Below, one piece after another: positions 1-64,000 of a stretch of DNA of 64,000 nucleotides. Made by a program: the position numbers and the translations under genes. Origin of the DNA: Hippea alviniae EP5-r (lineage in GTDB: Bacteria; Campylobacterota_A; Desulfurellia; Desulfurellales; Hippeaceae); the NCBI RefSeq assembly GCF_000420385.1, contig NZ_ATUV01000001.1, forward strand, positions 62,001 to 126,000, in the 5' to 3' direction. The notes under the pieces are model-generated. The model was not told the origin of the DNA and did no database searches. It saw nothing but the letters and a program-made list of their open reading frames with translations. The stretch's first letter is position 1; the number at the start of each line of letters is the position of its first letter.

Positions 1-1
1 A

Positions 2-310
2 GATAGGGAGTTTGATAAAGAGTATGGGTTGCACTCTATACCTGTAAGTTTTGGTATCAATGGTGCTTTATGGACAGCAAGACTGTTTCATTTAATAGGT
101 TTTGGTTTTCTTATTCTTAGCATGATTAAGTTTAATTTAAGTTATGTATCGTTTGTTGGAGCTTTGATTGTCTCTGTTTTGCTTTTTGTTGAGCATAAGC
201 TTGTTGACCCAAATGACCCTAAGAAGATTAACCTTGCCTTTTTCAATATGAACAGTTATATTAGCATTGTATTATTCTTTACATTTTTGGTAGGTAAGTG
301 TTATGGATGA
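2..310 (+). CDS. UbiA-family polyprenyltransferase, C-terminal part
   Basis: The reading frame is open from base 2, so only about the last 102 residues are present and the start lies outside the window. The visible part opens with a DREFD segment followed by GLHSIP and FG, which matches the second Asp-rich motif (DxxxD) of UbiA prenyltransferases and the conserved stretch after it. The rest is hydrophobic with about three membrane segments. Family members attach a polyprenyl chain to an aromatic acid in quinone synthesis at the inner membrane. In an anaerobe a menaquinone role (MqnP or UbiA-like) is likely, but that is inference. Its stop overlaps the next start by 8 bases. Confidence 0.85.
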   Translation, partial: DREFDKEYGLHSIPVSFGINGALWTARLFHLIGFGFLILSMIKFNLSYVSFVGALIVSVLLFVEHKLVDPNDPKKINLAFFNMNSYISIVLFFTFLVGKCYG

Positions 311-863
311 TGAGAAAAGAGGGTCAAGAAGGATAAGAAATAGGGTTTCCTTGTTTTATAGGTGTGTGGGTGAAAATGAGTTGGAAGATGTGAAGGATGA
401 GATTTATCATACAGTTGAACCTGAAGATTCGTTTAGTTTTTTTATGTCTTTAAATAGGCTTGATTCGAGTTTTGACAATTTGAACAAGGCTTTTGTTCTT
501 ATGATGAAGCAGATGGATGCAAAACTCAACTATATCATCGATTTGTTAAGAGGAGGCGATGAGTTTGACGAGCTTAAGGGATTTAGGCAAACATATAGCT
601 GTGATATATCAAGTGGTGGTATCTCTTTTATTACAGAGAATAGCTGTAAGATTGGCGATAAGGTATTTATGAAGATATTTTTGCCCATTGCAACACACTA
701 TACAATTAGGGCTTTGGGCGAGATTGTTGGTGAGAGCAAAAGGGATTCTAAGAATTGCTATAGCGTTGAATTTACCGACATAACAAACCAGAATAGGGAA
801 CTGATAATACACTATATGATATTTGTTGAAAGAAAGATGGCAAAGGATAGACTGAATGAGTAG
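303..863 (+). CDS. PilZ-domain protein with long helical insert
   Basis: This is a 186-residue soluble protein. Residues 6-14 are rich in Arg (RGSRRIRNR), resembling the N-terminal arginine motif of PilZ domains. Residues 101-106 read DISSGG, the second c-di-GMP-binding motif. About 85 residues separate the two, much more than in a standard PilZ domain, and include a likely helix at 50-85. PilZ domains bind c-di-GMP and pass the signal to partner proteins. The gene overlaps its neighbours at both ends, so it is probably co-translated with ubiA and the following membrane-anchored protein. The target is unknown. Confidence 0.75.
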   Translation: MDDEKRGSRRIRNRVSLFYRCVGENELEDVKDEIYHTVEPEDSFSFFMSLNRLDSSFDNLNKAFVLMMKQMDAKLNYIIDLLRGGDEFDELKGFRQTYSCDISSGGISFITENSCKIGDKVFMKIFLPIATHYTIRALGEIVGESKRDSKNCYSVEFTDITNQNRELIIHYMIFVERKMAKDRLNE

Positions 864-1257
864 TTTTTGGATTTTGCAGATAATATTTGACCTTGCCGTT
901 GCGGGTTATATTCTTGCAACAAAGTATTTTGAGAAGAAGGAGAAGGAGAGTCTTTTAAGGTTAATAGAGAGTTTGCGCAACTTGGTTGAGAAGCAGAAGC
1001 AGTTAATAGACATAGCAAACTCAAGAATAAACGAGCATCAGGATAGACTGGCAAGGATACTTGAAGATATAAGAAAGAAAAATATGCTTCTGACTGAACT
1101 TTTGACCACAATAAAGAACAAGAGTTATGAAGATGAGATGAAGCTTGAAATAATAAGGTTAAAAAACAGTGGTAAGAGTGTTGATGAGATAGCAAAAAAG
1201 CTTAAAATGAGCAAAGGTGAAGTTGAATTAATTTTAAAACTATACGAGGGGGAATAG
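856..1257 (+). CDS. Membrane-anchored coiled-coil protein with C-terminal helix-turn-helix (DUF2802-like)
   Basis: This 133-residue protein has a single hydrophobic N-terminal segment (about residues 5-22), a long charged coiled-coil region (25-90) and a C-terminal segment of the form LKNSGKSVDEIAKKLKMSKGEVELIL. That last part is a predicted helix-turn-helix of the type found in DUF2802/DUF6115-like proteins, which are often near motility genes. It overlaps the upstream PilZ gene by 8 bases and lies 4 bases before glnB. The function is not established. The anchor argues against a classical DNA-binding regulator. Confidence 0.65.
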   Translation: MSSFWILQIIFDLAVAGYILATKYFEKKEKESLLRLIESLRNLVEKQKQLIDIANSRINEHQDRLARILEDIRKKNMLLTELLTTIKNKSYEDEMKLEIIRLKNSGKSVDEIAKKLKMSKGEVELILKLYEGE

Positions 1258-1261
1258 GTAA

Positions 1262-1600
<339 letters not shown>

Positions 1601-4135
1601 ATGGATGATTTCAAAGAAGTCAAAAAGAGAGAAAAAGAGAAGCTGTTTGAAAAACTCAAACAGTGCAACAGATTAAGAAAAAGGGTAAGGTATGTAGTCA
1701 AAGCTCATACCGATTGGGTTGATAAGATTCTTATCGAGTATTTAAATAAATTTAACCTTCCCAAGAAGTTTACCGTTTTGGGTGTAGGTGGTTACGGTAG
1801 AAGGCAACTCAATCCGGCTTCCGATATAGATATTCTAATACTATCCGAAGAAAAGGGCGATAGATTTGAAGAACTTGTGAGGGGGATTTACGACCTTTTC
1901 TATTTTTTAGGGTATGAGTGTTCTGTCGGTTTTAGAAGTGTTGATGAGACTATAGAAGATGCTCTGAGAGACGATACGATAATGACATCGCTTTTAGATG
2001 CTCGTTTTATCTATGGTGATAGGTCTTTTTTTGATAGGTTTAGCAGTCTATTTTTTAACGATATTGTCAAGAAGAGTAAAGAAGGCTTTATTGAGAAAAA
2101 GCTTGAGTATATGAAATCAAGGTATGCAAAATATGGCAATACAGTTTTTGTGCTTGAGCCCAATGTGAAGGAAGGTGTTGGTGGTTTAAGGGATTATCAT
2201 ACGCTTATCTGGATATCGAAGGTTTTGTATGGCTCAAAGAGTGCTCTTGATATGAAAAGAAAAGGTATTTTGCAGATAGACGATTATGGAAGGCTTAGAG
2301 ATGCGCTCTATTTTTTGTGGCAGGTTAGAAACGCTCTGCATTTTGAGAACAAGAGAAAAAACGATATTCTGTATTTGGATATGAGAGAGAAAATAGCCCA
2401 GGATTTGGGTTTTGTCTCAAGCAACAGGTTTTCATCTTCGGAAAGACTGATGAGACGCTATTATTATAACACACGCAATATGGAAAGGGTTGTAAACACA
2501 TACATAAATAGTTTTATCAATAAAGGCAGTGAGAATAAGCCATTTTTTTATTTGGACGAGACGGTTAAAAGCAACGGAGAACTGGATGTTGAAAAGGAGT
2601 TAGACTTCAGACAGCTTCTGTTTCTCTTTTACTATTCTGCTCTTTACTCTAAGGATATATCTGTTGACACACTTAGAAAGGTAAAAGGTTTGCTTCAGTT
2701 TGTGTCAAAGTTTAGGTCTGATAAGACATTTGCGTTTGTGTTTAAAGATATCTTATCTTTAAATCAGCCAATAACGAAAACGATAAGGATAATGCATGAA
2801 GTTGGATTTCTGGATAGGTATATACCTGAGTTTGGCAATGTCTGTTGTTTAACCGAAGATAGCCTTTATCATAAATACACAGTTGATGAACACTCTATTC
2901 AGGCTTTGGGATATCTTGATGAGCTGTATGATTATGACGTGCCAAAGACTTTTGTTATGAGACTTGCCCATATATGGAAGAACTTAGAGCCGTTTGATAG
3001 GTTGGCTTTGAGATTGGCTGTTTTGCTGCATGATATAGGCAAAGTCGAAAAAGAGCACCATGAGATAGTCGGTGCACAGATGGTTGATAGAATTGCAAAG
3101 CGGCTGAGATTGGGCAAAAGCCTGAAAGAGAAGGTTGAGTTTTTGGTGAGATATCATTTGCTTATAAGCAGGATTGTATCAACGCTTGATATTGAAGACC
3201 CAAAGACGCTTGAAGATTTTATGAAGATAGTTGATAGCAAGGATAAACTCAATCTGCTTATGCTTTTAACTTATGCTGATATGAAAGCCGTGAACGACAA
3301 TGTGTGGACTTCGTGGAAAGAGACGCTAATTGAGACTATCTATCTTAAGGCAACCTATGCGTTTGAGAATAAGAATTACGACGAATATCTAAGGCTTAAT
3401 GCACTTGATTCGAAGAGAAAGATTAAGGCTATTTTAGGTGAAGCTTATGTTGGGCTTGTAGATGAGTTTCCAGATAATATATTTAATGATATTGATTTTA
3501 AAAGCATGGCGATATACATTAGAGACATAAAAGATACATCAAGAAATGTGTTTGTATATAAGGAGTCAGAAGAGCTCGGAAAAATTGTTGTTTATTACGA
3601 TAATAAGTTTGGCTTTTTTAACACAATAAGCGGGATACTTGCTTGTCTTGATATAAACATAATAACGGCAAAGTCTTACAATCTTTATTCTACTAAAATT
3701 GTTGATATATTTAGAGTAAAGTTTAATGCTGACCATAGTGTAGATGACTATATAATAGAAGATATGCTTGCCGCTGTTGAATCGGGCAAGATGGATATAG
3801 AGAAGTGCATGGATGAAAAGAAGGGAAGATTCTTAACAAGGCTTGAAAAAGCTAAGATTGAGATGTCTCTTCAAAATGTAAATGTAATTGTTGATAACAA
3901 TATCAGCGATTTATATACTGTTGTCAGGATATACGCACCAGACCGTATTGGTTTGGTTTATTACATAACAAAGGTGTTTAAAGAGTTCAGGTTTCAAGTT
4001 GGTATGTTTATTCTTGACACAAAAGGCACTATGGCTGTCGATACCTTTTATGTTGTGGATGAGAATTTTAGAAAGATTTACTCCCAAAAGCTTGTTGAAC
4101 TTCTAAAGAGTAAATTGTATGAGGTTCTCATTTGA
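1601..4135 (+). CDS. glnD: Bifunctional PII uridylyltransferase/uridylyl-removing enzyme
   Basis: The product is 844 residues, close to the usual 850-890. It adds UMP to PII when glutamine is low and removes it when glutamine is high. Residues 61-81 carry the nucleotidyltransferase motif GVGGYGRRQLNPASDIDIL. An HD phosphohydrolase motif (LLHDIGK, near residue 477) gives the removing activity. Two ACT domains follow in the last 200 residues (about 665-740 and 775-844). The ATG follows the glnB stop codon with no gap, so translation is probably coupled. All key motifs appear intact. Confidence 0.96.
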   Translation: MDDFKEVKKREKEKLFEKLKQCNRLRKRVRYVVKAHTDWVDKILIEYLNKFNLPKKFTVLGVGGYGRRQLNPASDIDILILSEEKGDRFEELVRGIYDLFYFLGYECSVGFRSVDETIEDALRDDTIMTSLLDARFIYGDRSFFDRFSSLFFNDIVKKSKEGFIEKKLEYMKSRYAKYGNTVFVLEPNVKEGVGGLRDYHTLIWISKVLYGSKSALDMKRKGILQIDDYGRLRDALYFLWQVRNALHFENKRKNDILYLDMREKIAQDLGFVSSNRFSSSERLMRRYYYNTRNMERVVNTYINSFINKGSENKPFFYLDETVKSNGELDVEKELDFRQLLFLFYYSALYSKDISVDTLRKVKGLLQFVSKFRSDKTFAFVFKDILSLNQPITKTIRIMHEVGFLDRYIPEFGNVCCLTEDSLYHKYTVDEHSIQALGYLDELYDYDVPKTFVMRLAHIWKNLEPFDRLALRLAVLLHDIGKVEKEHHEIVGAQMVDRIAKRLRLGKSLKEKVEFLVRYHLLISRIVSTLDIEDPKTLEDFMKIVDSKDKLNLLMLLTYADMKAVNDNVWTSWKETLIETIYLKATYAFENKNYDEYLRLNALDSKRKIKAILGEAYVGLVDEFPDNIFNDIDFKSMAIYIRDIKDTSRNVFVYKESEELGKIVVYYDNKFGFFNTISGILACLDINIITAKSYNLYSTKIVDIFRVKFNADHSVDDYIIEDMLAAVESGKMDIEKCMDEKKGRFLTRLEKAKIEMSLQNVNVIVDNNISDLYTVVRIYAPDRIGLVYYITKVFKEFRFQVGMFILDTKGTMAVDTFYVVDENFRKIYSQKLVELLKSKLYEVLI

Positions 4136-4818
4136 GAAAAGAGCCTATTAAAGTAAGCGATATATCTAAGGTTATACCGATTGGTCAGAAAGTTATGGTT
4201 TATGTTCAAGAAGGTAATTTTCAAGGCACATACTCAAGTTTCATTTACGATATAGATGAATCTAAAAATATTTATATCTCTATGCCAACAAATGAGAATG
4301 GACTTAAAGCCGTAGTAAGAGAAGGCGAAAAGTTGGAAGTCAGCTTTGTTGATAGGCGTGGTTTCAGGATTGGTTTTACATCGAAGCTTAAAGAGATTCT
4401 CAATAAAGACGGACAGGTTATATACAAGCTTGATAAACCAACTTCGTTAGCAAGGGTTGAATTAAGGGAAAACTTTAGAGTTCCTGTTTTAATAGAAGCA
4501 TCCTTTTATGCATTTAAAAACGGAAAGATAGAAAAAGCAAAAGGAACAATTTTGGATATAAGTGCAGGCGGCGTTAGATTGTCAACCGATATAGAGCTTG
4601 AAGTGAGGGATAAGCTGTATCTTGAGTTTGACTTGGGTGGAACAAAATTGGAAGAGATAGAAGCAGAAGTTGTAAGGAAGGCGATAACAGGAGAAGAAGG
4701 CGTAAATCATTATGGATTGCGTTTTACGGATTTGTCCAAGGATGAAGAAGATATGATAATCAAGTTCTGTTTATCAAAGCAGCTTGAACTTGCAAGAAAG
4801 ATGCGTGGTTTGGAGTGA
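4132..4818 (+). CDS. YcgR-like PilZ-domain protein
   Basis: This is a 228-residue protein. The first half (about 1-100) resembles the N-terminal flagellar-brake domain of YcgR-type proteins. The second half has the PilZ arginine motif (R112 and R116 in LRENFR) and DISAGG at 142-147, so c-di-GMP binding is expected. The start is a TTG that overlaps the glnD stop (TTGA). YcgR proteins slow the flagellar motor when c-di-GMP is high, but no flagellar gene is visible here, so the output is unknown. It is the second PilZ gene in this operon. Confidence 0.8.
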   Translation: MRKEPIKVSDISKVIPIGQKVMVYVQEGNFQGTYSSFIYDIDESKNIYISMPTNENGLKAVVREGEKLEVSFVDRRGFRIGFTSKLKEILNKDGQVIYKLDKPTSLARVELRENFRVPVLIEASFYAFKNGKIEKAKGTILDISAGGVRLSTDIELEVRDKLYLEFDLGGTKLEEIEAEVVRKAITGEEGVNHYGLRFTDLSKDEEDMIIKFCLSKQLELARKMRGLE

Positions 4819-4821
4819 GAT

Positions 4822-5757
4822 GTGGATGTATCAAGACTGAAAGAAGCAAGAGTTGCCGTTGTTGGTGATTTAATCTGTGATAAGTATGTTTTTGGCAAGG
4901 TTGAAAGGATATCTCCCGAAGCACCTGTGCCGGTTGTTAGGGTTGAAAAAGAGAGCTACTTTTTGGGTGGTGCATCAAATGTTGCCTTGAATCTTAAGAG
5001 TCTTGGTGCGACTGTTAGGCTGTTTGGTGTTATAGGTAATGACACATGCGGTAAGCGTCTGTTGAATATGATTAGGGAGAGCGGCATAGAGACCAACGGT
5101 GTGCTTGTGCTTGATGATAGACCGACAACGCTTAAGACTCGAGTTATAGCTCAGTCTCAACAGATTGTTAGGTTCGATAGAGAGAAGATTTTAAAGATAG
5201 ATAAGAAGGTTGCCTTTGAGATAGCACGGATGGTTAAAGAGAGCGGCGTTAATGCTGTTATTGTCTCTGATTACGGAAAGGGCGTTGTTAGTGAGTATCT
5301 GATTAAATCTATTGTTGAGTTGGGTGTTTTTGTTGCTGTTGACCCTAAGATTAAAAACGCCTATGCCTATAAGAATGTCAACATAATAACACCAAATTTA
5401 AAAGAAGCAGAAGAGATAAGTGGCGTTGAGATAGATGCTTTTGTAAATGGCATTGAGCTTGCAGCAAAGAAGATAATAAAAAAGACAAACTGTGAGTATC
5501 TGCTTATAACTCAGGGCGAGAAGGGTATGAGCTTGTTTGATAAAAGCGGGCTTATCATGTATCAGCCATCAAAAGCTAAGGATGTATATGATGTGACAGG
5601 TGCTGGAGATACTGTTATAGCGACTTTGACAGCTTCTGTATCTGCCGGTTTTGATATAAAGGATGCTGTGAAGATATCTAATGCTGCAGCTGGTGTCGTT
5701 GTTGGTAAAATGGGAACGGCAACCGTTAGTTTGAATGAGCTAAAAGAAGCGCTATGA
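4822..5757 (+). CDS. rfaE1: D-glycero-beta-D-manno-heptose-7-phosphate kinase (HldE1/RfaE domain I)
   Basis: The product is 311 residues, a PfkB/ribokinase-fold sugar kinase. It has the N-terminal substrate segment (VVGDLICDKYVFGKVERISPEAPVPV), a glycine pair GGASNVALNL and the C-terminal signature DVTGAGDTV with the catalytic Asp. It phosphorylates heptose 7-phosphate at C1 in ADP-heptose synthesis for the LPS core. In E. coli this is the N-terminal half of HldE; here it stands alone. Its partner domain is 22 kb away at 27127-27627. The start is GTG, 4 bases after the PilZ gene. kdsB follows with a 4-base overlap. Confidence 0.92.
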   Translation: MDVSRLKEARVAVVGDLICDKYVFGKVERISPEAPVPVVRVEKESYFLGGASNVALNLKSLGATVRLFGVIGNDTCGKRLLNMIRESGIETNGVLVLDDRPTTLKTRVIAQSQQIVRFDREKILKIDKKVAFEIARMVKESGVNAVIVSDYGKGVVSEYLIKSIVELGVFVAVDPKIKNAYAYKNVNIITPNLKEAEEISGVEIDAFVNGIELAAKKIIKKTNCEYLLITQGEKGMSLFDKSGLIMYQPSKAKDVYDVTGAGDTVIATLTASVSAGFDIKDAVKISNAAAGVVVGKMGTATVSLNELKEAL

Positions 5758-6476
5758 GTGTTGCTATCTTGATACCTGCACGATATTCATCAAGCAGGTT
5801 TGAAGGAAAGGTGCTTGCAAGGATTGGCTCAAAGACGATGGTTAGAATGGTGTATGAAGCGGTTAGAGAGTCTAAATATGCCGATTTTGTGGCTGTTTTG
5901 ACTGATGATAGGCGCGTTGTTGATGAAGTCAACTCATTCGGTGGCAGTGTGTTTGAAGTAAAGGGCAATTTTAACAGTGGCACGGATAGAATAGCTGCTT
6001 TTGTCAAGAATAACAGGTTTGATTATATTGTGAATATGCAGGCTGATGAACCGTTGATTGATGCAGATACTGTTGATAGGCTTATAGAGTGTATCATGGA
6101 TAGCAACTCAGAGATGGCGACACTTGTATCTAAGGCAAAAGAAGAAGAGCTTGATGATAAGAGTGTTGTAAAGGTTGTTGTTGATAATGATGGATATGCA
6201 CTTTACTTTTCGCGCAGCAGAATACCGTTTAACAGAAATCCGTTTGATGGGTATTTGAAGCATGTTGGTATATACGCTTACTCGTTTGATGCTTTGATGA
6301 AGTTGAGCTCTTTGACTCCTTCTTCGCTTGAGCTTGCTGAAGGACTTGAGCAGCTAAGGGCACTTCAAAATGGCATTAGGATAAAAACCTGTATGACGGA
6401 TAAGTTTTTGATAGGTGTTGATACAAGGGAAGATTTAAAAAAAGTTTTAAGATATCTGGAGATAGACGATGGCTAA
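5754..6476 (+). CDS. kdsB: 3-deoxy-manno-octulosonate cytidylyltransferase
   Basis: The product is 240 residues and belongs to the CMP-KDO synthetase family. It activates KDO as CMP-KDO for LPS inner-core assembly. The N-terminal nucleotide loop (IPARYSSSRFEGK) and the sequence NMQADEPLID, which holds a metal-binding Asp, are visible. The usual LPGK of the loop reads FEGK here. The ATG overlaps the rfaE1 stop and the end overlaps coaBC by 8 bases. Together with rfaE1 and gmhA-rfaE2 it shows the organism makes a KDO-heptose LPS core. Confidence 0.93.
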   Translation: MSVAILIPARYSSSRFEGKVLARIGSKTMVRMVYEAVRESKYADFVAVLTDDRRVVDEVNSFGGSVFEVKGNFNSGTDRIAAFVKNNRFDYIVNMQADEPLIDADTVDRLIECIMDSNSEMATLVSKAKEEELDDKSVVKVVVDNDGYALYFSRSRIPFNRNPFDGYLKHVGIYAYSFDALMKLSSLTPSSLELAEGLEQLRALQNGIRIKTCMTDKFLIGVDTREDLKKVLRYLEIDDG

Positions 6477-7671
6477 AGCTAATGTTGTTTTGGGTGTAAC
6501 TGCGAGTATAGCCATATACAAGGCTTTGGAAGTGTTAAGCATCTTGAAGAAAAGGGGATATGCTGTAAGGGTTGCAATGACAGAAGAAGCTCAAGAGATG
6601 ATTTCACCTGTTGTTTTTGAAGCTTTGACGAATGCCGAAGTTTATACAGATGTTATGGAAGAGATTGAAAGCGACGATACAAACATTACGCATGTTGCTT
6701 TAGCAAAGTGGGCTGATGTGTTTGTTGTTGTTCCTGCAACTGCTAATATTATCGCTAAAATGTCTTATGGTTTTGCAGATGACCCTGTCAGCATAATTGC
6801 CCTTACGACAAAGGCTCATAAAATCATAGCGCCTGCAATGAATACAGATATGTATCTAAACCCAATTGTTCAGAAGAATCTTGAAATCCTTAAGGAGAAC
6901 GGTTTTGTCATTGTTGAGCCGATTGATGGTGAGCTTGCATGCAATACAAAGGGCGTTGGACATATAGCTTTATGTGAAGATATAGTTGATGTTATTGAAT
7001 CTTCGCTCTATTTTAAACATTTCGAAGGCAGAAAAGTGATTATTACTGCAGGCCCAACGGCTGAGCCTATAGACCCTGTAAGGTATATAACAAACAGGTC
7101 AAGCGGCAAGATGGGTTTTGCTTTGGCTAAGATGGCAAAGTTTATGGGCGCAGATACGACGCTTATTACAGGGCCTGTCTGTTTGAGAGAACCCTACGGC
7201 GTAAAAAGGATTGATGTTGAAAGGGCAACCGATATGCTCGATGCTTTAAAAAGGGAGATATCAAAAGCAGAAGGTGAGATAATCCTTATAATGGCTGCAG
7301 CTGTTGCCGATTTTAAGCCAAAGGAGTATAAAGAGAGCAAAATAAAGAAGAGTGGCAGTGAGTTTGTTTTAGTGCTTGATGAGAATCCAGATATAACGGC
7401 TGAGATTAACAGGTTTGCCAAAGAGAATGATAAGAATCTAATAATTGTGGGATTTGCCGCAGAGACGAATGATTTGATTGAGAATGCTAAGAAAAAGATA
7501 GAGAAAAAAGGGCTTGAGTTTATAGTGGCAAACGATGTTTCAAGGAGTGATATAGCTTTTGGCAGTGATGATAATGAAGTTATTTTGATTTATGCAAATG
7601 GAAAGCGGGAGAAGATAAACAAGGCTTCAAAAGAAGAGATAGCCTTTGAGATTTTGAGGAGGCTAATTTGA
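6469..7671 (+). CDS. coaBC: Phosphopantothenoylcysteine decarboxylase / phosphopantothenate-cysteine ligase
   Basis: This 400-residue bifunctional enzyme makes 4'-phosphopantetheine for coenzyme A. The N-terminal flavin decarboxylase half (CoaC) has the active-site His near residue 74 (THVALAKWAD), the PAMNTDMY motif near 122 and a Cys near 158 (LACNTKG). The ligase half (CoaB) starts near residue 189 with ITAGPTAEPIDPVRYITN and continues with SSGKMG and AAVADF. Length and order match the family. It is embedded in the same overlapping operon. Confidence 0.96.
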   Translation: MAKANVVLGVTASIAIYKALEVLSILKKRGYAVRVAMTEEAQEMISPVVFEALTNAEVYTDVMEEIESDDTNITHVALAKWADVFVVVPATANIIAKMSYGFADDPVSIIALTTKAHKIIAPAMNTDMYLNPIVQKNLEILKENGFVIVEPIDGELACNTKGVGHIALCEDIVDVIESSLYFKHFEGRKVIITAGPTAEPIDPVRYITNRSSGKMGFALAKMAKFMGADTTLITGPVCLREPYGVKRIDVERATDMLDALKREISKAEGEIILIMAAAVADFKPKEYKESKIKKSGSEFVLVLDENPDITAEINRFAKENDKNLIIVGFAAETNDLIENAKKKIEKKGLEFIVANDVSRSDIAFGSDDNEVILIYANGKREKINKASKEEIAFEILRRLI

Positions 7672-8948
7672 TTAAAATAAAAAATAGAGAAGATATAAAT
7701 GGTATAGCCGACTTTTTAAAAAGCAGAAGGCTTGACTTTGCAAAGTTTGAAGATACCGTTAAAAGAATAATCGAAGATGTGAAAAATAAAGGCGATAGTG
7801 CTCTTTTTGAATATACGAGGCGGTTTGATGGTTTTGATGCAAACAAAGAGAGTATCATTGTAAAGCAGAGAGAGATAGAAGAAGCCAAAAATTTTATACC
7901 TGATGAACATAAAGAGATAATCAAGTGCGCAGCAGAAAGAATTGAGAAGTTCCACAGGGCTTTTTTGCCTAAGTCTTCGTTTGTTGAAGAAGATGGTGTT
8001 ATTTTGGGCAATAGGGTTACACCTGTAAGTTCTGCTGGTTTGTATATACCGGGCGGTAAGGCTGCCTATCCTTCGACGGCTTTGATGACGATTATACCTG
8101 CAGTTGTTGCAGGTGTTAAAAATATTCAGATTGCAACACCATCAAAGGGCGGAGAAGCCAATCCCTATGTGCTTTATATTGCAGACCTTTATGGCATAGA
8201 GAAGGTTTATAAAGTTGGTGGTGCTCAGGCTATAGCTGCTTTTGCATACTCAACTGAGACTATAGAGAAGGTTGATGTTGTTGCAGGCCCGGGCAATATC
8301 TATGTTGCCATTGCCAAAAAGCTTGTGTTCGGTGATGTTGGTATAGACTCGATAGCAGGCCCATCAGAAGTGATGGTTGTTGCTGATGAAAGTGCAAATG
8401 TTGAGTATATAGCGAAAGACTTGTTGTCTCAGGCTGAGCACGACGAGATGGCTGGCTGTTTCTTTGTTGGGTTAAATGAGAAACTAACACTTGAAGTTGA
8501 AAGAAGGTTTTTTGAGCTTTCAGAAGATAATCCAAGGGCAGATATAACCAAAGAGTCGGCAAAGAATGCATTTTTTGCTTTTGTTGAAGATATTGAGCTT
8601 GCAGCTGAACTAGTTGATTTAGTTGCACCTGAACATCTTGAGATTCAGCTTGAAGAGCCTTATCTGTTCATAAATCGTATAAGGAATGCAGGTGCGATAT
8701 TCGTAGGAGAGTTTACACCAGAGCCTATCGGTGATTATGTTGCAGGCCCTAATCATACGCTTCCCACTTCCCAAACGGCTCGCTTCTTCTCGCCGTTGTC
8801 ATGCGAAACATTCATGAAGAAGAGCAGTCTGTTGCACTTCAGTAAAAAGGGTTTTCTTAAGGTTGCAAAATGTGCTTCTGAATTTGCAGAGATAGAAGGC
8901 CTATTTGCCCATAAGGGTTCAATAGATGTCAGATATAAATATAGTTAA
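7668..8948 (+). CDS. hisD: Histidinol dehydrogenase
   Basis: The product is 426 residues, the usual length. It oxidises L-histidinol to L-histidine in two NAD-dependent steps. Diagnostic sequences are YIPGGKAAYPS, VVAGPGN, IDSIAGPSEV, SQAEHD and the catalytic APEHLEIQ. The TTG start overlaps the coaBC stop and is preceded by a strong GAGGAGG ribosome-binding site. No other his gene is in the window, so the pathway is scattered. The 3' end overlaps the next gene by 23 bases. Confidence 0.96.
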   Translation: MIKIKNREDINGIADFLKSRRLDFAKFEDTVKRIIEDVKNKGDSALFEYTRRFDGFDANKESIIVKQREIEEAKNFIPDEHKEIIKCAAERIEKFHRAFLPKSSFVEEDGVILGNRVTPVSSAGLYIPGGKAAYPSTALMTIIPAVVAGVKNIQIATPSKGGEANPYVLYIADLYGIEKVYKVGGAQAIAAFAYSTETIEKVDVVAGPGNIYVAIAKKLVFGDVGIDSIAGPSEVMVVADESANVEYIAKDLLSQAEHDEMAGCFFVGLNEKLTLEVERRFFELSEDNPRADITKESAKNAFFAFVEDIELAAELVDLVAPEHLEIQLEEPYLFINRIRNAGAIFVGEFTPEPIGDYVAGPNHTLPTSQTARFFSPLSCETFMKKSSLLHFSKKGFLKVAKCASEFAEIEGLFAHKGSIDVRYKYS

Positions 8949-9393
8949 GCCCACCTTAAACGATGTTGACGATATTTATAAGCTTGTTTCATATTTTGCC
9001 AAAAAAGGTGATATACTTGCAAGGAGTAAAGAAAACATAGCAGAAAGAATAAGGGAGTTTCAATGCGCTAAGGGGAATGGAAATGTTATAGGTATAAGCA
9101 GTTTAAGAATTTTTTATCCACATCTTGCTGAAATAAGGAGTATAGCAATAGATGAGAATTATCAGAACATGGGTATAGGTAAGATGCTTGTTAGTGCCTG
9201 CATAGAAGAGGCCAAGAGATTAGGTGTTAAGAATGTTTTTGCTTTGACATTTAAGAAGGAGTTTTTTCTAAAATTAGGCTTTAAGCCAATAGATAAAAAA
9301 GAGTTGCCGTCAAACAAAATTTGGGAAGATTGCATAAATTGTCCGCTATTTCCTAACTGCAAGGAAGAAGCTGTAATATACTCTCTTTATTAA
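8926..9393 (+). CDS. argA: GNAT acetyltransferase, short N-acetylglutamate synthase type
   Basis: The product is 155 residues, one GNAT domain. The acetyl-CoA loop reads NYQNMGIGKML and the C-terminus carries a Cys-containing tail (IWEDCINCPLFPNC) that is typical of the stand-alone short ArgA enzymes of many anaerobes. These acetylate glutamate at the first step of arginine synthesis. The tail and the presence of argB elsewhere in the window support this over another GNAT substrate. It lacks the amino-acid kinase domain of E. coli ArgA. It ends the operon; a new promoter follows at 9436. Confidence 0.8.
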   Translation: MSDINIVKPTLNDVDDIYKLVSYFAKKGDILARSKENIAERIREFQCAKGNGNVIGISSLRIFYPHLAEIRSIAIDENYQNMGIGKMLVSACIEEAKRLGVKNVFALTFKKEFFLKLGFKPIDKKELPSNKIWEDCINCPLFPNCKEEAVIYSLY

Positions 9394-9435
9394 ATTTCTC
9401 TTAACATATCTGTTTTTCTCATAAATGTGTGATAA

Positions 9436-9464
9436 TTGACAAAAATTTTACAATTTTATATTAT
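9436..9464 (+). promoter_or_regulatory. Sigma70-like promoter of glutamate synthase operon
   Basis: TTGACA at 9436-9441 and TATTAT at 9459-9464 are separated by 17 bases. This is a near-consensus promoter. It lies in the 104-base gap between argA and the glutamate synthase genes and would start RNA near 9471, giving a leader of about 27 bases. Confidence 0.75.
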
Positions 9465-9497
9465 TTGTTTCCAAAGTTTTTTAAGGAGGCAGACAAA

Positions 9498-11012
9498 GTG
9501 AAATGGATGAAGAACTTAAAAGAGTATGTTCCACCTTCTTTTATAGTAGAAAGGGATGATTATAGATGTATTAGATGTAAAGCATGCGTTGAACAGTGTT
9601 CATTTGGGGCAACATTTTACGATGAAGATGAAGACAGGGTGTGGAACTGGAATGCTAAGTGTGTTGGATGTAATAGATGTGCTGCGATATGTCCTACAGA
9701 AGCTATAACGATTAAAAGGTCTGCTCCCACATATAGGTATAATCACAACTGGAACACGCATATAGATGGGTTGAAGAAAAGAGCCATATTTGGTGGAACA
9801 CCAGTCGTTTCTATGGGAAACGATAAGCCATATCCTATTTACTGGGACCACATGCTTCTTAATGCTTCTCAGGTTACAAACCCTTCGATAGACCCTTTAA
9901 GGGAACCGATGGAGTTAAAGACATTCTTGGGAAGAAAACCCGCTAAAATAGAAGTTAGTGATGATGGATTGAAAACTCGCCTTGCTCCACAGCTTGAACT
10001 TGAAGTGCCTATTATGTTTGCCGCAATGAGCTATGGCGCTTTGAGTTATAATGTTATTGAAGCATTGGGAAGGGCAGCAAAATACATGGGCACATACTAT
10101 AACTCTGGAGAAGGTGGTTTGAATAAAGACCATTACAAATTCAAAGGGAATATAATTGTTCAGGTTGCTTCTGGAAGGTTTGGTGTTCATAAGGATTATT
10201 TGGATGTTGGAAGTGCCATAGAGATTAAAATAGGTCAGGGTGCAAAGCCGGGCATCGGTGGTCATCTGCCGGGCGAAAAGGTTTCTGAAACGATTTCTGA
10301 GACAAGAATGATGCCTAAAGGCTCTGATGCTTTGTCTCCTGCTCCACATCATGATGTCTATTCAATCGAAGATTTAAGACAGCTCATATTTGCTTTAAAA
10401 GAAGCAACAGAATACAAAAAACCAGTTGCTGTAAAGATTGCGGCTGTTCACAATGTTGCAGCAATTGCAAGTGGTATAGCAAGGGCAGGTGCAGATATAA
10501 TTGTAATTGATGGATTCAAAGGCGGAACAGGTGCATCACCACAGGTTATCAGAGATAATATCGGTTTACCACTTGAGATTGCTTTGGCTGTTGTTGATGA
10601 AAGGCTGCGTTCAGAAGGCATCAGACAGGATGTCTCTATTGTTGCAAGTGGCGGTATAAGAAACTCGATGGATGTGGTAAAGGCGATAGCTTTGGGTGCA
10701 GATGCCGTTTACATAGGAACGGCGGCTTTGATTGCCATAGGTTGCACAATGTGTCAGCAGTGTCATACCGGTAAATGTGCATGGGGAATCTCAACCCAAG
10801 ACCCGCATCTCTCAAAAAGGGTTAATCCAGACATTGCAAGTAAAAGGCTTATAAATCTGCTTGAAGTGTGGGCACTTGAGATAAAAGAGACAATGGGTGC
10901 TATGGGTATAAATTCAATAGAGTCCCTAAGAGGCAACAGACTCAATCTTCGCGGCGTTGGTCTTAACGAGAAAGAATTAGAAATACTTGGCATCCTGCCA
11001 GCTGGAGAGTAA
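9498..11012 (+). CDS. gltB2: Glutamate synthase FMN/Fe-S domain subunit with N-terminal ferredoxin
   Basis: This 504-residue protein carries the FMN-dependent synthase domain that joins ammonia to 2-oxoglutarate. It starts with two 4Fe-4S motifs (CIRCKACVEQC and CVGCNRCAAIC, about residues 25-70). The TIM-barrel core follows (GGLNKDH, GQGAKPGIGGHLPG, DGFKGGTGASP), then a Cys-rich segment CTMCQQCHTGKC for the enzyme's own cluster. I chose GTG 9498 because AAGGAGG lies 9 bases upstream and the frame's earlier GTG at 9429 sits upstream of the promoter. The amidotransferase and GXGXG domains are separate genes downstream, as in archaeal-type split enzymes. Confidence 0.92.
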   Translation: MKWMKNLKEYVPPSFIVERDDYRCIRCKACVEQCSFGATFYDEDEDRVWNWNAKCVGCNRCAAICPTEAITIKRSAPTYRYNHNWNTHIDGLKKRAIFGGTPVVSMGNDKPYPIYWDHMLLNASQVTNPSIDPLREPMELKTFLGRKPAKIEVSDDGLKTRLAPQLELEVPIMFAAMSYGALSYNVIEALGRAAKYMGTYYNSGEGGLNKDHYKFKGNIIVQVASGRFGVHKDYLDVGSAIEIKIGQGAKPGIGGHLPGEKVSETISETRMMPKGSDALSPAPHHDVYSIEDLRQLIFALKEATEYKKPVAVKIAAVHNVAAIASGIARAGADIIVIDGFKGGTGASPQVIRDNIGLPLEIALAVVDERLRSEGIRQDVSIVASGGIRNSMDVVKAIALGADAVYIGTAALIAIGCTMCQQCHTGKCAWGISTQDPHLSKRVNPDIASKRLINLLEVWALEIKETMGAMGINSIESLRGNRLNLRGVGLNEKELEILGILPAGE

Positions 11013-11025
11013 GGAGAAGGTATCG

Positions 11026-11466
11026 ATGAAAGTGGTAAAGATAAAGGAAGATAATTGTGTTTACTGTCATTTGTGTGAAGTTGCCTGCATTGTTGAACAC
11101 TCTCAATCAAAGGACATAATAAAGGCATTCAAAAGAGAAGAGCGTCCTATAGCTCGCTGCAGCGTTGAGTTTAACTATCCAGTCTCTTTGAGTGTAATGT
11201 GCAGACACTGTGATGATGCACCGTGTATGGAAGCCTGTCAAAATGGTTCTATGCACAGAGATGAGCGTGGCTATGTTGTTGTTAATCCGGATACATGCGT
11301 TGGTTGTTGGATGTGTATAATGGCGTGTCCTTACGGTGTTATAAAAAGGGATACACGCAGGGAAGTCTGGGGTCTGTCAACGAAGTGTGATTTGTGTCCA
11401 GATAGGGAGATTCCGGCCTGCGTTGAAGCATGTCCAAATGAAGCTTTAACTTTCGAAGAACTGTAA
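11026..11466 (+). CDS. Polyferredoxin subunit, four 4Fe-4S motifs
   Basis: This 146-residue iron-sulfur protein has sixteen motif cysteines in four groups: CVYCHLCEVAC, CRHCDDAPCMEAC, CVGCWMCIMAC and CDLCPDREIPACVEAC. The pattern matches the HycB/DmsB-like electron-transfer subunits. It probably carries electrons between the FAD oxidoreductase encoded next and the FMN/Fe-S synthase subunit. ATG 11026 has AAGGAGAAGG just upstream; the frame is open to 10987 but that start lacks a site. It sits 13 bases after gltB2. Confidence 0.88.
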   Translation: MKVVKIKEDNCVYCHLCEVACIVEHSQSKDIIKAFKREERPIARCSVEFNYPVSLSVMCRHCDDAPCMEACQNGSMHRDERGYVVVNPDTCVGCWMCIMACPYGVIKRDTRREVWGLSTKCDLCPDREIPACVEACPNEALTFEEL

Positions 11467-11476
11467 GGGGAAGGAT

Positions 11477-12736
11477 ATGAGAGTTGTAATAGTGGGAAAC
11501 TCTGTAGCAGCTATAAACGCTATAGAAGCTATAAGAGAGAAGGATAAGATTTCAAAGATTACAGTTATATCAGATGAGAATTATAGGGCTTACTCCCATC
11601 CTTTGTTGCCCAATCTTGTTATAGGAGAAGTAAGCAGGTCTGAAGAGAGATTCTATTACAGAAAAAAGGATTTTTACGAGAAGAACAAAGTTGATACGCT
11701 GCTGGGTAAAAGGGTTGTAAAAATTTTGCCACAGCAGAAGCAGGTGGCTTTGGAGAGTGGTGAGAAGATAGAGTATGATAAGCTGCTTATAGCCTGTGGT
11801 GGAAGGCCTATAAAACCACCTATGGAAGGGCTTGAACTTGAAGGTGTCCATACGCTTACGAATATAAAAGCCGCAGACGAGTTGAGAAAAGATTTGAAGA
11901 ATATAAAGCAGTGCGTTGTCATTGGTGGTGGACTTATAGGAAGCAAAACTGCTGAGAAGCTTGCTAAGAAGGGCATAAAGGTTACGCTTGTTGAGTTGAT
12001 GAGACGGGTTTTGTATCCCGTTTTAGATGATACGGCCGCTGATTACATTCATAAAGAGCTTAAATCATTAGGTGTTGAGCTTGTGCTAAACGACTCTGTA
12101 AGTGCTATCTTAGGCGATAAAAGAGTTAAAGAAGTTGAGTTAAAAAGCGGTAAGAAGATAAAGACAGACGGTGTTGTTGTTGCTGTTGGTGTTGCACCTA
12201 ATATGGATATGGCAAAGGATGCCCAATTAGAAGTTAATAAAGGTATCGTTGTAAACGATTTTATGCAGACATCCGATGAGAACATATTTGCAGCCGGTGA
12301 TGTTGCAGAAGCATACGATATGGTTTTGGGGGTAAAAAGGCCTATACCTATTCTGCCTTTAGCGGCAAGGCAGGGTAGAGTTGCAGGCCTAAATATTCTC
12401 GGCAGCGATGTGAAGTATAAGGGTGGATTTGCTATGAACTCAATCACCATAGGAAAAGTCAGTTTTATCTCTATGGGTATCATTGATTCAGATGAGCTTG
12501 AAGTTTTGAAGATTAAAAAGGATGGAGAATATAGAAAGTTTTTGATAGATGACGATAACAGGCTAAAGGGTATGATTCTTGTTGGAAATATAGAGAAGGC
12601 GGGAATGTTTAACTGGATGATACAGAATAAGTTGGATGTGTCTTGGATGAAGGATACATTCCTAAATAGTGACTTTGGATGGAAGTATTTTAATAAAGCC
12701 TTTAGGGTTTTAAGGCTGGATAGAAAAATAAAATAG
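11477..12736 (+). CDS. FAD/NAD(P)-dependent oxidoreductase, glutamate synthase small-subunit role
   Basis: The product is 419 residues and has the two-dinucleotide fold of pyridine nucleotide-disulfide oxidoreductases. An FAD-binding N-terminus ([16 protein letters not shown]), an NAD(P) loop near residue 155 ([17 protein letters not shown]) and the second FAD motif ([11 protein letters not shown]) are clear. No redox-active CxxxxC pair follows the first FAD loop, so it is of the NADH oxidase/rubredoxin reductase type. Its place between the ferredoxin and the amidotransferase suggests it feeds NAD(P)H electrons into the synthase. This is inference from context. Confidence 0.85.
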
Positions 12737-12746
12737 GGTGGTTGAG

Positions 12747-13874
12747 ATGGAGCTTGTTAAGGATATATCGGGTTGTGGTATAGCTGGATTTATAAATACT
12801 GATGGTGAGCGTATCTCAGGGACTGATATAGTTGATGCTATTACGCTAATGAGAGATAGGGGAAACGGACTTGGTGCTGGTTATGCAGCATACGGAATTT
12901 ATCCCGATTTTAAGGATTTTTACGCTTTACACATTATGTATGACGATGAGTATGCAAGAAAGAAAACAGAAGAGTATCTTGAGAGAAAGGTTCATATAGA
13001 GCAGCATGGCGGTCTTCCTACAAGGCCGATAAAGAAAAAAAGACCGATATTCTTTGTCTATTTTGTTCAACCACGAGAACAGAGCACCAAGGGAGAGAGT
13101 GAAGAGTTTAGGCTTGAAGAGACAGATGAGTTTATATTTAAGCTTGTTATGTTTATAAACGAGAATATAGACGGTGCATTTGTTATATCAAGCGGCAAGA
13201 ATATGGGTGTTTTTAAGGGCGTTGGTTTTCCCGACGAGATAGCAAACTTCTTTAGGGTTGATGAGTATAAAGCGTTTTGTTGGACTGCTCATAACAGATT
13301 CCCAACAAACACGCCCGGATGGTGGGGTGGTGCTCATCCGTTTTCATTACTTGGATGGAGTGTTGTGCATAATGGCGAGATATCATCCTATGGTGCAAAC
13401 AAACGCTATCTTGAGATGTTCGGCTATAAATGTACTCAAAAAACAGATACGGAAGTTGTCGCATACCTTTTGGATTTATTGATAAGAAAACATGGTTTGT
13501 CTTTGCATACTGTTGCCAAGATATTTGCTCCACCGTTGTGGAGCGAGATAGAGATAATGGATGAGAAGGATAAAGAGCTCTATACAGCTTTAAGAGCGGT
13601 TTATGGCGGTGCGATGCTTAATGGACCATTTTCAATAATAGTTGGATTTAGAGGCGGTATGTTTGGTCTAAACGATAGGATAAAGCTAAGGCCGCTTGTT
13701 GTGGCAAAGAAAGGCTCAAATGTTTATATGGCGAGTGAAGAGTCGGCAATAAGGTTCATAGCAGACGATTTGGACGAGATATACATGCCAAAGGCTGGCG
13801 AACCAGTGATAGCTATGCTGAGCGATGAAGCTTATCAGAAGGTTTATGGCACAAAGGAGAGAAGCTATGTATGA
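12747..13874 (+). CDS. gltB1: Glutamate synthase class II glutamine amidotransferase subunit
   Basis: The product is 375 residues and releases ammonia from glutamine. The class II signature is seen as GCGIAGF near the N-terminus, followed later by [29 protein letters not shown] and TDTEVVAY. The catalytic Cys is residue 10 from the chosen ATG, so a nine-residue leader would need to be removed. I chose ATG 12747 because GGGTGG precedes it; GTG 12738 is only one base after the previous stop. The end overlaps the next gene by 8 bases. Confidence 0.9.
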
Positions 13875-14613
13875 GATAGATGCAAAAGGTGTTTATTATA
13901 AAGATTTAAACGAGCAGATAAGGGAAGCGATAAGAAACCACAATAGAGACATTGTTTTGCATAATGTTTGTGGCCAGTATTACATAGGTTGTGGTTTAAA
14001 CGATAAGGATGTGAAGATAACGATAAATGGTGTGCCTGGCAATGATTTGGGTGCCTTTATGAATGGGCCTACGATTATTGTTAATGATGATGCTCAAGAC
14101 GGTGTTGGCAATACAATGAATGGCGGTAAGATAGTGATTTATGGCAATGCTGGTGATGTTGTGGCATACAGTATGCGTGGCGGTAAGGTGTTTATAGAGA
14201 AAGATGTTGGATATAGGGCCTGTATTCACATGAAGGCATACAAGGAGATGAACCCGACGGTTGTTATAGGTGGATGCTCTGGTGCCTTTATGGGCGAATA
14301 TATGGCGGGTGGAACACTGATTCTTCTTGGTTTAACCAAAAAGGAAGATAAACCCATAACCGGTGTTTATCTTGCAACAGGTATGCACGGCGGTAAAATA
14401 TTTATAAGAGGCAAAGTGCCTGAGCATCTTCTGTGGAAAGAAGCTGTAATGGTTGAACCAACTAAAGAGGAATTTAATAAAATTGAAGAAGAAGTTAAAG
14501 AATTTTGCAATCTTTTCAAAATTGATTATAATAGAGTTATGGAAGAAGAGTTTGTAAAGGTCGTCCCGAAATCGACAAGACCTTACGGACACCTTTACAT
14601 TCCAGGCCCATAA
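13867..14613 (+). CDS. gltB3: Glutamate synthase GXGXG-domain subunit
   Basis: This 248-residue protein is a stand-alone GXGXG (gltB C-terminal) right-handed beta-helix domain. Repeated GG-containing turns appear about every 20 residues ([43 protein letters not shown]). In the full-length enzyme this domain spaces the amidotransferase from the synthase site. ATG 13867 has AAAGGAGAG upstream and overlaps the gltB1 stop. It ends the split glutamate synthase operon; the probable 6S RNA starts about 12 bases later. Confidence 0.9.
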
Positions 14614-14625
14614 AAGGGCAATGTT

Positions 14626-14804
14626 AGCCCTGGGGCATGCGTGATGGACTTTTTTCCTTAGAGCCAACACCTAACAATGGGGAGCCGGCTTCAGGTGTTA
14701 GGCGGGCAAGCCTTCGCAAGAAGGACATACCACCTGCACCTGCGACGCTCCCACCTATCGTTGTTAGGTTCTAGGAAGAAGATCGCACACGGTGCCCTGG
14801 GGCT
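14626..14804 (+). ncRNA. ssrS: Probable 6S RNA
   Basis: The 231-base gap before the cyclo-ligase gene is GC-rich, unlike its surroundings, and folds as one long rod. The ends pair (14626-14637 with 14793-14804, all Watson-Crick or G-U). Inner stems are ACCTAACAA 14669-14677 with 14761-14769, GGGAGC 14680-14685 with 14747-14752, and an apical CCTTC-GCAA-GAAGG hairpin at 14711-14724. The length of about 179 and the position just upstream of 5-FTHF cyclo-ligase match ssrS-ygfA in many Proteobacteria. 6S RNA binds sigma70 RNA polymerase and dampens transcription. I found no SRP or tmRNA motifs. A weak promoter (TCGACA, 18 bases, TACATT at 14596-14601) may drive it. Confidence 0.72.
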
Positions 14805-14844
14805 ATTTAAATAAATTTATTGGCAATACGCCTGAGGATAGGCT

Positions 14845-15381
14845 TTGAAAAATAAACAGAGAAATCAGCTCCTTAAAAGAAGAGGAGCTTTAAATAGATC
14901 GTTTGTAAACCATAAAAGTATAGTAATAAGCAGAAAGGTTTTTGAGTTATTAAAAAGAAAAAGGAGAGTTGCTTCTTACTCTCCTTACCGCAACGAGCCT
15001 AACCCGAATCTTTTATTTTCTGAAAATTTTTTATACTTTCCAAAAGTCTATAGCGTTGAAAAGGCGCGGATGAGATTTTTTAAGGGTGTTCTTGTTAAGT
15101 CTTTCAAGGGCATTAAAGAACCAAGATTCAACAGAAGGGCTGTTTATAGGAAGCAGCTTGAGAGCGTTATTGTTCCGGGTGTGGGTTTTGATGAGAGAGG
15201 CTACAGGCTTGGCTATGGTTTAGGGTTCTATGATAGGTTTCTTAAGGATTTTAAGGGTTTAAAGGTTGGAGTTGCTTTTGATTGCTGTGTTGTCAAAGAG
15301 ATTGCGCACTCAGAAGGCGACATTCCGGTTGATGTGCTGATTACCGAGAGAAGAAAAATTTTTTGTAAGTTAAGGAGATGA
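14845..15381 (+). CDS. 5-formyltetrahydrofolate cyclo-ligase
   Basis: The product is 178 residues, near the usual 180-200. It converts 5-formyl-THF to 5,10-methenyl-THF with ATP. The diagnostic C-terminal motif VIVPGVGFDERGYRLGYGLGFYDRFL is intact. A basic N-terminus (KNKQRNQLLKRR) and the substrate segment YSPYRNEPN agree. The start is TTG, with GAGGA about 7 bases upstream. It is called ygfA in E. coli, where it also follows 6S RNA. Confidence 0.92.
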   Translation: MKNKQRNQLLKRRGALNRSFVNHKSIVISRKVFELLKRKRRVASYSPYRNEPNPNLLFSENFLYFPKVYSVEKARMRFFKGVLVKSFKGIKEPRFNRRAVYRKQLESVIVPGVGFDERGYRLGYGLGFYDRFLKDFKGLKVGVAFDCCVVKEIAHSEGDIPVDVLITERRKIFCKLRR

Positions 15382-15385
15382 GACG

Positions 15386-16948
15386 ATGGGAACCGCAGAG
15401 ATAATACTTGTGATAGTTTTGGCTTTGATAGTCGGTGTTATGCTGGGTATCTTTGGCTATTATCAGTTTGCTGTAAAGAAGAAGGAGTATGCGAAGAAGA
15501 AGGCAGAAGATATTATCCAGGATGCCGAAAAGGAGAAGGAAAACATTATCAAGGCTGCCCAAATTGAAGCAAAAGAGTATTTGATTAAGGCAAGAAACGA
15601 GATAGAAGCAGAAGAGAGAGAGATAAAAAAGGAACTTCAAAAATGGGAGAAAAGGCTTCAAGCTAAGGAAAGTAATCTTGAAAAGAGACAGGCTTATTTG
15701 GATGAAAAGATAGAGCTTGTTAACAAAAAACAAGAGGATATAAATGCTATAGAAAAACAGCTTGAAGAGAAAATGCAAGAAGTAGATGAGATACTTAAAC
15801 AGCAGCAAGAGAAGTTGGAAGAGATTAGCGGGATGACAAAAGAAGAAGCTAAACAGAAATTAGTTGAAAGCATCGAAGATGAAGCAAAACGAGAAGCAGC
15901 AACGAAGATAAAAAAAATAGAAGAAGAATTAAGAAACGAAGCCAAGCGCCTCTCTCAAGATGTTTTGATTACTTCAATGGAGAAGATAGCAAGTAGTTAT
16001 GTGGCTGAAAGAACAGTTGCAACTGTTACACTGCCAAACGACGAGATGAAGGGTAGAATTATAGGAAGAGAGGGGAGAAATATAAGATCTTTCGAAAAAG
16101 AGACAGGAACAGACTTAATTATCGACGATACGCCAGAAGTTGTTGTTATATCAAGCTTTAATCCATTGAGAAGGGAGATAGCAAAAATTGCCCTTGAAAG
16201 ACTGGTGAGCGATGGAAGGATTCATCCAGCAAGGATTGAAGAAACGGTTGAGAAGGTAAGGCAGGAGCTATACCAAGAAGCGGCTGAAGAAGCCAAGAAG
16301 GTTGTGTTTGACCTTGATATAGGTGATTTACATCCTGAACTTATCAAGTATTTAGGTCTTTTAAAGTATAGAACGAGCTATACCCAGAATGTTCTTGCTC
16401 ATTCTGTTGAAGTTGCCTATTTAAGTGGCCTTATGGCAGCAGAGTTGGGCTTGAATGTAAAATTGGCAAAAAGAGCGGGTTTATTGCATGATATTGGCAA
16501 AGCTGTAGACCAAGAGGTTGAAGGTTCTCATACAAAGGTTGGTGCAGACCTTGCAAAGAAATATGGGGAAAACGAATATGTTGTTAATGCTATTATGTCG
16601 CATCATGGAGAGATAGAGCCTAACTGTCCAGAAAGTGTGCTTGTTGCCATAGCTGATACGCTGTCTGCTGCAAGACCGGGAGCAAGAAGAGAGAGACTTG
16701 AAAGCTACATACAGAGACTTGAAGAGCTTGAGAATATCGCTAAGACGAAGGATGGTGTAAAGGAAGCATACGCAATTCAAGCAGGAAGGGAACTAAGGGT
16801 TATTGTTGAACCAACCATGCTTGATGACAATGAGAGCTTTATGCTCGCAAGAGATATAGCAAAGGATATAGCAGATAAGATAACATACACAGGCCAGGTT
16901 AAGGTTGTTGTTATAAGGGAGAACAGGGCAATTGAGTATGCAAATTAG
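15386..16948 (+). CDS. rny: Ribonuclease Y
   Basis: The product is 520 residues, the family's usual length. RNase Y is a membrane-anchored endoribonuclease that begins mRNA decay. One N-terminal membrane helix (residues 5-25) is followed by a long charged coiled coil (30-200), a KH RNA-binding domain near 222 (GRIIGREGRNIRSFE) and an HD domain near 366 (LLHDIGKAVD) with downstream HH. All are intact. Only 4 bases separate it from the cyclo-ligase, and ymdB overlaps its end, a common pairing. Confidence 0.96.
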   Translation: MGTAEIILVIVLALIVGVMLGIFGYYQFAVKKKEYAKKKAEDIIQDAEKEKENIIKAAQIEAKEYLIKARNEIEAEEREIKKELQKWEKRLQAKESNLEKRQAYLDEKIELVNKKQEDINAIEKQLEEKMQEVDEILKQQQEKLEEISGMTKEEAKQKLVESIEDEAKREAATKIKKIEEELRNEAKRLSQDVLITSMEKIASSYVAERTVATVTLPNDEMKGRIIGREGRNIRSFEKETGTDLIIDDTPEVVVISSFNPLRREIAKIALERLVSDGRIHPARIEETVEKVRQELYQEAAEEAKKVVFDLDIGDLHPELIKYLGLLKYRTSYTQNVLAHSVEVAYLSGLMAAELGLNVKLAKRAGLLHDIGKAVDQEVEGSHTKVGADLAKKYGENEYVVNAIMSHHGEIEPNCPESVLVAIADTLSAARPGARRERLESYIQRLEELENIAKTKDGVKEAYAIQAGRELRVIVEPTMLDDNESFMLARDIAKDIADKITYTGQVKVVVIRENRAIEYAN

Positions 16949-17729
16949 GATTTTGTTTGTAGGTGATATAGTTGGCAAGCCGGGAAGAAACACCTTCAAG
17001 AGCTTAATAGATGAACTAAAAAGGGAGTATGAACCTGATGTTGTAATTGCTAATGTTGAGAATGCGGCAGACGGTTTTGGCATAACAAAAAAAATTTATG
17101 ACGACTTGTCTAAATATGTCGATGTTTTGACAACAGGCAATCATGTATGGGATAAGGAAGAGATATTTTCATGGATAGACGATGCTGAGAAGATTTTAAG
17201 ACCAGTAAATATGCCTTCGGAGGCACCAGGATGCGGCTTTAGGTTGTTGAATGTGAAGGGTGTTGATGTGATGGTGATAAACGCTATCGGCAGGATTTTT
17301 ATGAATCCTGTCGATAGCCCTTTTGCTGTTTTAGGTGAACTTATTGATAGATACAAAGATGTTAAGATAAAGTTTGTCGATTTTCATGCAGAAGCAACAA
17401 GTGAAAAACAGGCTATAGGATGGTTTCTGGATGGCAAGGTATCTGCGATCGTCGGCACGCATACGCATGTTCAGACGGCAGATGAGAGGATTTTGCCCAA
17501 AGGAACTGCTTATATTAGCGATACCGGAATGACGGGATGCCATGATGGAGTTTTAGGTTTTGGTTATGAAGAAGCGCTTGAAAGATTTATAAAGGCTATC
17601 CCGAAAAGGTTGAAGGTTTGCAAAACCAACTTAAAACTTGATGGTGTTGTAATCGATATAGACGAAAACGGCAGGGCTTCTGGTATAAAGCGGATTTCAA
17701 AATCCTTTACTCAAGCAGAAAATACCTAA
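16938..17729 (+). CDS. ymdB: YmdB-family metallophosphoesterase
   Basis: The product is 263 residues. The metal ligands of the YmdB/TIGR00282 calcineurin-like family are visible: ILFVGDIVGKPGR at the N-terminus, NVENAADGFG, TTGNHVWD, DFHAEATSEK and VGTHTHVQTADE. B. subtilis YmdB is a phosphodiesterase, acts on 2',3'-cyclic nucleotides and affects RNase Y, its neighbour there as here. A TTG at 16932 is also possible as start; ATG 16938 gives the usual family N-terminus. It overlaps rny by 11 bases and ends 41 bases from a convergent gene. Confidence 0.9.
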   Translation: MQIRILFVGDIVGKPGRNTFKSLIDELKREYEPDVVIANVENAADGFGITKKIYDDLSKYVDVLTTGNHVWDKEEIFSWIDDAEKILRPVNMPSEAPGCGFRLLNVKGVDVMVINAIGRIFMNPVDSPFAVLGELIDRYKDVKIKFVDFHAEATSEKQAIGWFLDGKVSAIVGTHTHVQTADERILPKGTAYISDTGMTGCHDGVLGFGYEEALERFIKAIPKRLKVCKTNLKLDGVVIDIDENGRASGIKRISKSFTQAENT

Positions 17730-17770
17730 AACCCAAAGCTCAATTTAATCCAAAATTCATAATTTAGAAT

Positions 17771-18835
17771 TCACAATTCCAACTTCTCCATCCCCTTCTC
17801 ATAAATCCTGCTATTTCCCTTAACTTCCAATGTAAGTGGGTCAAAGAAGAGAATCTCTTTTTCTGCCCATTTGGAGATGACTTCTAAGTATTTTGAATCT
17901 CTGTCTTTTGAAAGAACAAATGAGCCATTGTTTAAAATCTCTTTGCAGATATTCTCAAATATCTCTATCTCTTCTTTTGAAAACTTACTTTGCTGATACA
18001 TCATAACCATCTCAGTATATGCCAAAAACGCCCTATGCTCTAAATACTCTTTAATGCTTTTATACTTGTCTTTCAACATCATCATTCTTTGTATATCTGG
18101 AATACAACCACCAAGATAATCCCAGATGAGCTCTATATCATTCTCTTTAAATCCTTCACCACTCAACCACTCAACCACTATACTCTTATCTAAATGGTCA
18201 ACCTTAAAAAACTCACTTGTTTTCTTCAATTTTGCATCATTATAAATCCTATCTATAAACACAGTATTTGAGCTTAGGATAACAACATGAGAGAGATGAG
18301 TCTCTTTTGTTAAAGAGACACAGAAGTTTAGAAACTCTTTGAGCAGTTCTCTGTCTCCGTTTATGTATATATCTTCAAGTGTTTGGATTTCGTCGATTAT
18401 TATTATTTTCTGTTTGTCTATCTTTCCTAACTCTTCAATGAGTTTTTTGAATAGATTTATCCTTCTCTCTTTGATTGCTTTTAATGTTTTTGCTTCTAAT
18501 TTGAACACCCATAAATCATAGATTCTGTTTAGCTCTTCTGTTTTCTTCTCTATGCCTGACTCTTCAAAGAAGCTCTCTATAAAGCTCTCGTATGAGCTTA
18601 CTAATGTTCTTCTAAGGTTGATGTATTTTATCCAGTATCTGCTGTTTTGAAGCAGTTTAAAGTCCTTTATTAGCTCCTTTTCAACAACATACTCAATGAG
18701 TGTTGTTTTGCCTGAAGATTTTGGGCCATAAACCCAAAGGATTAACTCTGGTAATTGATTGAACCAGTCAAGGAGGAAGTTTATCTCTTTATCTCTGTCT
18801 ATGAGTTTTTTGTTTCTGAAGATACGGGTTTTCAT
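17771..18835 (-). CDS. AAA-family ATPase of the archaeal-type ATPase_2 group
   Basis: This 354-residue protein has a Walker A motif GPKSSGKTT near residue 40 and a Walker B motif IIIIDEIQ near 150. The layout (P-loop domain first, then a helical C-terminal part with EKG near the end) resembles the ATPase_2 (PF01637) STAND-like proteins that are multi-copy in archaea and thermophilic bacteria. No known biochemical role can be named. It has AAGGAG just upstream of the ATG. It is not in an operon: ymdB converges on it and the autotransporter gene lies about 200 bases upstream, pointing the same way. Confidence 0.75.
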   Translation of the reverse strand: MKTRIFRNKKLIDRDKEINFLLDWFNQLPELILWVYGPKSSGKTTLIEYVVEKELIKDFKLLQNSRYWIKYINLRRTLVSSYESFIESFFEESGIEKKTEELNRIYDLWVFKLEAKTLKAIKERRINLFKKLIEELGKIDKQKIIIIDEIQTLEDIYINGDRELLKEFLNFCVSLTKETHLSHVVILSSNTVFIDRIYNDAKLKKTSEFFKVDHLDKSIVVEWLSGEGFKENDIELIWDYLGGCIPDIQRMMMLKDKYKSIKEYLEHRAFLAYTEMVMMYQQSKFSKEEIEIFENICKEILNNGSFVLSKDRDSKYLEVISKWAEKEILFFDPLTLEVKGNSRIYEKGMEKLEL

Positions 18836-18960
18836 GGGTTTCTCCTTAAGGGTTTGTTTAAAAAATTATACAAGTAAATCTTATAAATTTGCAAGAGAAA
18901 AACTGCAAGGCAAGAGAGATAGTTTGTAAAATCAACACCTAAACAACCAACCCACTCAAA

Positions 18961-18996
18961 CAAAAAAGGCGGTGTATAGCAATCACACACCGCCTA
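18961..18996 (-). terminator. Rho-independent terminator of the autotransporter gene
   Basis: Read on the minus strand, GGCGGTGT pairs with ACACCGCC around an eleven-base loop and is followed by TTTTTTG. It lies about 40 bases after the autotransporter stop. The remaining bases 18836-18960 are AT-rich and I see no gene in them. Confidence 0.85.
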
Positions 18997-19033
18997 AATA
19001 AGGTTCAGAGATCAACTTGAATTCTATTCTGTT

Positions 19034-22000
19034 TTAAAATCTCCATCCAAGATTTGCATAGCCAGTATAGAGCTTGTAATCACCATTGAATTCGCTGCTG
19101 AATGTTAGTTCAAAGGATGCATTGCCTTTTACTAAATCTAATCCTACATTTGCTCTGCCTATCGTTCTATTCATCTTCTTTTTCACATCAACGACTGGAG
19201 TGTTGATGCCAGGAATGGACTGACCTATTACTATATCGTTGTTGTTTAAGAATCTGTCCACACCAAGTCCAAGGAAAGCTATGAGATTGGAATCCTTCAG
19301 TTGCCATTTTTTACTTAGATTGACTCTTGCTGTTCCAACCCAGAAGTTCTTGCTAAAGTTCTCGTAATGTTTGTCCCATTTAGAGTAATCTGCTTTTGTA
19401 GAATGGGAAGGAGTATGCCAATGAGTGTAGGTTAATCCTATCATAGGTGTTATTCTTATATTGTCTTTCAACTCGAAGGAGTAACCGCCCAGGGTTTTTA
19501 CATTGTAAGCTTTAGAGTGATAATCGCTGCTCTCATCCATTTCAAGATCAGGACCTGTTTTGCCTTGATAGGCATGTGATACATAGCTGTATGTTGTGAA
19601 TAAGGACAAGTAATAATTATCCTTATTGTATGTTCCAAACAGACCAACATTGAATATATCTTGAGATTCACTATCCATAGAGTATGAACCCTTAAAATCT
19701 ACACCTGAATCACCATATCCAACGAAAGTACCTATATCAAAAGCACTATTGAGCTTTCTTATGTATCCTACTTGAAGGCCTACAATGTCAGAGTCATATC
19801 CTAAGCTTTTAGCATGCATTTTGGAGTAAAATGGCAAAACAAATAATCCGTTATTGTATGAAGAGAAAGGAGTTGAATAGACTCCGTCTGTTTTTATCAT
19901 ACCAGAAGAAGCTAACATAACATTACTATTCTGGCTTAAGTATCTATGTCCTTCATACGGCATAACGATTTTGTTCATGACAAAATCAGAGAAATAATCT
20001 AAGCTCATTGCAGACATAAGATAGGCTGACTGAATACCCATAGCTGAAGTGCTTCCTTTTGGAGTATACTTGAACATAACAGCAGCGTTTGAGCTTCTAT
20101 CATTTCCATACCATGAGACACTGAAGTCAGGATTTAAGGAAGCGTATGCTAAAGAAGAGAACTTACCGCTTACTGAAGAAGTGCTGTCTGTTTCTATAAT
20201 GTAATATGGCTTTCCGATATATACATCCCTTCCAAGATATGCCAGCAGTTTAGCGCTGTTTAAGTTTAGCTTACTGTTGTTGCACAAATATACGGGTTTG
20301 TTCCATTTTGATGGGTCACCGTTAAAGCCAAGTCCTAAGTTCTTGTCTATAACCACATTGGAGTTATTGATGTATATGTCTCTAACTTTGCTGTTGCCGT
20401 TTGCTACTATCTCTCCAGGGCTGTTTAGAGTTATGTCTGAGTCTTCAAGATATAGAGCAGCTGCGTTTTGGACATATGGTGAGTCTGAGTTAACATACAA
20501 AGAAATTAGTCCGGTATTGTAAAGATATATATCGCTTGGGTCTATATACACTCCACCGACTTTATCAATAAGGGCATTTTCTCCCTTTGCTACTATATTA
20601 GTGCTTATAACTCCGCTGTTTATGAATTTGGAAGATGAGTTATGATTAATTCTTACTCCAAAAATGTTATGTTGGATTGTAGTTGCATTTTTAGTTTTCC
20701 CAATTCTGGATGTTACATTTATATAACCTGAGTTAGAAAACAGATTGACATTTCCATCTATATAAACACCATAAATGTCCATATCCCCAACATATCCTAT
20801 ATCCTTATCTTCGCCATTGTTGACTATATCACCTATATTTGAAGAAACACTTATACTTCCAGAGTTGGAGAAGGAATTAGCGGTTTCACCTATGTAAACA
20901 CCGTAGTTGCTGGAGTTGCCGATAAAAGCTATCTTGCTATTTTTACCATTGTTGACTATATCACCTATATTTGAAGAAACACTTATACTTCCAGAGTTGG
21001 AGAAGGAATTAGCATCTTCATCTATATAAACACCATAAATACCAGTATTGCCTACGCCTTCTATCACGCTGTCTTCACCATTATTGATTATATTACCTAT
21101 GTTGGAAGAAACAACTATGCTGCCTGAATTGGAGAATGAATTAGTAACATCATTAACGCAAACGCCGTAGATACCGTCTTCAGGTGTTGGGGGTGACCCA
21201 AAGTCATAACCATTGCCGATAGCTTCTATGCTTCCGTTTTTCCCGTTATTAATTACATTACCTACCGTAGAAAGAACTTTAATGTTTCCATGGTTAGAGA
21301 ATGAGCCCGTATCGTATGTGCGGACGCCATATATACCATCATTGCTTGTATATATTTCTCCGTCTTCTCCATTGTTTGTTATGTTGCCCATTACAGCAGA
21401 AACATTAATAGAGCCGGAATTGGAAAAGGAGTTTGAATCGCCACCTATATAGGTGCCGAGAATGTTAAAATTGCCAGCGCCATCTATTTCTCCGTCTTCT
21501 CCATTGTTTGTTATGTTGCCCATTACAGCAGAAACATTAATAGAGCCGGAATTGGAAAAGGAGTTTGAATCGCCACCTATATAAACACCGGAGATAAAAG
21601 GAACAACTCTACTTTTATAAATGGAAAAAACATTGTTGCCTATTAGACGCATATCCCCACCATCTCCGCTATTTGTTATATCACCTATCACAGCAGAAAC
21701 ATTAATAGAGCCGGAATTGGAAAAGGAGTTTGAATCGCCATCTATGTAAACACCATAGATGCCAGGGATTATCGTAGTATATTTAAGAAGTATATTGGAA
21801 TTCCCGATAAAACCTACGAAACCATCTTCTCCGCTATTTGTTATATCACCTATCACAGCAGAAACATTAATAGAGCCGGAATTGAAGAAGGAGCCAACGT
21901 TTCCGTTAGCGCTAAATCCGTCAACAAATTCGTTACCCAGTGAAGCTATTCCCCCATCGTCTCCACTATTTGTTATATCACCTATCACAGCAGAAACATT

Positions 22001-22792
22001 AATAGAGCCGGAATTGAAGAAGGAGCCAACGTTTCCGTTAGCGCTAAATCCGTCAACTTCAATGTTACCAACTTCTCCATTTATTCCCCCATTTTCTCCA
22101 CTGTTTGTTATATCACCTATCACAGCAGAAACATTAATAGAGCCGGAATTGGAAAAGGAGTTTGAATCGCCTTCTATATGAGTGCCGGCAACGATATTAC
22201 CAACTAATCCATCTATTCCCCCCTCTTCTCCACTATTTATTATATCACCTATCACAGCAGAAACATTAATAGAGCCAGAATTAGAGAAGGAGTTTAAATT
22301 GCCATTTATATAGGTACCTGCTATGAAACTGTTACTTACTGTATCGTTTATTTCTTCATCGTTCTTGCTATTGATTATATTGCCTATTTTAGAAAATACA
22401 CTTATACTTCCAGCATTAGAAAAAGTTTTGACTTCGTTCATGTTGTTCAACTTAACACCGTACACATCTTCGATGGAGCTAAGGATAGTAGAATTTGCGG
22501 TGAGTTCGGTATTTCCGACAATTGCCTTTACCCAAATGTTTCCAGTTTCGGTGTTGTCAAACAGAGATATTGTTGTTAGGCTGGAGTCATTAGTTACACC
22601 TACTATATTAGATAGATAACCACTGTCTTCTGATACTTCATTTTTCACATTCCCTTTATTTATCCATATAGGAGTAGTTATAATCGTAGGATTCCCTGGG
22701 GGAATAGAAAAAGATTTCAGTGGCAAAAATAAAAACATGTTTACAAACATAAAAAAATAAAAAGATTTCCTAAAACATTGCAATGAAAACAT
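19034..22792 (-). CDS. Autotransporter with tandemly repeated passenger
   Basis: This is a 1252-residue outer-membrane protein. Residues 1-30 form a signal peptide (basic start, hydrophobic core, FSIPP near the cleavage region). Residues about 120-720 hold about 13 copies of a repeat of roughly 44 residues whose core is FSNSGSINVSAVIGDITNSG, expected to stack as a beta-helix or beta-solenoid. A non-repeated part follows, then a typical 12-strand autotransporter beta-domain (about residues 960-1252) that ends in aromatic GWRF. Function is probably surface exposure or adhesion, by inference. GGGAGG precedes the ATG. The gene stands alone with its own promoter and terminator. Confidence 0.88.
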   Translation of the reverse strand: MFSLQCFRKSFYFFMFVNMFLFLPLKSFSIPPGNPTIITTPIWINKGNVKNEVSEDSGYLSNIVGVTNDSSLTTISLFDNTETGNIWVKAIVGNTELTANSTILSSIEDVYGVKLNNMNEVKTFSNAGSISVFSKIGNIINSKNDEEINDTVSNSFIAGTYINGNLNSFSNSGSINVSAVIGDIINSGEEGGIDGLVGNIVAGTHIEGDSNSFSNSGSINVSAVIGDITNSGENGGINGEVGNIEVDGFSANGNVGSFFNSGSINVSAVIGDITNSGDDGGIASLGNEFVDGFSANGNVGSFFNSGSINVSAVIGDITNSGEDGFVGFIGNSNILLKYTTIIPGIYGVYIDGDSNSFSNSGSINVSAVIGDITNSGDGGDMRLIGNNVFSIYKSRVVPFISGVYIGGDSNSFSNSGSINVSAVMGNITNNGEDGEIDGAGNFNILGTYIGGDSNSFSNSGSINVSAVMGNITNNGEDGEIYTSNDGIYGVRTYDTGSFSNHGNIKVLSTVGNVINNGKNGSIEAIGNGYDFGSPPTPEDGIYGVCVNDVTNSFSNSGSIVVSSNIGNIINNGEDSVIEGVGNTGIYGVYIDEDANSFSNSGSISVSSNIGDIVNNGKNSKIAFIGNSSNYGVYIGETANSFSNSGSISVSSNIGDIVNNGEDKDIGYVGDMDIYGVYIDGNVNLFSNSGYINVTSRIGKTKNATTIQHNIFGVRINHNSSSKFINSGVISTNIVAKGENALIDKVGGVYIDPSDIYLYNTGLISLYVNSDSPYVQNAAALYLEDSDITLNSPGEIVANGNSKVRDIYINNSNVVIDKNLGLGFNGDPSKWNKPVYLCNNSKLNLNSAKLLAYLGRDVYIGKPYYIIETDSTSSVSGKFSSLAYASLNPDFSVSWYGNDRSSNAAVMFKYTPKGSTSAMGIQSAYLMSAMSLDYFSDFVMNKIVMPYEGHRYLSQNSNVMLASSGMIKTDGVYSTPFSSYNNGLFVLPFYSKMHAKSLGYDSDIVGLQVGYIRKLNSAFDIGTFVGYGDSGVDFKGSYSMDSESQDIFNVGLFGTYNKDNYYLSLFTTYSYVSHAYQGKTGPDLEMDESSDYHSKAYNVKTLGGYSFELKDNIRITPMIGLTYTHWHTPSHSTKADYSKWDKHYENFSKNFWVGTARVNLSKKWQLKDSNLIAFLGLGVDRFLNNNDIVIGQSIPGINTPVVDVKKKMNRTIGRANVGLDLVKGNASFELTFSSEFNGDYKLYTGYANLGWRF
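21354..21451 (-). repeat. 98-base exact direct repeat, copy A (pair 1)
   Basis: This stretch is identical by eye to 21486-21583. The two copies are offset by 132 bases, which is 44 codons, so the reading frame is kept. Confidence 0.88.
21486..21583 (-). repeat. 98-base exact direct repeat, copy B (pair 1)
   Basis: Second copy of the exact repeat at 21354-21451. It encodes the same INVSAVMGNITNNGEDGEI unit on the minus strand. Confidence 0.88.
21834..21925 (-). repeat. 92-base exact direct repeat, copy A (pair 2)
   Basis: This stretch is identical by eye to 21966-22057, again with a 132-base offset. It encodes the VDGFSANGNVGSFFNSG variant, which is found only in this pair. Confidence 0.85.
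21966..22057 (-). repeat. 92-base exact direct repeat, copy B (pair 2)
   Basis: Second copy of the repeat at 21834-21925. The shared FFNSG variant in both copies shows this pair came from a separate duplication from pair 1. Confidence 0.85.
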
Positions 22793-22852
22793 AACACAAC
22801 CTCCCTAATAATAGTATTTTCTAATTAACAAAGGATTAAAACTTCCAACAAA

Positions 22853-22881
22853 CTTATAAACAAAATATGAGCACGTGTCAA
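22853..22881 (-). promoter_or_regulatory. Sigma70-like promoter of the autotransporter gene
   Basis: On the minus strand TTGACA (22881-22876) and TATAAG (22858-22853) are separated by 17 bases. The spacer begins with CGTG, so the palindrome CACGTG overlaps the end of the -35 box and could be an operator. The predicted leader is about 55 bases. Confidence 0.7.
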
Positions 22882-22941
22882 GTAAAAATGTAAAGTGATT
22901 TTGTTTTGGTTGTAAACTATAAGTGTCTTCATTAGAAAAGA

Positions 22942-23742
22942 TTATTTCAACTTAAACACTGCAACTCGTGGTAAGTTGTTTAAATCATGTTTGCAATACA
23001 TAAAGCCGTTTAGGTGTTTTACTTTTTCTAATTGGTTATAGCCTATCTCTGAGATAAGATAAGTTGCTCTGTTTTTTGCTTGATTTAGAAGCTCTTCTAA
23101 AAACTGGGTTCCTGTTTTATCTATTAAAGCCAATTTTGGCTCGAATTTTACATCAGGTTGCAATCTTTCGTATTCGTTTTCTGCGATATAGGGCGGATTA
23201 CAGACAATAATGTCTGCTTTTTTTAAAAAAGATAGTTTATCTGTAACGATTAATTTTACATCAGCTTTTAATCTGTCTCTATTTATTTTTGCCACTTCAA
23301 TTGCATCTTTTGATATGTCTGATGCAAAAATTGGTATGTTTAATGTTTTTGATAGCGATATTGCTATACAACCACTGCCTGTTGCAACATCAATAATTAC
23401 GGGATTTTTAAACTCTTTTGATAACTTTATTGTCTCTTCAACGAGCAGTTCTGTTTCTGGGCGTGGTATGAGCACCCTTTCATCGACATAGAAGTCAAAC
23501 CCGAAAAACTCCTTTCTTTTTGTGGTGTATGCCATCGGATAGTAATTTTTGCGTCTATTTAACAGTTCAAAGAACATGCTCTCTTTATCTTTATCTACAT
23601 TTTTGTCTGGATTTGCCAGAATATAAACATCATCTTTTCCCAAAACAGTTTTCAAGATGAGAAGTGTATCTATCTGATATGTTGCTATGTTTGACTCTTT
23701 TAGTTCTTTAAACCCGTGTTTTAGGAGCTCTCTTATTACCAT
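22942..23742 (-). CDS. prmC: Peptide chain release factor N5-glutamine methyltransferase
   Basis: The product is 266 residues. It methylates the GGQ glutamine of release factors with S-adenosylmethionine. An N-terminal helical substrate domain precedes the PLIPRPETE-like segment (VLIPRPETELLVE), the SAM loop DVATGSGCIAISL and the catalytic NPPY (VCNPPYIAENEY). All are intact. It overlaps tilS by 7 bases and is last in a four-gene minus-strand operon. Confidence 0.94.
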   Translation of the reverse strand: MVIRELLKHGFKELKESNIATYQIDTLLILKTVLGKDDVYILANPDKNVDKDKESMFFELLNRRKNYYPMAYTTKRKEFFGFDFYVDERVLIPRPETELLVEETIKLSKEFKNPVIIDVATGSGCIAISLSKTLNIPIFASDISKDAIEVAKINRDRLKADVKLIVTDKLSFLKKADIIVCNPPYIAENEYERLQPDVKFEPKLALIDKTGTQFLEELLNQAKNRATYLISEIGYNQLEKVKHLNGFMYCKHDLNNLPRVAVFKLK

Positions 23743-24698
23743 TTCTCTATTATCAGTTTGCCGTTTCTCTTGTATGCTTTTATGATTTTGCGCAGATGCA
23801 CCTCGGTGTTTTCATCTATGTTGTTGATTCTTTCTAAGTTTTCGAAGCTTATAGAATAACTCATACCTGTAAGCTGTTTTACTGCTTTTGAGATTATTCT
23901 TCTTCTAATTGACGGATAATCCAAATCATCTAAATTTAGAATTGCTCTATTTTCTATTATTCTAACCCTTTTTGTAAATTCAATCTCTGATAAGTCGCTT
24001 AGAAAGCGTGAATCTTCATTTAAAATATTAAGTTCTCTAAATAGAGTCTCTGTTATGTTAGGGTTAAACTCTTCAAGCAACGGGATAAGCTTATGCCTTA
24101 TTTTGTTTCTTGTGTATTTCTCTTCAAAGTTGCTTCTGTCTATTTTGTATTCTATATTGTTTTCATCCAAAAAACTTTGAATCTCATCTTTTTTAAAACA
24201 GAGAATAGGTCTTATAAAAAAGCTACTCTTTGGTTTTAAAGATACAAGACCATCTAAGGAGCTTCCCTTTATAAGGTGCATAAGCATAGTCTCTATAGCA
24301 TCGTTCATCGTATGGCCTGTCGCTATGAAGTCAAGGCTTAGCGTTTTTTTAGCTTTTAGAAAAAACTCTCGTCTTTTTATTCGTGCTGCTTCTTCCAATG
24401 ATAGTTTATGTTCCTTTTTAAATTCTATGACATTGTGGGTTTTAGAGACAAAGTTTAGTCCCATCTTCTCTGCCATATCTTTGACAAAGAGTTCTTCTTC
24501 ATCTGCTTCTTCTCTTATCTTGTGGTTGAAATGCAAAACTGTAAGATTCAAGTTTAGCTCTTCTTTTATCTTGTTCAGCATAAAAAGAAGAAAGATTGAG
24601 TCTGGCCCACCCGATACACCAACGCCTATGTTTGAGCTTTCTGGTATAAGCCTATTTCTATCTATGAAACTCTTTAGCTTCTTTAACAACTCTTCCAT
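23736..24698 (-). CDS. tilS: tRNA(Ile)-lysidine synthase
   Basis: The product is 320 residues from the chosen ATG. It attaches lysine to C34 of the tRNA-Ile CAU anticodon so that it reads AUA. The PP-loop motif GVSGGPDSIFLLF near residue 26, LHFNHKIREEADEEE and the ATGHTMNDAIETMLM segment identify it. It is near the short end of the family, lacking much of the C-terminal substrate domain. GTG 24719 would add 7 residues and is possible; ATG 24698 gives the usual N-terminus. The start lies inside the end of the upstream gene by about 40 bases. Confidence 0.92.
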   Translation of the reverse strand: MEELLKKLKSFIDRNRLIPESSNIGVGVSGGPDSIFLLFMLNKIKEELNLNLTVLHFNHKIREEADEEELFVKDMAEKMGLNFVSKTHNVIEFKKEHKLSLEEAARIKRREFFLKAKKTLSLDFIATGHTMNDAIETMLMHLIKGSSLDGLVSLKPKSSFFIRPILCFKKDEIQSFLDENNIEYKIDRSNFEEKYTRNKIRHKLIPLLEEFNPNITETLFRELNILNEDSRFLSDLSEIEFTKRVRIIENRAILNLDDLDYPSIRRRIISKAVKQLTGMSYSISFENLERINNIDENTEVHLRKIIKAYKRNGKLIIEKW

Positions 24699-25554
24699 TG
24701 GATAAATAGAATACACCACCTATTAGACTGCATGCAACAGAGACAAAAAACACTATTAAACTTAAACTTACGGCTTGAGCAGGAGAGAGTCCTGCATATT
24801 TAAATAGATAAACAAATGAGAACTCTCTAACGCCTATGCCATTAAACGATATAGGCAGAAAACTAATCAGTGTTATTATTGGTATGAAGGCAAAGTAATA
24901 GGCTATGTTTATATTGAGATTTGTAAGTTGCCCAACACATACATAGATGAGTATGTTTATTATCTGAATGAAAACGGATAGTGCCGATACGATGTAGAAC
25001 TCCTTGCTTTTATGAAACAGCACTATATCGTTGTAAAAGAGAGAGACTTTCTTATGTTTTATAAACTTAAGCATATAAACAGAAACGAAAGCAAAGATGT
25101 TTATTGATATAATGCTTAGGGCGATTTTTATACCAAACAGCTTAAAGAACAGAAGCACGCTAATAAGAGAAAGAAGAAGCAGTGCAACAAGGCCGTTGTA
25201 TCTTTCAAGAAATATAGAACTTATCGATTGTCTTATGCCTATTTTTTTTGAGAGTATATAGCCTTTAATTGCATCGCCACCGATGATGCTTGGTAAAAAT
25301 AGGTTTGCAAACATGCCCATCAGATACAGTTTAAAAAGAGACAAAAAATCTTCGTTTTTACCGAGACTCTTTATAACCAACTTCCATCTTATACTGCTTA
25401 TAAACTGAGCAGAAAGATACAAAAAACAAAGAAGCAAAAAGTCAAAAAGGCCAACCTTTACTATGGTTTCTTTTAATTGGTGCATGTCTATTTTATTGAA
25501 AAGCAAAATGATAAGCAGTATGCTTACAATGAGTTTTATAACTGTTTTTAACAT
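24658..25554 (-). CDS. Flippase-like integral membrane protein (UPF0104/LPG synthase TM region)
   Basis: This 298-residue protein has about eight hydrophobic segments and the family features of the UPF0104/YbhN group, related to the membrane part of MprF: FISSIRWKLVIKSLG near residue 55, FLPSIIGGDAIKGY near 95 and FNGIGVREFSFVYLF near 235. Such proteins are thought to move lipid-linked substrates across the membrane. The substrate cannot be read from sequence. It overlaps epmA-like by 7 bases and tilS by about 40. Confidence 0.8.
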   Translation of the reverse strand: MLKTVIKLIVSILLIILLFNKIDMHQLKETIVKVGLFDFLLLCFLYLSAQFISSIRWKLVIKSLGKNEDFLSLFKLYLMGMFANLFLPSIIGGDAIKGYILSKKIGIRQSISSIFLERYNGLVALLLLSLISVLLFFKLFGIKIALSIISINIFAFVSVYMLKFIKHKKVSLFYNDIVLFHKSKEFYIVSALSVFIQIINILIYVCVGQLTNLNINIAYYFAFIPIITLISFLPISFNGIGVREFSFVYLFKYAGLSPAQAVSLSLIVFFVSVACSLIGGVFYLSNGRVVKEAKEFHR

Positions 25555-26567
25555 ATTTTGTCCTTATTTAAGAGTATCATTATGAGCCTGTCTATACCAA
25601 CGGCTATTCCACTTGCAGGCGGCATACCAAAAGCCATATACTCCATAAACTCTCTATCTTGAAAACCAAATCTTCGTTTTATCTCTTCAAAATTGTTCTC
25701 TTCAAGATAGCAGTTTCCAAGCTCTATGCCGGCAATGTAAATCTCGTATCTTTTTGCATAACCGTTTTTTATCTTTGATAGAGCCGCTCTCTCTTTAGGA
25801 AAATCATATATTACTTCGATGCAGTCTTTACCAAGCTCTTTTTCTATCTTTAAAGAGAATATGGCATCTAATATCTCAAGCTTGTCGTCTGTTCCTTCAA
25901 TAGAGAAGCTCTCCTTTAGCTTTGAGCTTTCAGTTTTTTCTATGTTTATGTTGCAATGATAGAGAAATGCGTCTTTGTATGAGATGTACGATACTTTATT
26001 TAAGTCTATCTCAAAGCCTTTGTATTTTAAGATATCTGAGCCGTTTAGATATTTTACCATACTTGAGAAATCGAAAATAATGTCTTCTGGTTCTGCCAAT
26101 GCTCTATACCACTCAAGCATGAGAAACTCTTTCTTGTGTAGATTGTCTTCAAAATCGTCTCTATATGCGAAGTTTAGCTCAAATATCTTCTCAACTCCTA
26201 AGGTTAGAAGTTTTTTTAGTTCAACTTCTGGCGAAGGTGCAAGTATGCCGGCTTTGGTATCCAAAAGGTTTATGTTTGTTTCTGATATCCTTTCCTTTTT
26301 TAGTTTTGGAGTTATGACTTCTGTGAAACTTTCTTTGAAAAAAAACTCCTTTATCCTTTTAATTATCTCAAACTTTTGTATATAATAATCCCGTTCGTTT
26401 TTCAGGCTTTGAAGCTTGTCTCTGTTTTGGCATTTTGTTAGGAGTGTGTCGTTTTCGTCGATTATGTCGCCTAAGTCGTGGCGGGAAGCAAAGTTTAGTT
26501 TAACGGTTTTGCCTTCTGAAAAGATGAGTGTTGAATTTGCTGTTTTTTTTACTATTCTACCAAACAC
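25548..26567 (-). CDS. epmA: EpmA/GenX-like class II lysyl-tRNA synthetase-related ligase
   Basis: The product is 339 residues from GTG 26567. Class II synthetase motifs are present: motif 2 region near FELNFAYRDDF-EFLMLEWYRA and motif 3 at the end (GMPPASGIAVGIDRLIMIL). There is no full OB anticodon domain, as in EpmA, which adds beta-lysine to elongation factor P. A short N-terminal extension (about 50 residues) precedes the core. The frame is open further upstream to 26747 but that part lies on the opposite strand of gmhA and looks like chance. Neither efp nor epmB is in the window, so the substrate is inferred. Confidence 0.78.
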   Translation of the reverse strand: MFGRIVKKTANSTLIFSEGKTVKLNFASRHDLGDIIDENDTLLTKCQNRDKLQSLKNERDYYIQKFEIIKRIKEFFFKESFTEVITPKLKKERISETNINLLDTKAGILAPSPEVELKKLLTLGVEKIFELNFAYRDDFEDNLHKKEFLMLEWYRALAEPEDIIFDFSSMVKYLNGSDILKYKGFEIDLNKVSYISYKDAFLYHCNINIEKTESSKLKESFSIEGTDDKLEILDAIFSLKIEKELGKDCIEVIYDFPKERAALSKIKNGYAKRYEIYIAGIELGNCYLEENNFEEIKRRFGFQDREFMEYMAFGMPPASGIAVGIDRLIMILLNKDKIC

Positions 26568-26579
26568 GGGAGCTATGTT

Positions 26580-27140
26580 ATGAAAAAGGAAGAGTTTTTG
26601 CAAGCGGTTGAAGAGCTTGAAAAAGCTCTCAAACATGTATCGTTTGAAGAGATAAAAACAGTCGCAGATGAGATTATAGATGCGTTTAAAAAAGGACATA
26701 CGCTTTTCATATGCGGAAATGGTGGATCTGCTGCTGATGCCCAACATATGGCGGCTGAGTTTGTGAATAGATTTTTAAAAGAGAGAGAACCTTTGCCTGC
26801 TATAGCACTTACGACCGATACTTCAAATATAACAAGCATTGCGAACGATTACTCGTTTGATAATGTGTTTGAAAAGCAGCTTAAAGCTTTGTCTAAAAGC
26901 GGCGATATACTAATTGGAATAAGCACATCTGGAAACTCAAAAAACATAGTAAGGGCGTTTGAGACAGCAAGAGAGATAGGCGTTAAAACCGTTGGCCTTT
27001 TGGGTAGAGATGGTGGTGTATTGAGAAATATCAGCGATTATGCGATTGTTGTAAAATCACACTCAACGCCACGCATTCAGGAAGTTCACACATTTATAAT
27101 ACATGCGATTTGTCAGATGGTTGAAGATGCATTTGCTTGA
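26580..27140 (+). CDS. gmhA: Phosphoheptose isomerase
   Basis: The product is 186 residues, a SIS-domain isomerase of the usual length. It converts sedoheptulose 7-phosphate to D-glycero-D-manno-heptose 7-phosphate, the first step of ADP-heptose synthesis. The sequences [23 protein letters not shown] and [13 protein letters not shown] are diagnostic. GGAG lies 7 bases before the ATG. It is divergent from epmA-like with only about 12 bases between the starts, so the promoters of both must lie inside the opposite genes. Confidence 0.95.
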
Positions 27141-27627
27141 GAAAATTGTAAGTATTGACGATGCCAAAAGCATAGCTAAAGAGTTAAAAGAGAAAGGTAA
27201 AACCATAGGCTTTACGAACGGCTGTTTTGATATTCTACATGCAGGGCATGTCAGTTATCTTGCAAAGGCTAAGGATATGGTTGATGTGCTGTTTGTTGGC
27301 TTGAACTCTGATAGTTCAGTTAGAAGATTAAAGGGTAAAAACAGGCCTATAAACAGTCAGAGCGATAGAGCACTTGTGCTTGCTGGTTTAAGTAGCGTTG
27401 ATTTTGTGATTATCTTTGAAGAAGATACGCCTATAAAGTTGATAGAAGCAATAAAACCTGATTTTCTCTTTAAAGGTGCCGATTGGAAAGGCAAAACTGT
27501 TGTTGGTGCAGATTTTGTTTTGAAAAACGGTGGCAGGGTTGAGTTTATCGATTTCTTAGGTGGAAGATCAACAACATCGACGATAGAGAAGGTAATAGAT
27601 GCATACTGCACTGATAGAAGAGTTTGA
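27127..27627 (+). CDS. rfaE2: D-glycero-beta-D-manno-heptose 1-phosphate adenylyltransferase (HldE2/RfaE domain II)
   Basis: The product is 166 residues, a nucleotidyltransferase of the cytidylyltransferase superfamily with [16 protein letters not shown] near residue 30 and the C-terminal [12 protein letters not shown]. It makes ADP-heptose from heptose 1-phosphate. It is the second half of E. coli HldE as a separate gene. I chose ATG 27127 inside the gmhA end; ATG 27103 is also in frame but would overlap more. It overlaps the downstream recombinase gene by 29 bases. Confidence 0.92.
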
Positions 27628-28429
27628 GCGTTATCTTGATGCAAGGTATAGTTCGCACCATACGAAAAGAGCATATATGAAGGATGTTGAAGAGTTTTTG
27701 TCGCACTCTTTCGGTTTTGACATAGAAGGTGTTGAAAGGTTTGAGTCTGTTCTATTTAAGAAGGGATTATCTTCAAAGAGCATAAATAGAAAATTGGCGT
27801 CGTTGAGTGTATTTTTTGAATTTTTGAAACAGAAGGGTATTGTTGAGAAGAATCCGGTTAAGCTTGTGGATAAACCGAAGCAGAAGAAGAGTCTTCCTAA
27901 GTTTTTAGAAGTTGATGAGCTTGTTGGTTTGCTTGAGAGCGTTAAAGACAAAAGGGATAGGGCGTTGCTTGAACTTTTGTATTCGACTGGTTTAAGGGTT
28001 AGCGAGCTTGTCTCTTTGAATGTTGAAGATGTGGATTTTGACAATTTAAGGTTAAAGGTTAGAAGAAAAGGTGGCAGGGTTATGTATGTTCCATTTGGGA
28101 GAAGGGCAGGTGAGTATCTGCTTGAGTATCTTAAAGGCAGAAAAACAGGGCCACTCTTTCTAAACAGGTATAACAACAGGATTTCAGATAGAATGGTTAG
28201 AAAGATAATAAAAAGATATGCATTGGGAAGCATCTTCAAAGATATATCGCCACACACATTGAGACATACAAGGGCTACGCATCTTTTAAACAGCGGTATG
28301 GATTTAAGACTGCTTCAGAGATTTTTAGGGCACTCTTCGATTAGAGCAACTCAAATCTATACGCATCTCAACCTTAAAGAGCTCTCAGATGTTTACGATA
28401 AAACTCATCCAATAGTAAACGATGAATAG
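27599..28429 (+). CDS. Tyrosine recombinase, XerC/D type
   Basis: The product is 276 residues. The N-terminal SAM-like core-binding domain covers about 1-85. The catalytic domain has the first Arg in [12 protein letters not shown] (near 134), [12 protein letters not shown] with His-x-x-Arg, [15 protein letters not shown] with the nucleophile Tyr. All catalytic residues are present. It probably resolves chromosome dimers at a dif site, because it sits in a housekeeping operon and not beside phage or integron genes. Whether it works alone (XerH-like) cannot be told here. Confidence 0.88.
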
Positions 28430-29618
28430 AAAAAAGAGAAACTATCTTTTAGGCGTATCTCACGGCGTATTTTACTTTGCATCAAATGGTTTTGTTGACT
28501 ATACAACCGTTTTGCCTGCATTTTTGAAGCATCTTGTTAACTCAAATGCTCTAATAGGCTTTACTGCAGCCATATCAAGAGGCGGTGCCGTATTTTTTCA
28601 GCTTCTTTCGGCTTTCTATTTGCAGGGAAGAAAGAAGAAGCCGTATCTTGTTGCATCACTCTGGGTTAGGTTTATCTCGTGGTTTATGATAGCTTTAACA
28701 TCGTATATTCTTCTGCCTAATCATCCAATTGCAGAGCTTGTCTGTTTTATCTTCTTTTTGAGTCTCTTCTCGTTTGCCGGTGGTATTGCTACAATACCGT
28801 TTTACGACATCATCTCTTATAACATACCAGCGGATTTGCTTGGCAGATTTTGGGCAGCAAGGCAGTTTATAGGTGGCATACTTGCCGTTTTAAGTGGGAT
28901 TGTCGTAAAATTTATTTTAAAACAGTATCCCTATCCTTTGGGTTTTACCATTCTGTTTGTCTTTGCAACTATTGGTTTTGGTCTTACTTCACTAAGTCTT
29001 GGTTTGATGGATGAAGGCCAGGAAAAACAGAAGAAAAACAGGAGTTTTTCTGAGTTTATCAATGATGCTCTGAGCATTTTAAGGAGTGATTTCTCTTTAA
29101 AGAGAATGGTTTTATCTGAGTTTTTCAGTCATGCTGTCTATATGTGTTTGCCGTTTATCTCGCTGTATGCCTTAAAGGTTGCACATATCTCTCAGTCAAA
29201 GATAGGGTATTTTGTTTCAATTCAGATGATAGGCAGTATCTTGTCAAACCTATTCTGGGGCTATTTTGCAGACAGAAAAGGCCCTAAATTTATCATTTTA
29301 ACAACAAATACATTGGCTTTCTTTGTGCCTTTTTTGAGCATATTTTTCTCAAACTTCTATCTGCTTTTGATTGTCTATTTTCTGATGGGTGCTTATCTGC
29401 ACGGCTCATACATAGGATATACAAACTATCTTTTAAAGATAGCTCCACAGCAGAAGAGACCAACCTATGTCAGCATAAGAGGAACCTTTAACGCTCTCTC
29501 TTACTTCTTGCCTGCTTTAGGTGGTTTTATTGCCGATGAGTTCTCTTTTTATGTGTTGTTTGTGATTTCTGCTTTGTTGTCCTTTTTGGCTTTGGTCTAT
29601 TCTCTTACGCTTAAATAA
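28422..29618 (+). CDS. Major facilitator superfamily transporter
   Basis: This 398-residue membrane protein has about 12 hydrophobic segments in two halves. Typical MFS loop residues appear between helices 2 and 3 (LQGRKKKPY) and in the second half (FADRKGPKFIIL). The substrate is not evident. It overlaps the recombinase stop by 8 bases, so it is co-transcribed with gmhA-rfaE2-xer. Its 3' end overlaps the convergent exchanger gene by 8 bases. Confidence 0.85.
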   Translation: MNRKKRNYLLGVSHGVFYFASNGFVDYTTVLPAFLKHLVNSNALIGFTAAISRGGAVFFQLLSAFYLQGRKKKPYLVASLWVRFISWFMIALTSYILLPNHPIAELVCFIFFLSLFSFAGGIATIPFYDIISYNIPADLLGRFWAARQFIGGILAVLSGIVVKFILKQYPYPLGFTILFVFATIGFGLTSLSLGLMDEGQEKQKKNRSFSEFINDALSILRSDFSLKRMVLSEFFSHAVYMCLPFISLYALKVAHISQSKIGYFVSIQMIGSILSNLFWGYFADRKGPKFIILTTNTLAFFVPFLSIFFSNFYLLLIVYFLMGAYLHGSYIGYTNYLLKIAPQQKRPTYVSIRGTFNALSYFLPALGGFIADEFSFYVLFVISALLSFLALVYSLTLK

Positions 29619-31194
29619 GTTTTATACCTATTTCTGCCAAAATGATAGATAAGACCATGGCAAATGGGTAAACGGCAGCATAGCCTATGGATGGATAATC
29701 TGAGTTTACGACATTGTTTGCCATAGAAAGAGATGGTGTTGATGTCATGGCGCCTGATATAACGCCCATGATGTCAAGCAGATTCATCTTAAATATTTTT
29801 CTTGCAACAAATGTTGTTATGAACAGCGGCAGAAGAATTCCGAAAAGCCCTAAAACAATGGCAATCCAACCGTGATTTTTTATTGCTTCAAATAGAAACT
29901 TACCAGAGTTTGTGCCGATGGTTGCAAGGAATATGAGCTGTCCTAACACCTTCATTAGAGAGTTTGAGTGTGGTGATAACTGCCAGACTATCCTTCCTGT
30001 TCTGCCTATTCTTCCCAAAATTAGAGCTGTGATGAGTATGCCACCTACAAAGCTAAACTTGAATGTGCCAAGATAAGGTATGCCAAAGGGTATATTCCCG
30101 ACGAATATGCCTATCACAATTCCTAAGGCAATGGGTAAAAAGTCTGCCGCAGGATACTTCAAAAGGTCGTTTCCTATTAGTTTTGTTAGTTTTTTTTCAT
30201 ACTTTTGTGGAGCAACAACATACAGTTTATCACCCAATCTTAACGATAGGGTTGGATATGGTGGTATATCTATACCTGAGCGTCTAACCTTTGTTATTGT
30301 TGCATGGAGAGGTTTTAACTCTTTTAGTTCGCCAATCTTTCTGCCCACAACATCTTTGGATGTTACAAGGAGTCTGTAAACCTTCATGTCGTCGTGGAAT
30401 TTATAAGGCTCTTTTAGCTCTTCACCCAAGATAATACGCAGATTCTTTAGCTGGTCTTCTGTTCCTGACACCCTTACTATGTCTCCATAATGGAGAATAG
30501 GGTCTTCTGTTTCTTGTTCGCATGGTTGACTTGATTCAACCCTTTCTATTACCGTTGCTGTCATTTTCTCTATCTGAGATTTGTATATGGTTGTGTTTTT
30601 GAAGTTCTCGTTTGTTATTTTGAAATTTTTTGTGATAATATCCGGATGAAGAAGGTGTTGTTTTGCTTCAAATTCTTTTATCTCTTTTTGTATATCTGCC
30701 TTTAGAATTTGCGGTAGAAACCTAACAAACATGATGGTTGCAAATATGGCAAACGGATACACAACACCAAATGCTATTGATAGGTTTGGTGAATTTTTAA
30801 GCTCGAGCGCAGCAGCCAAAGCCGGAGCGCTTGATATAGCACCTGTGAATATTCCATCTATAACACTATCAGGTAGAGACAAATACAAGCCCAAAGAGAA
30901 TATGAGAGAAAAAATTAACATAAGAAGCAGAAGGCTTAAGAAATTAAACTTTATACCGTTCTCTTTTATTGCTTCAAAAAACCCAGGACCAGACTGTAAT
31001 CCAACTGCATAAATAAAGATTGCAAGACCAAAGAATTTAAACGATGGTGGTATTGTTATACCAAAATGGCCTGCAATTAAAGCAACTATAAGAATAGCAG
31101 ATATGTCGAGAGAAAAACCTTTTATCTTAATGTTACCTAAAATATAACCTAAAGCTATTATTAAAAATAGGTAAAATATGTCAGAGTGAAGCAT
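29611..31194 (-). CDS. AspT/YidE-type transporter with TrkA-C domains
   Basis: This 527-residue membrane protein has two repeated membrane halves (about 1-160 and 355-527) separated by a soluble region with two TrkA-C (RCK_C) domains (about 200-345, VSGTEDQLKNLRIILGE and LRLGDKLYVVAPQ). The repeated membrane motifs are FTGAISSAPALAAALE and SGAMTSTPSLSMANN, the hallmark of the aspartate:alanine exchanger family. The transported substrate is unknown. The start overlaps the end of the upstream cyclase gene by 14 bases, so the two are co-expressed. Confidence 0.88.
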   Translation of the reverse strand: MLHSDIFYLFLIIALGYILGNIKIKGFSLDISAILIVALIAGHFGITIPPSFKFFGLAIFIYAVGLQSGPGFFEAIKENGIKFNFLSLLLLMLIFSLIFSLGLYLSLPDSVIDGIFTGAISSAPALAAALELKNSPNLSIAFGVVYPFAIFATIMFVRFLPQILKADIQKEIKEFEAKQHLLHPDIITKNFKITNENFKNTTIYKSQIEKMTATVIERVESSQPCEQETEDPILHYGDIVRVSGTEDQLKNLRIILGEELKEPYKFHDDMKVYRLLVTSKDVVGRKIGELKELKPLHATITKVRRSGIDIPPYPTLSLRLGDKLYVVAPQKYEKKLTKLIGNDLLKYPAADFLPIALGIVIGIFVGNIPFGIPYLGTFKFSFVGGILITALILGRIGRTGRIVWQLSPHSNSLMKVLGQLIFLATIGTNSGKFLFEAIKNHGWIAIVLGLFGILLPLFITTFVARKIFKMNLLDIMGVISGAMTSTPSLSMANNVVNSDYPSIGYAAVYPFAMVLSIILAEIGIKLI

Positions 31195-32545
31195 GTTTTA
31201 CGATTCTGTTTCTTCCATTTCTTTTTGCCTGATACAGAGCTTCATCGGCTTCTTTTATTGCATCTTCGGGTGTTTTTGTATCTTGAGAAGGATTTAAGGC
31301 AGAGACACCTCCGGATACAGTTATCTTTATGTTTATATCATTCCATTTAAAGGTGGATTCTTCGACGATTTTTCTTATTGTATCGGCTTTTTTTACTGCG
31401 TCTTCTATACCTGAGTTGCCTATTACACATAAAAACTCTTCTCCGCCATATCTCATAGCTATATCTTCTGCTCTTAAATTTTCACTTAATATTCTACCGA
31501 ACGATGCCAAAATATAATCACCAGCCTGATGACCGTATGTGTCATTTATCTTTTTAAAATGGTCTATGTCAAACATAAGAAAAAATAGGGCACTTTTTGA
31601 CCTTAAAGCTCTTTTATACTCTTCGTTGATTCTTCTCATGCCAAACCTTCTGTTGTATATGCCTGTTAGTTCATCATAAGCTGCCATATTTTGTAACTTC
31701 TCGTACATCTCGGCACTTTCATAGGCAAATTTGTACTCATTTAGCATTTTTTCTATGAGTGATTTTCTTTCCCTTGAAAGCAGGTAGTTGCTGTATATGG
31801 CAAACAGCCATGCTTTGTTACCGTGTTTTATAGGAAAATAGCTAACTTCTTTTGGCCTTATTTTTCCCGTTCCGAAATCTACTATTTCAACTTCTTCGTT
31901 TCTTAAGTGGACGGTTTTTCCGTTTTCTATTATATCTATAAGAGATTTTTTCTTCGCCGATGTTAGGTTTGTTATTGTCCTACTTGAGTGTATAAGGTTT
32001 ATATCTCCTGAAGTCAAAAGGTATATCTCGCCGCCCAAGATTTCAAGTTTAGATATTAGGAAGTCCAAGATTGTTTTGTTTAGTTTATTTGTTAGGTTTA
32101 TTGTGCTGATTTTTGTTGAGAACTCCTCCAGTGTTTCATGTTGCCAAAACTGACCTCTTATTACCCTGATTAGGGAATTGTATTTTGTTGCTATTCTTCC
32201 AATAATATCACTTGATAGTATTTTTAAGTAGCAGTTTTGACACTCTTGAATACTTTTTACCTTTCCTGTCTGGTATTGAAAGATATTGTCTGTTATTGTT
32301 TCTATGTTGTTTTCAAATTCTTTAAGTCTTCTGAGTATTGTTAGGTTTACAACAAAAAACGATATCAGACCTACGCTTATGCCTGCTGATATTGTGCTTA
32401 ATAGAAATTTGGTGGAATATACTTTCTCTTGTGGTAGTTTTAGAACAAACTCAGAAAAAGGAATAAAGGCTGCACCTATGAATATTCCCATTAATATCAT
32501 TAAGCGGGCACTGTCTTTAACGATACTCTTTGCCCTTTTTCTCAT
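31181..32545 (-). CDS. Membrane-bound diguanylate cyclase
   Basis: The product is 454 residues with two N-terminal membrane helices (about 12-32 and 45-67), a middle sensory region (about 135-275) and a C-terminal GGDEF domain. The active site reads GGEEF near residue 363 and is preceded five residues earlier by RAED, a complete RxxD inhibitory site. It should therefore make c-di-GMP with product feedback. The two PilZ proteins at 303-863 and 4132-4818 and the HD-GYP protein at 48-50 kb are possible network partners. Confidence 0.9.
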   Translation of the reverse strand: MRKRAKSIVKDSARLMILMGIFIGAAFIPFSEFVLKLPQEKVYSTKFLLSTISAGISVGLISFFVVNLTILRRLKEFENNIETITDNIFQYQTGKVKSIQECQNCYLKILSSDIIGRIATKYNSLIRVIRGQFWQHETLEEFSTKISTINLTNKLNKTILDFLISKLEILGGEIYLLTSGDINLIHSSRTITNLTSAKKKSLIDIIENGKTVHLRNEEVEIVDFGTGKIRPKEVSYFPIKHGNKAWLFAIYSNYLLSRERKSLIEKMLNEYKFAYESAEMYEKLQNMAAYDELTGIYNRRFGMRRINEEYKRALRSKSALFFLMFDIDHFKKINDTYGHQAGDYILASFGRILSENLRAEDIAMRYGGEEFLCVIGNSGIEDAVKKADTIRKIVEESTFKWNDINIKITVSGGVSALNPSQDTKTPEDAIKEADEALYQAKRNGRNRIVKHASL

Positions 32546-32702
32546 GTCTAACTAAAATACATATTTTTTGAATTCAGTCAATAATTTAAATATGTTAGAT
32601 TTTGAAAAAAATGAGCTTGTTTTGGTTGTTTTGCGATGTTGCTTATCTTGATTTTTATAAAATTAATGTGTTAAACTAACTCCAACAAAAAAGGAGAGGG
32701 AT

Positions 32703-33551
32703 ATGTTTGATAAAGGTGATTGCCTGGTTGAAGTTCTTCCTTACATAAAGAAGTTTTATTCAAAAAATATGGTCATAAAATATGGCGGTTCGGCTATGAT
32801 TGACCCTAAATTAAGGGAAATTTTTTCAAAGGATGTTTCTCTTCTTAAATATGTTGGTATTAACCCTATTGTTGTTCACGGCGGTGGTCCAGAAATAGGA
32901 GAGACATTGAATAAACTGCATATCGAGAGTAAATTTTACAAGGGCTTGAGAATTACAGATGAAGGAACAATGGAAGTTGTCGTAATGGTTCTTGCTGGAA
33001 AGGTTAATAAGGAGATAGTTTTGCAGATAAACAAAAGTGGCGGCAAAGCCGTTGGTGTTAGTGGCGTTGACGCTCAGATTATAAAGGCTAAGAAAAAATT
33101 GGTTGAAGATGTTGACTTGGGTCTTGTAGGTGATGTTGAGGGTGTGAATCCGGATATTTTGCTTCATCTTTCTCAGAATGGTTATATACCCGTTGTTGCT
33201 CCGATTGGATTTGATGAGCTTGGCAGGAGATACAATATAAACGCTGATAGTGTTGCAAGTGCTGTTGCTATAAGTTTAAAAGCTGAAAAGCTTATATTTT
33301 TGACTGATACTGATGGCGTTCTTGATAAAAACGGCAATCTTATATCTTCTATTCACATAAATGAGATAGAGAGCTTGATAAATAACGGCACAATAGGTGG
33401 CGGGATGATACCGAAGGTGCTTTCTGCTAAGGATGCGGTTGAATCAGGAGTAAAAAAAGTTCATATTATAAACGGAACAAAGCCACATTCTTTGCTTGAG
33501 GAAATTTTTACTTTAGAAGGTGTAGGAACCCAAATTTATGGAGAAGATTGA
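32703..33551 (+). CDS. argB: Acetylglutamate kinase
   Basis: The product is 282 residues. It phosphorylates N-acetylglutamate, the second step of arginine synthesis. MVIKYGGSAMIDP near residue 24, VHGGGPEIGETL near 60 and the C-terminal GGGMIPKV are diagnostic of the amino-acid kinase fold. AAAGGAGAGG lies just before the ATG. Its partner step enzyme may be the ArgA-type protein at 8926-9393. It overlaps the following kinase gene by 14 bases, an unusual partner. The 157-base gap upstream shows no clear promoter. Confidence 0.95.
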   Translation: MFDKGDCLVEVLPYIKKFYSKNMVIKYGGSAMIDPKLREIFSKDVSLLKYVGINPIVVHGGGPEIGETLNKLHIESKFYKGLRITDEGTMEVVVMVLAGKVNKEIVLQINKSGGKAVGVSGVDAQIIKAKKKLVEDVDLGLVGDVEGVNPDILLHLSQNGYIPVVAPIGFDELGRRYNINADSVASAVAISLKAEKLIFLTDTDGVLDKNGNLISSIHINEIESLINNGTIGGGMIPKVLSAKDAVESGVKKVHIINGTKPHSLLEEIFTLEGVGTQIYGED

Positions 33552-34827
33552 TTTAGGGCAGTTTGTTCATGTTATAAACTCCGTGGACGACCTACTCACT
33601 TTATATTTGAGGTCTTTGCCTGTTCTTGCCTATTTGTGCAGAACAGATAAGCTACTGTTTTTCAAATACAGTAGCAGAAAGAAGTGTTTTGATTTAAAGG
33701 TTGGCATAGAAAAGGAAAGTTTAAGGGAAGTTATAGAAAATGGGTTTTTTAATTATGATACGGATAAAATTTTTAGGAGTGATTTTAATATAAAGATAAG
33801 AAAGTGGGGGTCTTCTTGCAATGATGCAATTAGAAGCTTTGTTATGTCTTATGTTAAGAAAGAGGTCTCGGTCATAAAAAGGGAAGAGCTACAGCCTGCA
33901 CGCTTCAGAAAGTTATTCGATGAGCTTGAGCTTGGAGAAGAGATACTTTATATACCTTTGATTGCAAGAGGAGAGATAGTTGGGTTTTTGTTAGTTTCTC
34001 CTGTTTGTAATGTGGATAGTGCTAAACTTTATTTTGATATATTTTCCTGTGGTTTAGATAAACTTCTTTTAAAGAAAAGTGTAGAGAACCTTGTTTCAAT
34101 TATTCAAGCTGAGAAAGATAAAGCGGAGAGAGATGAAAAGATTTATGAGCTTGGCAAAACGGCCATGACAATAGCTCATGAGATGAAAAACTCTCTTATT
34201 GGCGTAATAGGGTTATTTGATAAACTTTCTGACTATCTTGATGACAATGAGAAGGCCATAAAGTATAGGGATATAATAAAATCTCAGCTCAATAAACTTT
34301 ACAATTTTACGCTCGATATTAATAGATTTTCAAAAATTACTAAGGATGTAAAGTTTGAAAGAGTAGATATAGCAGATATTATAGACAACTCCATAGAAAT
34401 GGCTTCGACAATTTCTGACAATGTCTCTTTCTCCGTCTCTGTGGGTGATGATGCAGGATGGATTTATGCTGACAAAGACCATCTTGAGCAAGTGTTTCTA
34501 AATCTGTTTAAAAACTCCATTGAGGCAAAAAAGGACGGTAAGGTAAAAATAAGTGTGTCAGTGAGTAAGGAAGGCAATAATATTCTAATAAGAATAAAAG
34601 ATAATTGCGGTGGCGTTGACGAAGAGACGCTTAAAAATATGCTTAAACCGTTTTATACAACTAAGTCATATGGAACTGGTCTTGGTCTTGCAATAGTTAA
34701 AGGAATTGTAGAGAATTACGAAGGCGAAATAAACTTTAGAAATGTGCCGGGTGGGCTTGAATGTATAATAAGGCTTCCAATAAAAAGAGTGGAGGATAGA
34801 AATGGCGAAAAAAATCATGGTAGTTGA
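33538..34827 (+). CDS. Sensor histidine kinase
   Basis: This 429-residue protein has no clear membrane helix, so it is likely cytoplasmic. The N-terminal 170 residues are unrecognised and may be GAF-like. The phosphoacceptor region is IAHEMKNSLIGVIG near residue 213, and the ATPase domain has N-box FLNLFKNSIEA and G-boxes DNCGGVD and GTGLGLAIVKG. It starts inside the argB end and overlaps the next gene, a receiver-only protein, by 26 bases. It is expected to phosphorylate that receiver. The signal is not known; linkage to argB hints at nitrogen or arginine but is weak evidence. Confidence 0.87.
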   Translation: MEKIDLGQFVHVINSVDDLLTLYLRSLPVLAYLCRTDKLLFFKYSSRKKCFDLKVGIEKESLREVIENGFFNYDTDKIFRSDFNIKIRKWGSSCNDAIRSFVMSYVKKEVSVIKREELQPARFRKLFDELELGEEILYIPLIARGEIVGFLLVSPVCNVDSAKLYFDIFSCGLDKLLLKKSVENLVSIIQAEKDKAERDEKIYELGKTAMTIAHEMKNSLIGVIGLFDKLSDYLDDNEKAIKYRDIIKSQLNKLYNFTLDINRFSKITKDVKFERVDIADIIDNSIEMASTISDNVSFSVSVGDDAGWIYADKDHLEQVFLNLFKNSIEAKKDGKVKISVSVSKEGNNILIRIKDNCGGVDEETLKNMLKPFYTTKSYGTGLGLAIVKGIVENYEGEINFRNVPGGLECIIRLPIKRVEDRNGEKNHGS

Positions 34828-35158
34828 CGATGAAGATGCAATAAGGTTGCTTTATCAGGAAGAGTTTGAAGATGAAGGGTATGAGGTTATAGCTTGCGCA
34901 GACGGAGAAGAAGCCTTAGAGAAATTCGATAAAGAGAATCCGGATATTGTTGTGTTAGATATAGCAATGCCAGGCATGAGTGGTCTTGATGTTTTGAGTA
35001 AAATAAAAGAAAAATCTCCTAAAACACCTGTTATTATGTCAACTGCTTACTCTCATTATAAAGATGATTTTTATACTTATGTCGCAGATGCTTATATAGT
35101 AAAATCTCCAGATCTAACTGAACTTAAGGAAAAAGTGAAGGAATTGATAGGTGAATAA
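34802..35158 (+). CDS. Single-domain response regulator
   Basis: The product is 118 residues, a lone receiver domain. It has the acidic pair DD at 9-10, the phosphorylation site Asp53 (VVLDIAMPG), a Thr/Ser switch in STAYSH and Lys in VKSPD near 100. No output domain is attached, so it must act through a partner as CheY or Spo0F does. It overlaps the histidine kinase gene. A promoter-like sequence directly after it separates it from the ferredoxin gene. Confidence 0.9.
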   Translation: MAKKIMVVDDEDAIRLLYQEEFEDEGYEVIACADGEEALEKFDKENPDIVVLDIAMPGMSGLDVLSKIKEKSPKTPVIMSTAYSHYKDDFYTYVADAYIVKSPDLTELKEKVKELIGE

Positions 35159-35162
35159 AATC

Positions 35163-35191
35163 TTGACACAGCAGAGCAAATTTAATAGAAA
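35163..35191 (+). promoter_or_regulatory. Sigma70-like promoter of the small ferredoxin gene
   Basis: TTGACA at 35163-35168 and TAGAAA at 35186-35191 are separated by 17 bases in the 75-base gap before the ferredoxin. The -35 is perfect; the -10 is weaker. Confidence 0.55.
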
Positions 35192-35233
35192 AGCAGGGGT
35201 AATTCAGAAAGGAATTTTTTAGGAGGTGACTCA

Positions 35234-35419
35234 ATGGCTAAGGTATGGGTTGATGGTGGTGCTTGCATCGGTTGCGAGGCTTGCGTTGACGAATTGCCAG
35301 ATGTTTTCCAGATGGAAGACGGAAAAGCAAAGGTTGTAAATCCTGAAGGAGCTTCTTTGGACGAGATTAAAGAGGTTGCTGAAGCTTGCCCAACAGAAGC
35401 TATTAAGGTTGAAGAGTAA
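35234..35419 (+). CDS. 4Fe-4S single-cluster ferredoxin
   Basis: This 61-residue acidic protein is a small electron carrier. The cluster ligands are Cys11, Cys14 and Cys17 (CIGCEAC) and a fourth Cys in EACPTEAI near 52. The second CxxCxxCxxxC half of classic 2[4Fe-4S] ferredoxins is missing, so one cluster is expected, as in Thermotoga and Desulfovibrio ferredoxin I type. AGGAGGTGA gives a very strong ribosome-binding site. It is monocistronic with its own promoter and terminator, fitting high expression. Confidence 0.95.
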   Translation: MAKVWVDGGACIGCEACVDELPDVFQMEDGKAKVVNPEGASLDEIKEVAEACPTEAIKVEE

Positions 35420-35426
35420 TTTTAAT

Positions 35427-35450
35427 GGCGCCTGCGGGCGCCTTAATTTT
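35427..35450 (+). terminator. Rho-independent terminator after ferredoxin
   Basis: GGCGCC at 35427-35432 pairs with GGCGCC at 35437-35442 around a TGCG loop; TTAATTTT follows. A T-rich stretch with no gene follows to about 35520. Confidence 0.85.
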
Positions 35451-35522
35451 CCTCCTTATTTTTTCCTTCTTTTTTTCTCCTTTTTCTTATTTCTTTCTAC
35501 TTTTTAATTATATAAAATTAAG

Positions 35523-35551
35523 TTGGTTTTTAAATAAAAATTTAGTATAAG
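35523..35551 (+). promoter_or_regulatory. Sigma70-like promoter ahead of the zinc-ribbon and ABC transporter genes
   Basis: TTGGTT at 35523-35528 and TATAAG at 35546-35551 are separated by 17 bases. It would give a leader of about 60 bases for the operon that starts at 35621. Confidence 0.5.
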
Positions 35552-35620
35552 CAGAAGAGAGATAGGTGATTTTTAGTTTGCAAAGATAAAAATTGTTGTT
35601 TATTATTTAGGAGGTGAGCC

Positions 35621-35779
35621 ATGAGCGAGAAACAACAAGTTGAAGCGGTTGAAGTTAAATGTCCCAAATGTGGTTATACTATGATTATTTATATGCCAAA
35701 AGAAGAGATACCCAAGTGCCCTAAATGTGGCACGCAGATGGTAATAAGTGAGCTATTAGATGAAGGTAAATACTATTGA
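35621..35779 (+). CDS. Small zinc-ribbon protein
   Basis: This 52-residue protein has two CPKCG motifs (Cys14/Cys17 and Cys33/Cys36) 15 residues apart, a typical zinc ribbon. It resembles the MJ0042-type or regulatory zinc-ribbon mini-proteins, but no function can be named. A strong AGGAGGTGAG site precedes the ATG. It lies 14 bases ahead of the ABC transporter binding-protein gene and likely shares its transcript. It may act in RNA or protein binding. Confidence 0.85.
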   Translation: MSEKQQVEAVEVKCPKCGYTMIIYMPKEEIPKCPKCGTQMVISELLDEGKYY

Positions 35780-35793
35780 TAGGAGGTTTTGGT

Positions 35794-36618
35794 ATGAAGC
35801 GCTTTAAGTTGGTTGGTTTGTTGTCGGCACTTTTTCTGTTAACTGCTGTGTTTGCTCAGGCTGCAGATATTAATCTGTGGCATAATTCAACTCTTTATAA
35901 GATTGAGAAAAGGGGTGTTCTGAGGGTTGGATTAAATGCAGGTTATATGCCTTTCGAAATGAGAAGTAAAACAGGGAAAATTATTGGTTTTGATGTTGAT
36001 TTGGCAAAGTTGATGGCTAAAGCTATGGGTGTTAAACTTCAAATAGTAAATACTGATTGGGATGGTATTATTCCTTCTCTTATGACGGGTAAGTTCGACA
36101 TTATTATGAGTGGTATGACAATAACACAGAAGAGAAACCTGAAGGTTAACTTTGCAGACCCATATATAGTCGTTGGTCAAACAATACTTTTGAACAAAAA
36201 ATGGGCCGGAAAAGTTAAAAGCTATAAAGATTTAAATTCTCCGAAGTTCACAATAACAGTTATGCTTGGAACTACGGGAGATTTTGCAGCTAAAAAGTTT
36301 ATGCCCAAAGCTAAGATTGAAGAATTCCAGACAGAAGAGGAAGCCGTAATGCAGGTTGTTCAGGGTAGAGCAGACGCATTTATATATGATAAACCTTACA
36401 ACAGCATCTTCTATGCAACCAAGGGAAAAGGCAAGCTAATATTTCTTGATAAGCCATTCACTTATGAGCCTTTAGGCTGGGCTATAAACAAAGGAGACCC
36501 TGACTTTCTAAATTGGCTTAACAACTTCTTAAGACAGATAAAACACGATGGTGAATACCAGAAGCTTTACAATAAGTGGTTTGTAAATGTAAAAGACTGG
36601 ATAAATAAGGTTCAATAA
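35794..36618 (+). CDS. Polar amino-acid ABC transporter, periplasmic binding protein
   Basis: The product is 274 residues. Residues 1-23 form a signal peptide ending in VFAQA. The mature part has the family 3 solute-binding signature (GFDVDLAKLMAKAMGVKLQIV) and the usual two-lobe length. It binds a polar amino acid such as glutamate, glutamine or arginine; the exact ligand is not readable. ATG 35794 follows AGGAGG with 7 bases between. It heads a three-gene set with the permease and ATPase. Confidence 0.92.
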   Translation: MKRFKLVGLLSALFLLTAVFAQAADINLWHNSTLYKIEKRGVLRVGLNAGYMPFEMRSKTGKIIGFDVDLAKLMAKAMGVKLQIVNTDWDGIIPSLMTGKFDIIMSGMTITQKRNLKVNFADPYIVVGQTILLNKKWAGKVKSYKDLNSPKFTITVMLGTTGDFAAKKFMPKAKIEEFQTEEEAVMQVVQGRADAFIYDKPYNSIFYATKGKGKLIFLDKPFTYEPLGWAINKGDPDFLNWLNNFLRQIKHDGEYQKLYNKWFVNVKDWINKVQ

Positions 36619-36621
36619 GAA

Positions 36622-37563
36622 ATGAGAAGAGACAGCAATAAGTGGATATGGCATATTGCCTTTGTTTTGGTTATTGTTGGAACGGGCTTTTTTATCTATA
36701 AAGCAAGTTTGAGAATCAATTATTCTTGGAACTGGAGGGCTGTGCCCTCCTATCTTGTTTACAAAGCTACACAAGAGATAGACTCACCTGTTAATGGTTT
36801 TGTTGAGTATGTTGGTAAGAATGAGGTCGTGATTAAAAGTCTTTCTAAGAAAATAATAAAGATAAAAGTTGAGCATCCGGTTGTTAAAAAGGGAGCGGTT
36901 GTATCTTCTGGAGATGAGATAGGCTATAATTCAAGCTATAAAGCTGGACCTTTGTTGATGGGTCTTTATATGACTATAAAGGTCAGCGTGGTTTCTATTA
37001 TTATGGCTTTGATTATCGGCTTTATAGCTGGTCTTATGCGTATTTCTGAAAATCCGCTATTTAGAAATTTATCTGTTGTTTATATAGAAATTATAAGAGG
37101 AACACCTTTACTCGTTCAGATATTTATCGTCTATTTCTTTGTCGGCACGATATTTAACATGACAAGATTTTTTGCTGGTGCGTTTGCTTTGGCTGTCTTT
37201 GAAGGTGCATACATAGCAGAGATAATAAGAGCTGGCATACAGTCGATACCGCGTGGTCAAACGGAAGCTTCCCTTGCTTTGGGTATGAATTACTTTCAAA
37301 TAATGCGGTATATAATTATGCCGCAGGCTATAAAAAGGGTTTTGCCGGCTTTAGCTGGACAGTTTATCTCTCTAATTAAAGACTCGTCGCTTTTATCTGT
37401 TATCTCTTTGACAGAGCTTACAAAGGCTGGAAGAGAGATAGTGTCATCAACCTTTAGTCCATTTGAGATATGGTTTAGTGTTGCTGCACTGTATTTTATA
37501 GTTACATATTCGTTAAGCTTACTTGATAGGTATCTTGAAAGGAGATTGGCTGGCAATGAGTGA
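36622..37563 (+). CDS. Polar amino-acid ABC transporter permease with extra extracytoplasmic domain
   Basis: The product is 313 residues, about 90 longer than a usual GlnP/HisM permease. One N-terminal membrane helix (residues 10-28) is followed by a soluble segment (about 50-105; [18 protein letters not shown] and [14 protein letters not shown]) and then the standard permease part with five or so helices and the EAA loop [19 protein letters not shown] near 215. The extra part looks like a small beta-barrel or half biotinyl-lipoyl-like fold, which is inference. The orientation suggests it lies in the periplasm close to the binding protein. Confidence 0.88.
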
Positions 37564-38293
37564 TGATATAATCATAGCTGAGCATTTGCATAAGACTTTT
37601 CCCAATGGTGTTCAAGCCTTACGAGATGTCTCTTTAACCGTTAAGAAGGGTGAAGTTGTTGTTATTATAGGTGCATCGGGTAGTGGAAAGACAACCTTTT
37701 TAAGAACGATAAACCAGCTTGAGACCGTTGATTCTGGCAGGATTATTGTTGATGGAGTTGATTTAACAGACCCGAAAACAAATCTTACCAAAATAAGGGC
37801 AGATATAGGGATGGTTTTTCAGCATTTTAATGTCTTTCCGCACCTTACTGTGCTTGAAAATGTTACAATAGGTCAGATTTTGGTTAGAAAACGCCCGAAA
37901 GAAGAAGCAAAAAAGATTGCCCTTGAGTTTTTAACAAAGGTCGGTATAGCAGATAAGAAGGATGAATACCCAACAAACCTATCTGGTGGTCAGAAACAGC
38001 GTGTGGCAATTGCTCGAGCTTTGGCGATGAACCCAAAGATAATGCTGTTTGACGAAGCAACAAGTGCTTTAGACCCAGAGATGGTGGGTGGTATCTTAGA
38101 TATAATGAAGGCTTTGGCAAAAGAAGGGATAACAATGGTTGTTGTTACTCATGAGATGGGTTTTGCAAGGGAAGCAGCAGACAGAATCGTCTATATGGAC
38201 TCAGGCAAGATTGTTGAGATGGGAACGCCAGATGAGATATTTAGCAATCCAAAGAGCGACAGATTGAAGCAGTTTTTAAGCCAAATACTGTAA
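37556..38293 (+). CDS. Polar amino-acid ABC transporter ATPase
   Basis: The product is 245 residues with Walker [10 protein letters not shown] near residue 38, signature [15 protein letters not shown], Walker [13 protein letters not shown] and the switch His in VVTHEMGFA. It belongs to the GlnQ/HisP group. It powers uptake with the permease and binding protein encoded just upstream. ATG 37556 overlaps the permease end by 8 bases. No regulator site is evident. Confidence 0.95.
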
Positions 38294-39316
38294 ATGAAAA
38301 GAATAAAAATACCCATAGAAGAAGCTGTTGGCGAAGAGATACCGCACGATTTTACCAAGATCTCGCCAGCAGAAGGTTTCAAAGGTGCATATTTCAAAAA
38401 AGGCCATATTATAACAAAAGAAGATATACCTAAACTAAAGGCTATAGGTAAGAATTACATCTATAAGCTTATTCTTGATGAAGATGAATTACACGAAGAT
38501 GATTTTGCAAAGGCTATAGCTCCTTATCTTGCAGGTAAAAACATAACCTTCTCGAAAGAACCAGAAGAAGGCAAAATCACATTTTTTGCAGACATAGACG
38601 GCCTTTTTAGATTGAATAGAAAGGCTGTAATCAACTTAAACAGGATAGAGATAACTTCTTTTCCAACAATTCATGATAGATTTCCTGTGAAGAAGGGCTA
38701 TAAGGTTGCAGCTTTTAGGATTATTCCACTTGTAGCCAAAAAAAAGGTGCTTGATAGGGCTTTAAAGATAGCAAAAGAGCCGTTAATCTGGGTTGATGAG
38801 TATAAGATAAAGAAGGCATCGGTTATAATCACAGGGACTGAAGTGTATGAAGGCAGGATAAAGGATAAATTTTTGCCAAAAATCAGAAGAAAACTTGCCA
38901 ATTTTGGTGTTGAAGTTGAAAGAAGCGTTATACTGCCCGATGATATTAGACGGATAAGGGATAAGTTTTTGGAGTTTAGCGACTCTGAGTTTGTGATTAT
39001 TACGGGTGGCTCAAGTGTTGACCCGGATGATGTCTCAAAAAGAGCTTTAAAAAGAGCAGGTGTTAAATTTATCAGAGAAGGTAATCCCATTCAGCCTGCC
39101 AATAATTTAAGCATAGGCTATTTTAATGATACGGTTGTGTGTGTTGTGCCTGCTGGCGCTATATTTTACAAAGCAACGGCGTTTGATATACTCTTGCCAC
39201 GCATTCTAACAAAGGATAAGATAACAAAAAGGGATATTGCAGAGTATTCGATTGGTGGTTTGTGTCATTTCTGCAAGGTTTGTGTATATCCTGTCTGTCC
39301 GTTTGGTAAGGTGTAA
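38294..39316 (+). CDS. Molybdopterin-binding (MoaB/Mog/CinA-like) domain protein
   Basis: This 340-residue protein has an N-terminal region (about 1-165) and a MoCF-type domain (about 170-310) with VIITGTEVYEGRI, ITGGSSVDPDD and VVPAGAIFYKA. The family binds molybdopterin. It ends in a Cys-rich tail, CHFCKVCVYPVCPFG, with Cys at about 324, 327, 330 and 335, which could bind a metal or a 4Fe-4S cluster. It starts right after the ATPase stop and overlaps moeA by one base, so it is probably part of molybdenum cofactor maturation. Its exact step is unknown. Confidence 0.8.
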   Translation: MKRIKIPIEEAVGEEIPHDFTKISPAEGFKGAYFKKGHIITKEDIPKLKAIGKNYIYKLILDEDELHEDDFAKAIAPYLAGKNITFSKEPEEGKITFFADIDGLFRLNRKAVINLNRIEITSFPTIHDRFPVKKGYKVAAFRIIPLVAKKKVLDRALKIAKEPLIWVDEYKIKKASVIITGTEVYEGRIKDKFLPKIRRKLANFGVEVERSVILPDDIRRIRDKFLEFSDSEFVIITGGSSVDPDDVSKRALKRAGVKFIREGNPIQPANNLSIGYFNDTVVCVVPAGAIFYKATAFDILLPRILTKDKITKRDIAEYSIGGLCHFCKVCVYPVCPFGKV

Positions 39317-40479
39317 TGGTTAAGGTTAAAGAAGCAGTTGAGATAATTCTTAAAAATACAGAGACGGTTAAAGGGTTTGAGTATGTGAGCATAGATAATG
39401 CTTACGACAGGATAGTTTATGAAGATGTTTTTAGTAAGATAGATATTCCATCTTTTAAACGCTCAGCGATGGATGGCTATGGCATTGTTGGTGATTGTGA
39501 TAAATATAAGATTGTTGAAAGTGAGAGTGAGCTGAAAGAGTGCACATGTATAAGGATAAATACTGGTTTTCCTATACCTGAAGGAGTTAGGGCTGTTGCT
39601 GAAGTTGAAATTGTTGATGTTAAAAATGGTTGTTTGAGTTTAAAAAAGGGTGTCGAAGATAAAAGAAACTTTACATTTGCAGGTATAGAAGTTAAAAAAG
39701 GCGATAGAATTGTCAAAAAGGGTGATAGACTTAGCGTTAGGCTTGTCTCTTTGTGTGCTTACTGTGGTATATCTCATATAAAGGTGTTTAGAAAACCAAT
39801 TGTTGGCATAATCACAACGGGTGATGAAGTTGTTTTTCCTTTTGAAGAGCCAAAGAGAAACACCGTTTACAACTGCAACTATTATATTTTGAAAGGCCTT
39901 GTGAGTAAGTGGTTTGGAAGTCCAATATATTTTGGGCATGTAAAAGATAACAAAGGTGATTTAGAGACACTTTTTAAAGATGCACTCAAAAACTGTGATG
40001 TTGTTTTGAGTAGTGGTGGTGTAAGTAAGGGCAGTATGGACTTTACAAAAGAGATAATAGAAGGGTTGGGTGGTGAAATTCTCTTCGATAAGACAACGAT
40101 AAAGCCGGGTAAACCTGCTGTTTTTTCAAAGGTTCACGGCAAGATTTTCTTTGGCCTTCCGGGATGGCCATCTGCGTTATACACAGTTGCTTATCTCTAT
40201 CTGAAGCCCTTGCTTTATAAACTTGCTGGTTTTAAGCATAACCCAAAAGAGCTAACTTGCATAATAGACGAAGATATGCACTCAAGGGAAGGCAAGTATT
40301 ACTTTGATAGGGTCTCTGTTGAGTTTAGAGATGGCACATACCATGCCGTCTCAACAGGTTCTCAGAAGACAGATAACTTCTATTCGCTTGCAATTGCCGA
40401 TGGGCTTGTTGGGATAGAAGAAGAAAAGGGAGATGTAAGCAAAGAGAACAGGGTTGAGCTTGTGCTGTTCGATGATTGA
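39316..40479 (+). CDS. moeA: Molybdopterin molybdenumtransferase
   Basis: The product is 387 residues, the usual length. It inserts molybdate into adenylated molybdopterin. FKRSAMDGYGI near residue 50, RINTGFPIPEG near 75, GIITTGDEVVFP near 170, SSGGVSKGSMDF near 235 and GLPGWPSALY near 275 follow family order. In many anaerobes this serves formate dehydrogenases or other oxidoreductases, none of which is in the window. It overlaps the preceding molybdopterin-binding gene by one base. Confidence 0.93.
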   Translation: MVKVKEAVEIILKNTETVKGFEYVSIDNAYDRIVYEDVFSKIDIPSFKRSAMDGYGIVGDCDKYKIVESESELKECTCIRINTGFPIPEGVRAVAEVEIVDVKNGCLSLKKGVEDKRNFTFAGIEVKKGDRIVKKGDRLSVRLVSLCAYCGISHIKVFRKPIVGIITTGDEVVFPFEEPKRNTVYNCNYYILKGLVSKWFGSPIYFGHVKDNKGDLETLFKDALKNCDVVLSSGGVSKGSMDFTKEIIEGLGGEILFDKTTIKPGKPAVFSKVHGKIFFGLPGWPSALYTVAYLYLKPLLYKLAGFKHNPKELTCIIDEDMHSREGKYYFDRVSVEFRDGTYHAVSTGSQKTDNFYSLAIADGLVGIEEEKGDVSKENRVELVLFDD

Positions 40480-40490
40480 AGGAGAGAAAC

Positions 40491-40688
40491 ATGAAAAATT
40501 TTGATTTAGATGGGATAAGTATTGAAGAGAAGTTAAAACTTGTGGATAGATTATGGGAGTCTATTTTGATAGACGAAGAGAAAGTTTCTTCTCCGCATTG
40601 GCACAAAGATGTTTTGGCTGAGAGAAAAAAGTTAATAGATGAAGGGTTTGCCGAGTTTGTTTCTGTTGATGAGTTAAGTGCGGAATGA
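40491..40688 (+). CDS. Addiction-module antitoxin (TIGR02574-like)
   Basis: This 65-residue acidic protein matches the putative addiction-module component family: SIEEKLKLVDRLWESI near the start, then W-HKDVLAERKKLIDEG. Such proteins neutralise a RelE/ParE toxin encoded just downstream. Here the downstream toxin start overlaps the antitoxin end, as expected, but the toxin is broken after about 19 residues. GGAG precedes the ATG. It is therefore probably an orphan antitoxin, expressed from the moeA transcript 11 bases upstream. Confidence 0.82.
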   Translation: MKNFDLDGISIEEKLKLVDRLWESILIDEEKVSSPHWHKDVLAERKKLIDEGFAEFVSVDELSAE

Positions 40689-40741
40689 GAGTAAGAGAAG
40701 TTTTTGTTCTTAAAGAAGCGATTAATGATTTGAAAAAAGGC
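40685..40741 (+). pseudogene. Truncated RelE/ParE toxin remnant
   Basis: An ATG overlapping the antitoxin stop (ATGA) begins MRVREVFVLKEAINDLKKG, which fits the first strand and helix of RelE/ParE toxins (VxxLxEAxxDL). After about residue 19 the match stops and the frame runs on into the reverse strand of the next gene, ending at 40828. The break falls at the terminator hairpin of that gene (40742-40768). The usual toxin is about 90-100 residues, so 75-80 residues, including the active-site end, are gone. Confidence 0.75.
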
Positions 40742-40768
40742 AGGAAGCCTACCGAATTAAGGCTTCCT
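40731..40768 (-). terminator. Rho-independent terminator of the ffh-rplS operon
   Basis: On the minus strand AGGAAGCC (40768-40761) pairs with GGCTTCCT (40749-40742), followed by GCCTTTTTTCA. It overlaps the stop codon of the Sm-like gene and the toxin remnant on the other strand. Confidence 0.8.
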
Positions 40769-41116
40769 GAACAGACTCTCTATGTCTATAACCTTCTCTT
40801 CGTTTTTTTGACCTGCAGGTGCGGATAAATCTCCCTGTGGCATTGTTGAGCTTATCTTAATGTTGCTTTTTGCTTCGTGGTATTTGTTCTCTAAATCCTG
40901 TGGCACACTCTGATACTCATAGACAACCTTATCCATACTTATAAATCCGCCGATTTTCTCTTCAAATGGAAAGCCATAAGGAACAATAGCTATTTGAATT
41001 CCTGCAGAACCAGGTATAACCTGAATTAGAGCAACATCTTCAAGACCGTTTTTTATCTCATTATGTGTGCCTATTACCGTTTCTCCTGTAACCAGTTTTA
41101 CAAATTTTACTGCCAT
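40757..41116 (-). CDS. Small Sm-like (Lsm-type) hypothetical protein
   Basis: This 119-residue protein is not identified with certainty. Its first 70 residues (KFVKLVTGETVIGTHNE..., ALIQVIPG, QIAIVPYGFPF) suggest a short strongly bent beta fold of the Sm/Hfq/Lsm kind, as in small proteins of Campylobacterota with the same KLV-GE-VIG start. The tail is polar and Pro/Gln-rich. Its GGAGGG ribosome-binding site overlaps the end of yraN, so it is the last gene of the ffh-rplS operon. An RNA-related role is a guess from context. Confidence 0.6.
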   Translation of the reverse strand: MAVKFVKLVTGETVIGTHNEIKNGLEDVALIQVIPGSAGIQIAIVPYGFPFEEKIGGFISMDKVVYEYQSVPQDLENKYHEAKSNIKISSTMPQGDLSAPAGQKNEEKVIDIESLFRKP

Positions 41117-41119
41117 TTT

Positions 41120-41488
41120 CTATCCCTCCAAAAATACATTTTTTATCCAGTTTGCATCGTTGCCGTCAAAACCTATTATATCGAACCTGAAATCACAATC
41201 CCTGATTTTGAACTTTTGAATGAAAAAGTTTATGCAATCTTTTAATCTCTTTCTTTTGTTTTTGTCAACAGACTGAGCTGAGAATCCAAAATCAGCAGTT
41301 GAGCGTGCTTTTACTTCAACAAAAACAATTAAATTACCCTTCTTGGCTATTATGTCTATCTCACCATATTTACATCGGAAATTTCTCTCTATGATAGAGT
41401 ATCCTTCTTCTTTTAAAAGGCAGGCAGCCTTTTCTTCGAACTGCCTGCCGATAGCTGTTTTAGTAGCCTTTTTTTCTAATTTTTGCAG
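41120..41488 (-). CDS. yraN: UPF0102 (YraN) endonuclease-like protein, non-canonical start
   Basis: The frame encodes [20 protein letters not shown], then [10 protein letters not shown] and FVEVKARS, the restriction-endonuclease-like core of UPF0102, and ends NVFLEG. These are clear family features over about 110 residues. The frame contains no ATG, GTG or TTG anywhere near or after the N-terminus. I took CTG at 41488-41486, which follows AGAGGAAAAG; ATC at 41452 would give the shortest plausible product. The 5' end overlaps rplS in another frame. The close, well-placed start of the next gene supports that this frame is translated. Confidence 0.7.
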
Positions 41489-41816
41489 CTTTTCCTCTTC
41501 TCTCTCTTAGATAATAGAGTCTTGCTCTTCTTACCTTACCGCGCTGCAGAACTTCAATCTTCTCGATTGTCGGGCTGAAATATGGGAAAATCTTTTCAAC
41601 ACCTACTCCGTTTGACTCTTTTCTGACTGTAAATGTGCCGTTTAGACCTCTGCCGCCTCTTCTCCTTATTACTATACCGGCAAATACCTGAATTCTCTCT
41701 TTGTTTCCTTCTTTAACCTTCGTGTAAACCTTTACCGTATCTCCAGGCCATATCTCTGGAATCTCTCTTCCTAAGGACTTTACAATCTCATCTTCAAATG
41801 CCTTAAGCTTATCCAT
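41460..41816 (-). CDS. rplS: 50S ribosomal protein L19
   Basis: The product is 118 residues, typical of L19. [24 protein letters not shown] and [21 protein letters not shown] are diagnostic; the C-terminus is basic ([10 protein letters not shown]). It sits at the 30S-50S interface. ATG 41816 has GGGAG about 7 bases upstream; the TTG at 41822 does not. It overlaps trmD by 8 bases. A run of seven A bases (minus strand, 41467-41473) lies just before its stop and joins the yraN frame. Confidence 0.96.
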
Positions 41817-42480
41817 CTTCAACTCCCATCCATTTTAATGTTCTCTCTTTTGCCTTCTGCATACGCCACTCTTTAATCTTTTTGTGGTTTCCAGAAAGCA
41901 GAATATCTGGAACCGCCATTCCACGATACACTCGTGGCCTTGTGTATTGTGGGTATTCTATTAAACCATCTTCAAAGCTCTCTTCTTTTAAAGACTCTTC
42001 ATTCCCCAAAACGCCCGGTATGAGTCTTACTGTTGCATCGACAATTGCCATCGCAGCTATCTCACCGCCGCTTAAAACAAACCTGCCGAGCGATATCTCT
42101 TCATCTGCTAAATATCTAACCCTTTCATCAAAGCCTTCATACCTGCCGCAGATAATAGCAATTGAGTCCTTTTTTGACAACTCCTTTGCCTTGTCCTGAT
42201 TAAATATCTCACCGGCAGGTGTTAAAAGTATGGTGTGAACATCAGGGCTTTTCTCTTTTACATAGTCCATTGCTTCATAAATCGGCTCAGGCTTCATCAC
42301 CATTCCTGCGCCACCGCCGTAAGGATAATCGTCAGTTGTTCTGTGTTTATCATGCGTAAAGTCTCGTATGTTTACTGTCTCAATCTTCACAAGCTTTTTC
42401 TCTTGAGCTCTTTTTATAATTGTCTCGTTAAATACACTCTCAAACATATTTGGAAAAATACTTAAGATGTAAATCTCCAT
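41809..42480 (-). CDS. trmD: tRNA (guanine-N1)-methyltransferase
   Basis: The product is 223 residues. It makes m1G37 in tRNAs that read CNN or GGN-type codons and prevents frameshifting. The SPOUT trefoil-knot features are seen: [14 protein letters not shown] near 57, [11 protein letters not shown] near 85, [11 protein letters not shown] near 113 and [10 protein letters not shown]. The ATG follows the khpA stop with no gap, where rimM is normally found. It overlaps rplS. Confidence 0.96.
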
Positions 42481-42711
42481 TTACTCGATAATCTCAAGCA
42501 CAGCCTTTTTGCCGGCCTTTTTGCTTGCTGCATTGAGAATTGTTCTTATTGCTTTGATTGTTTTGCCTTCCTTACCTATAATTTTACCCAAATCGTTCTT
42601 ATCAACACTCAATTCAACGACAGTAGTCTTCTCACCAGCAATCTCTTTAATACTAACAGCATCCTGATTGTCAACTAAGCTCTTCACAATGCAGCTTATT
42701 AACTCTTTCAT
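42481..42711 (-). CDS. khpA: KH-domain RNA-binding protein KhpA
   Basis: The product is 76 residues, one KH domain with the GxxG loop in DLGKIIGKEGKTIKAIRTIL. It belongs to the KhpA/YlqC group usually found between rpsP and rimM/trmD. KhpA binds RNA and, in Gram-positives, works with KhpB. AGGAGG precedes the ATG by only two bases, unusually close, overlapping the rpsP end. Confidence 0.93.
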   Translation of the reverse strand: MKELISCIVKSLVDNQDAVSIKEIAGEKTTVVELSVDKNDLGKIIGKEGKTIKAIRTILNAASKKAGKKAVLEIIE

Positions 42712-42717
42712 GGCCTC

Positions 42718-42951
42718 CTACCCTACCTTTTTTACAAGGTTTTTTACGGTTTCGGATACTTGAGCCCCTTTCTCTATCCAGTAATTGTATTTCTCCATCT
42801 CAACTTTGATTGTTGGTGGTTCGGTTTTTGGGTCGTAATAGCCAATAACTTCCAAGACAGCACCGTCTCTTTTTCTTCTTGAGTCAACAGCAACAATTCT
42901 GTAGAAAGGTTTTTTCTTTGTTCCGCCTCTTCTTAGCCTTATAGCTACCAC
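42718..42951 (-). CDS. rpsP: 30S ribosomal protein S16
   Basis: The product is 77 residues, the usual size. The N-terminus VAIRLRRGGTKKKPFYRIVAVDSRRKRDG and GYYDP are diagnostic. The start is GTG with AAAGGAGG about 5 bases upstream. It lies 12 bases after ffh and 6 bases before khpA. Confidence 0.96.
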   Translation of the reverse strand: MVAIRLRRGGTKKKPFYRIVAVDSRRKRDGAVLEVIGYYDPKTEPPTIKVEMEKYNYWIEKGAQVSETVKNLVKKVG

Positions 42952-42963
42952 TTTTTCCTCCTT

Positions 42964-44292
42964 TTATCCGTTTATTCCTAATCTCTTCATAAGCGTTAGA
43001 GCTTTTGACTTATTCATGCCCTTCATTAGCTTATTCATCTCTATAAACTGTTTTATGAGCCTGTTTACATCGCTTACCCTTGTTCCGCTGCCTTTGGCTA
43101 TGCGTCTTTTTCTGCTTGCATTGATTATCTTATAATTCTGCCTTTCTTCTTTTGTCATTGAGAGAATTATTGCTTCTATATGTTTAAGCTCTTTATTAAA
43201 CTCTTCTTCATCATCTATTTTTATTTTGTTCATGCCTGGAATCATCTGCAGGATTTTTGCCAATGAGCCCATCTTTTGAATTTTTCTTAACTGGTCTAAA
43301 AAGTCGTCAAAGGTAAATTGCTGTTTTTTTAATTTTCTTGCAAGCTCCTTTGCTTCTTTCTCTGTTGTTGTTTCCCTAACTTTCTCGATGAGCGTTAAGA
43401 CATCGCCCATGCCGAGTATTCGTGATGCAACCCTATCTGGATAGAACGGTTCAAAATCGCTAATCTTCTCACCGACACCGGCAAACTTTATCGGTTTACC
43501 GACGACTTTCATTATTGAAAGAGCTGCACCGCCTCTTGCGTCGCCGTCAAGCTTTGTAAATATGGAACCCGTTATACCGACTCGCTCATTGAATACTTTG
43601 GCGACATTGACAGCTTCTTGACCTATCATTGCATCAGCAACAAAGAGTATCTCGTGTGGTGATACCCTCTCCTTGATGCGCTCAAGCTCACCCATCAACT
43701 CATCGTCAATGTGCAATCTTCCGGCTGTATCGATAATGATTATATCTCTTCCATTCTCTTTTGCAAATTGCACAGACTCTTCTGCTATATCTTCAGGTTT
43801 TGCATTCTCTTTTTTAAATACGGGAATGTTTATCTGTTTTCCTAATACTTCAAGCTGTTTTATGGCTGCAGGTCTGTATATGTCGCATGCTACGAGTAAG
43901 GGCTGCCTGCCTTTTGACCTTAAGTATTTTGCCAATTTTGCAGCCGTTGTTGTTTTACCACTTCCCTGAAGTCCTACGAGCATTATGATGAATGGCTTTT
44001 GTGTTATGGTTAGTGTGCTTGCTTCACCACCGAGAATCTCTGTCAATTTTTTATGTGTTTGCTCAACGATTATCTGTCCAGGTGTTAGGCTTTTTTCTAG
44101 CTCTTTGCCTTTGAGCTCTTCTTTGAGCTCATTTATAAAATCTTTGACGACTTTATAATTTACATCGGCTTCTAAAAGGGCAAATTTTATCTCTTTGAGT
44201 GCTTTATTTAAGTCTTCTTCTGTTATAATGCCTTTTGACTTTAGTTTTTTAAAGATATCGTTGAGCTTCTCAGACAAATCCGTAAACATCAT
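42964..44292 (-). CDS. ffh: Signal recognition particle GTPase Ffh
   Basis: The product is 442 residues. It targets ribosomes making membrane proteins to FtsY. It has the N domain (1-90), the GTPase G domain with LVGLQGSGKTTTAAKLA near 105, DTAGRL near 190 and TKLDGDARGG near 248, and the M domain (about 300-442) with Met-rich helices and SRP-RNA-binding RRIAKGSGT near 395. Two ATG codons stand in tandem at the start. It is first in the operon, driven by the promoter at 44314-44342. Confidence 0.96.
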   Translation of the reverse strand: MMFTDLSEKLNDIFKKLKSKGIITEEDLNKALKEIKFALLEADVNYKVVKDFINELKEELKGKELEKSLTPGQIIVEQTHKKLTEILGGEASTLTITQKPFIIMLVGLQGSGKTTTAAKLAKYLRSKGRQPLLVACDIYRPAAIKQLEVLGKQINIPVFKKENAKPEDIAEESVQFAKENGRDIIIIDTAGRLHIDDELMGELERIKERVSPHEILFVADAMIGQEAVNVAKVFNERVGITGSIFTKLDGDARGGAALSIMKVVGKPIKFAGVGEKISDFEPFYPDRVASRILGMGDVLTLIEKVRETTTEKEAKELARKLKKQQFTFDDFLDQLRKIQKMGSLAKILQMIPGMNKIKIDDEEEFNKELKHIEAIILSMTKEERQNYKIINASRKRRIAKGSGTRVSDVNRLIKQFIEMNKLMKGMNKSKALTLMKRLGING

Positions 44293-44313
44293 TCAACCCC
44301 CAAGTAGCGCACA

Positions 44314-44342
44314 ATCCTATTACAAATAAGCATAATTGTCAA
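44314..44342 (-). promoter_or_regulatory. Sigma70-like promoter of the ffh-rpsP operon
   Basis: On the minus strand TTGACA (44342-44337) and TAGGAT (44319-44314) are separated by 17 bases. The predicted start is only about 15 bases before the ffh ATG. Confidence 0.6.
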
Positions 44343-44396
44343 TATCAATTGTTTTCGGAAATTATATTATAATAATTTTCTCATTTCAAAACAAAT

Positions 44397-45082
44397 TTAA
44401 GAAGGCATCTTACATATATCTTGAAAATGCTCTTCTTTTTCTAAGCATGATGCTATAGCGTTTACTTTTCTTTCTTTTAAGCAGTTATGTATTGTTTCAA
44501 ACACCTTCTCAAAGCGCTCTTTTTCGCTGTTTAGTTTTATGTCGCTTGTGTCAATTGCAAACAGCTGACTTTCTCCTTTATCTGTTTTTAAGTATAGCCC
44601 AAATCTTTGTGGCTGTTGTTTGCCTAATTTAAGAGTCGTTAGCTTTATTTTGCAGTTAGGGTTTTTCTCTAAATATACTTTTGATATGGTGGGCATGATG
44701 CAAAAACCCTGAGTAATAACAATTACTGTGTCGTTTTGAGAGTCAAAAACACATTCTGTCTCTAATTCAAATGTTGAGTCTCTGTTGCAGTTATAGGTTA
44801 TAAGAGCGACTTCATTATTTGAAATCTCGGATAATTCTTTAACCATAGGATTTTCTTTATCCTGCTCTATCTTCATTTTGCCTTTTTCTCCATTTTTCAA
44901 TACAAAATCATTTGCAGGGTCTAAAATGACATAGCTTTCTACTCTTTTCTCTTTGAACTCTTCAAAGAGTTGCCACATAAGTCTTAAAAAGTCTTCTTTT
45001 TTTTTTGCACTATGCTGTCTAATTTTTCTCTTTTTACATAATACCTAAACATTACACCCTTTGCTTGGCCTATGCTTAGCAT
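44397..45082 (-). CDS. Unrecognised protein interrupted by an A10 frameshift
   Basis: The ATG at 45082 follows a strong GGAGG site and encodes MLSIGQAKGVMFRYYVKREK, then reaches ten consecutive A bases (44997-45006). In the zero frame it stops at 44984 after 32 residues. In the +2 (-1) frame reached by one extra A it continues as KKKEDFLRLMWQLFEEFKE and on to 44397, giving about 227 residues in all. The downstream frame has its first ATG at 44978, but with no ribosome-binding site. The joined product looks cytoplasmic and mixed alpha/beta; I recognise no domain. Transcript slippage, phase variation, or a real break are all possible. Confidence 0.65.
44997..45006 (-). other. A10 homopolymer, candidate slippage site
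   Basis: Ten uninterrupted A bases on the coding (minus) strand at codons 26-29 of the gene. This is long enough for RNA polymerase slippage, as known for A9-A10 tracts in dnaX of Thermus and in some insertion sequences. Adding one A (or losing two) restores a single open frame. Confidence 0.8.
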
Positions 45083-45217
45083 AGTACCTCCTTTTTGGGT
45101 TTTTTTGGGTTTGTTTGACTTAAAAACCGTCCTAAAAGCACTTTTTTATATACTGCCATTAAAATGTTCATGTGTCAATATGAAAGTCATAGGTTGCTTT
45201 TTTAGCTGCCAATAATT

Positions 45218-45233
45218 TTGAACATAAGTTCAA
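45218..45233. promoter_or_regulatory. Perfect inverted repeat overlapping the -35 box, candidate operator
   Basis: TTGAAC-ATAA-GTTCAA is an exact 6-base inverted repeat. Its left arm is the -35 hexamer, so a dimeric regulator binding here would block RNA polymerase. No regulator gene is adjacent. Confidence 0.5.
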
Positions 45234-45246
45234 TAAGTGATAAAAT
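45218..45246 (+). promoter_or_regulatory. Sigma70-like promoter of the DUF5320/NifX cluster
   Basis: TTGAAC at 45218-45223 and TAAAAT at 45241-45246 are separated by 17 bases. The predicted leader before the DUF5320 ATG is about 72 bases. It is divergent from the A10 gene; the remaining part of the 242-base gap holds no other gene that I can support. Confidence 0.6.
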
Positions 45247-45324
45247 AACATCTTGAATCTTTTTGAAAAAGGAGTATTAGTTGAATTGAAAATATGAAAA
45301 AAAATGTTTTAGGAGGTGATAAAG

Positions 45325-45657
45325 ATGCCTTGGGGTGATAGAACAGGTCCATTAGGATACGGACCAAGAACAGGCAGAGCTTTGGGTTATTGCTCTGGCA
45401 ACTCTGTGCCTGGTTATATGGTAGGTGGCCCTGGTTTTGGAAGAGGCTGGGGCTTTGGCAGAGGAAGAGGCTTCGGCAGAGGCTGGGGTTGGCATCGTGG
45501 CTGGGGTCCTGGCTGGCAGGGTTATGCACCCGTAGTTCCTTATGCTTATCCTGACAAAGAAACAGAGAGAAAGGCTTTAGAGACTCAGATTGAATCTCTT
45601 ACCCGTTCTATCGATGCTTTAAAGAACAGACTTAGTGAGTTGGATAAAGAAGAGTAA
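45325..45657 (+). CDS. DUF5320 Gly/Trp-rich protein
   Basis: This 110-residue protein begins MPWGDRTGPLGYGPRTGRALGYC, the start pattern of DUF5320 proteins. The middle (about 40-70) is a Gly/Arg/Trp/Phe-rich low-complexity stretch (FGRGWGFGRGRG). The C-terminal third is a coiled coil (about 78-108). Members are usually found beside NifX-like and Mrp-like iron-sulfur ATPases, as here. The function is unknown. AGGAGGTGA precedes ATG 45325. Confidence 0.85.
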   Translation: MPWGDRTGPLGYGPRTGRALGYCSGNSVPGYMVGGPGFGRGWGFGRGRGFGRGWGWHRGWGPGWQGYAPVVPYAYPDKETERKALETQIESLTRSIDALKNRLSELDKEE

Positions 45658-45684
45658 AACCCGCCTTTGTGCGGGTTATTTTTT
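45658..45684 (+). terminator. Rho-independent terminator after DUF5320
   Basis: AACCCGC (45658-45664) pairs with GCGGGTT (45671-45677), followed by ATTTTTT. It lies between the DUF5320 gene and the NifX-like gene, so the downstream genes may be at lower level or use read-through. Confidence 0.85.
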
Positions 45685-45707
45685 ATTTCTAAGGAGGGAT
45701 TAAGCAG

Positions 45708-46037
45708 ATGAAACTTATGATAACGGCAAAAGGCGATAACTTAAACTCAACGATAGATGAAAGATATGGAAGGGCTGAGTATTTTATCTTTTACGATACA
45801 GAGAGTGGTGATTTTGAAGCCATAAAAAACCCATTTTTGAATGACCAGGGTGGTGTTGGCGTATCAACGGCAAAATTTACCATAGAAAAGGGCGTTAATG
45901 CCATTATATCGGGCAGTTATGGGCCAAATGCTACAGATGTTCTTAAGGTTTCGAATATAGAGCTTTACAAGGCTGTTCCTGGAACAGTTGAAGAGAATAT
46001 TAAGCTGTTCAAAGAAGGAAAATTACAGAAGTTTTAG
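45708..46037 (+). CDS. NifX/NafY-like dinitrogenase iron-molybdenum cofactor domain protein
   Basis: This 109-residue protein is a single Nitro_FeMo-Co domain (MITAKGDNLNSTIDERYGRAEYFIFYD, GVGVSTAKFTIEKGVNAIISG, GPNATDVLK). In nitrogen fixers it carries FeMo-co; in non-fixers it is part of small Fe-S clusters with paired Mrp-like ATPases. No nif structural genes are in the window, so nitrogen fixation should not be inferred. It is 9 bases ahead of the first ATPase. Confidence 0.9.
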   Translation: MKLMITAKGDNLNSTIDERYGRAEYFIFYDTESGDFEAIKNPFLNDQGGVGVSTAKFTIEKGVNAIISGSYGPNATDVLKVSNIELYKAVPGTVEENIKLFKEGKLQKF

Positions 46038-46046
46038 GAGAATATC

Positions 46047-46883
46047 ATGAAGATAGCCGTAACAAGCGGTAAAGGTGGAACAGGAAAGACGACTATTTCA
46101 CTTCTTTTGGCTTATGCTTCAGAAAATCCGCAATACATAGACTGCGACGCTGAAGAACCCAATGGGCATCTGTTTTTAAAGCCAAAGATAGAAAAAAGGA
46201 TTCCATATACAGAGCTTGTTCCAAAGATTAACGAAGATATCTGCACATTTTGTGGCAAATGTGCTGATGCTTGTGCCTATAAGGCACTTGTTGTTATGGG
46301 AGAGCCGCTGAAAAAGGTGATGTTTTTTGATGAGCTGTGCCACTCCTGTGGTGCCTGTGCCTATGTCTGTCCGGTTGAAGGAGCTTTGGTTGAAGTTGAA
46401 AAGCAGGTAGGTGAGATAGCCATAGGAAAAGCAGGTCATATAGATTTTGTTATGGGTCAGTTAAATATAGGTGAAGCAAGTGCTACACAGCTCATAGCAT
46501 CTCTAAAAAGAGACTATATGGACGAGTCAAAAACGGTGATTTTAGACTCACCGCCGGGCACAAGCTGCACGGTTGTTGAGACGATTGATGGTGTTGATTT
46601 TGTTGTTTTGGTTACAGAGCCAACACCATTTGGATTGAGTGATTTGAAGCTTTCTGTTGAACTTGTGCGTGATATGGGTTTGCCGTTTGGAATCATTGTA
46701 AATAAGCATGAAGATGAGAAGCATCTGATAGAAGATTATGCAAAGGAAGAGAATATAGAGATACTTTACAGATTGCCGTTTTCTGAAGAGTTTGCCAAAA
46801 TGTATTCAAAAGGGAGCTTGCCGTTTGAGAAGTATAAAAACGATTTTGCTTCAGTTTTAAAAAGGATAGAGGAAAAGCTATGA
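46047..46883 (+). CDS. ParA/Mrp-like P-loop ATPase with inserted ferredoxin domain (first of pair)
   Basis: The product is 278 residues. The deviant Walker A TSGKGGTGKTT starts near residue 6. Two 4Fe-4S motifs (CTFCGKCADAC and CHSCGACAYVC) lie at about 67-110, inserted in the ATPase fold. The ATPase part then resumes with ILDSPPGTSCTV near 168 and VTEPTPFGLSDL. The family is annotated as cobyrinic acid a,c-diamide synthase-like or MinD-like; in anaerobes it is thought to assemble or insert Fe-S clusters. It overlaps the second copy by 4 bases. Confidence 0.9.
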   Translation: MKIAVTSGKGGTGKTTISLLLAYASENPQYIDCDAEEPNGHLFLKPKIEKRIPYTELVPKINEDICTFCGKCADACAYKALVVMGEPLKKVMFFDELCHSCGACAYVCPVEGALVEVEKQVGEIAIGKAGHIDFVMGQLNIGEASATQLIASLKRDYMDESKTVILDSPPGTSCTVVETIDGVDFVVLVTEPTPFGLSDLKLSVELVRDMGLPFGIIVNKHEDEKHLIEDYAKEENIEILYRLPFSEEFAKMYSKGSLPFEKYKNDFASVLKRIEEKL

Positions 46884-47749
46884 GTAAGGAGCTTGTAATT
46901 ATAAGTGGTAAGGGTGGAACAGGAAAGACAACTTTGACCAGCAGTCTTGCCTATTTGATGAAGGATAAGATTATTGTTGATGCAGATGCAGATGCGGCAA
47001 ATATGTATATCCTGATGAAGCCAAAGGTTAAGTATTCAGAGAAGTTTAAAGGTAATCCAAAAGCTTATATTGACCCTGACAAATGCACTGGTTGTGATAT
47101 CTGCAGAAAGCTGTGCAGATTTGATGCGATTGATATTACAGATGATGGCGTTTATGTGGTTGATGAGATTAAGTGTGATTCGTGCAGGCTGTGTGAGATA
47201 GCATGTCCAGAAAAGGCTATTACGATGAAGGATGTGTTTAGCGGCGAGTGGTATGAGTCAGAGACTGAATACGGCCTGTTTGTCCATGCAAAGCTGTATC
47301 CGGGTGCTGAGAACTCTGGCAACCTTGTCACAATGGTAAAGCATAGGGCACATATCTTAAGCGAAGAGAAAGGCATTGAATACATACTGGTTGATGGCTC
47401 GCCGGGTATTGGATGTCCAGTGATTTCAACCATCTCTGGTGCTAATTTTGTGATTATTGTTGCAGAGCCAACACCTGCGGGTTTACATGATTTGGAAAGG
47501 GTTAAAAAACTGTGTGATTCGTTCAAGGTTAAAAGTGGCGTTGTCGTTAACAAATACGATTTAAACGAAGAGAAGACAAAGCAGATAGAAGAGTTTGCTA
47601 AAAAAGAAGGCATAGAAGTTCTTGGTAAAATACCGTTTGATAAATGCGTGCCCGATGCGATAGTAAATCTTGAGATACCTTATGCTGCATGCGACAGAAT
47701 AAAAAACGCCATAGAACAGATTTATAAAAGGGCTATGGAGTTGCTATGA
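46880..47749 (+). CDS. ParA/Mrp-like P-loop ATPase with inserted ferredoxin domain (second of pair)
   Basis: The product is 289 residues and is a paralogue of its upstream neighbour. Walker A is ISGKGGTGKTT near residue 8, the Fe-S motifs are CTGCDICRKLC and CDSCRLCEIAC at about 71-110, and LVDGSPGIGCPV carries the later Asp. The two proteins probably work as a heterodimer, as such pairs are always adjacent. The start overlaps the upstream stop by 4 bases and the DUF59 gene overlaps its end. Confidence 0.9.
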   Translation: MSKELVIISGKGGTGKTTLTSSLAYLMKDKIIVDADADAANMYILMKPKVKYSEKFKGNPKAYIDPDKCTGCDICRKLCRFDAIDITDDGVYVVDEIKCDSCRLCEIACPEKAITMKDVFSGEWYESETEYGLFVHAKLYPGAENSGNLVTMVKHRAHILSEEKGIEYILVDGSPGIGCPVISTISGANFVIIVAEPTPAGLHDLERVKKLCDSFKVKSGVVVNKYDLNEEKTKQIEEFAKKEGIEVLGKIPFDKCVPDAIVNLEIPYAACDRIKNAIEQIYKRAMELL

Positions 47750-48039
47750 GTATACAAGAGAAGGTTATAGAGAAGTTAAAGACGGTCTATGACCCTGAGC
47801 TAAGGGAAGATGTTGTAAAACTCAAGCTTGTTTATGATTTGAAGGTTGATGAAGAAAACGGCATCGTTGATATAAAATTTAGGCCAACAGTTGAAAACTG
47901 CCCAGTTGGTTTGCAGCTTGCCATTGCTATAAAGAAGGCGATTCTTTCTGTTGAAGGCGTTAAGAGAGCCAATGTGAAGGTTGAAAACTTTATCTGGGCA
48001 AAGGAAGCTGAAGAGTTTTTAAAGGCTTTGGATAAATAG
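47746..48039 (+). CDS. DUF59 (MIP18-type) iron-sulfur assembly protein
   Basis: This 97-residue protein has the DUF59 core YDPELREDVVKLKLVYDLKVDEENGIVDIKFRPTVENCPVG, with the conserved Cys in ENCPVG. Members such as SufT and the eukaryotic MIP18 help deliver Fe-S clusters. Position after two Mrp-like ATPases supports that role; in many bacteria the domain is fused to Mrp. It ends one base before the convergent HD-GYP gene. Confidence 0.88.
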   Translation: MSIQEKVIEKLKTVYDPELREDVVKLKLVYDLKVDEENGIVDIKFRPTVENCPVGLQLAIAIKKAILSVEGVKRANVKVENFIWAKEAEEFLKALDK

Positions 48040-50313
48040 TTATCCCTTTTTTATTGCTGCAAACTTTAAGCTTTCAAGCTGCATCTCGGCGAGGTAGATT
48101 ATCTCCTCGCCGTTTTTGATGTTTTCGGAAGGAACGAATGTTATCAGGAATTCAGGATGATAGTCGTTTACTGTGATGTTTTTGAGTTTTTCTTTTAGTC
48201 TCTGTTGCATCGCTATTGGGTTGCTTGATTTAAATATGAATGCAAAGTAGTTTGCACCAACTCTGGATGGGTAAATTGCTTCTTTCTCTTCTTTTATGGC
48301 TTTTGCAATTTTTGATATCAGCTCATTGCCCTTTTCATAACCAAAGATATAGTTGATTTTCTTTAAGTGCTTTATGTCTATCATAAACAGATAAAAACGC
48401 TCTTTTGTTTCCAAAAGCTTATCTATAAAACCTATTAGACTTTTAATCCTGTAAAGGCCGGTAAATGTATCCTTTTCAAATAAGTCTAATCTGCTCTTTT
48501 CGATTTCTGAGAGCTTTTCTGATATGTTTTCTGGCTTATTCTCAATGATATAGATATCTTTCAAGCATGATTCTATTTTAGAGACAATATCTTTATCTAA
48601 AGGCATGCTTTTTATTATCTCTATGGCTTTGCTGACTTCAAATGCTTCTCTGTAAGGCCTTGAAGTTGTTAAAGCATCGAATACATCGGCTATTGCCAAT
48701 ATTCTTCCTTCAAGCTTTATCTCTTCGCATTTTAAACCATCAGGATAACCACTCCCGTCGCACCGCTCATGATGTTGCCTTACAATGAGTGCGATATCTT
48801 TAAACATTTCGACATCTTTAATTATCTCGTAAGAGAATTCCGGGTGGTATTTCATTATCTCATACTCATATTCACTGAGTTTGCCGGGTTTAAGTAAGAT
48901 GCTGTCTGGTATTGCAACCTTGCCTAAGTCATGAAGTAGGCCAGCTATGTATAACTTGTGTTGCATCTCTTCGTTTAATCCCAATTTTGCTGCTATTCTT
49001 TGAGAATATAGGGCTACTCTTTCTGAGTGTCCTTTTGTATAAACATCTCTTACTTCAACCACCTTTACGAATGCCTTTATAAACTCAAGCCTGTTTTGTT
49101 CGAGTTGTAAGTTTTTATCTATTATTGTTGAAGATAAGCTATTGAGCGCATCTGAGATTGTCTTTAGTTTTTCAAAGGAGATTTCTTCTAAATTTATAGG
49201 GTCTCTTTTTTTGCCTATAAACGGGATTGCGGATACAATTTTGTTTGTATCTCTCTGGACTGTTTTTGAAAAGTCTCTACCGATTAGGTATATAACAAGA
49301 AGCGTAATTAAATATAAGAGAAAAAGAAGTATTTGAAAAAGTCTAAGTTTTTTAAACAAATTGTCGGAAAATAGAGCAGCTTCTTCCTTTAATCTGTGAA
49401 CATAGAAACCTGTTCCAACCATCCAGTGGAGTGGCTCGTAATATTTTCTGAACGATATTTTAAGCTGTGGTTTTCTGCTTGTAGGTGATGGATACCAGTA
49501 TGTTGAGTATGTTTCTGAATGTTCCCTTAGGCCTTTTAAATATTTTTCCCTGTAGTAATTGCCTTTTGCATCAGGTTTAAACGACGATGAGGGCTTACCT
49601 ATATCAACACCCAAGGATTTGTTGTATATATTCATGGCAAAATCTTTGCCGCCGTTTAGGTTCAATATCTTTACGACAAAGAAGTAGGAGTCTCTGTTTT
49701 TGTTTTGAAATATGAACTCGTTTAGTCGCGGAAATACGAAATCCATTATTTTCACTTCGAGATTGAGCATAGATGTATAAGCTGCGAGTTTTAAATTGTT
49801 TATTTGTGTTGTTGCAACGAGAAATTTTTGAGGATATACTCCTTCTTTTAATGTTGGCGATTTGCACATGTATAGGTGAATCTTATTAAAGCTTAAGTTG
49901 AGATTTTTTCTGTAAGGTTTGCAGTATTTAAAGCTTAAAAAATCAGCTGTAGATGAGCCGTTGTCAAAGAAAACGGCGAACTTCACTTCACCGGATTGAT
50001 TAAGTCTGTTCAGAGATTCTGTTATATTGTCTGGGTTAAAGAGTGGCTTTTTGAGTGATAACTCGTAAGAGAGCGTTTTAAATGTGTCTTTTATGATTGA
50101 GTTTGTATAGCTGTCGATAAACGATATAACTGCGTATGTCTCAAGTTTTATCGCTTCCTTCTGTTTATCTATCTCTTTCTGATATACAAACCTTTCAACA
50201 ACACTCTTTTGGGTTTTTTCTGTGAAGTAAAATACAGAGACCATGAGTAGGAAAATAATAATAAGGATTGCATATACAAATCTAAAATAGGACTTCTCAC
50301 TCAATTTTCTCAT
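48040..50313 (-). CDS. Cache/HD-GYP/degenerate-GGDEF signalling protein
   Basis: The product is 757 residues from ATG 50313. A membrane helix near 10-32 and another near 320-345 enclose an extracytoplasmic sensor resembling a Cache domain (TYWYPSPTSRKPQLKISFRKY). A cytoplasmic HD-GYP domain follows near 440-590 with HDLGKVAIPDSILLKPGKL and HHERCDGSGYPDG, expected to degrade c-di-GMP. The C-terminal domain (about 610-757) has GGDEF-like fold features (FYLFMIDIKHLKKINYIFG) but reads RVGANYF in place of GGDEF, so it should not be a cyclase. The TTG at 50352 is an alternative start. Confidence 0.88.
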   Translation of the reverse strand: MRKLSEKSYFRFVYAILIIIFLLMVSVFYFTEKTQKSVVERFVYQKEIDKQKEAIKLETYAVISFIDSYTNSIIKDTFKTLSYELSLKKPLFNPDNITESLNRLNQSGEVKFAVFFDNGSSTADFLSFKYCKPYRKNLNLSFNKIHLYMCKSPTLKEGVYPQKFLVATTQINNLKLAAYTSMLNLEVKIMDFVFPRLNEFIFQNKNRDSYFFVVKILNLNGGKDFAMNIYNKSLGVDIGKPSSSFKPDAKGNYYREKYLKGLREHSETYSTYWYPSPTSRKPQLKISFRKYYEPLHWMVGTGFYVHRLKEEAALFSDNLFKKLRLFQILLFLLYLITLLVIYLIGRDFSKTVQRDTNKIVSAIPFIGKKRDPINLEEISFEKLKTISDALNSLSSTIIDKNLQLEQNRLEFIKAFVKVVEVRDVYTKGHSERVALYSQRIAAKLGLNEEMQHKLYIAGLLHDLGKVAIPDSILLKPGKLSEYEYEIMKYHPEFSYEIIKDVEMFKDIALIVRQHHERCDGSGYPDGLKCEEIKLEGRILAIADVFDALTTSRPYREAFEVSKAIEIIKSMPLDKDIVSKIESCLKDIYIIENKPENISEKLSEIEKSRLDLFEKDTFTGLYRIKSLIGFIDKLLETKERFYLFMIDIKHLKKINYIFGYEKGNELISKIAKAIKEEKEAIYPSRVGANYFAFIFKSSNPIAMQQRLKEKLKNITVNDYHPEFLITFVPSENIKNGEEIIYLAEMQLESLKFAAIKKG

Positions 50314-50373
50314 ACCAAATAAAATTATGTAACTTTTTTGTTCAAAGTCCAATTTTTTCTTGCTTTATTGGTA

Positions 50374-50402
50374 TTGACTTTAACGGCAAACTTATGTTAA
50401 TT
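50374..50402 (+). promoter_or_regulatory. Possible promoter of the fab operon
   Basis: TTGACT at 50374-50379 and TTAATT at 50397-50402 are 17 bases apart, in the 114-base gap between the divergent HD-GYP and DUF167 genes. The -10 matches consensus at only three positions. Confidence 0.35.
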
Positions 50403-50427
50403 TTTGTTGGCTTTTTGGGAGATGTGT

Positions 50428-50685
50428 ATGGTTATTCAACTTAGGGTAAAGCCCAACTCAAGGCATGAGTCGATTGGCTTTGAAAATGGCTTGCTTGTGC
50501 TTAAAATAAGAGAAAAACCGGTGGAAGGGAAGGCGAACAAGGCAGTTGTTGAGAAGCTGGCTAAGTTTTTTGGCGTTGCCAAAGGTTGTATAGAGATAGT
50601 TTCTGGTGAGAAGTCCAAAGAGAAAAGGGTAAGGATAGATTGCATTGACGATGACGAGATACTAAGAAGACTGAAGGAGGCCTAA
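50428..50685 (+). CDS. DUF167 (YggU) family protein
   Basis: This 85-residue protein matches YggU: RVKPNSRHESIGF at the start, then REKPVEGKANKAVVEKLAKFF and VSGEKSKEKRV. The structure is known but the function is not. ATG 50428 has GGGA upstream; ATG 50422 and the frame's earlier TTG/ATG codons are less well placed. It is the first gene of the run leading into fatty-acid synthesis. Confidence 0.9.
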   Translation: MVIQLRVKPNSRHESIGFENGLLVLKIREKPVEGKANKAVVEKLAKFFGVAKGCIEIVSGEKSKEKRVRIDCIDDDEILRRLKEA

Positions 50686-50687
50686 AG

Positions 50688-50960
50688 ATGCCGATTTATG
50701 AGTATCGATGCAAGTTTTGTGGTCATGAGTTTGAAGTTTTGCAGGGATTTAACGACCCGGCACCTGAAATTTGTCCAAACTGCAAAAAGAGTGGCGGTAT
50801 AACGAAGCTTGTATCTGAGACAGCCTTTGAGTTAAAGGGCAGTGGTTGGTATGTAACGGATTACAAAAAGTCTTCGAACTCTTCAGATAAATCAAAGAAC
50901 AAAAGCGATTCATCTCAAACAAAAACAGAAGCAAAGAAGGAGGAAAAAAAGAGTGCTTGA
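50688..50960 (+). CDS. FmdB-type zinc-ribbon protein
   Basis: This 90-residue protein begins [15 protein letters not shown] and has Cys pairs CKFC and CPNC, the FmdB/CxxC_CxxC_SSSS zinc ribbon. The C-terminus is low-complexity Lys/Ser/Glu. FmdB was described as a regulator of formamidase in Methylophilus; here the role is unknown. GGAGG precedes the ATG. It overlaps ndk by 8 bases. Confidence 0.9.
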
Positions 50961-51369
50961 AAGGACATTATCAATTATTAAGCCTGATGCCGTAAAAGCT
51001 AAAAATGCGGGAAAGATTATTGAGATGTTGGAGTCTAACGGTTTTTCTATTATCGGAATGAAAAAGATTCACCTTACAAAAGAGCAGGCTAAAAAGTTTT
51101 ACATTGTTCATAAGGATAGGCCATTTTACGACTCTTTGACGGATTTTATGAGTGAAGGGCCGATTATCGTTATGGTGCTCGAGAAAGATAATGCTATAGA
51201 AGATTACAGAAAACTTATGGGAGCAACGAATCCCGAAGATGCAGAAGAAGGCACAATAAGAAAACTTTTTGGCACAAACATTGAAAGAAACGCCGTTCAC
51301 GGTTCAGACTCAAAAGAATCTGCAAGTTATGAGATAGGTTTCTTCTTTAACGAATTAGAACTGGTATAA
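50953..51369 (+). CDS. ndk: Nucleoside diphosphate kinase
   Basis: The product is 138 residues, the family's usual length. It transfers the terminal phosphate of ATP to NDPs. [11 protein letters not shown] at the start and the active-site segment [12 protein letters not shown] (His near 116) are intact. The start is GTG, preceded by AGGAGG in the fmdB-like tail. Confidence 0.95.
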
Positions 51370-51383
51370 GAAAGGAGAGAGAA

Positions 51384-51563
51384 ATGGCTCAGCCAAAAAG
51401 AAAATCATCTCACTCAAGGGCTGCAAAAAGGGCAACCCATAAGAAGCTTAAGAATGTTCCTTTAACTAAATGCCCAAACTGTGGTGAGTATAAACTTCCA
51501 CATAGGGTTTGTCCATCCTGCGGCTATTACGGAGACAGAGAAGTAATTACACCAGAAGAGTAA
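51384..51563 (+). CDS. rpmF: 50S ribosomal protein L32
   Basis: The product is 59 residues. MAQPKRKSSHSRAAKRATHKK at the start is typical of L32, followed by a zinc ribbon with CPNC (near 30) and CPSC (near 43). AAAGGAGAG lies before the ATG. The stop codon overlaps plsX (TAATG), the classic rpmF-plsX arrangement. Confidence 0.95.
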   Translation: MAQPKRKSSHSRAAKRATHKKLKNVPLTKCPNCGEYKLPHRVCPSCGYYGDREVITPEE

Positions 51564-52594
51564 TGATTCAGGTTGCCGTTGATGCATACGGGGGCGATTT
51601 TGCCCCCGATGAAGTTATAAAAGGCGTTAGATACGCTTTAAAAGAGAAGCAGGGGCTTTTTGTTTATCTTGTTGGCAAACAGGATGAGTTAGAGAAGCTG
51701 ATAGGTGATTTCTCGGATGATTTAAAAGAGAGAGTTGAGATAGTTAATGCGGATGAGATTGTAAGGATGTCGGATAAGCCATCCCAAGCTTTGAGAATGA
51801 AAAACTCATCAATGAGTGTGGGTATCAAGCTTGTCAAAGAAGGCAAAGCAAGAGCATTTATGACGGCTGGCAACTCTGGTGCGGCGATGGCCGTTGCCAT
51901 GTTTAATCTTGGAAGGATAAAGGGTGTGTCAAGGCCAGCCATTGCGACGCTGCTTCCAACATTGGATGGTCAGGTGATGCTGATCGATGCTGGCGCCAAT
52001 GTTGACTGCAAACCACAGCATTTAGTTGAGTTTGCCATTATGGGTGCTGTTTATGTAAAGTATGTCGTGGGCGTTAAGAATCCGAAGATTGGTGTTTTGA
52101 GTAATGGATCTGAGCCGGGTAAAGGCAACCAACTGACTTTAGCAGCCTACGATTTACTTTACAAAAGCAGGCTAAATTTCATAGGTAATGTTGAGGGTGA
52201 TGAGATATATAAAGGTAAAGCCGATGTTGTTGTGAGTGATGGTTTTGTGGGTAATGTGGTGCTGAAGGTTAGTGAGTCTGTTCCGCATGTTATAGCTGAG
52301 TTTTTAAGGGAAGAGATAAGAAAGAGTTTTTTGAGCAAACTGGGTTTTCTGCTTGCGAAATCGGCTTTTAAAGCTTTGAAGAAGAAGACTGATTATGCTG
52401 AGTTTGGTGGTGCACCATTGCTTGGTGTTAATGGAGCATGCGTAATAAGTCATGGCAGAAGCAATGCTATTGCCATAAAAAATGCCATATTGAAAGCTTT
52501 AAGGTTTTCAGAAGAGAAGGTTAATGACAAGATTGAGTCTGCGCTTAAGAGTTGCTTGGTTTTGAAGGAGCTAAAGGGGGTAGTGAGGTCATGA
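51563..52594 (+). CDS. plsX: Phosphate acyltransferase PlsX
   Basis: The product is 343 residues from the ATG overlapping the rpmF stop. It converts acyl-ACP to acyl-phosphate for phospholipid synthesis. VAVDAYGGDFAPDEVIKG at the start, TAGNSGAAMAVA near 100 and VEGDEIYKGKADVVVSDGFVGNV near 210 are diagnostic. The family usually has DxMGGD at the N-terminus; here it is DAYGGD. It overlaps fabH by 4 bases. Confidence 0.95.
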   Translation: MIQVAVDAYGGDFAPDEVIKGVRYALKEKQGLFVYLVGKQDELEKLIGDFSDDLKERVEIVNADEIVRMSDKPSQALRMKNSSMSVGIKLVKEGKARAFMTAGNSGAAMAVAMFNLGRIKGVSRPAIATLLPTLDGQVMLIDAGANVDCKPQHLVEFAIMGAVYVKYVVGVKNPKIGVLSNGSEPGKGNQLTLAAYDLLYKSRLNFIGNVEGDEIYKGKADVVVSDGFVGNVVLKVSESVPHVIAEFLREEIRKSFLSKLGFLLAKSAFKALKKKTDYAEFGGAPLLGVNGACVISHGRSNAIAIKNAILKALRFSEEKVNDKIESALKSCLVLKELKGVVRS

Positions 52595-53568
52595 ATGCAA
52601 AAGTTATAGCGACAGGTGCATACCTGCCCAAAAAGATATTGACAAACTTTGACCTTGAGAAGATGGTTGATACATCGGATGAGTGGATAACACAAAGAAC
52701 GGGTATTCACATAAGGCATATAGCAGAAGATGAGTCTGCAAGCGACCTTGCAGCTAAAGCCGCTTTTGACATACTGGATAATGCAGATGTATCAGCATCG
52801 GAGATAGAACTCATTGTTCTTGCAACTGTTACACCAGATATGCCTTTGCCTGCAACGGCTCTGTTTGTTCAGGAGAAGATTGGTGCAAGAAACGCCTTTG
52901 CTTTTGATATAAATGCGGCATGCAGCGGGTTTATGTATGCTTTATCTGTTGCCAATGCATATATTAAGGCTGGAATGGTGAAGAATGCGCTTGTTATAGG
53001 TTCTGAAACCTTAAGCAAGATAACAGATTGGACGGATAGGTCAACATGTGTAATATTTGGCGATGGTGCTGCTGGTATCTTGCTTAAGGCAACAGAAAAC
53101 GAAGATGAAGGCATCTTGAGTATGGTTTTGCACTCTGATGGTGGATATACCGATTTAATGAGAGTGCCAGCTCCAGGCAGCAGACAGCCCTGCAGTGTTG
53201 AAGCCATAGAGAACAGAGACATTTACATAAAGATGAAGGGTAATGAGACATTCAAAATGGCAGTAAGAAGCATAGCCAGTGTAAGTAAAGAAGCATTAGA
53301 TCTTGTAGGGCTTGGATTTTCGGATGTTGATTGGATGGTATGTCATCAGGCTAACAGAAGAATCATAGAAGGCGTGGCAAAAAGGGTGGATTTGGATTTA
53401 GATAGAGCTATAATAACGATTGATAGACACGCCAATACAGCGGCAGCTTCAATTCCGTTGGCTTTAGATTGGGCTGTGAAAAACGGCAAGATAAAGGAAG
53501 GGGATATTGTTCTGTTAAACAGTTTTGGTGCAAGTTTAACCTGGTCTGCAGGTGTTGTAAGGTGGTGA
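52591..53568 (+). CDS. fabH: 3-oxoacyl-ACP synthase III
   Basis: The product is 325 residues. It condenses acetyl-CoA with malonyl-ACP to start fatty-acid chains. The catalytic triad is visible: Cys111 in NAACSGFMYAL, His in VCHQANRRI near 250 and Asn in RHANTAAASIPLA near 280. ATG 52591 has GAGG upstream; the frame extends to 52552 but that start has no site. It overlaps plsX. Confidence 0.95.
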   Translation: MNAKVIATGAYLPKKILTNFDLEKMVDTSDEWITQRTGIHIRHIAEDESASDLAAKAAFDILDNADVSASEIELIVLATVTPDMPLPATALFVQEKIGARNAFAFDINAACSGFMYALSVANAYIKAGMVKNALVIGSETLSKITDWTDRSTCVIFGDGAAGILLKATENEDEGILSMVLHSDGGYTDLMRVPAPGSRQPCSVEAIENRDIYIKMKGNETFKMAVRSIASVSKEALDLVGLGFSDVDWMVCHQANRRIIEGVAKRVDLDLDRAIITIDRHANTAAASIPLALDWAVKNGKIKEGDIVLLNSFGASLTWSAGVVRW

Positions 53569-53572
53569 TGTA

Positions 53573-54520
53573 ATGTTTAAGACGAAGATTTGCGAACTGT
53601 TGGGTATAGAGTATCCGATAATTCAGGGTGGAATGGCATGGGTTTCTGATGCTATTTTGGCTGCAGCTGTCTCTGAAGCTGGCGGTTTGGGTATTATTGC
53701 AGCTGGTAATGCTCCGGCTGATTGGGTGGAGAATGAAATTATCAAAGCAAAAGAGATAACAGATAAGCCATTTGGCGTTAATATAATGCTTTTATCTCCC
53801 TATGTTGATGATGTTGTTGATGTTGTTATAAAGCATAAGATTAAGGTTATAACGACTGGTGCTGGAAGTCCTGGCAAGTATATGGATAGGTTTAAAGAGA
53901 TAGGAGCTAAGGTTATACCTGTGGTTGCATCTGTTGCCTTGGCAAAGAGAATGGAGAAAGAAGGTGCAGATGCGGTTGTTGCAGAAGGTATGGAATCTGG
54001 TGGCCATATAGGTGAGCTTACAACTATAGCACTTGTGCCGCAGGTTGTTGATGCTGTTGATATTCCCGTTATAGCAGCAGGTGGTATAGCAGACGGAAGG
54101 GGTTTTGTTGCAGCACTTGCCTTGGGTGCCCAAGGCGTTCAGATGGGAACAAGGTTTGTGGCATCTGTTGAGTGCACGATATCAGAAGCTTACAAAAAGG
54201 TTATTGTTGAAGCCAAAGATAGGGATACGGTTATTACAGGCAGAACAACAGGCCATCCCGTTAGAATTATAAAAAACAAGCTTGCACGAGAGTTTATGAA
54301 GCTTGAAAATAGCGGAGCGACAAAGGAAGAGCTTGAAAAGTTTGGTGAAGGCAGGCTTAGACTTGCAGCAAGGGAAGGTGATGTGAAAAACGGCTCTGTT
54401 ATGGCTGGTCAGATTGCCGGTCTAATTAACGATATAAAACCTGTATCTAAAATTATATCCGATATTATGAGAGAAGCTGAAGAAGTTTTATCAAACTTAA
54501 GCAGATTGGGAGATAGGTGA
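53573..54520 (+). CDS. fabK: FMN-dependent enoyl-ACP reductase II
   Basis: The product is 315 residues of the nitronate monooxygenase/FabK TIM-barrel group. YPIIQGGMAWVSD near 14, GVNIMLLSP near 68, AEGMESGGHIGEL near 138 with the likely catalytic His, and AAGGIADGRG near 172 agree with FabK. It reduces enoyl-ACP with FMN and NAD(P)H, in the position where other bacteria use FabI. No fabI is in the window. The operon context makes FabK more likely than nitronate monooxygenase. It overlaps fabD. Confidence 0.92.
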   Translation: MFKTKICELLGIEYPIIQGGMAWVSDAILAAAVSEAGGLGIIAAGNAPADWVENEIIKAKEITDKPFGVNIMLLSPYVDDVVDVVIKHKIKVITTGAGSPGKYMDRFKEIGAKVIPVVASVALAKRMEKEGADAVVAEGMESGGHIGELTTIALVPQVVDAVDIPVIAAGGIADGRGFVAALALGAQGVQMGTRFVASVECTISEAYKKVIVEAKDRDTVITGRTTGHPVRIIKNKLAREFMKLENSGATKEELEKFGEGRLRLAAREGDVKNGSVMAGQIAGLINDIKPVSKIISDIMREAEEVLSNLSRLGDR

Positions 54521-55455
54521 TGAGATTTTTGATGTTTACGGGTCAAGGTTCCCAGTTTGTTGGAATGGGAAAAGATTTGTATGAGAGCTTTGATGTTGTA
54601 AAAGAGACATTTAATAAAGCTAATAATGTGTTGGGTTTTGACTTGGTCAATATGATGTTTAACGGGCCTGAGAAAACCTTGACATTAACTGAGAATGCTC
54701 AGCCTGCGATACTCACCGTTTCTGTTGCAATTTACAATCTTTTGAAGAGTGAGACGGACTTTGATTTTGATTTGGCTGCAGGTCATTCGCTTGGTGAGTA
54801 TTCTGCGCTTGTTGCTGCAGGCTCTTTGGGTTTTGAAGATGCCGTTTTTGCCGTTCATAAAAGGGGCAAGTTTATGCAACAGGCTGTGCCAGAAGGCGTT
54901 GGTGCTATGGCTGCTATTCTCACAGACAAGCATAGTGAAGTTGAAGAGTTGTGTAAGCAGACGAGCAAAAGCTTAAAGAACGGTTATTGCCAGATAGCCA
55001 ATTACAACGCAAAGAAGCAGGTTATAGTGTCTGGTTATAAAGAAGGCGTTGATAAGGTTTGCGAGCTTGCAAGAGAGAAGAAGTTGGGTAAGGTTATACC
55101 TTTGAGTGTCTCTGCTCCATTTCACTGTGCTTTGATGGAGCCAGTTAAAGAGCAGATGAGCAAGGTGCTCGATGGGATACACTTTTCAAAACCGAATAGA
55201 AGGGTTATAGAGAATACAAAATCCGATGTTATAGACTCAGAAGATAACATAAAGGAGTATCTGATAAATCAGATTACAGAGCCTGTTAGATGGATTGATA
55301 ATGTTAATAGGGCTATTGAGCTTGGTTGTGATGAGTTTGTTGAGTTTGGGCCTAAAAATGTGCTTGCTTCTATGTTAAAAAGGGAATTAAGGAAAGCAAA
55401 CATAAACTATGTTGTTGACTTAGAAAGCTATAATGACTATAAGGATAAGGTATGA
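54520..55455 (+). CDS. fabD: Malonyl-CoA:ACP transacylase
   Basis: The product is 311 residues. It loads malonyl groups on acyl carrier protein. FTGQGSQFVGMG at the start, GHSLGEYSAL with the catalytic Ser near 88, and SAPFHCALM with His near 199 are intact. I chose ATG 54520, which shares one base with the fabK stop; GTG 54517 is just before it. It overlaps fabG by 4 bases. Confidence 0.95.
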   Translation: MRFLMFTGQGSQFVGMGKDLYESFDVVKETFNKANNVLGFDLVNMMFNGPEKTLTLTENAQPAILTVSVAIYNLLKSETDFDFDLAAGHSLGEYSALVAAGSLGFEDAVFAVHKRGKFMQQAVPEGVGAMAAILTDKHSEVEELCKQTSKSLKNGYCQIANYNAKKQVIVSGYKEGVDKVCELAREKKLGKVIPLSVSAPFHCALMEPVKEQMSKVLDGIHFSKPNRRVIENTKSDVIDSEDNIKEYLINQITEPVRWIDNVNRAIELGCDEFVEFGPKNVLASMLKRELRKANINYVVDLESYNDYKDKV

Positions 55456-56195
55456 GTTTTAAGGGAACTGTTGCTTTGATTACTGGCGCTTCAAAGGGCA
55501 TAGGCGCTCAGATAGCTTATCAGCTTGCAAAAAAGGGTTTAACCGTTATAGTTAATTACTCTCACAGTAAAGATAAAGCAGAAGAGTTGTGCGAAAGAAT
55601 AAAAGCCGAAGGTGGAAACTGCGAAGTTTGTGGTTTTGATGTTAGCGATTTTGAGCAGGTTGGTGATGCTGTATCTGAGTTAATAAAAAAGCACAAGAGA
55701 ATAGATTACCTTGTAAACAACGCTGGCATTACCGATGACGATTTGATAATGAGAATGAGCAAGGAGAAAATAGATAGGGTAATAGATGTGAATTTAAAAG
55801 GTGCTCTGTATTGCTCAAAGCATGTTAGCAGGTGGATGATAAAAAACAGATTTGGTGTTATCGTTAATATATCAAGCGTTATAGGTTTGATGGGTAATGC
55901 AGGCCAGAGTAATTATGCAGCAAGTAAGGCTGGTCTTATAGGACTGACAAAATCTTTGGCTAAAGAGCTTGGAGCAAGAAACATCAGGGTTAATGCTGTT
56001 GCACCGGGCTATATAGAGACGGATATGACGGCTGTTTTGACTGATGAGCAGAAAAAAGCTCTGATGGAGAGTATAGCTATAAAGAGACTTGGAACAACGG
56101 AAGATGTAGCGAATCTTGTTGAGTTTTTATTGAGTGAAGAAGCGTCTTACATTACAGGTGAAGTTATTAATATCAGTGGCGGATTATACATTTGA
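55452..56195 (+). CDS. fabG: 3-oxoacyl-ACP reductase
   Basis: The product is 247 residues, a short-chain dehydrogenase. It has the NADP loop TGASKGIGAQIA near 12, NNAG near 89, the catalytic Ser in NISSVIG and Tyr-x-x-x-Lys in NYAASKAG near 153, and GYIETDMT near 187. It reduces 3-oxoacyl-ACP in the elongation cycle. The gene sits inside the fab operon. Confidence 0.95.
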   Translation: MSFKGTVALITGASKGIGAQIAYQLAKKGLTVIVNYSHSKDKAEELCERIKAEGGNCEVCGFDVSDFEQVGDAVSELIKKHKRIDYLVNNAGITDDDLIMRMSKEKIDRVIDVNLKGALYCSKHVSRWMIKNRFGVIVNISSVIGLMGNAGQSNYAASKAGLIGLTKSLAKELGARNIRVNAVAPGYIETDMTAVLTDEQKKALMESIAIKRLGTTEDVANLVEFLLSEEASYITGEVINISGGLYI

Positions 56196-56219
56196 AAATA
56201 AAAGAGGAGGGTTTAAAAG

Positions 56220-56456
56220 ATGAATGTAGCAGAAGAAGTAAAGAAGATTATTGTTGAGCAGTTGGGTGTTGACGAAGAAGAAGTTAAACCAGAAGCCAAG
56301 TTTATCGAAGATTTAGGCGCTGACTCTCTTGACACTGTTGAGCTTGTTATGGCTATGGAAGAGAAGTTTGGCATCGACATTCCAGATTCTGATGCAAGCA
56401 AGATTATAACGGTTCAGGATGCGATAGATTATGTTGAATCCCATTTAAACAAGTAA
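56220..56456 (+). CDS. acpP: Acyl carrier protein
   Basis: The product is 78 residues, acidic. The phosphopantetheine attachment Ser36 lies in [17 protein letters not shown], the standard motif. GAGGAGGG precedes the ATG. Position between fabG and fabF is the usual one. Confidence 0.96.
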
Positions 56457-56465
56457 GAGAAGGCG

Positions 56466-57698
56466 ATGCGAAGGGTAGTTGTAACCGGAGTTGGAGCTAT
56501 AACTCCTGTTGGACTTACGGCTGATGAAAGTTTTAAAAATGCCTGCAAGGGTATAAGCGGCATAGATAGAATAACGCGCTTTGACCCTTCCAATTACACC
56601 GTTCAGATAGCAGGTGAAGTTAAAGGATTTGACCCGACAAAGTATGTGGATAAAAAGGATGTAAAGAAGATAGACCTGTTTTCTCTTTATGCCATTGCAG
56701 CGACACAGGAAGCAGTTGAAAATGCCGGTTTAGAGATTGAAAAGGAGAATCCTTTTAGGGTTGGTGTAAGTGTTGGCAGTGGTATAGGTGGACTGCAGAC
56801 AATAGAAAAGTATAACGAAGCGCTGCTTAAAAGGGGTCAAAAAGGCGTATCGCCGTTTTTCATACCTGTTGCCGTTATAAATATGGCAGCGGGCAATATA
56901 GCAATGAAGTTTGGATTTAAAGGACCCAACTTTAGCGATGTTACGGCTTGTGCGACTGGAACACACTCCATAGGTTTAGGTGCCCGTTGTATAGCTTACG
57001 GTGATGCTGATGTTATGATTTGTGGCGGCACAGAGTCAACGATTACACCTTTGGCGGTAAGCGGCTTTGCCAATATGAAAGCACTCTCAACGAGAAACGA
57101 TGAGCCACAGAAGGCATCTCGTCCGTTTGATAAGGATAGGGATGGATTTATCATAGGAGAAGGTGCCGGCATTCTTGTTTTGGAAGAGTATGAGCATGCA
57201 AAGAAGAGAGGGGCACCAATTTTAGCCGAATTTGTCGGTTTTGGTATGAGCGATGACGCTTATCACTTTACAGCTCCAGACCCAGAAGGCGACGGTGCAA
57301 CATACGCTATGCAGATGGCTTTGAATGATGCAAAACTCAATCCTGAAGATGTCGATTATCTCAATGCTCATGGAACATCAACCTACTTTAACGATATCAT
57401 TGAGACAAAAGCCATAAAAAGGGTATTTGGAGATTATGCTTATAAGCTTACGATAAGCTCAACAAAATCTGTTACAGGGCATCTGCTTGGTGCTGCAGGT
57501 GGCGTTGAAGCTGTATTTAGCGTTCTCGCTTTGAAAAACGGCATAATTCCACCGACGATGAATTTGGATAATCCGGATGAAGAGTGTGACCTGTTCTATA
57601 CGCCTAATGAAGCGATAGAAAAGGATATCAGAGTCGCTATGTCTAACTCGTTTGGGTTTGGTGGAACAAACGCCGTTGTGATATTTAAGAAGATTTAA
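56466..57698 (+). CDS. fabF: 3-oxoacyl-ACP synthase II
   Basis: The product is 410 residues. It elongates acyl-ACP with malonyl-ACP. The nucleophile Cys lies in [12 protein letters not shown] near 163, and two His residues in [11 protein letters not shown] near 301 and [13 protein letters not shown] near 336. The Gly-rich C-terminus [14 protein letters not shown] is complete. It is the last gene before the terminator at 57701. Confidence 0.96.
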
Positions 57699-57700
57699 GC

Positions 57701-57728
57701 AGGGTGGTGTTTGCCACCCTTTCTTTTT
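57701..57728 (+). terminator. Rho-independent terminator of the fab operon
   Basis: AGGGTGG (57701-57707) pairs with CCACCCT (57714-57720), followed by TTCTTTTT. The gph ATG follows the T-tract immediately. Confidence 0.85.
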
Positions 57729-58379
57729 ATGAAAGCCACATCTATCTTTTTTGACTTAGACGGAACACTCATAGATTCAAAATTGGATTTGGCAAATAGT
57801 CTTAATGCTGCATTTGAAGCCTTCTCTTTGCCAACCCTTGATAATGAAAGAATTTATAGTTTTGTTGGCAATGGTGTAAGGCGTTTGATAGAAGACTCGT
57901 TAAGGTTTGTTAATGCTCTGGATAAATTCGACGATGTTTTTTACTATTTTCTTTCTCATTATGACGAACATCTTCTTGTAAATACAAAACTCTATGATGG
58001 TGTTGAAGAGTTGCTTGAGAAACTAAAGAGCAAAGATAAAAAGCTGTTTGTTATAACAAATAAAAGCTTCAGATTTGCATATAAGATACTCAAAGGACTT
58101 GGCGTTGATAAGCTGTTTGATGAAATTGTCGGCGGCGATACATTTTCAGCAAAAAAGCCAGACCCTATGCCCATTATTGAGCTGTCAAAAAAGCACAATG
58201 TAAAGCTTTCTTCTGCTATAGTTGTTGGTGATTCAGAAAACGACATAGAAGCTGCAAAAAGGGCTAATGTTAGTGTTGGCTGGGCAGCTTACGGCTTTAG
58301 GGATAGAGAGATACTAAAGCTTTACAATGTCGATTTTGTTATAGAAAAACCCAAAGAGCTGCTTAATGTGATTGAATAA
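57729..58379 (+). CDS. gph: HAD-family phosphatase, phosphoglycolate phosphatase-like
   Basis: The product is 216 residues. HAD motifs are FFDLDGTLIDS (residues 6-16), TNKSF near 100, KP in SAKKPDPMP near 142 and GDSENDIEAAKRA near 164. A helical cap (about 18-80) places it in the Gph/PGP class I group. The substrate could be phosphoglycolate, pyrophosphate or another small phosphate. There is no ribosome-binding site: the ATG comes right after the fab terminator. The 3' end overlaps the convergent zapE by 17 bases. Confidence 0.85.
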   Translation: MKATSIFFDLDGTLIDSKLDLANSLNAAFEAFSLPTLDNERIYSFVGNGVRRLIEDSLRFVNALDKFDDVFYYFLSHYDEHLLVNTKLYDGVEELLEKLKSKDKKLFVITNKSFRFAYKILKGLGVDKLFDEIVGGDTFSAKKPDPMPIIELSKKHNVKLSSAIVVGDSENDIEAAKRANVSVGWAAYGFRDREILKLYNVDFVIEKPKELLNVIE

Positions 58380-59409
58380 GAAAACACTTCTCGGATAAGC
58401 GTGATATACACCTGCCTATCTTTGATTTGAATTTTCCATCTTTTAAATCTGGATGAAAAACACTCAATAAGTCTGTCTGACTTGTTGCGAATATCTCAAC
58501 ATCTCCATAATAAAGCGTGTCTATAAGGTGAGTAAAACGCAAAGCATCGGGCAGTTCTGTGTCTTTAAACGGCCTTAGATTTTCTATAAACAGAGCATCT
58601 AATTTGTATGAGAAGTTTGCATATTTTGTTGGGTGTATCTCCCTTAATTGTTTGAGTAGTTCTTCAAATGTTATGAACATTTTGTATCTTCCCTTCGTTT
58701 CGTACTGTTCGAACATCTCTTTTAAACTCTTTGCTTTCTTGTTTAAGTCAATATTTTTGCACTTTATTCTATAGTCTTTGCCGTCGATTATTATTGTCTC
58801 GAATGCTTCTATTAGGCTTCCGATTCTCTCTTTGAACATTAGTATGTCTAACTTTCTTGCACCAAGCTCTGTTGGAAGGGCGTTTGATGTTGTTATTACC
58901 ACGCTGTCTGTTTTGTTGACTTCCCTTATGAAGTTTATACCCGTCATTGCATCGCCTGGGTCGTCTAACTCAAACTCATCAAGCAGTATTAAGTCAAATC
59001 TCTCTGTTAGCATCTGAACGACTTTCATTAGTGTGTAATGAGATACAAGATACATAAGATCGGCAAACGATAGAAATATGCTTTTGCCTTTATATGCGTT
59101 GCCTACAGATGCAAGCAAGTGGGTTTTGCCAACTCCGAATACGCCGTCTAAGTATATGTTTTTGGGTTTTTTGGCTTTAAAGAATTTTCTCAATAGTGCG
59201 TTTTTTGGTTGTTTTTTTCTGAATTGTTCATACTCTTTGACAAAGTTTTTTAATCTTTCAACAGCGGCTCTTTGTGATGGATACTCATCATTTGGTATGT
59301 AATTGTCAAAAGAGCAGTTTTTGAATTTTGGCGGTATTGCATTGTGCGTCACGATCTCTTCTATCGGCGCTTTGAAGTCTATCTGGCTTAGTGTTATAAT
59401 GTTTTCCAT
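58363..59409 (-). CDS. zapE: AFG1/ZapE-family ATPase
   Basis: The product is 348 residues. Walker A is DGVFGVGKTHLL near 93 and Walker B LILLDEFELDDPGDAM near 145; the second is highly characteristic of AFG1/ZapE ATPases. E. coli ZapE acts at the division ring under stress; the mitochondrial homologue handles misfolded respiratory proteins. ATG 59409 is preceded by AAGGA; the frame opens earlier at 59448 but overlaps the upstream gene. It lies 2 bases after the radical SAM gene. Confidence 0.88.
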   Translation of the reverse strand: MENIITLSQIDFKAPIEEIVTHNAIPPKFKNCSFDNYIPNDEYPSQRAAVERLKNFVKEYEQFRKKQPKNALLRKFFKAKKPKNIYLDGVFGVGKTHLLASVGNAYKGKSIFLSFADLMYLVSHYTLMKVVQMLTERFDLILLDEFELDDPGDAMTGINFIREVNKTDSVVITTSNALPTELGARKLDILMFKERIGSLIEAFETIIIDGKDYRIKCKNIDLNKKAKSLKEMFEQYETKGRYKMFITFEELLKQLREIHPTKYANFSYKLDALFIENLRPFKDTELPDALRFTHLIDTLYYGDVEIFATSQTDLLSVFHPDLKDGKFKSKIGRCISRLSEKCFLIQSH

Positions 59410-59411
59410 AG

Positions 59412-60347
59412 CTAAATCCTTCCTTTTGATTTCAAAAATTGTATGCAAAAATCGTCCAATCTTGTCAGGCCTGCGTCTTTAGCATACTGCAAGGCTTCTA
59501 AATACTCATCATCTGTTATGGGTTTTGCTATCTCTTCAAATCTGTATGCTAAACCCAAAGGCCTGTATTGAGCCATAATATTTACATAGGTGTTTTTTGA
59601 TATCTCTTTTGCTATAAAGTTTACAATCTCTTTTGTTCCGGCAAGGCCGTTTGGCAAAACAAGGTGTCTGATTAGAAGCCCTTTCTTTGCTATGCCGTTT
59701 TCTATGATTAGGTCTCCAACCTGTTTGTGCATTATCTTTATCGCCTTTTTTGTTGTCTGCGGGTAATCTTTGGCTGATGAGTATAGTTCTGCGACTGTTG
59801 AATCCCAGTATTTAAAGTCAGGCATGTAAATATCTATAATTCCGTCAAGCAGATTTAAGGTTGATGGAAGCTCATAGCCGCTTGTATTGTAAACCAAAGG
59901 GATTTTAAGTCCCTTATTGATGGCTATCTTTAGTGCTTTTAAGAGTTGTGGAACGATGTGTGTCGGTGTTACGATGTTTATATTGTGGCATCCTTTTTTC
60001 TGAAGCTCTATCATCATGTTGGCGAATTCTTCTATAGTTGTTGAGTTACCTTCGCATAAATGGCTTGTTGATGCGTTTTGACAGTAGATACAGAGCAGAT
60101 TGCAGCATGAGATGAAGATAGTGCCTGAGCCGTTTTTGCCGACAAGCACACTCTCTTCTCCGAAATGTGGGAAGTAGTCGGCTATAACGGGAAGTTCTGC
60201 CGTGTTGCAGATGCCTTTTTTGCCTTTTAGTCTGTTTACCCTGCAGAGTCTCGGACAAATTCTGCAGGATTTTAACAACTCGTAGGCTTTTTCTATCTTT
60301 TCGTTTAATTTTCCTTCTTCGAATGTTTTCAGATAAATCGGTTCCAT
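59412..60347 (-). CDS. Radical SAM protein, PflA/PflX-like
   Basis: The product is 311 residues. An N-terminal Cys-rich segment (CRICPRLCRVNRLKGKKGIC, about 28-47) precedes the radical SAM cluster motif CCNLLCIYCQN, with ligands Cys-x-x-x-Cys-x-x-Cys near 81-88. It matches the PflX-type group annotated as pyruvate formate-lyase activating enzyme-related. No glycyl radical enzyme gene is present beside it, so the target is unknown. It is co-transcribed with zapE. Confidence 0.85.
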   Translation of the reverse strand: MEPIYLKTFEEGKLNEKIEKAYELLKSCRICPRLCRVNRLKGKKGICNTAELPVIADYFPHFGEESVLVGKNGSGTIFISCCNLLCIYCQNASTSHLCEGNSTTIEEFANMMIELQKKGCHNINIVTPTHIVPQLLKALKIAINKGLKIPLVYNTSGYELPSTLNLLDGIIDIYMPDFKYWDSTVAELYSSAKDYPQTTKKAIKIMHKQVGDLIIENGIAKKGLLIRHLVLPNGLAGTKEIVNFIAKEISKNTYVNIMAQYRPLGLAYRFEEIAKPITDDEYLEALQYAKDAGLTRLDDFCIQFLKSKGRI

Positions 60348-60420
60348 AAAAAATCCCGAATATTCTACTTATAAGTATGATTTTTTCAATCTTATATTGT
60401 TTTGATGGTAATTAGGGTAA

Positions 60421-60437
60421 GGCAGCCAGAGGCTGCC
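60421..60437 (-). terminator. Possible terminator after the acyl-CoA dehydrogenase gene
   Basis: On the minus strand GGCAGCC and GGCTGCC pair around a three-base loop just after the dehydrogenase stop. The T-tract that follows is weak (TTACCC), so termination may be incomplete. Confidence 0.5.
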
Positions 60438-60445
60438 TGTTTGAT

Positions 60446-61585
60446 TTATTTGCCTATGGTGGCTCTTGCGATTATTACCTTCATGATGTCGGATGTGCCG
60501 GCCGATGGCCCTAAAACGAAAGAGTCTCTCAAGAATCTTGTCACTACTGCTTCTTCTGTTACTCCATAGCCGCCCTGTATATCTACTGCCATTTTTGCTG
60601 CCTTTTGGGCTGCTTCGGTGGTGAAGTATTTTGCCATCGCAAACTCTAAGTCACTTCTCTGGCCTTTATCCTGTATGCTGGTGGCTCTGTAACCTAAAAG
60701 TCTGCCGATCTCTAAGTCCAGCCTCATCTCTGCTATCTTGTTTTGAATTGTTTGTAAATTACTTATGGGTTTTCCGTAGAGAATACGTTTTTTGGAGAAA
60801 TTTACTGTTATTTTGAGAAGGGTATCCATTATACCTAAGGCAACACCTACCATCCCTCCTCTACCTACTTCTCCTATAGCGCTCATTGCAACGCGCATAC
60901 CTTTGCCTTCCTGACCCAACAAGTTGGATGCTGGAACTTTACAGTTTTCAAGGAGAATCTCTCCAACACTGCATCCGTGCAAACCTATCTCATGCCACTC
61001 TTTTCCTCTTCTGAAACCTTCGAAAGTATCTTCTATTATGAGAGTTGAAAACGCTTTCGGATTTTCTGAGTCTTTGGCAAGCACTACAAAAGTATTTGCT
61101 ATAGGAGCGTTGGTTAGCATTATCTTTCTTCCGTTTAAGATGTAGAAGTCACCCTCTTTTTTGTAGGTAGTTTTTATTCCGGTTGGATCAGAACCGCCCG
61201 TGGCTTCGGTTACTGCAACCGTAGCAAGTTTTTCTCCGACTGCCAGACCCGGTAGATACTTTTGTTTCTGTTCGTCGTTTCCGAATTTTAAAATAGGTTC
61301 TATGCCCAATCCGAAGATTTGAAGCATCATTGCTACGCCAGGCGATACTTTTGCTATCTCTTCCAATGCTATAAGTCTCTCTGTGTACCCAAGACCCAAG
61401 CCGTTATACTCTTTTGGTATAAAGATGCCCGTAAGCTTTTCGTCTTTTAATGCTTCTACGACCTCCGGAAGAGCTACTTTTTTCTCTTCCATCTCTCTAA
61501 CTTTAGGTTTTATTTTTTTCTCCGTAAACTCTGCTACCTTTTTTCTGAAAATTTCCTGTTCTTCAGTAAAGGTGAAATCAATCAT
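60446..61585 (-). CDS. Acyl-CoA dehydrogenase
   Basis: The product is 379 residues, a standard-length flavin acyl-CoA dehydrogenase. ATVAVTEATGGSDPTGIKTT near 115 holds the FAD/substrate loop, and the C-terminal part has DIQGGYGVTEEAVVTRFLRDS near 340. The usual catalytic Glu position near residue 365 falls in GTSDIMK, where the family often has EGT; the exact base should be checked by alignment. It is last in an operon with a dehydratase-like protein and CoA-transferase, so it may handle a four- or five-carbon acyl-CoA. Confidence 0.9.
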   Translation of the reverse strand: MIDFTFTEEQEIFRKKVAEFTEKKIKPKVREMEEKKVALPEVVEALKDEKLTGIFIPKEYNGLGLGYTERLIALEEIAKVSPGVAMMLQIFGLGIEPILKFGNDEQKQKYLPGLAVGEKLATVAVTEATGGSDPTGIKTTYKKEGDFYILNGRKIMLTNAPIANTFVVLAKDSENPKAFSTLIIEDTFEGFRRGKEWHEIGLHGCSVGEILLENCKVPASNLLGQEGKGMRVAMSAIGEVGRGGMVGVALGIMDTLLKITVNFSKKRILYGKPISNLQTIQNKIAEMRLDLEIGRLLGYRATSIQDKGQRSDLEFAMAKYFTTEAAQKAAKMAVDIQGGYGVTEEAVVTRFLRDSFVLGPSAGTSDIMKVIIARATIGK

Positions 61586-61603
61586 CTCCTTACCCCCTTC
61601 CCG

Positions 61604-63058
61604 TTATTTTTTCTTTTGAGGCTCCTGCAGGTCTTCGTCTATATCCATTATCTTTTTAGCATATTCTACATACTTCTCAAATGGTGTAAATAGCCTTACG
61701 AACAGTCTTGCTCCGTCAGGAGAGCCGCCTCCGTGCATTGTTCCCGGTACACCCGCTCCAAGCGTCAACCACTCTACCAATCTTGCTATTTTTGCCCGTG
61801 TTATGCCCGAACCCTGTCCGGCTTTTAAGTATTTCTTTATCTTGTCCCCATATTTTGGGTCTTCTATGTCTTCGTAGGCTGGTAGACAACCTGTCTCAAC
61901 TATTCCTCCGCCAATTTCTTGAGCAAGTCTTTTGGTTTCGTATGGAAGGGTAGCAACCTGAACCTTGTTTGCATTTGCCAATAACGGGTCAGGGAAGTAT
62001 ACACCTGAGCTGTGTTGTTTGCCCAGAGCTATTGCCCCTATACCGAGGCCATAGGTTACTTCGTTGTTTATTGACATGGCTATGAGTTTATCCATGAATA
62101 TTTTGGATGCTAAGCCATTTGCTCTTGCCATCAGTACGGATGCGCCTATCATGACGTCTCCCTGTCCGGCCACGCATGCACCTATGCAGGCTCTGTATGT
62201 TGAAGTGAAATATGTTATTATGTCGCGTGTGTATTTGTATTCTCCGCACATAAATACGCGTTCGTTGGGCACAAATACATCGTCAAAAATCAGATATGCC
62301 TGAGTTATGCCGGTTTTTGGCATATCAAAGTTGTCTTTGAGTTCTCTTAAGTCGCTGGGTCTTGTTGTTTCGATAATGGTCAGTCCTTCTATGTCTCTCG
62401 GCACAACACATGCTACAGCGAAATCTTTGTCGCTTTCACCGTAAACTCCGCCTGGGAGTATGAATATTTCATTTGCTGCAGCTACGCCGCATATCATTAC
62501 TTTTGCACCGCGAATTACTATGCCATCTTCCCTTTTTTCTACGACTCTGATGTTTGTATCTAAATCTTCTTGTTGGGATGGTTTTTTGCTTCTATCTCCT
62601 TTTGCATCTGTTAATGCACCGGATACGGCCAAACTGTTTTCTTGGGCGTATAAAATCCATTTTTTCAGTCTCTCGTGGTAATCTGTGCCAAATTCTTTAT
62701 CTATATCTTGTGTTACGGCATACATAACATTCTGACAGTTCCATCCTACGCATACAGCTCCCGTGCATGTTCCTGTTAGTCTGTAGCATGTTCTTTTCAT
62801 TCTTGAATTGGCTATAACATCTTCTTCGCTCATCATAAGGGAGTTAAATCTAAAAATTTTCTCTCCGGTTAGCTTTGATGTTGTGGTAAATATTTCTTCG
62901 TATTCCGGATCGTATCCTGCAGCAAAACATCTGCTATGACTCTCTACGGTTCTTTTTGTGGCCGGGTCTGTAGTAACATCTTCAATAAGTTTTCCAAATT
63001 TGTAAATGTTTGGCCTCATTTTCCTCAAAGACTCTTTGTACTCCTCAGCAGTTTTCAT
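61604..63058 (-). CDS. 4-hydroxybutyryl-CoA dehydratase-like (HpaB/AbfD family) protein
   Basis: The product is 484 residues. It matches the AbfD/4-hydroxyphenylacetate 3-hydroxylase family in length and pattern (RCFAAGYDPEYEEI, RTCYRLTGTC, MHGGGSPDGARL). AbfD makes crotonyl-CoA from 4-hydroxybutyryl-CoA with an FAD and a 4Fe-4S cluster held by Cys99, Cys103, His292 and Cys299. Here Cys98 and Cys103 are spaced by five, the His position reads Tyr288, and Cys295 is kept. The reaction is therefore uncertain. ATG 63058 follows TTAGGAGG. It is between the dehydrogenase and CoA-transferase genes. Confidence 0.75.
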   Translation of the reverse strand: MKTAEEYKESLRKMRPNIYKFGKLIEDVTTDPATKRTVESHSRCFAAGYDPEYEEIFTTTSKLTGEKIFRFNSLMMSEEDVIANSRMKRTCYRLTGTCTGAVCVGWNCQNVMYAVTQDIDKEFGTDYHERLKKWILYAQENSLAVSGALTDAKGDRSKKPSQQEDLDTNIRVVEKREDGIVIRGAKVMICGVAAANEIFILPGGVYGESDKDFAVACVVPRDIEGLTIIETTRPSDLRELKDNFDMPKTGITQAYLIFDDVFVPNERVFMCGEYKYTRDIITYFTSTYRACIGACVAGQGDVMIGASVLMARANGLASKIFMDKLIAMSINNEVTYGLGIGAIALGKQHSSGVYFPDPLLANANKVQVATLPYETKRLAQEIGGGIVETGCLPAYEDIEDPKYGDKIKKYLKAGQGSGITRAKIARLVEWLTLGAGVPGTMHGGGSPDGARLFVRLFTPFEKYVEYAKKIMDIDEDLQEPQKKK

Positions 63059-63077
63059 TGTAACACCTCCTAAAAAA

Positions 63078-63854
63078 TTATTCTGCACTTCTTGAAATTA
63101 CTACCCTGAACGGGTCAACTTCTTCTCTTAAAATTTTTAGCTCTTCCTCTGTCGGCGGTTCGGTTTTTCCTATCGGTTCTTCTATTATCAGCTCAAAGCC
63201 AGTGTTTTTGATAACATCGTCTACGGTTACTCCAGGGTGTACCGACTCAAGTTTCATTCTTTTTGTTTTCTCATCAAACCCCATAACAGCCAGATTGGTT
63301 ATGACTTTGTAAGGACCTGTATTTGCCGGGAGCCCTGCTTCTTCTCTTGCGCCTGGTCCCGTTAGATAACCAGGAGTGGTAATGTAATCTATATCGTTTG
63401 TAAATCTGCGTGCTGAGTGTGGTGCTAAAATTACGCTTCTCCATGCAAAAGATGCAAAATCGTTTGCTCCACCACTTCCCGGGAATCTTACTTTCGGTTT
63501 ATCGTGGTTTCCTATAACTGTTGAGTTTATGTTGCCATACATGTCTATTTGAGCTCCGCCTAAAAATGCATAATCTACAAGGCCACGTTGGTTCATTTCC
63601 ATTATTTTCGGCATGCTTACCGTTTGAATGGCTTTGTATACGGTGTTTGAGTCTCCTATGGATATTGGCATAGATGGCAGAAGAGGTGCGACACCGCCCA
63701 CTTCGAACATTATTAGCAGGTTGGGAGCGTATAGTTTTTGGGCTAAGGCCGCTGCGGCGCATGGCACACCGGTTCCTACTGATACGCTCGCTCCGTCTTC
63801 AAACATTCTTGCGGCTACACATATCATTAACTCCATTGCATTGTATTCGGACAT
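63078..63854 (-). CDS. CoA-transferase subunit B, glutaconate CoA-transferase type
   Basis: The product is 258 residues of CoA-transferase family I. The catalytic Glu is probably Glu51 in MFEVGG, the equivalent of Glu54 of Acidaminococcus GctB. FPGSGGANDFAS near 125 is the SGG oxyanion motif. It moves CoA between an acyl-CoA and an organic acid. The substrate here could be 4-hydroxybutyrate, glutaconate or a similar acid. GGGGAGG precedes the ATG. The partner subunit starts upstream and runs off the window. Confidence 0.88.
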   Translation of the reverse strand: MSEYNAMELMICVAARMFEDGASVSVGTGVPCAAAALAQKLYAPNLLIMFEVGGVAPLLPSMPISIGDSNTVYKAIQTVSMPKIMEMNQRGLVDYAFLGGAQIDMYGNINSTVIGNHDKPKVRFPGSGGANDFASFAWRSVILAPHSARRFTNDIDYITTPGYLTGPGAREEAGLPANTGPYKVITNLAVMGFDEKTKRMKLESVHPGVTVDDVIKNTGFELIIEEPIGKTEPPTEEELKILREEVDPFRVVISRSAE

Positions 63855-63873
63855 ATTTACCTCCCCTTATTTT

Positions 63874-64000
63874 TTATTCTGCATCAATATGAAGAACCTT
63901 TTGTCTTAGTTTTCTCATCTTTTCCAGACCGCCCGTAAGCTGTAGGAAATCTTCGAAATTCTCACAATCAAGGATATATTTTTTTATAAATTTCTCGTAA
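63874..64000 (-). CDS. CoA-transferase subunit A, C-terminal end (partial)
   Basis: The frame is open from the right edge to a TAA at 63876-63874 and encodes the last 41 or so residues, YEKFIKKYILDCENFEDFLQL followed by TGGLEKMRKLRQK. This matches the C-terminus of glutaconate CoA-transferase subunit A (GctA). It lies 19 bases upstream of subunit B on the same strand, as expected. The catalytic fold is outside the window. Confidence 0.8.
   Translation of the reverse strand, partial: YEKFIKKYILDCENFEDFLQLTGGLEKMRKLRQKVLHIDAE

What the first reader, a model, noticed from the sequence alone, without database searches (positions are those of the whole stretch)
44397..45082. Unknown gene split by an A10 tract: slippage, phase variation or decay
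The only good ribosome-binding site is at the 32-codon frame starting at 45082. That frame stops just after ten A bases, but one added A joins it to a 190-residue open frame with continuous helix-like sequence (KKEDFLRLMWQLFEEFKE). The downstream frame lacks its own ribosome-binding site. Retaining a long open frame behind the tract argues against old decay. RNA polymerase slippage at A9-A10 is established in other bacteria; its use here is inference.
Basis: partly seen in the sequence, partly recalled or inferred. Interest (0 to 1): 0.75.

Follow-up and report, generated by a model that had tools for sequence, protein, structure and literature searches.

The report
Orphan gene bridged by A10 slippage
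A gene found in only one species of a heat-loving sulfur bacterium is broken into two reading frames at a run of ten A's; the copying enzyme probably adds an extra A some of the time and so still makes the whole protein, because four species of the same genus carry another gene that is broken and still conserved in the same way.

Summary
On the minus strand a 32-codon frame with a strong ribosome-binding site (start 45082) stops just after A10 (44997-45006). One extra A joins it to a 200-codon open frame ending at 44397. Coding statistics support both pieces, and a frame this long did not arise in 2,000 simulations. A10 is the longest genic A-run in a genome that has only 12 A/T runs of 9 or more, about 15-25 times fewer than expected.

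The gene is an orphan at a rearrangement joint, so the direct test (the same joined frame in relatives) cannot be made. An indirect test worked: a YdbH-position gene is also split at a nine-A run, also one A short, in this genome and in three others of the genus, at two different sites. Its downstream frame is conserved and has no start signal near the tract.

RNA polymerase slippage therefore probably bridges A-tracts in this genus, and probably makes some joined protein here; it fits better than ribosomal frameshifting. Whether that protein is useful, phase-variable or the remnant of a fresh indel cannot be told from DNA. The kind is known: bacterial poly-A transcriptional slippage.

The parts
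44397..45082 (-). Whole split gene; 228 residues if one A is added at the tract
45087..45092 (-). Shine-Dalgarno AGGAGG, 4 nt before ATG 45082
   Evidence: sequence; pairing energy -12.7 kcal/mol
44984..45082 (-). Zero-frame short ORF, 32 codons; ...CAA AAA AAA AAG AAG ACT TTT TAA
   Evidence: coding score gene-like
44997..45006 (-). A10 tract; also contains the A_AAA_AAG heptamer in the zero frame
   Evidence: longest genic A-run in the genome
44397..45044 (-). -1 open frame (stop to stop) that carries about 200 coding residues after the tract
44976..44978 (-). First ATG of the downstream frame, 5 nt after the TAA of the short ORF (reinitiation rival); no Shine-Dalgarno
44874..44876 (-). Later in-frame ATG with a moderate Shine-Dalgarno (-6.4 kcal/mol); would give about 160 residues
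44949..44969 (-). 9-bp hairpin 27 nt after the tract; no more stable than shuffled sequence, too far for a standard frameshift stimulator
44300..44345 (-). Conserved ffh promoter/leader; left edge of conserved DNA at the rearrangement joint
45215..45320 (+). Conserved DNA upstream of the DUF5320 gene; right edge of conserved DNA at the joint

Best explanation
The locus is one species-specific protein-coding gene whose DNA is one A short of an open frame at a poly-A tract. RNA polymerase slips on the A10 tract and adds an A in part of the transcripts. Those mRNAs encode the 228-residue protein; the rest give a 32-residue peptide. Shown: the two frames, the tract, the start signal, the coding character of both halves, and long-term conservation across A9 splits in another gene of the same genus. 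Inferred: that slippage happens at this tract, that polymerase rather than ribosome does it, and that the product is used. The likeliest origin is contraction of an in-frame A11 to A10, tolerated because slippage supplies the missing A.
For: Strong start signal only at 45082, and both frames coding. A-runs of 9 or more are depleted about 15-25-fold (12 observed against 185-300 expected), the signature Baranov et al. 2005 read as selection against slippage (PMC1088944). Of 73 runs of 9 or more A/T checked in four genomes of the genus, five split a gene at the tract: this one and the YdbH-position gene in all four genomes. All five are one A short, and each has at least 9 A. The YdbH-position downstream frame keeps 39-51% identity among the four split copies, with codon position 2 changing least and position 3 most, and has no start with a ribosome-binding site near the tract. 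The split site differs in one species (alignment column 370 against 287), so bridging was used at two tracts. Polymerase slippage at A-tracts mainly adds As (tssM1: 10-15 As from an 11-A template, about 20-25% frameshifting; PMC4256274), matching the direction needed. Ribosomal shifting is less favoured: a 7-nt slippery site does not need 9 As, no stimulatory fold stands out, and the genome has both Lys-tRNAs (UUU and CUU), the situation in which Thermus dnaX uses polymerase slippage (PMC5009743).
Against: The gene itself is an orphan, so no comparative test reaches it. Antonov et al. 2013 expect orphan singleton frameshifted genes to be mostly gene overlaps, indels or sequencing errors (PMC3711429). 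No reads, RNA or peptide data are available. The frame break comes after only about 28 codons, so a non-functional gene would look the same if the indel were recent. The long frame's synonymous-codon score is weak (0.014 against a gene mean of 0.075).
Confidence: 0.5

Rival explanations
1. Recent inactivating indel: a functional gene lost one A in the tract by replication slippage and is now a young pseudogene; any bridging is incidental.
For: Poly-A tracts are indel hot spots; the gene is an orphan at a rearrangement joint; published base rates for orphan frameshifted genes favour this or error.
Against: No second lesion in 200 codons, and the genus tolerates A9 splits in a conserved gene.
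Confidence: 0.19
2. Phase variation: the tract length changes in DNA between cells (10 A off, 11 or 8 A on), switching the protein.
For: Long homopolymer near the 5' end of the gene, typical of slipped-strand switching.
Against: Nothing in the sequence suggests a surface or DNA-modifying protein; A10 is short for a switch; no population data.
Confidence: 0.1
3. Base-calling or assembly error: the chromosome has 11 A and the gene is in one frame.
For: A single base in the longest genic homopolymer; the orphan status removes any cross-check.
Against: Most A9 tracts of this assembly that lie in genes leave the frame intact, and ftsK A10 tracts are called in frame in three sister genomes, so undercalling is not general. 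The analogous split recurs in two single-contig genomes.
Confidence: 0.1
4. Ribosomal -1 frameshifting on A_AAA_AAG, as in E. coli dnaX, joins the two frames.
For: The exact heptamer lies in the zero frame.
Against: No significant downstream structure, no internal Shine-Dalgarno 10-14 nt upstream, two Lys-tRNAs; the YdbH-position sites are A_AAA_AAC and all have at least 9 A.
Confidence: 0.06
5. Two overlapping units: the 32-codon frame is a leader peptide and the long frame is translated by reinitiation at ATG 44978 (5 nt after its stop) or from the internal ATG 44876.
For: Coupling geometry at 44978; moderate ribosome-binding site at 44876.
Against: Leaves unexplained why the overlap holds the longest genic A-run of the genome, and discards gene-like frame upstream.
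Confidence: 0.05

Closest known systems
Citrobacter rodentium tssM1 (A11, transcriptional slippage; PMC4256274)
   Same: DNA one A short of the full frame, poly-A before a premature stop, full length restored by an added A
   Different: tssM1 has intact homologues and experimental proof; here an orphan without RNA data, A10 instead of A11, and the break near the 5' end
Thermus thermophilus dnaX (A9 polymerase slippage; described in PMC5009743)
   Same: Thermophile, run of 9 or more A, two Lys-tRNAs in the genome
   Different: In dnaX slippage makes the short product and the long one is in frame; here slippage would make the long product
Frameshifted genes of insect endosymbionts rescued at poly-A (cited in PMC5009743)
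   Same: An indel in poly-A tolerated because slippage corrects 12-50% of transcripts
   Different: Those genomes are reduced, AT-rich endosymbiont genomes; this is a larger, probably free-living genome that strongly avoids runs of 9 or more
E. coli dnaX -1 ribosomal frameshift (A_AAA_AAG)
   Same: Same heptamer in the same phase
   Different: No upstream Shine-Dalgarno or significant downstream stem-loop found here, and two Lys-tRNAs

Membership tests
Transcriptional (RNA polymerase) slippage genes | Run of at least 9 A or T inside the overlap of two frames | tested here: met
   A10 at 44997-45006, inside the overlap
Transcriptional (RNA polymerase) slippage genes | Same ORF arrangement conserved in a non-identical homologue (criterion of PMC1088944) | tested here: inconclusive
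   No homologue of this gene exists in the sets searched; the criterion is met by the YdbH-position gene of the same genomes
Transcriptional (RNA polymerase) slippage genes | mRNA heterogeneous in tract length | not testable with these tools
   No RNA reads available
Programmed -1 ribosomal frameshifting | X_XXY_YYZ slippery heptamer in the zero frame | tested here: met
   A_AAA_AAG
Programmed -1 ribosomal frameshifting | Stimulatory stem-loop or pseudoknot 5-9 nt downstream, or internal Shine-Dalgarno upstream | tested here: not met
   z-scores -0.32 and -0.35, stable hairpin starts 27 nt downstream; no Shine-Dalgarno within 15 nt upstream. Pseudoknots were not modelled
Phase-variable (contingency) gene | Tract length differs between cells or strains | not testable with these tools
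   Only one genome carries the gene
Pseudogene | Additional stops, frameshifts or loss of coding signature | tested here: not met
   200 clean codons after the tract, coding score positive only in that frame; a very recent lesion is not excluded
DUF4340 (Pfam PF14238) | Profile score above the gathering threshold of 25 bits | tested here: not met
   16.9 bits, E 0.008

The most novel reading that the evidence does not exclude
Species of this genus routinely keep genes whose DNA is one A short at A9/A10 tracts and depend on RNA polymerase slippage to express them. The frame break can sit at different A-tracts of the same gene in different species (YdbH-position gene), so slippage acts as a standing buffer that lets indels persist in a free-living thermophile.
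Probability: 0.35. Interest if true: 0.6.

Novelty: new member of a known kind. Interest (0 to 1): 0.42.

Why it matters
Gene finders treat such loci as pseudogenes or as two small genes. If slippage bridges A-tracts in this genus, an expressed 228-residue orphan and a conserved membrane-anchored gene are being mis-annotated. It would also be a case of persistent slippage-rescued genes in a free-living bacterium rather than in endosymbionts, secretion systems or insertion sequences.

Tried and rejected
Homologues of the downstream frame: two genome contigs/viral_contigs hits are chance matches (the Desulfotruncus hit is a corrinoid protein sharing EKNPNCKI); none in phages or plasmids; two hits at E 8e-4 and 4e-3 among 386 genomes were judged chance. 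Pfam, NCBIfam, PHROGs and PDB gave nothing above threshold. AlphaFold from a single sequence gave pLDDT 39.6 and the PDB fold search nothing significant, so no fold is claimed. My first label 'AsmA-like' for the split control gene has no Pfam support; it is named only by its position before a DUF1318 (YdbL) gene. Three further computed 'splits' (L070, L110, L112) are antisense or intergenic and were discarded.

Full report
WHAT IS THERE. On the minus strand an AGGAGG sits 4 nt before ATG 45082. The frame runs 32 codons, through CAA AAA AAA AAG AAG ACT TTT, to TAA at 44984. The A10 tract is at 44997-45006. Adding one A continues into a frame that stays open to the stop at 44397, giving 228 residues. 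The start signal at 45082 is stronger than the average of 16 neighbours (-12.7 against -8.3 kcal/mol), while ATG 44978 has none (-1.5) and ATG 44876 a moderate one (-6.4). A codon model trained on 51 window ORFs rates the short frame as gene-like (0.25 bits per codon; 1.5% of out-of-frame segments reach this). The long frame is coding (0.146, all other frames negative), though at the weak end and with little synonymous-codon bias. In 2,000 Markov simulations of the region no 200-codon frame appeared.

THE TRACT IS EXCEPTIONAL. The host genome (1.75 Mb, 4 contigs) has 12 A/T runs of 9 or more: one A12 between genes, this A10, and ten A9. Markov models of the window predict about 185-300. Baranov et al. 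2005 (PMC1088944) read such depletion in AT-rich genomes as selection against transcriptional slippage. From genome size and contig number the host is probably Hippea alviniae EP5-r, and three relatives probably H. maritima (G008), H. medeae KM1 (G004) and H. jasoniae (G001).

NEIGHBOURHOOD. In the relatives the block ffh-rpsP-KH-trmD-rplS and the block DUF5320-NifX-like-Mrp lie apart. Only in this genome do they meet, with about 900 bp of unique DNA between them that holds the split gene. So the gene is a species-specific orphan at a rearrangement joint. No relative was found in the other 8 genomes of the genus, in 386 broader genomes, in the 25 genomes of the phylum, in phages or in plasmids.

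AN INDIRECT TEST. Because this gene has no homologue, I asked what happens at other A-tracts of 9 or more in the genus. Of 73 runs in four genomes only five split a gene at the tract: this one, and in every one of the four genomes the gene just upstream of a DUF1318 (YdbL) gene, i.e. in the position of ydbH. Each break is at xTA AAA AAA AAC with exactly 9 A and each is one A short, the same direction as here. In three genomes the break is at the same alignment column (287); in G001 it is 83 columns further on, at another A9. The gene is in one frame in G002, G006 and G010. The downstream frame stays 39-51% identical between the split copies, with position 2 changing least and position 3 most, and lacks a start near the tract. 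Two of these genomes are single contigs. So in this genus A9 tracts have been bridged over evolutionary time in a conserved gene. This supports, but does not prove, the same at the A10.

MECHANISM. Polymerase slippage is preferred over ribosomal shifting. All five tracts have at least 9 A, whereas a slippery heptamer needs fewer. The YdbH-position sites end in AAC. RNA folding after the A10 is no better than shuffled sequence. The genome has tRNA-Lys with both UUU and CUU, which Atkins et al. 2016 (PMC5009743) link to the use of polymerase slippage in Thermus dnaX. Polymerase slippage mostly adds As (tssM1: 10-15 As from an A11 template, about 20-25% frameshifting; PMC4256274), the direction needed in all five cases. 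A_AAA_AAG is nevertheless present in the right phase, so a ribosomal contribution is not excluded.

RIVALS. A recent indel without function, a phase switch, and a wrong tract length in the assembly all fit the DNA of this locus. General undercalling of homopolymers is unlikely, since most A9 tracts in genes are in frame and ftsK carries in-frame A10 in three sister genomes. Antonov et al. 2013 (PMC3711429) expect most orphan frameshifted genes to be overlaps, errors or mutations, and this lowers my confidence. Rockah-Shmuel et al. 2013 (PMC3812077) show that indels arise and are bypassed at the same repeats, so 'fresh indel' and 'slippage-bridged gene' may both be true.

VERDICT. Observation confirmed. 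Slippage is the most likely working explanation (about 0.5); function of the product is unknown and unshown. It is a new member of a known kind. The conserved A9 split of the YdbH-position gene across the genus is the stronger finding.

Noticed in passing
L095 1406-1414 (G000 C2:171605); L088 (G008 C1:114284); L089 (G004 C1:1691242); L090 (G001 C11:208448): A large gene just upstream of DUF1318 (ydbH position) is split by one base at an A9 tract in four genomes of the genus, at two different positions, and is in one frame in others. The downstream frame is conserved.
   Followed up: yes
L098, L120, L136 (A10) and L075 1798-1806 (A9): ftsK carries A10 in three genomes and A9 in the window's genome in its lysine-rich linker, in frame, despite strong avoidance of such runs. 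Out-of-frame reading after the tract meets a stop within 0-18 codons, so slippage would give FtsK without its motor.
   Followed up: partly
window 44300-45320: Genome rearrangement joint: the ffh block and the DUF5320-NifX-Mrp block are neighbours only in this genome.
   Followed up: yes
window 14624-14807: 6S RNA (Rfam RF00013, 72 bits, E 2.9e-12).
   Followed up: no
window 45316-45657: The DUF5320 gene probably starts at ATG 45325, which has a very strong ribosome-binding site, rather than at GTG 45316.
   Followed up: no
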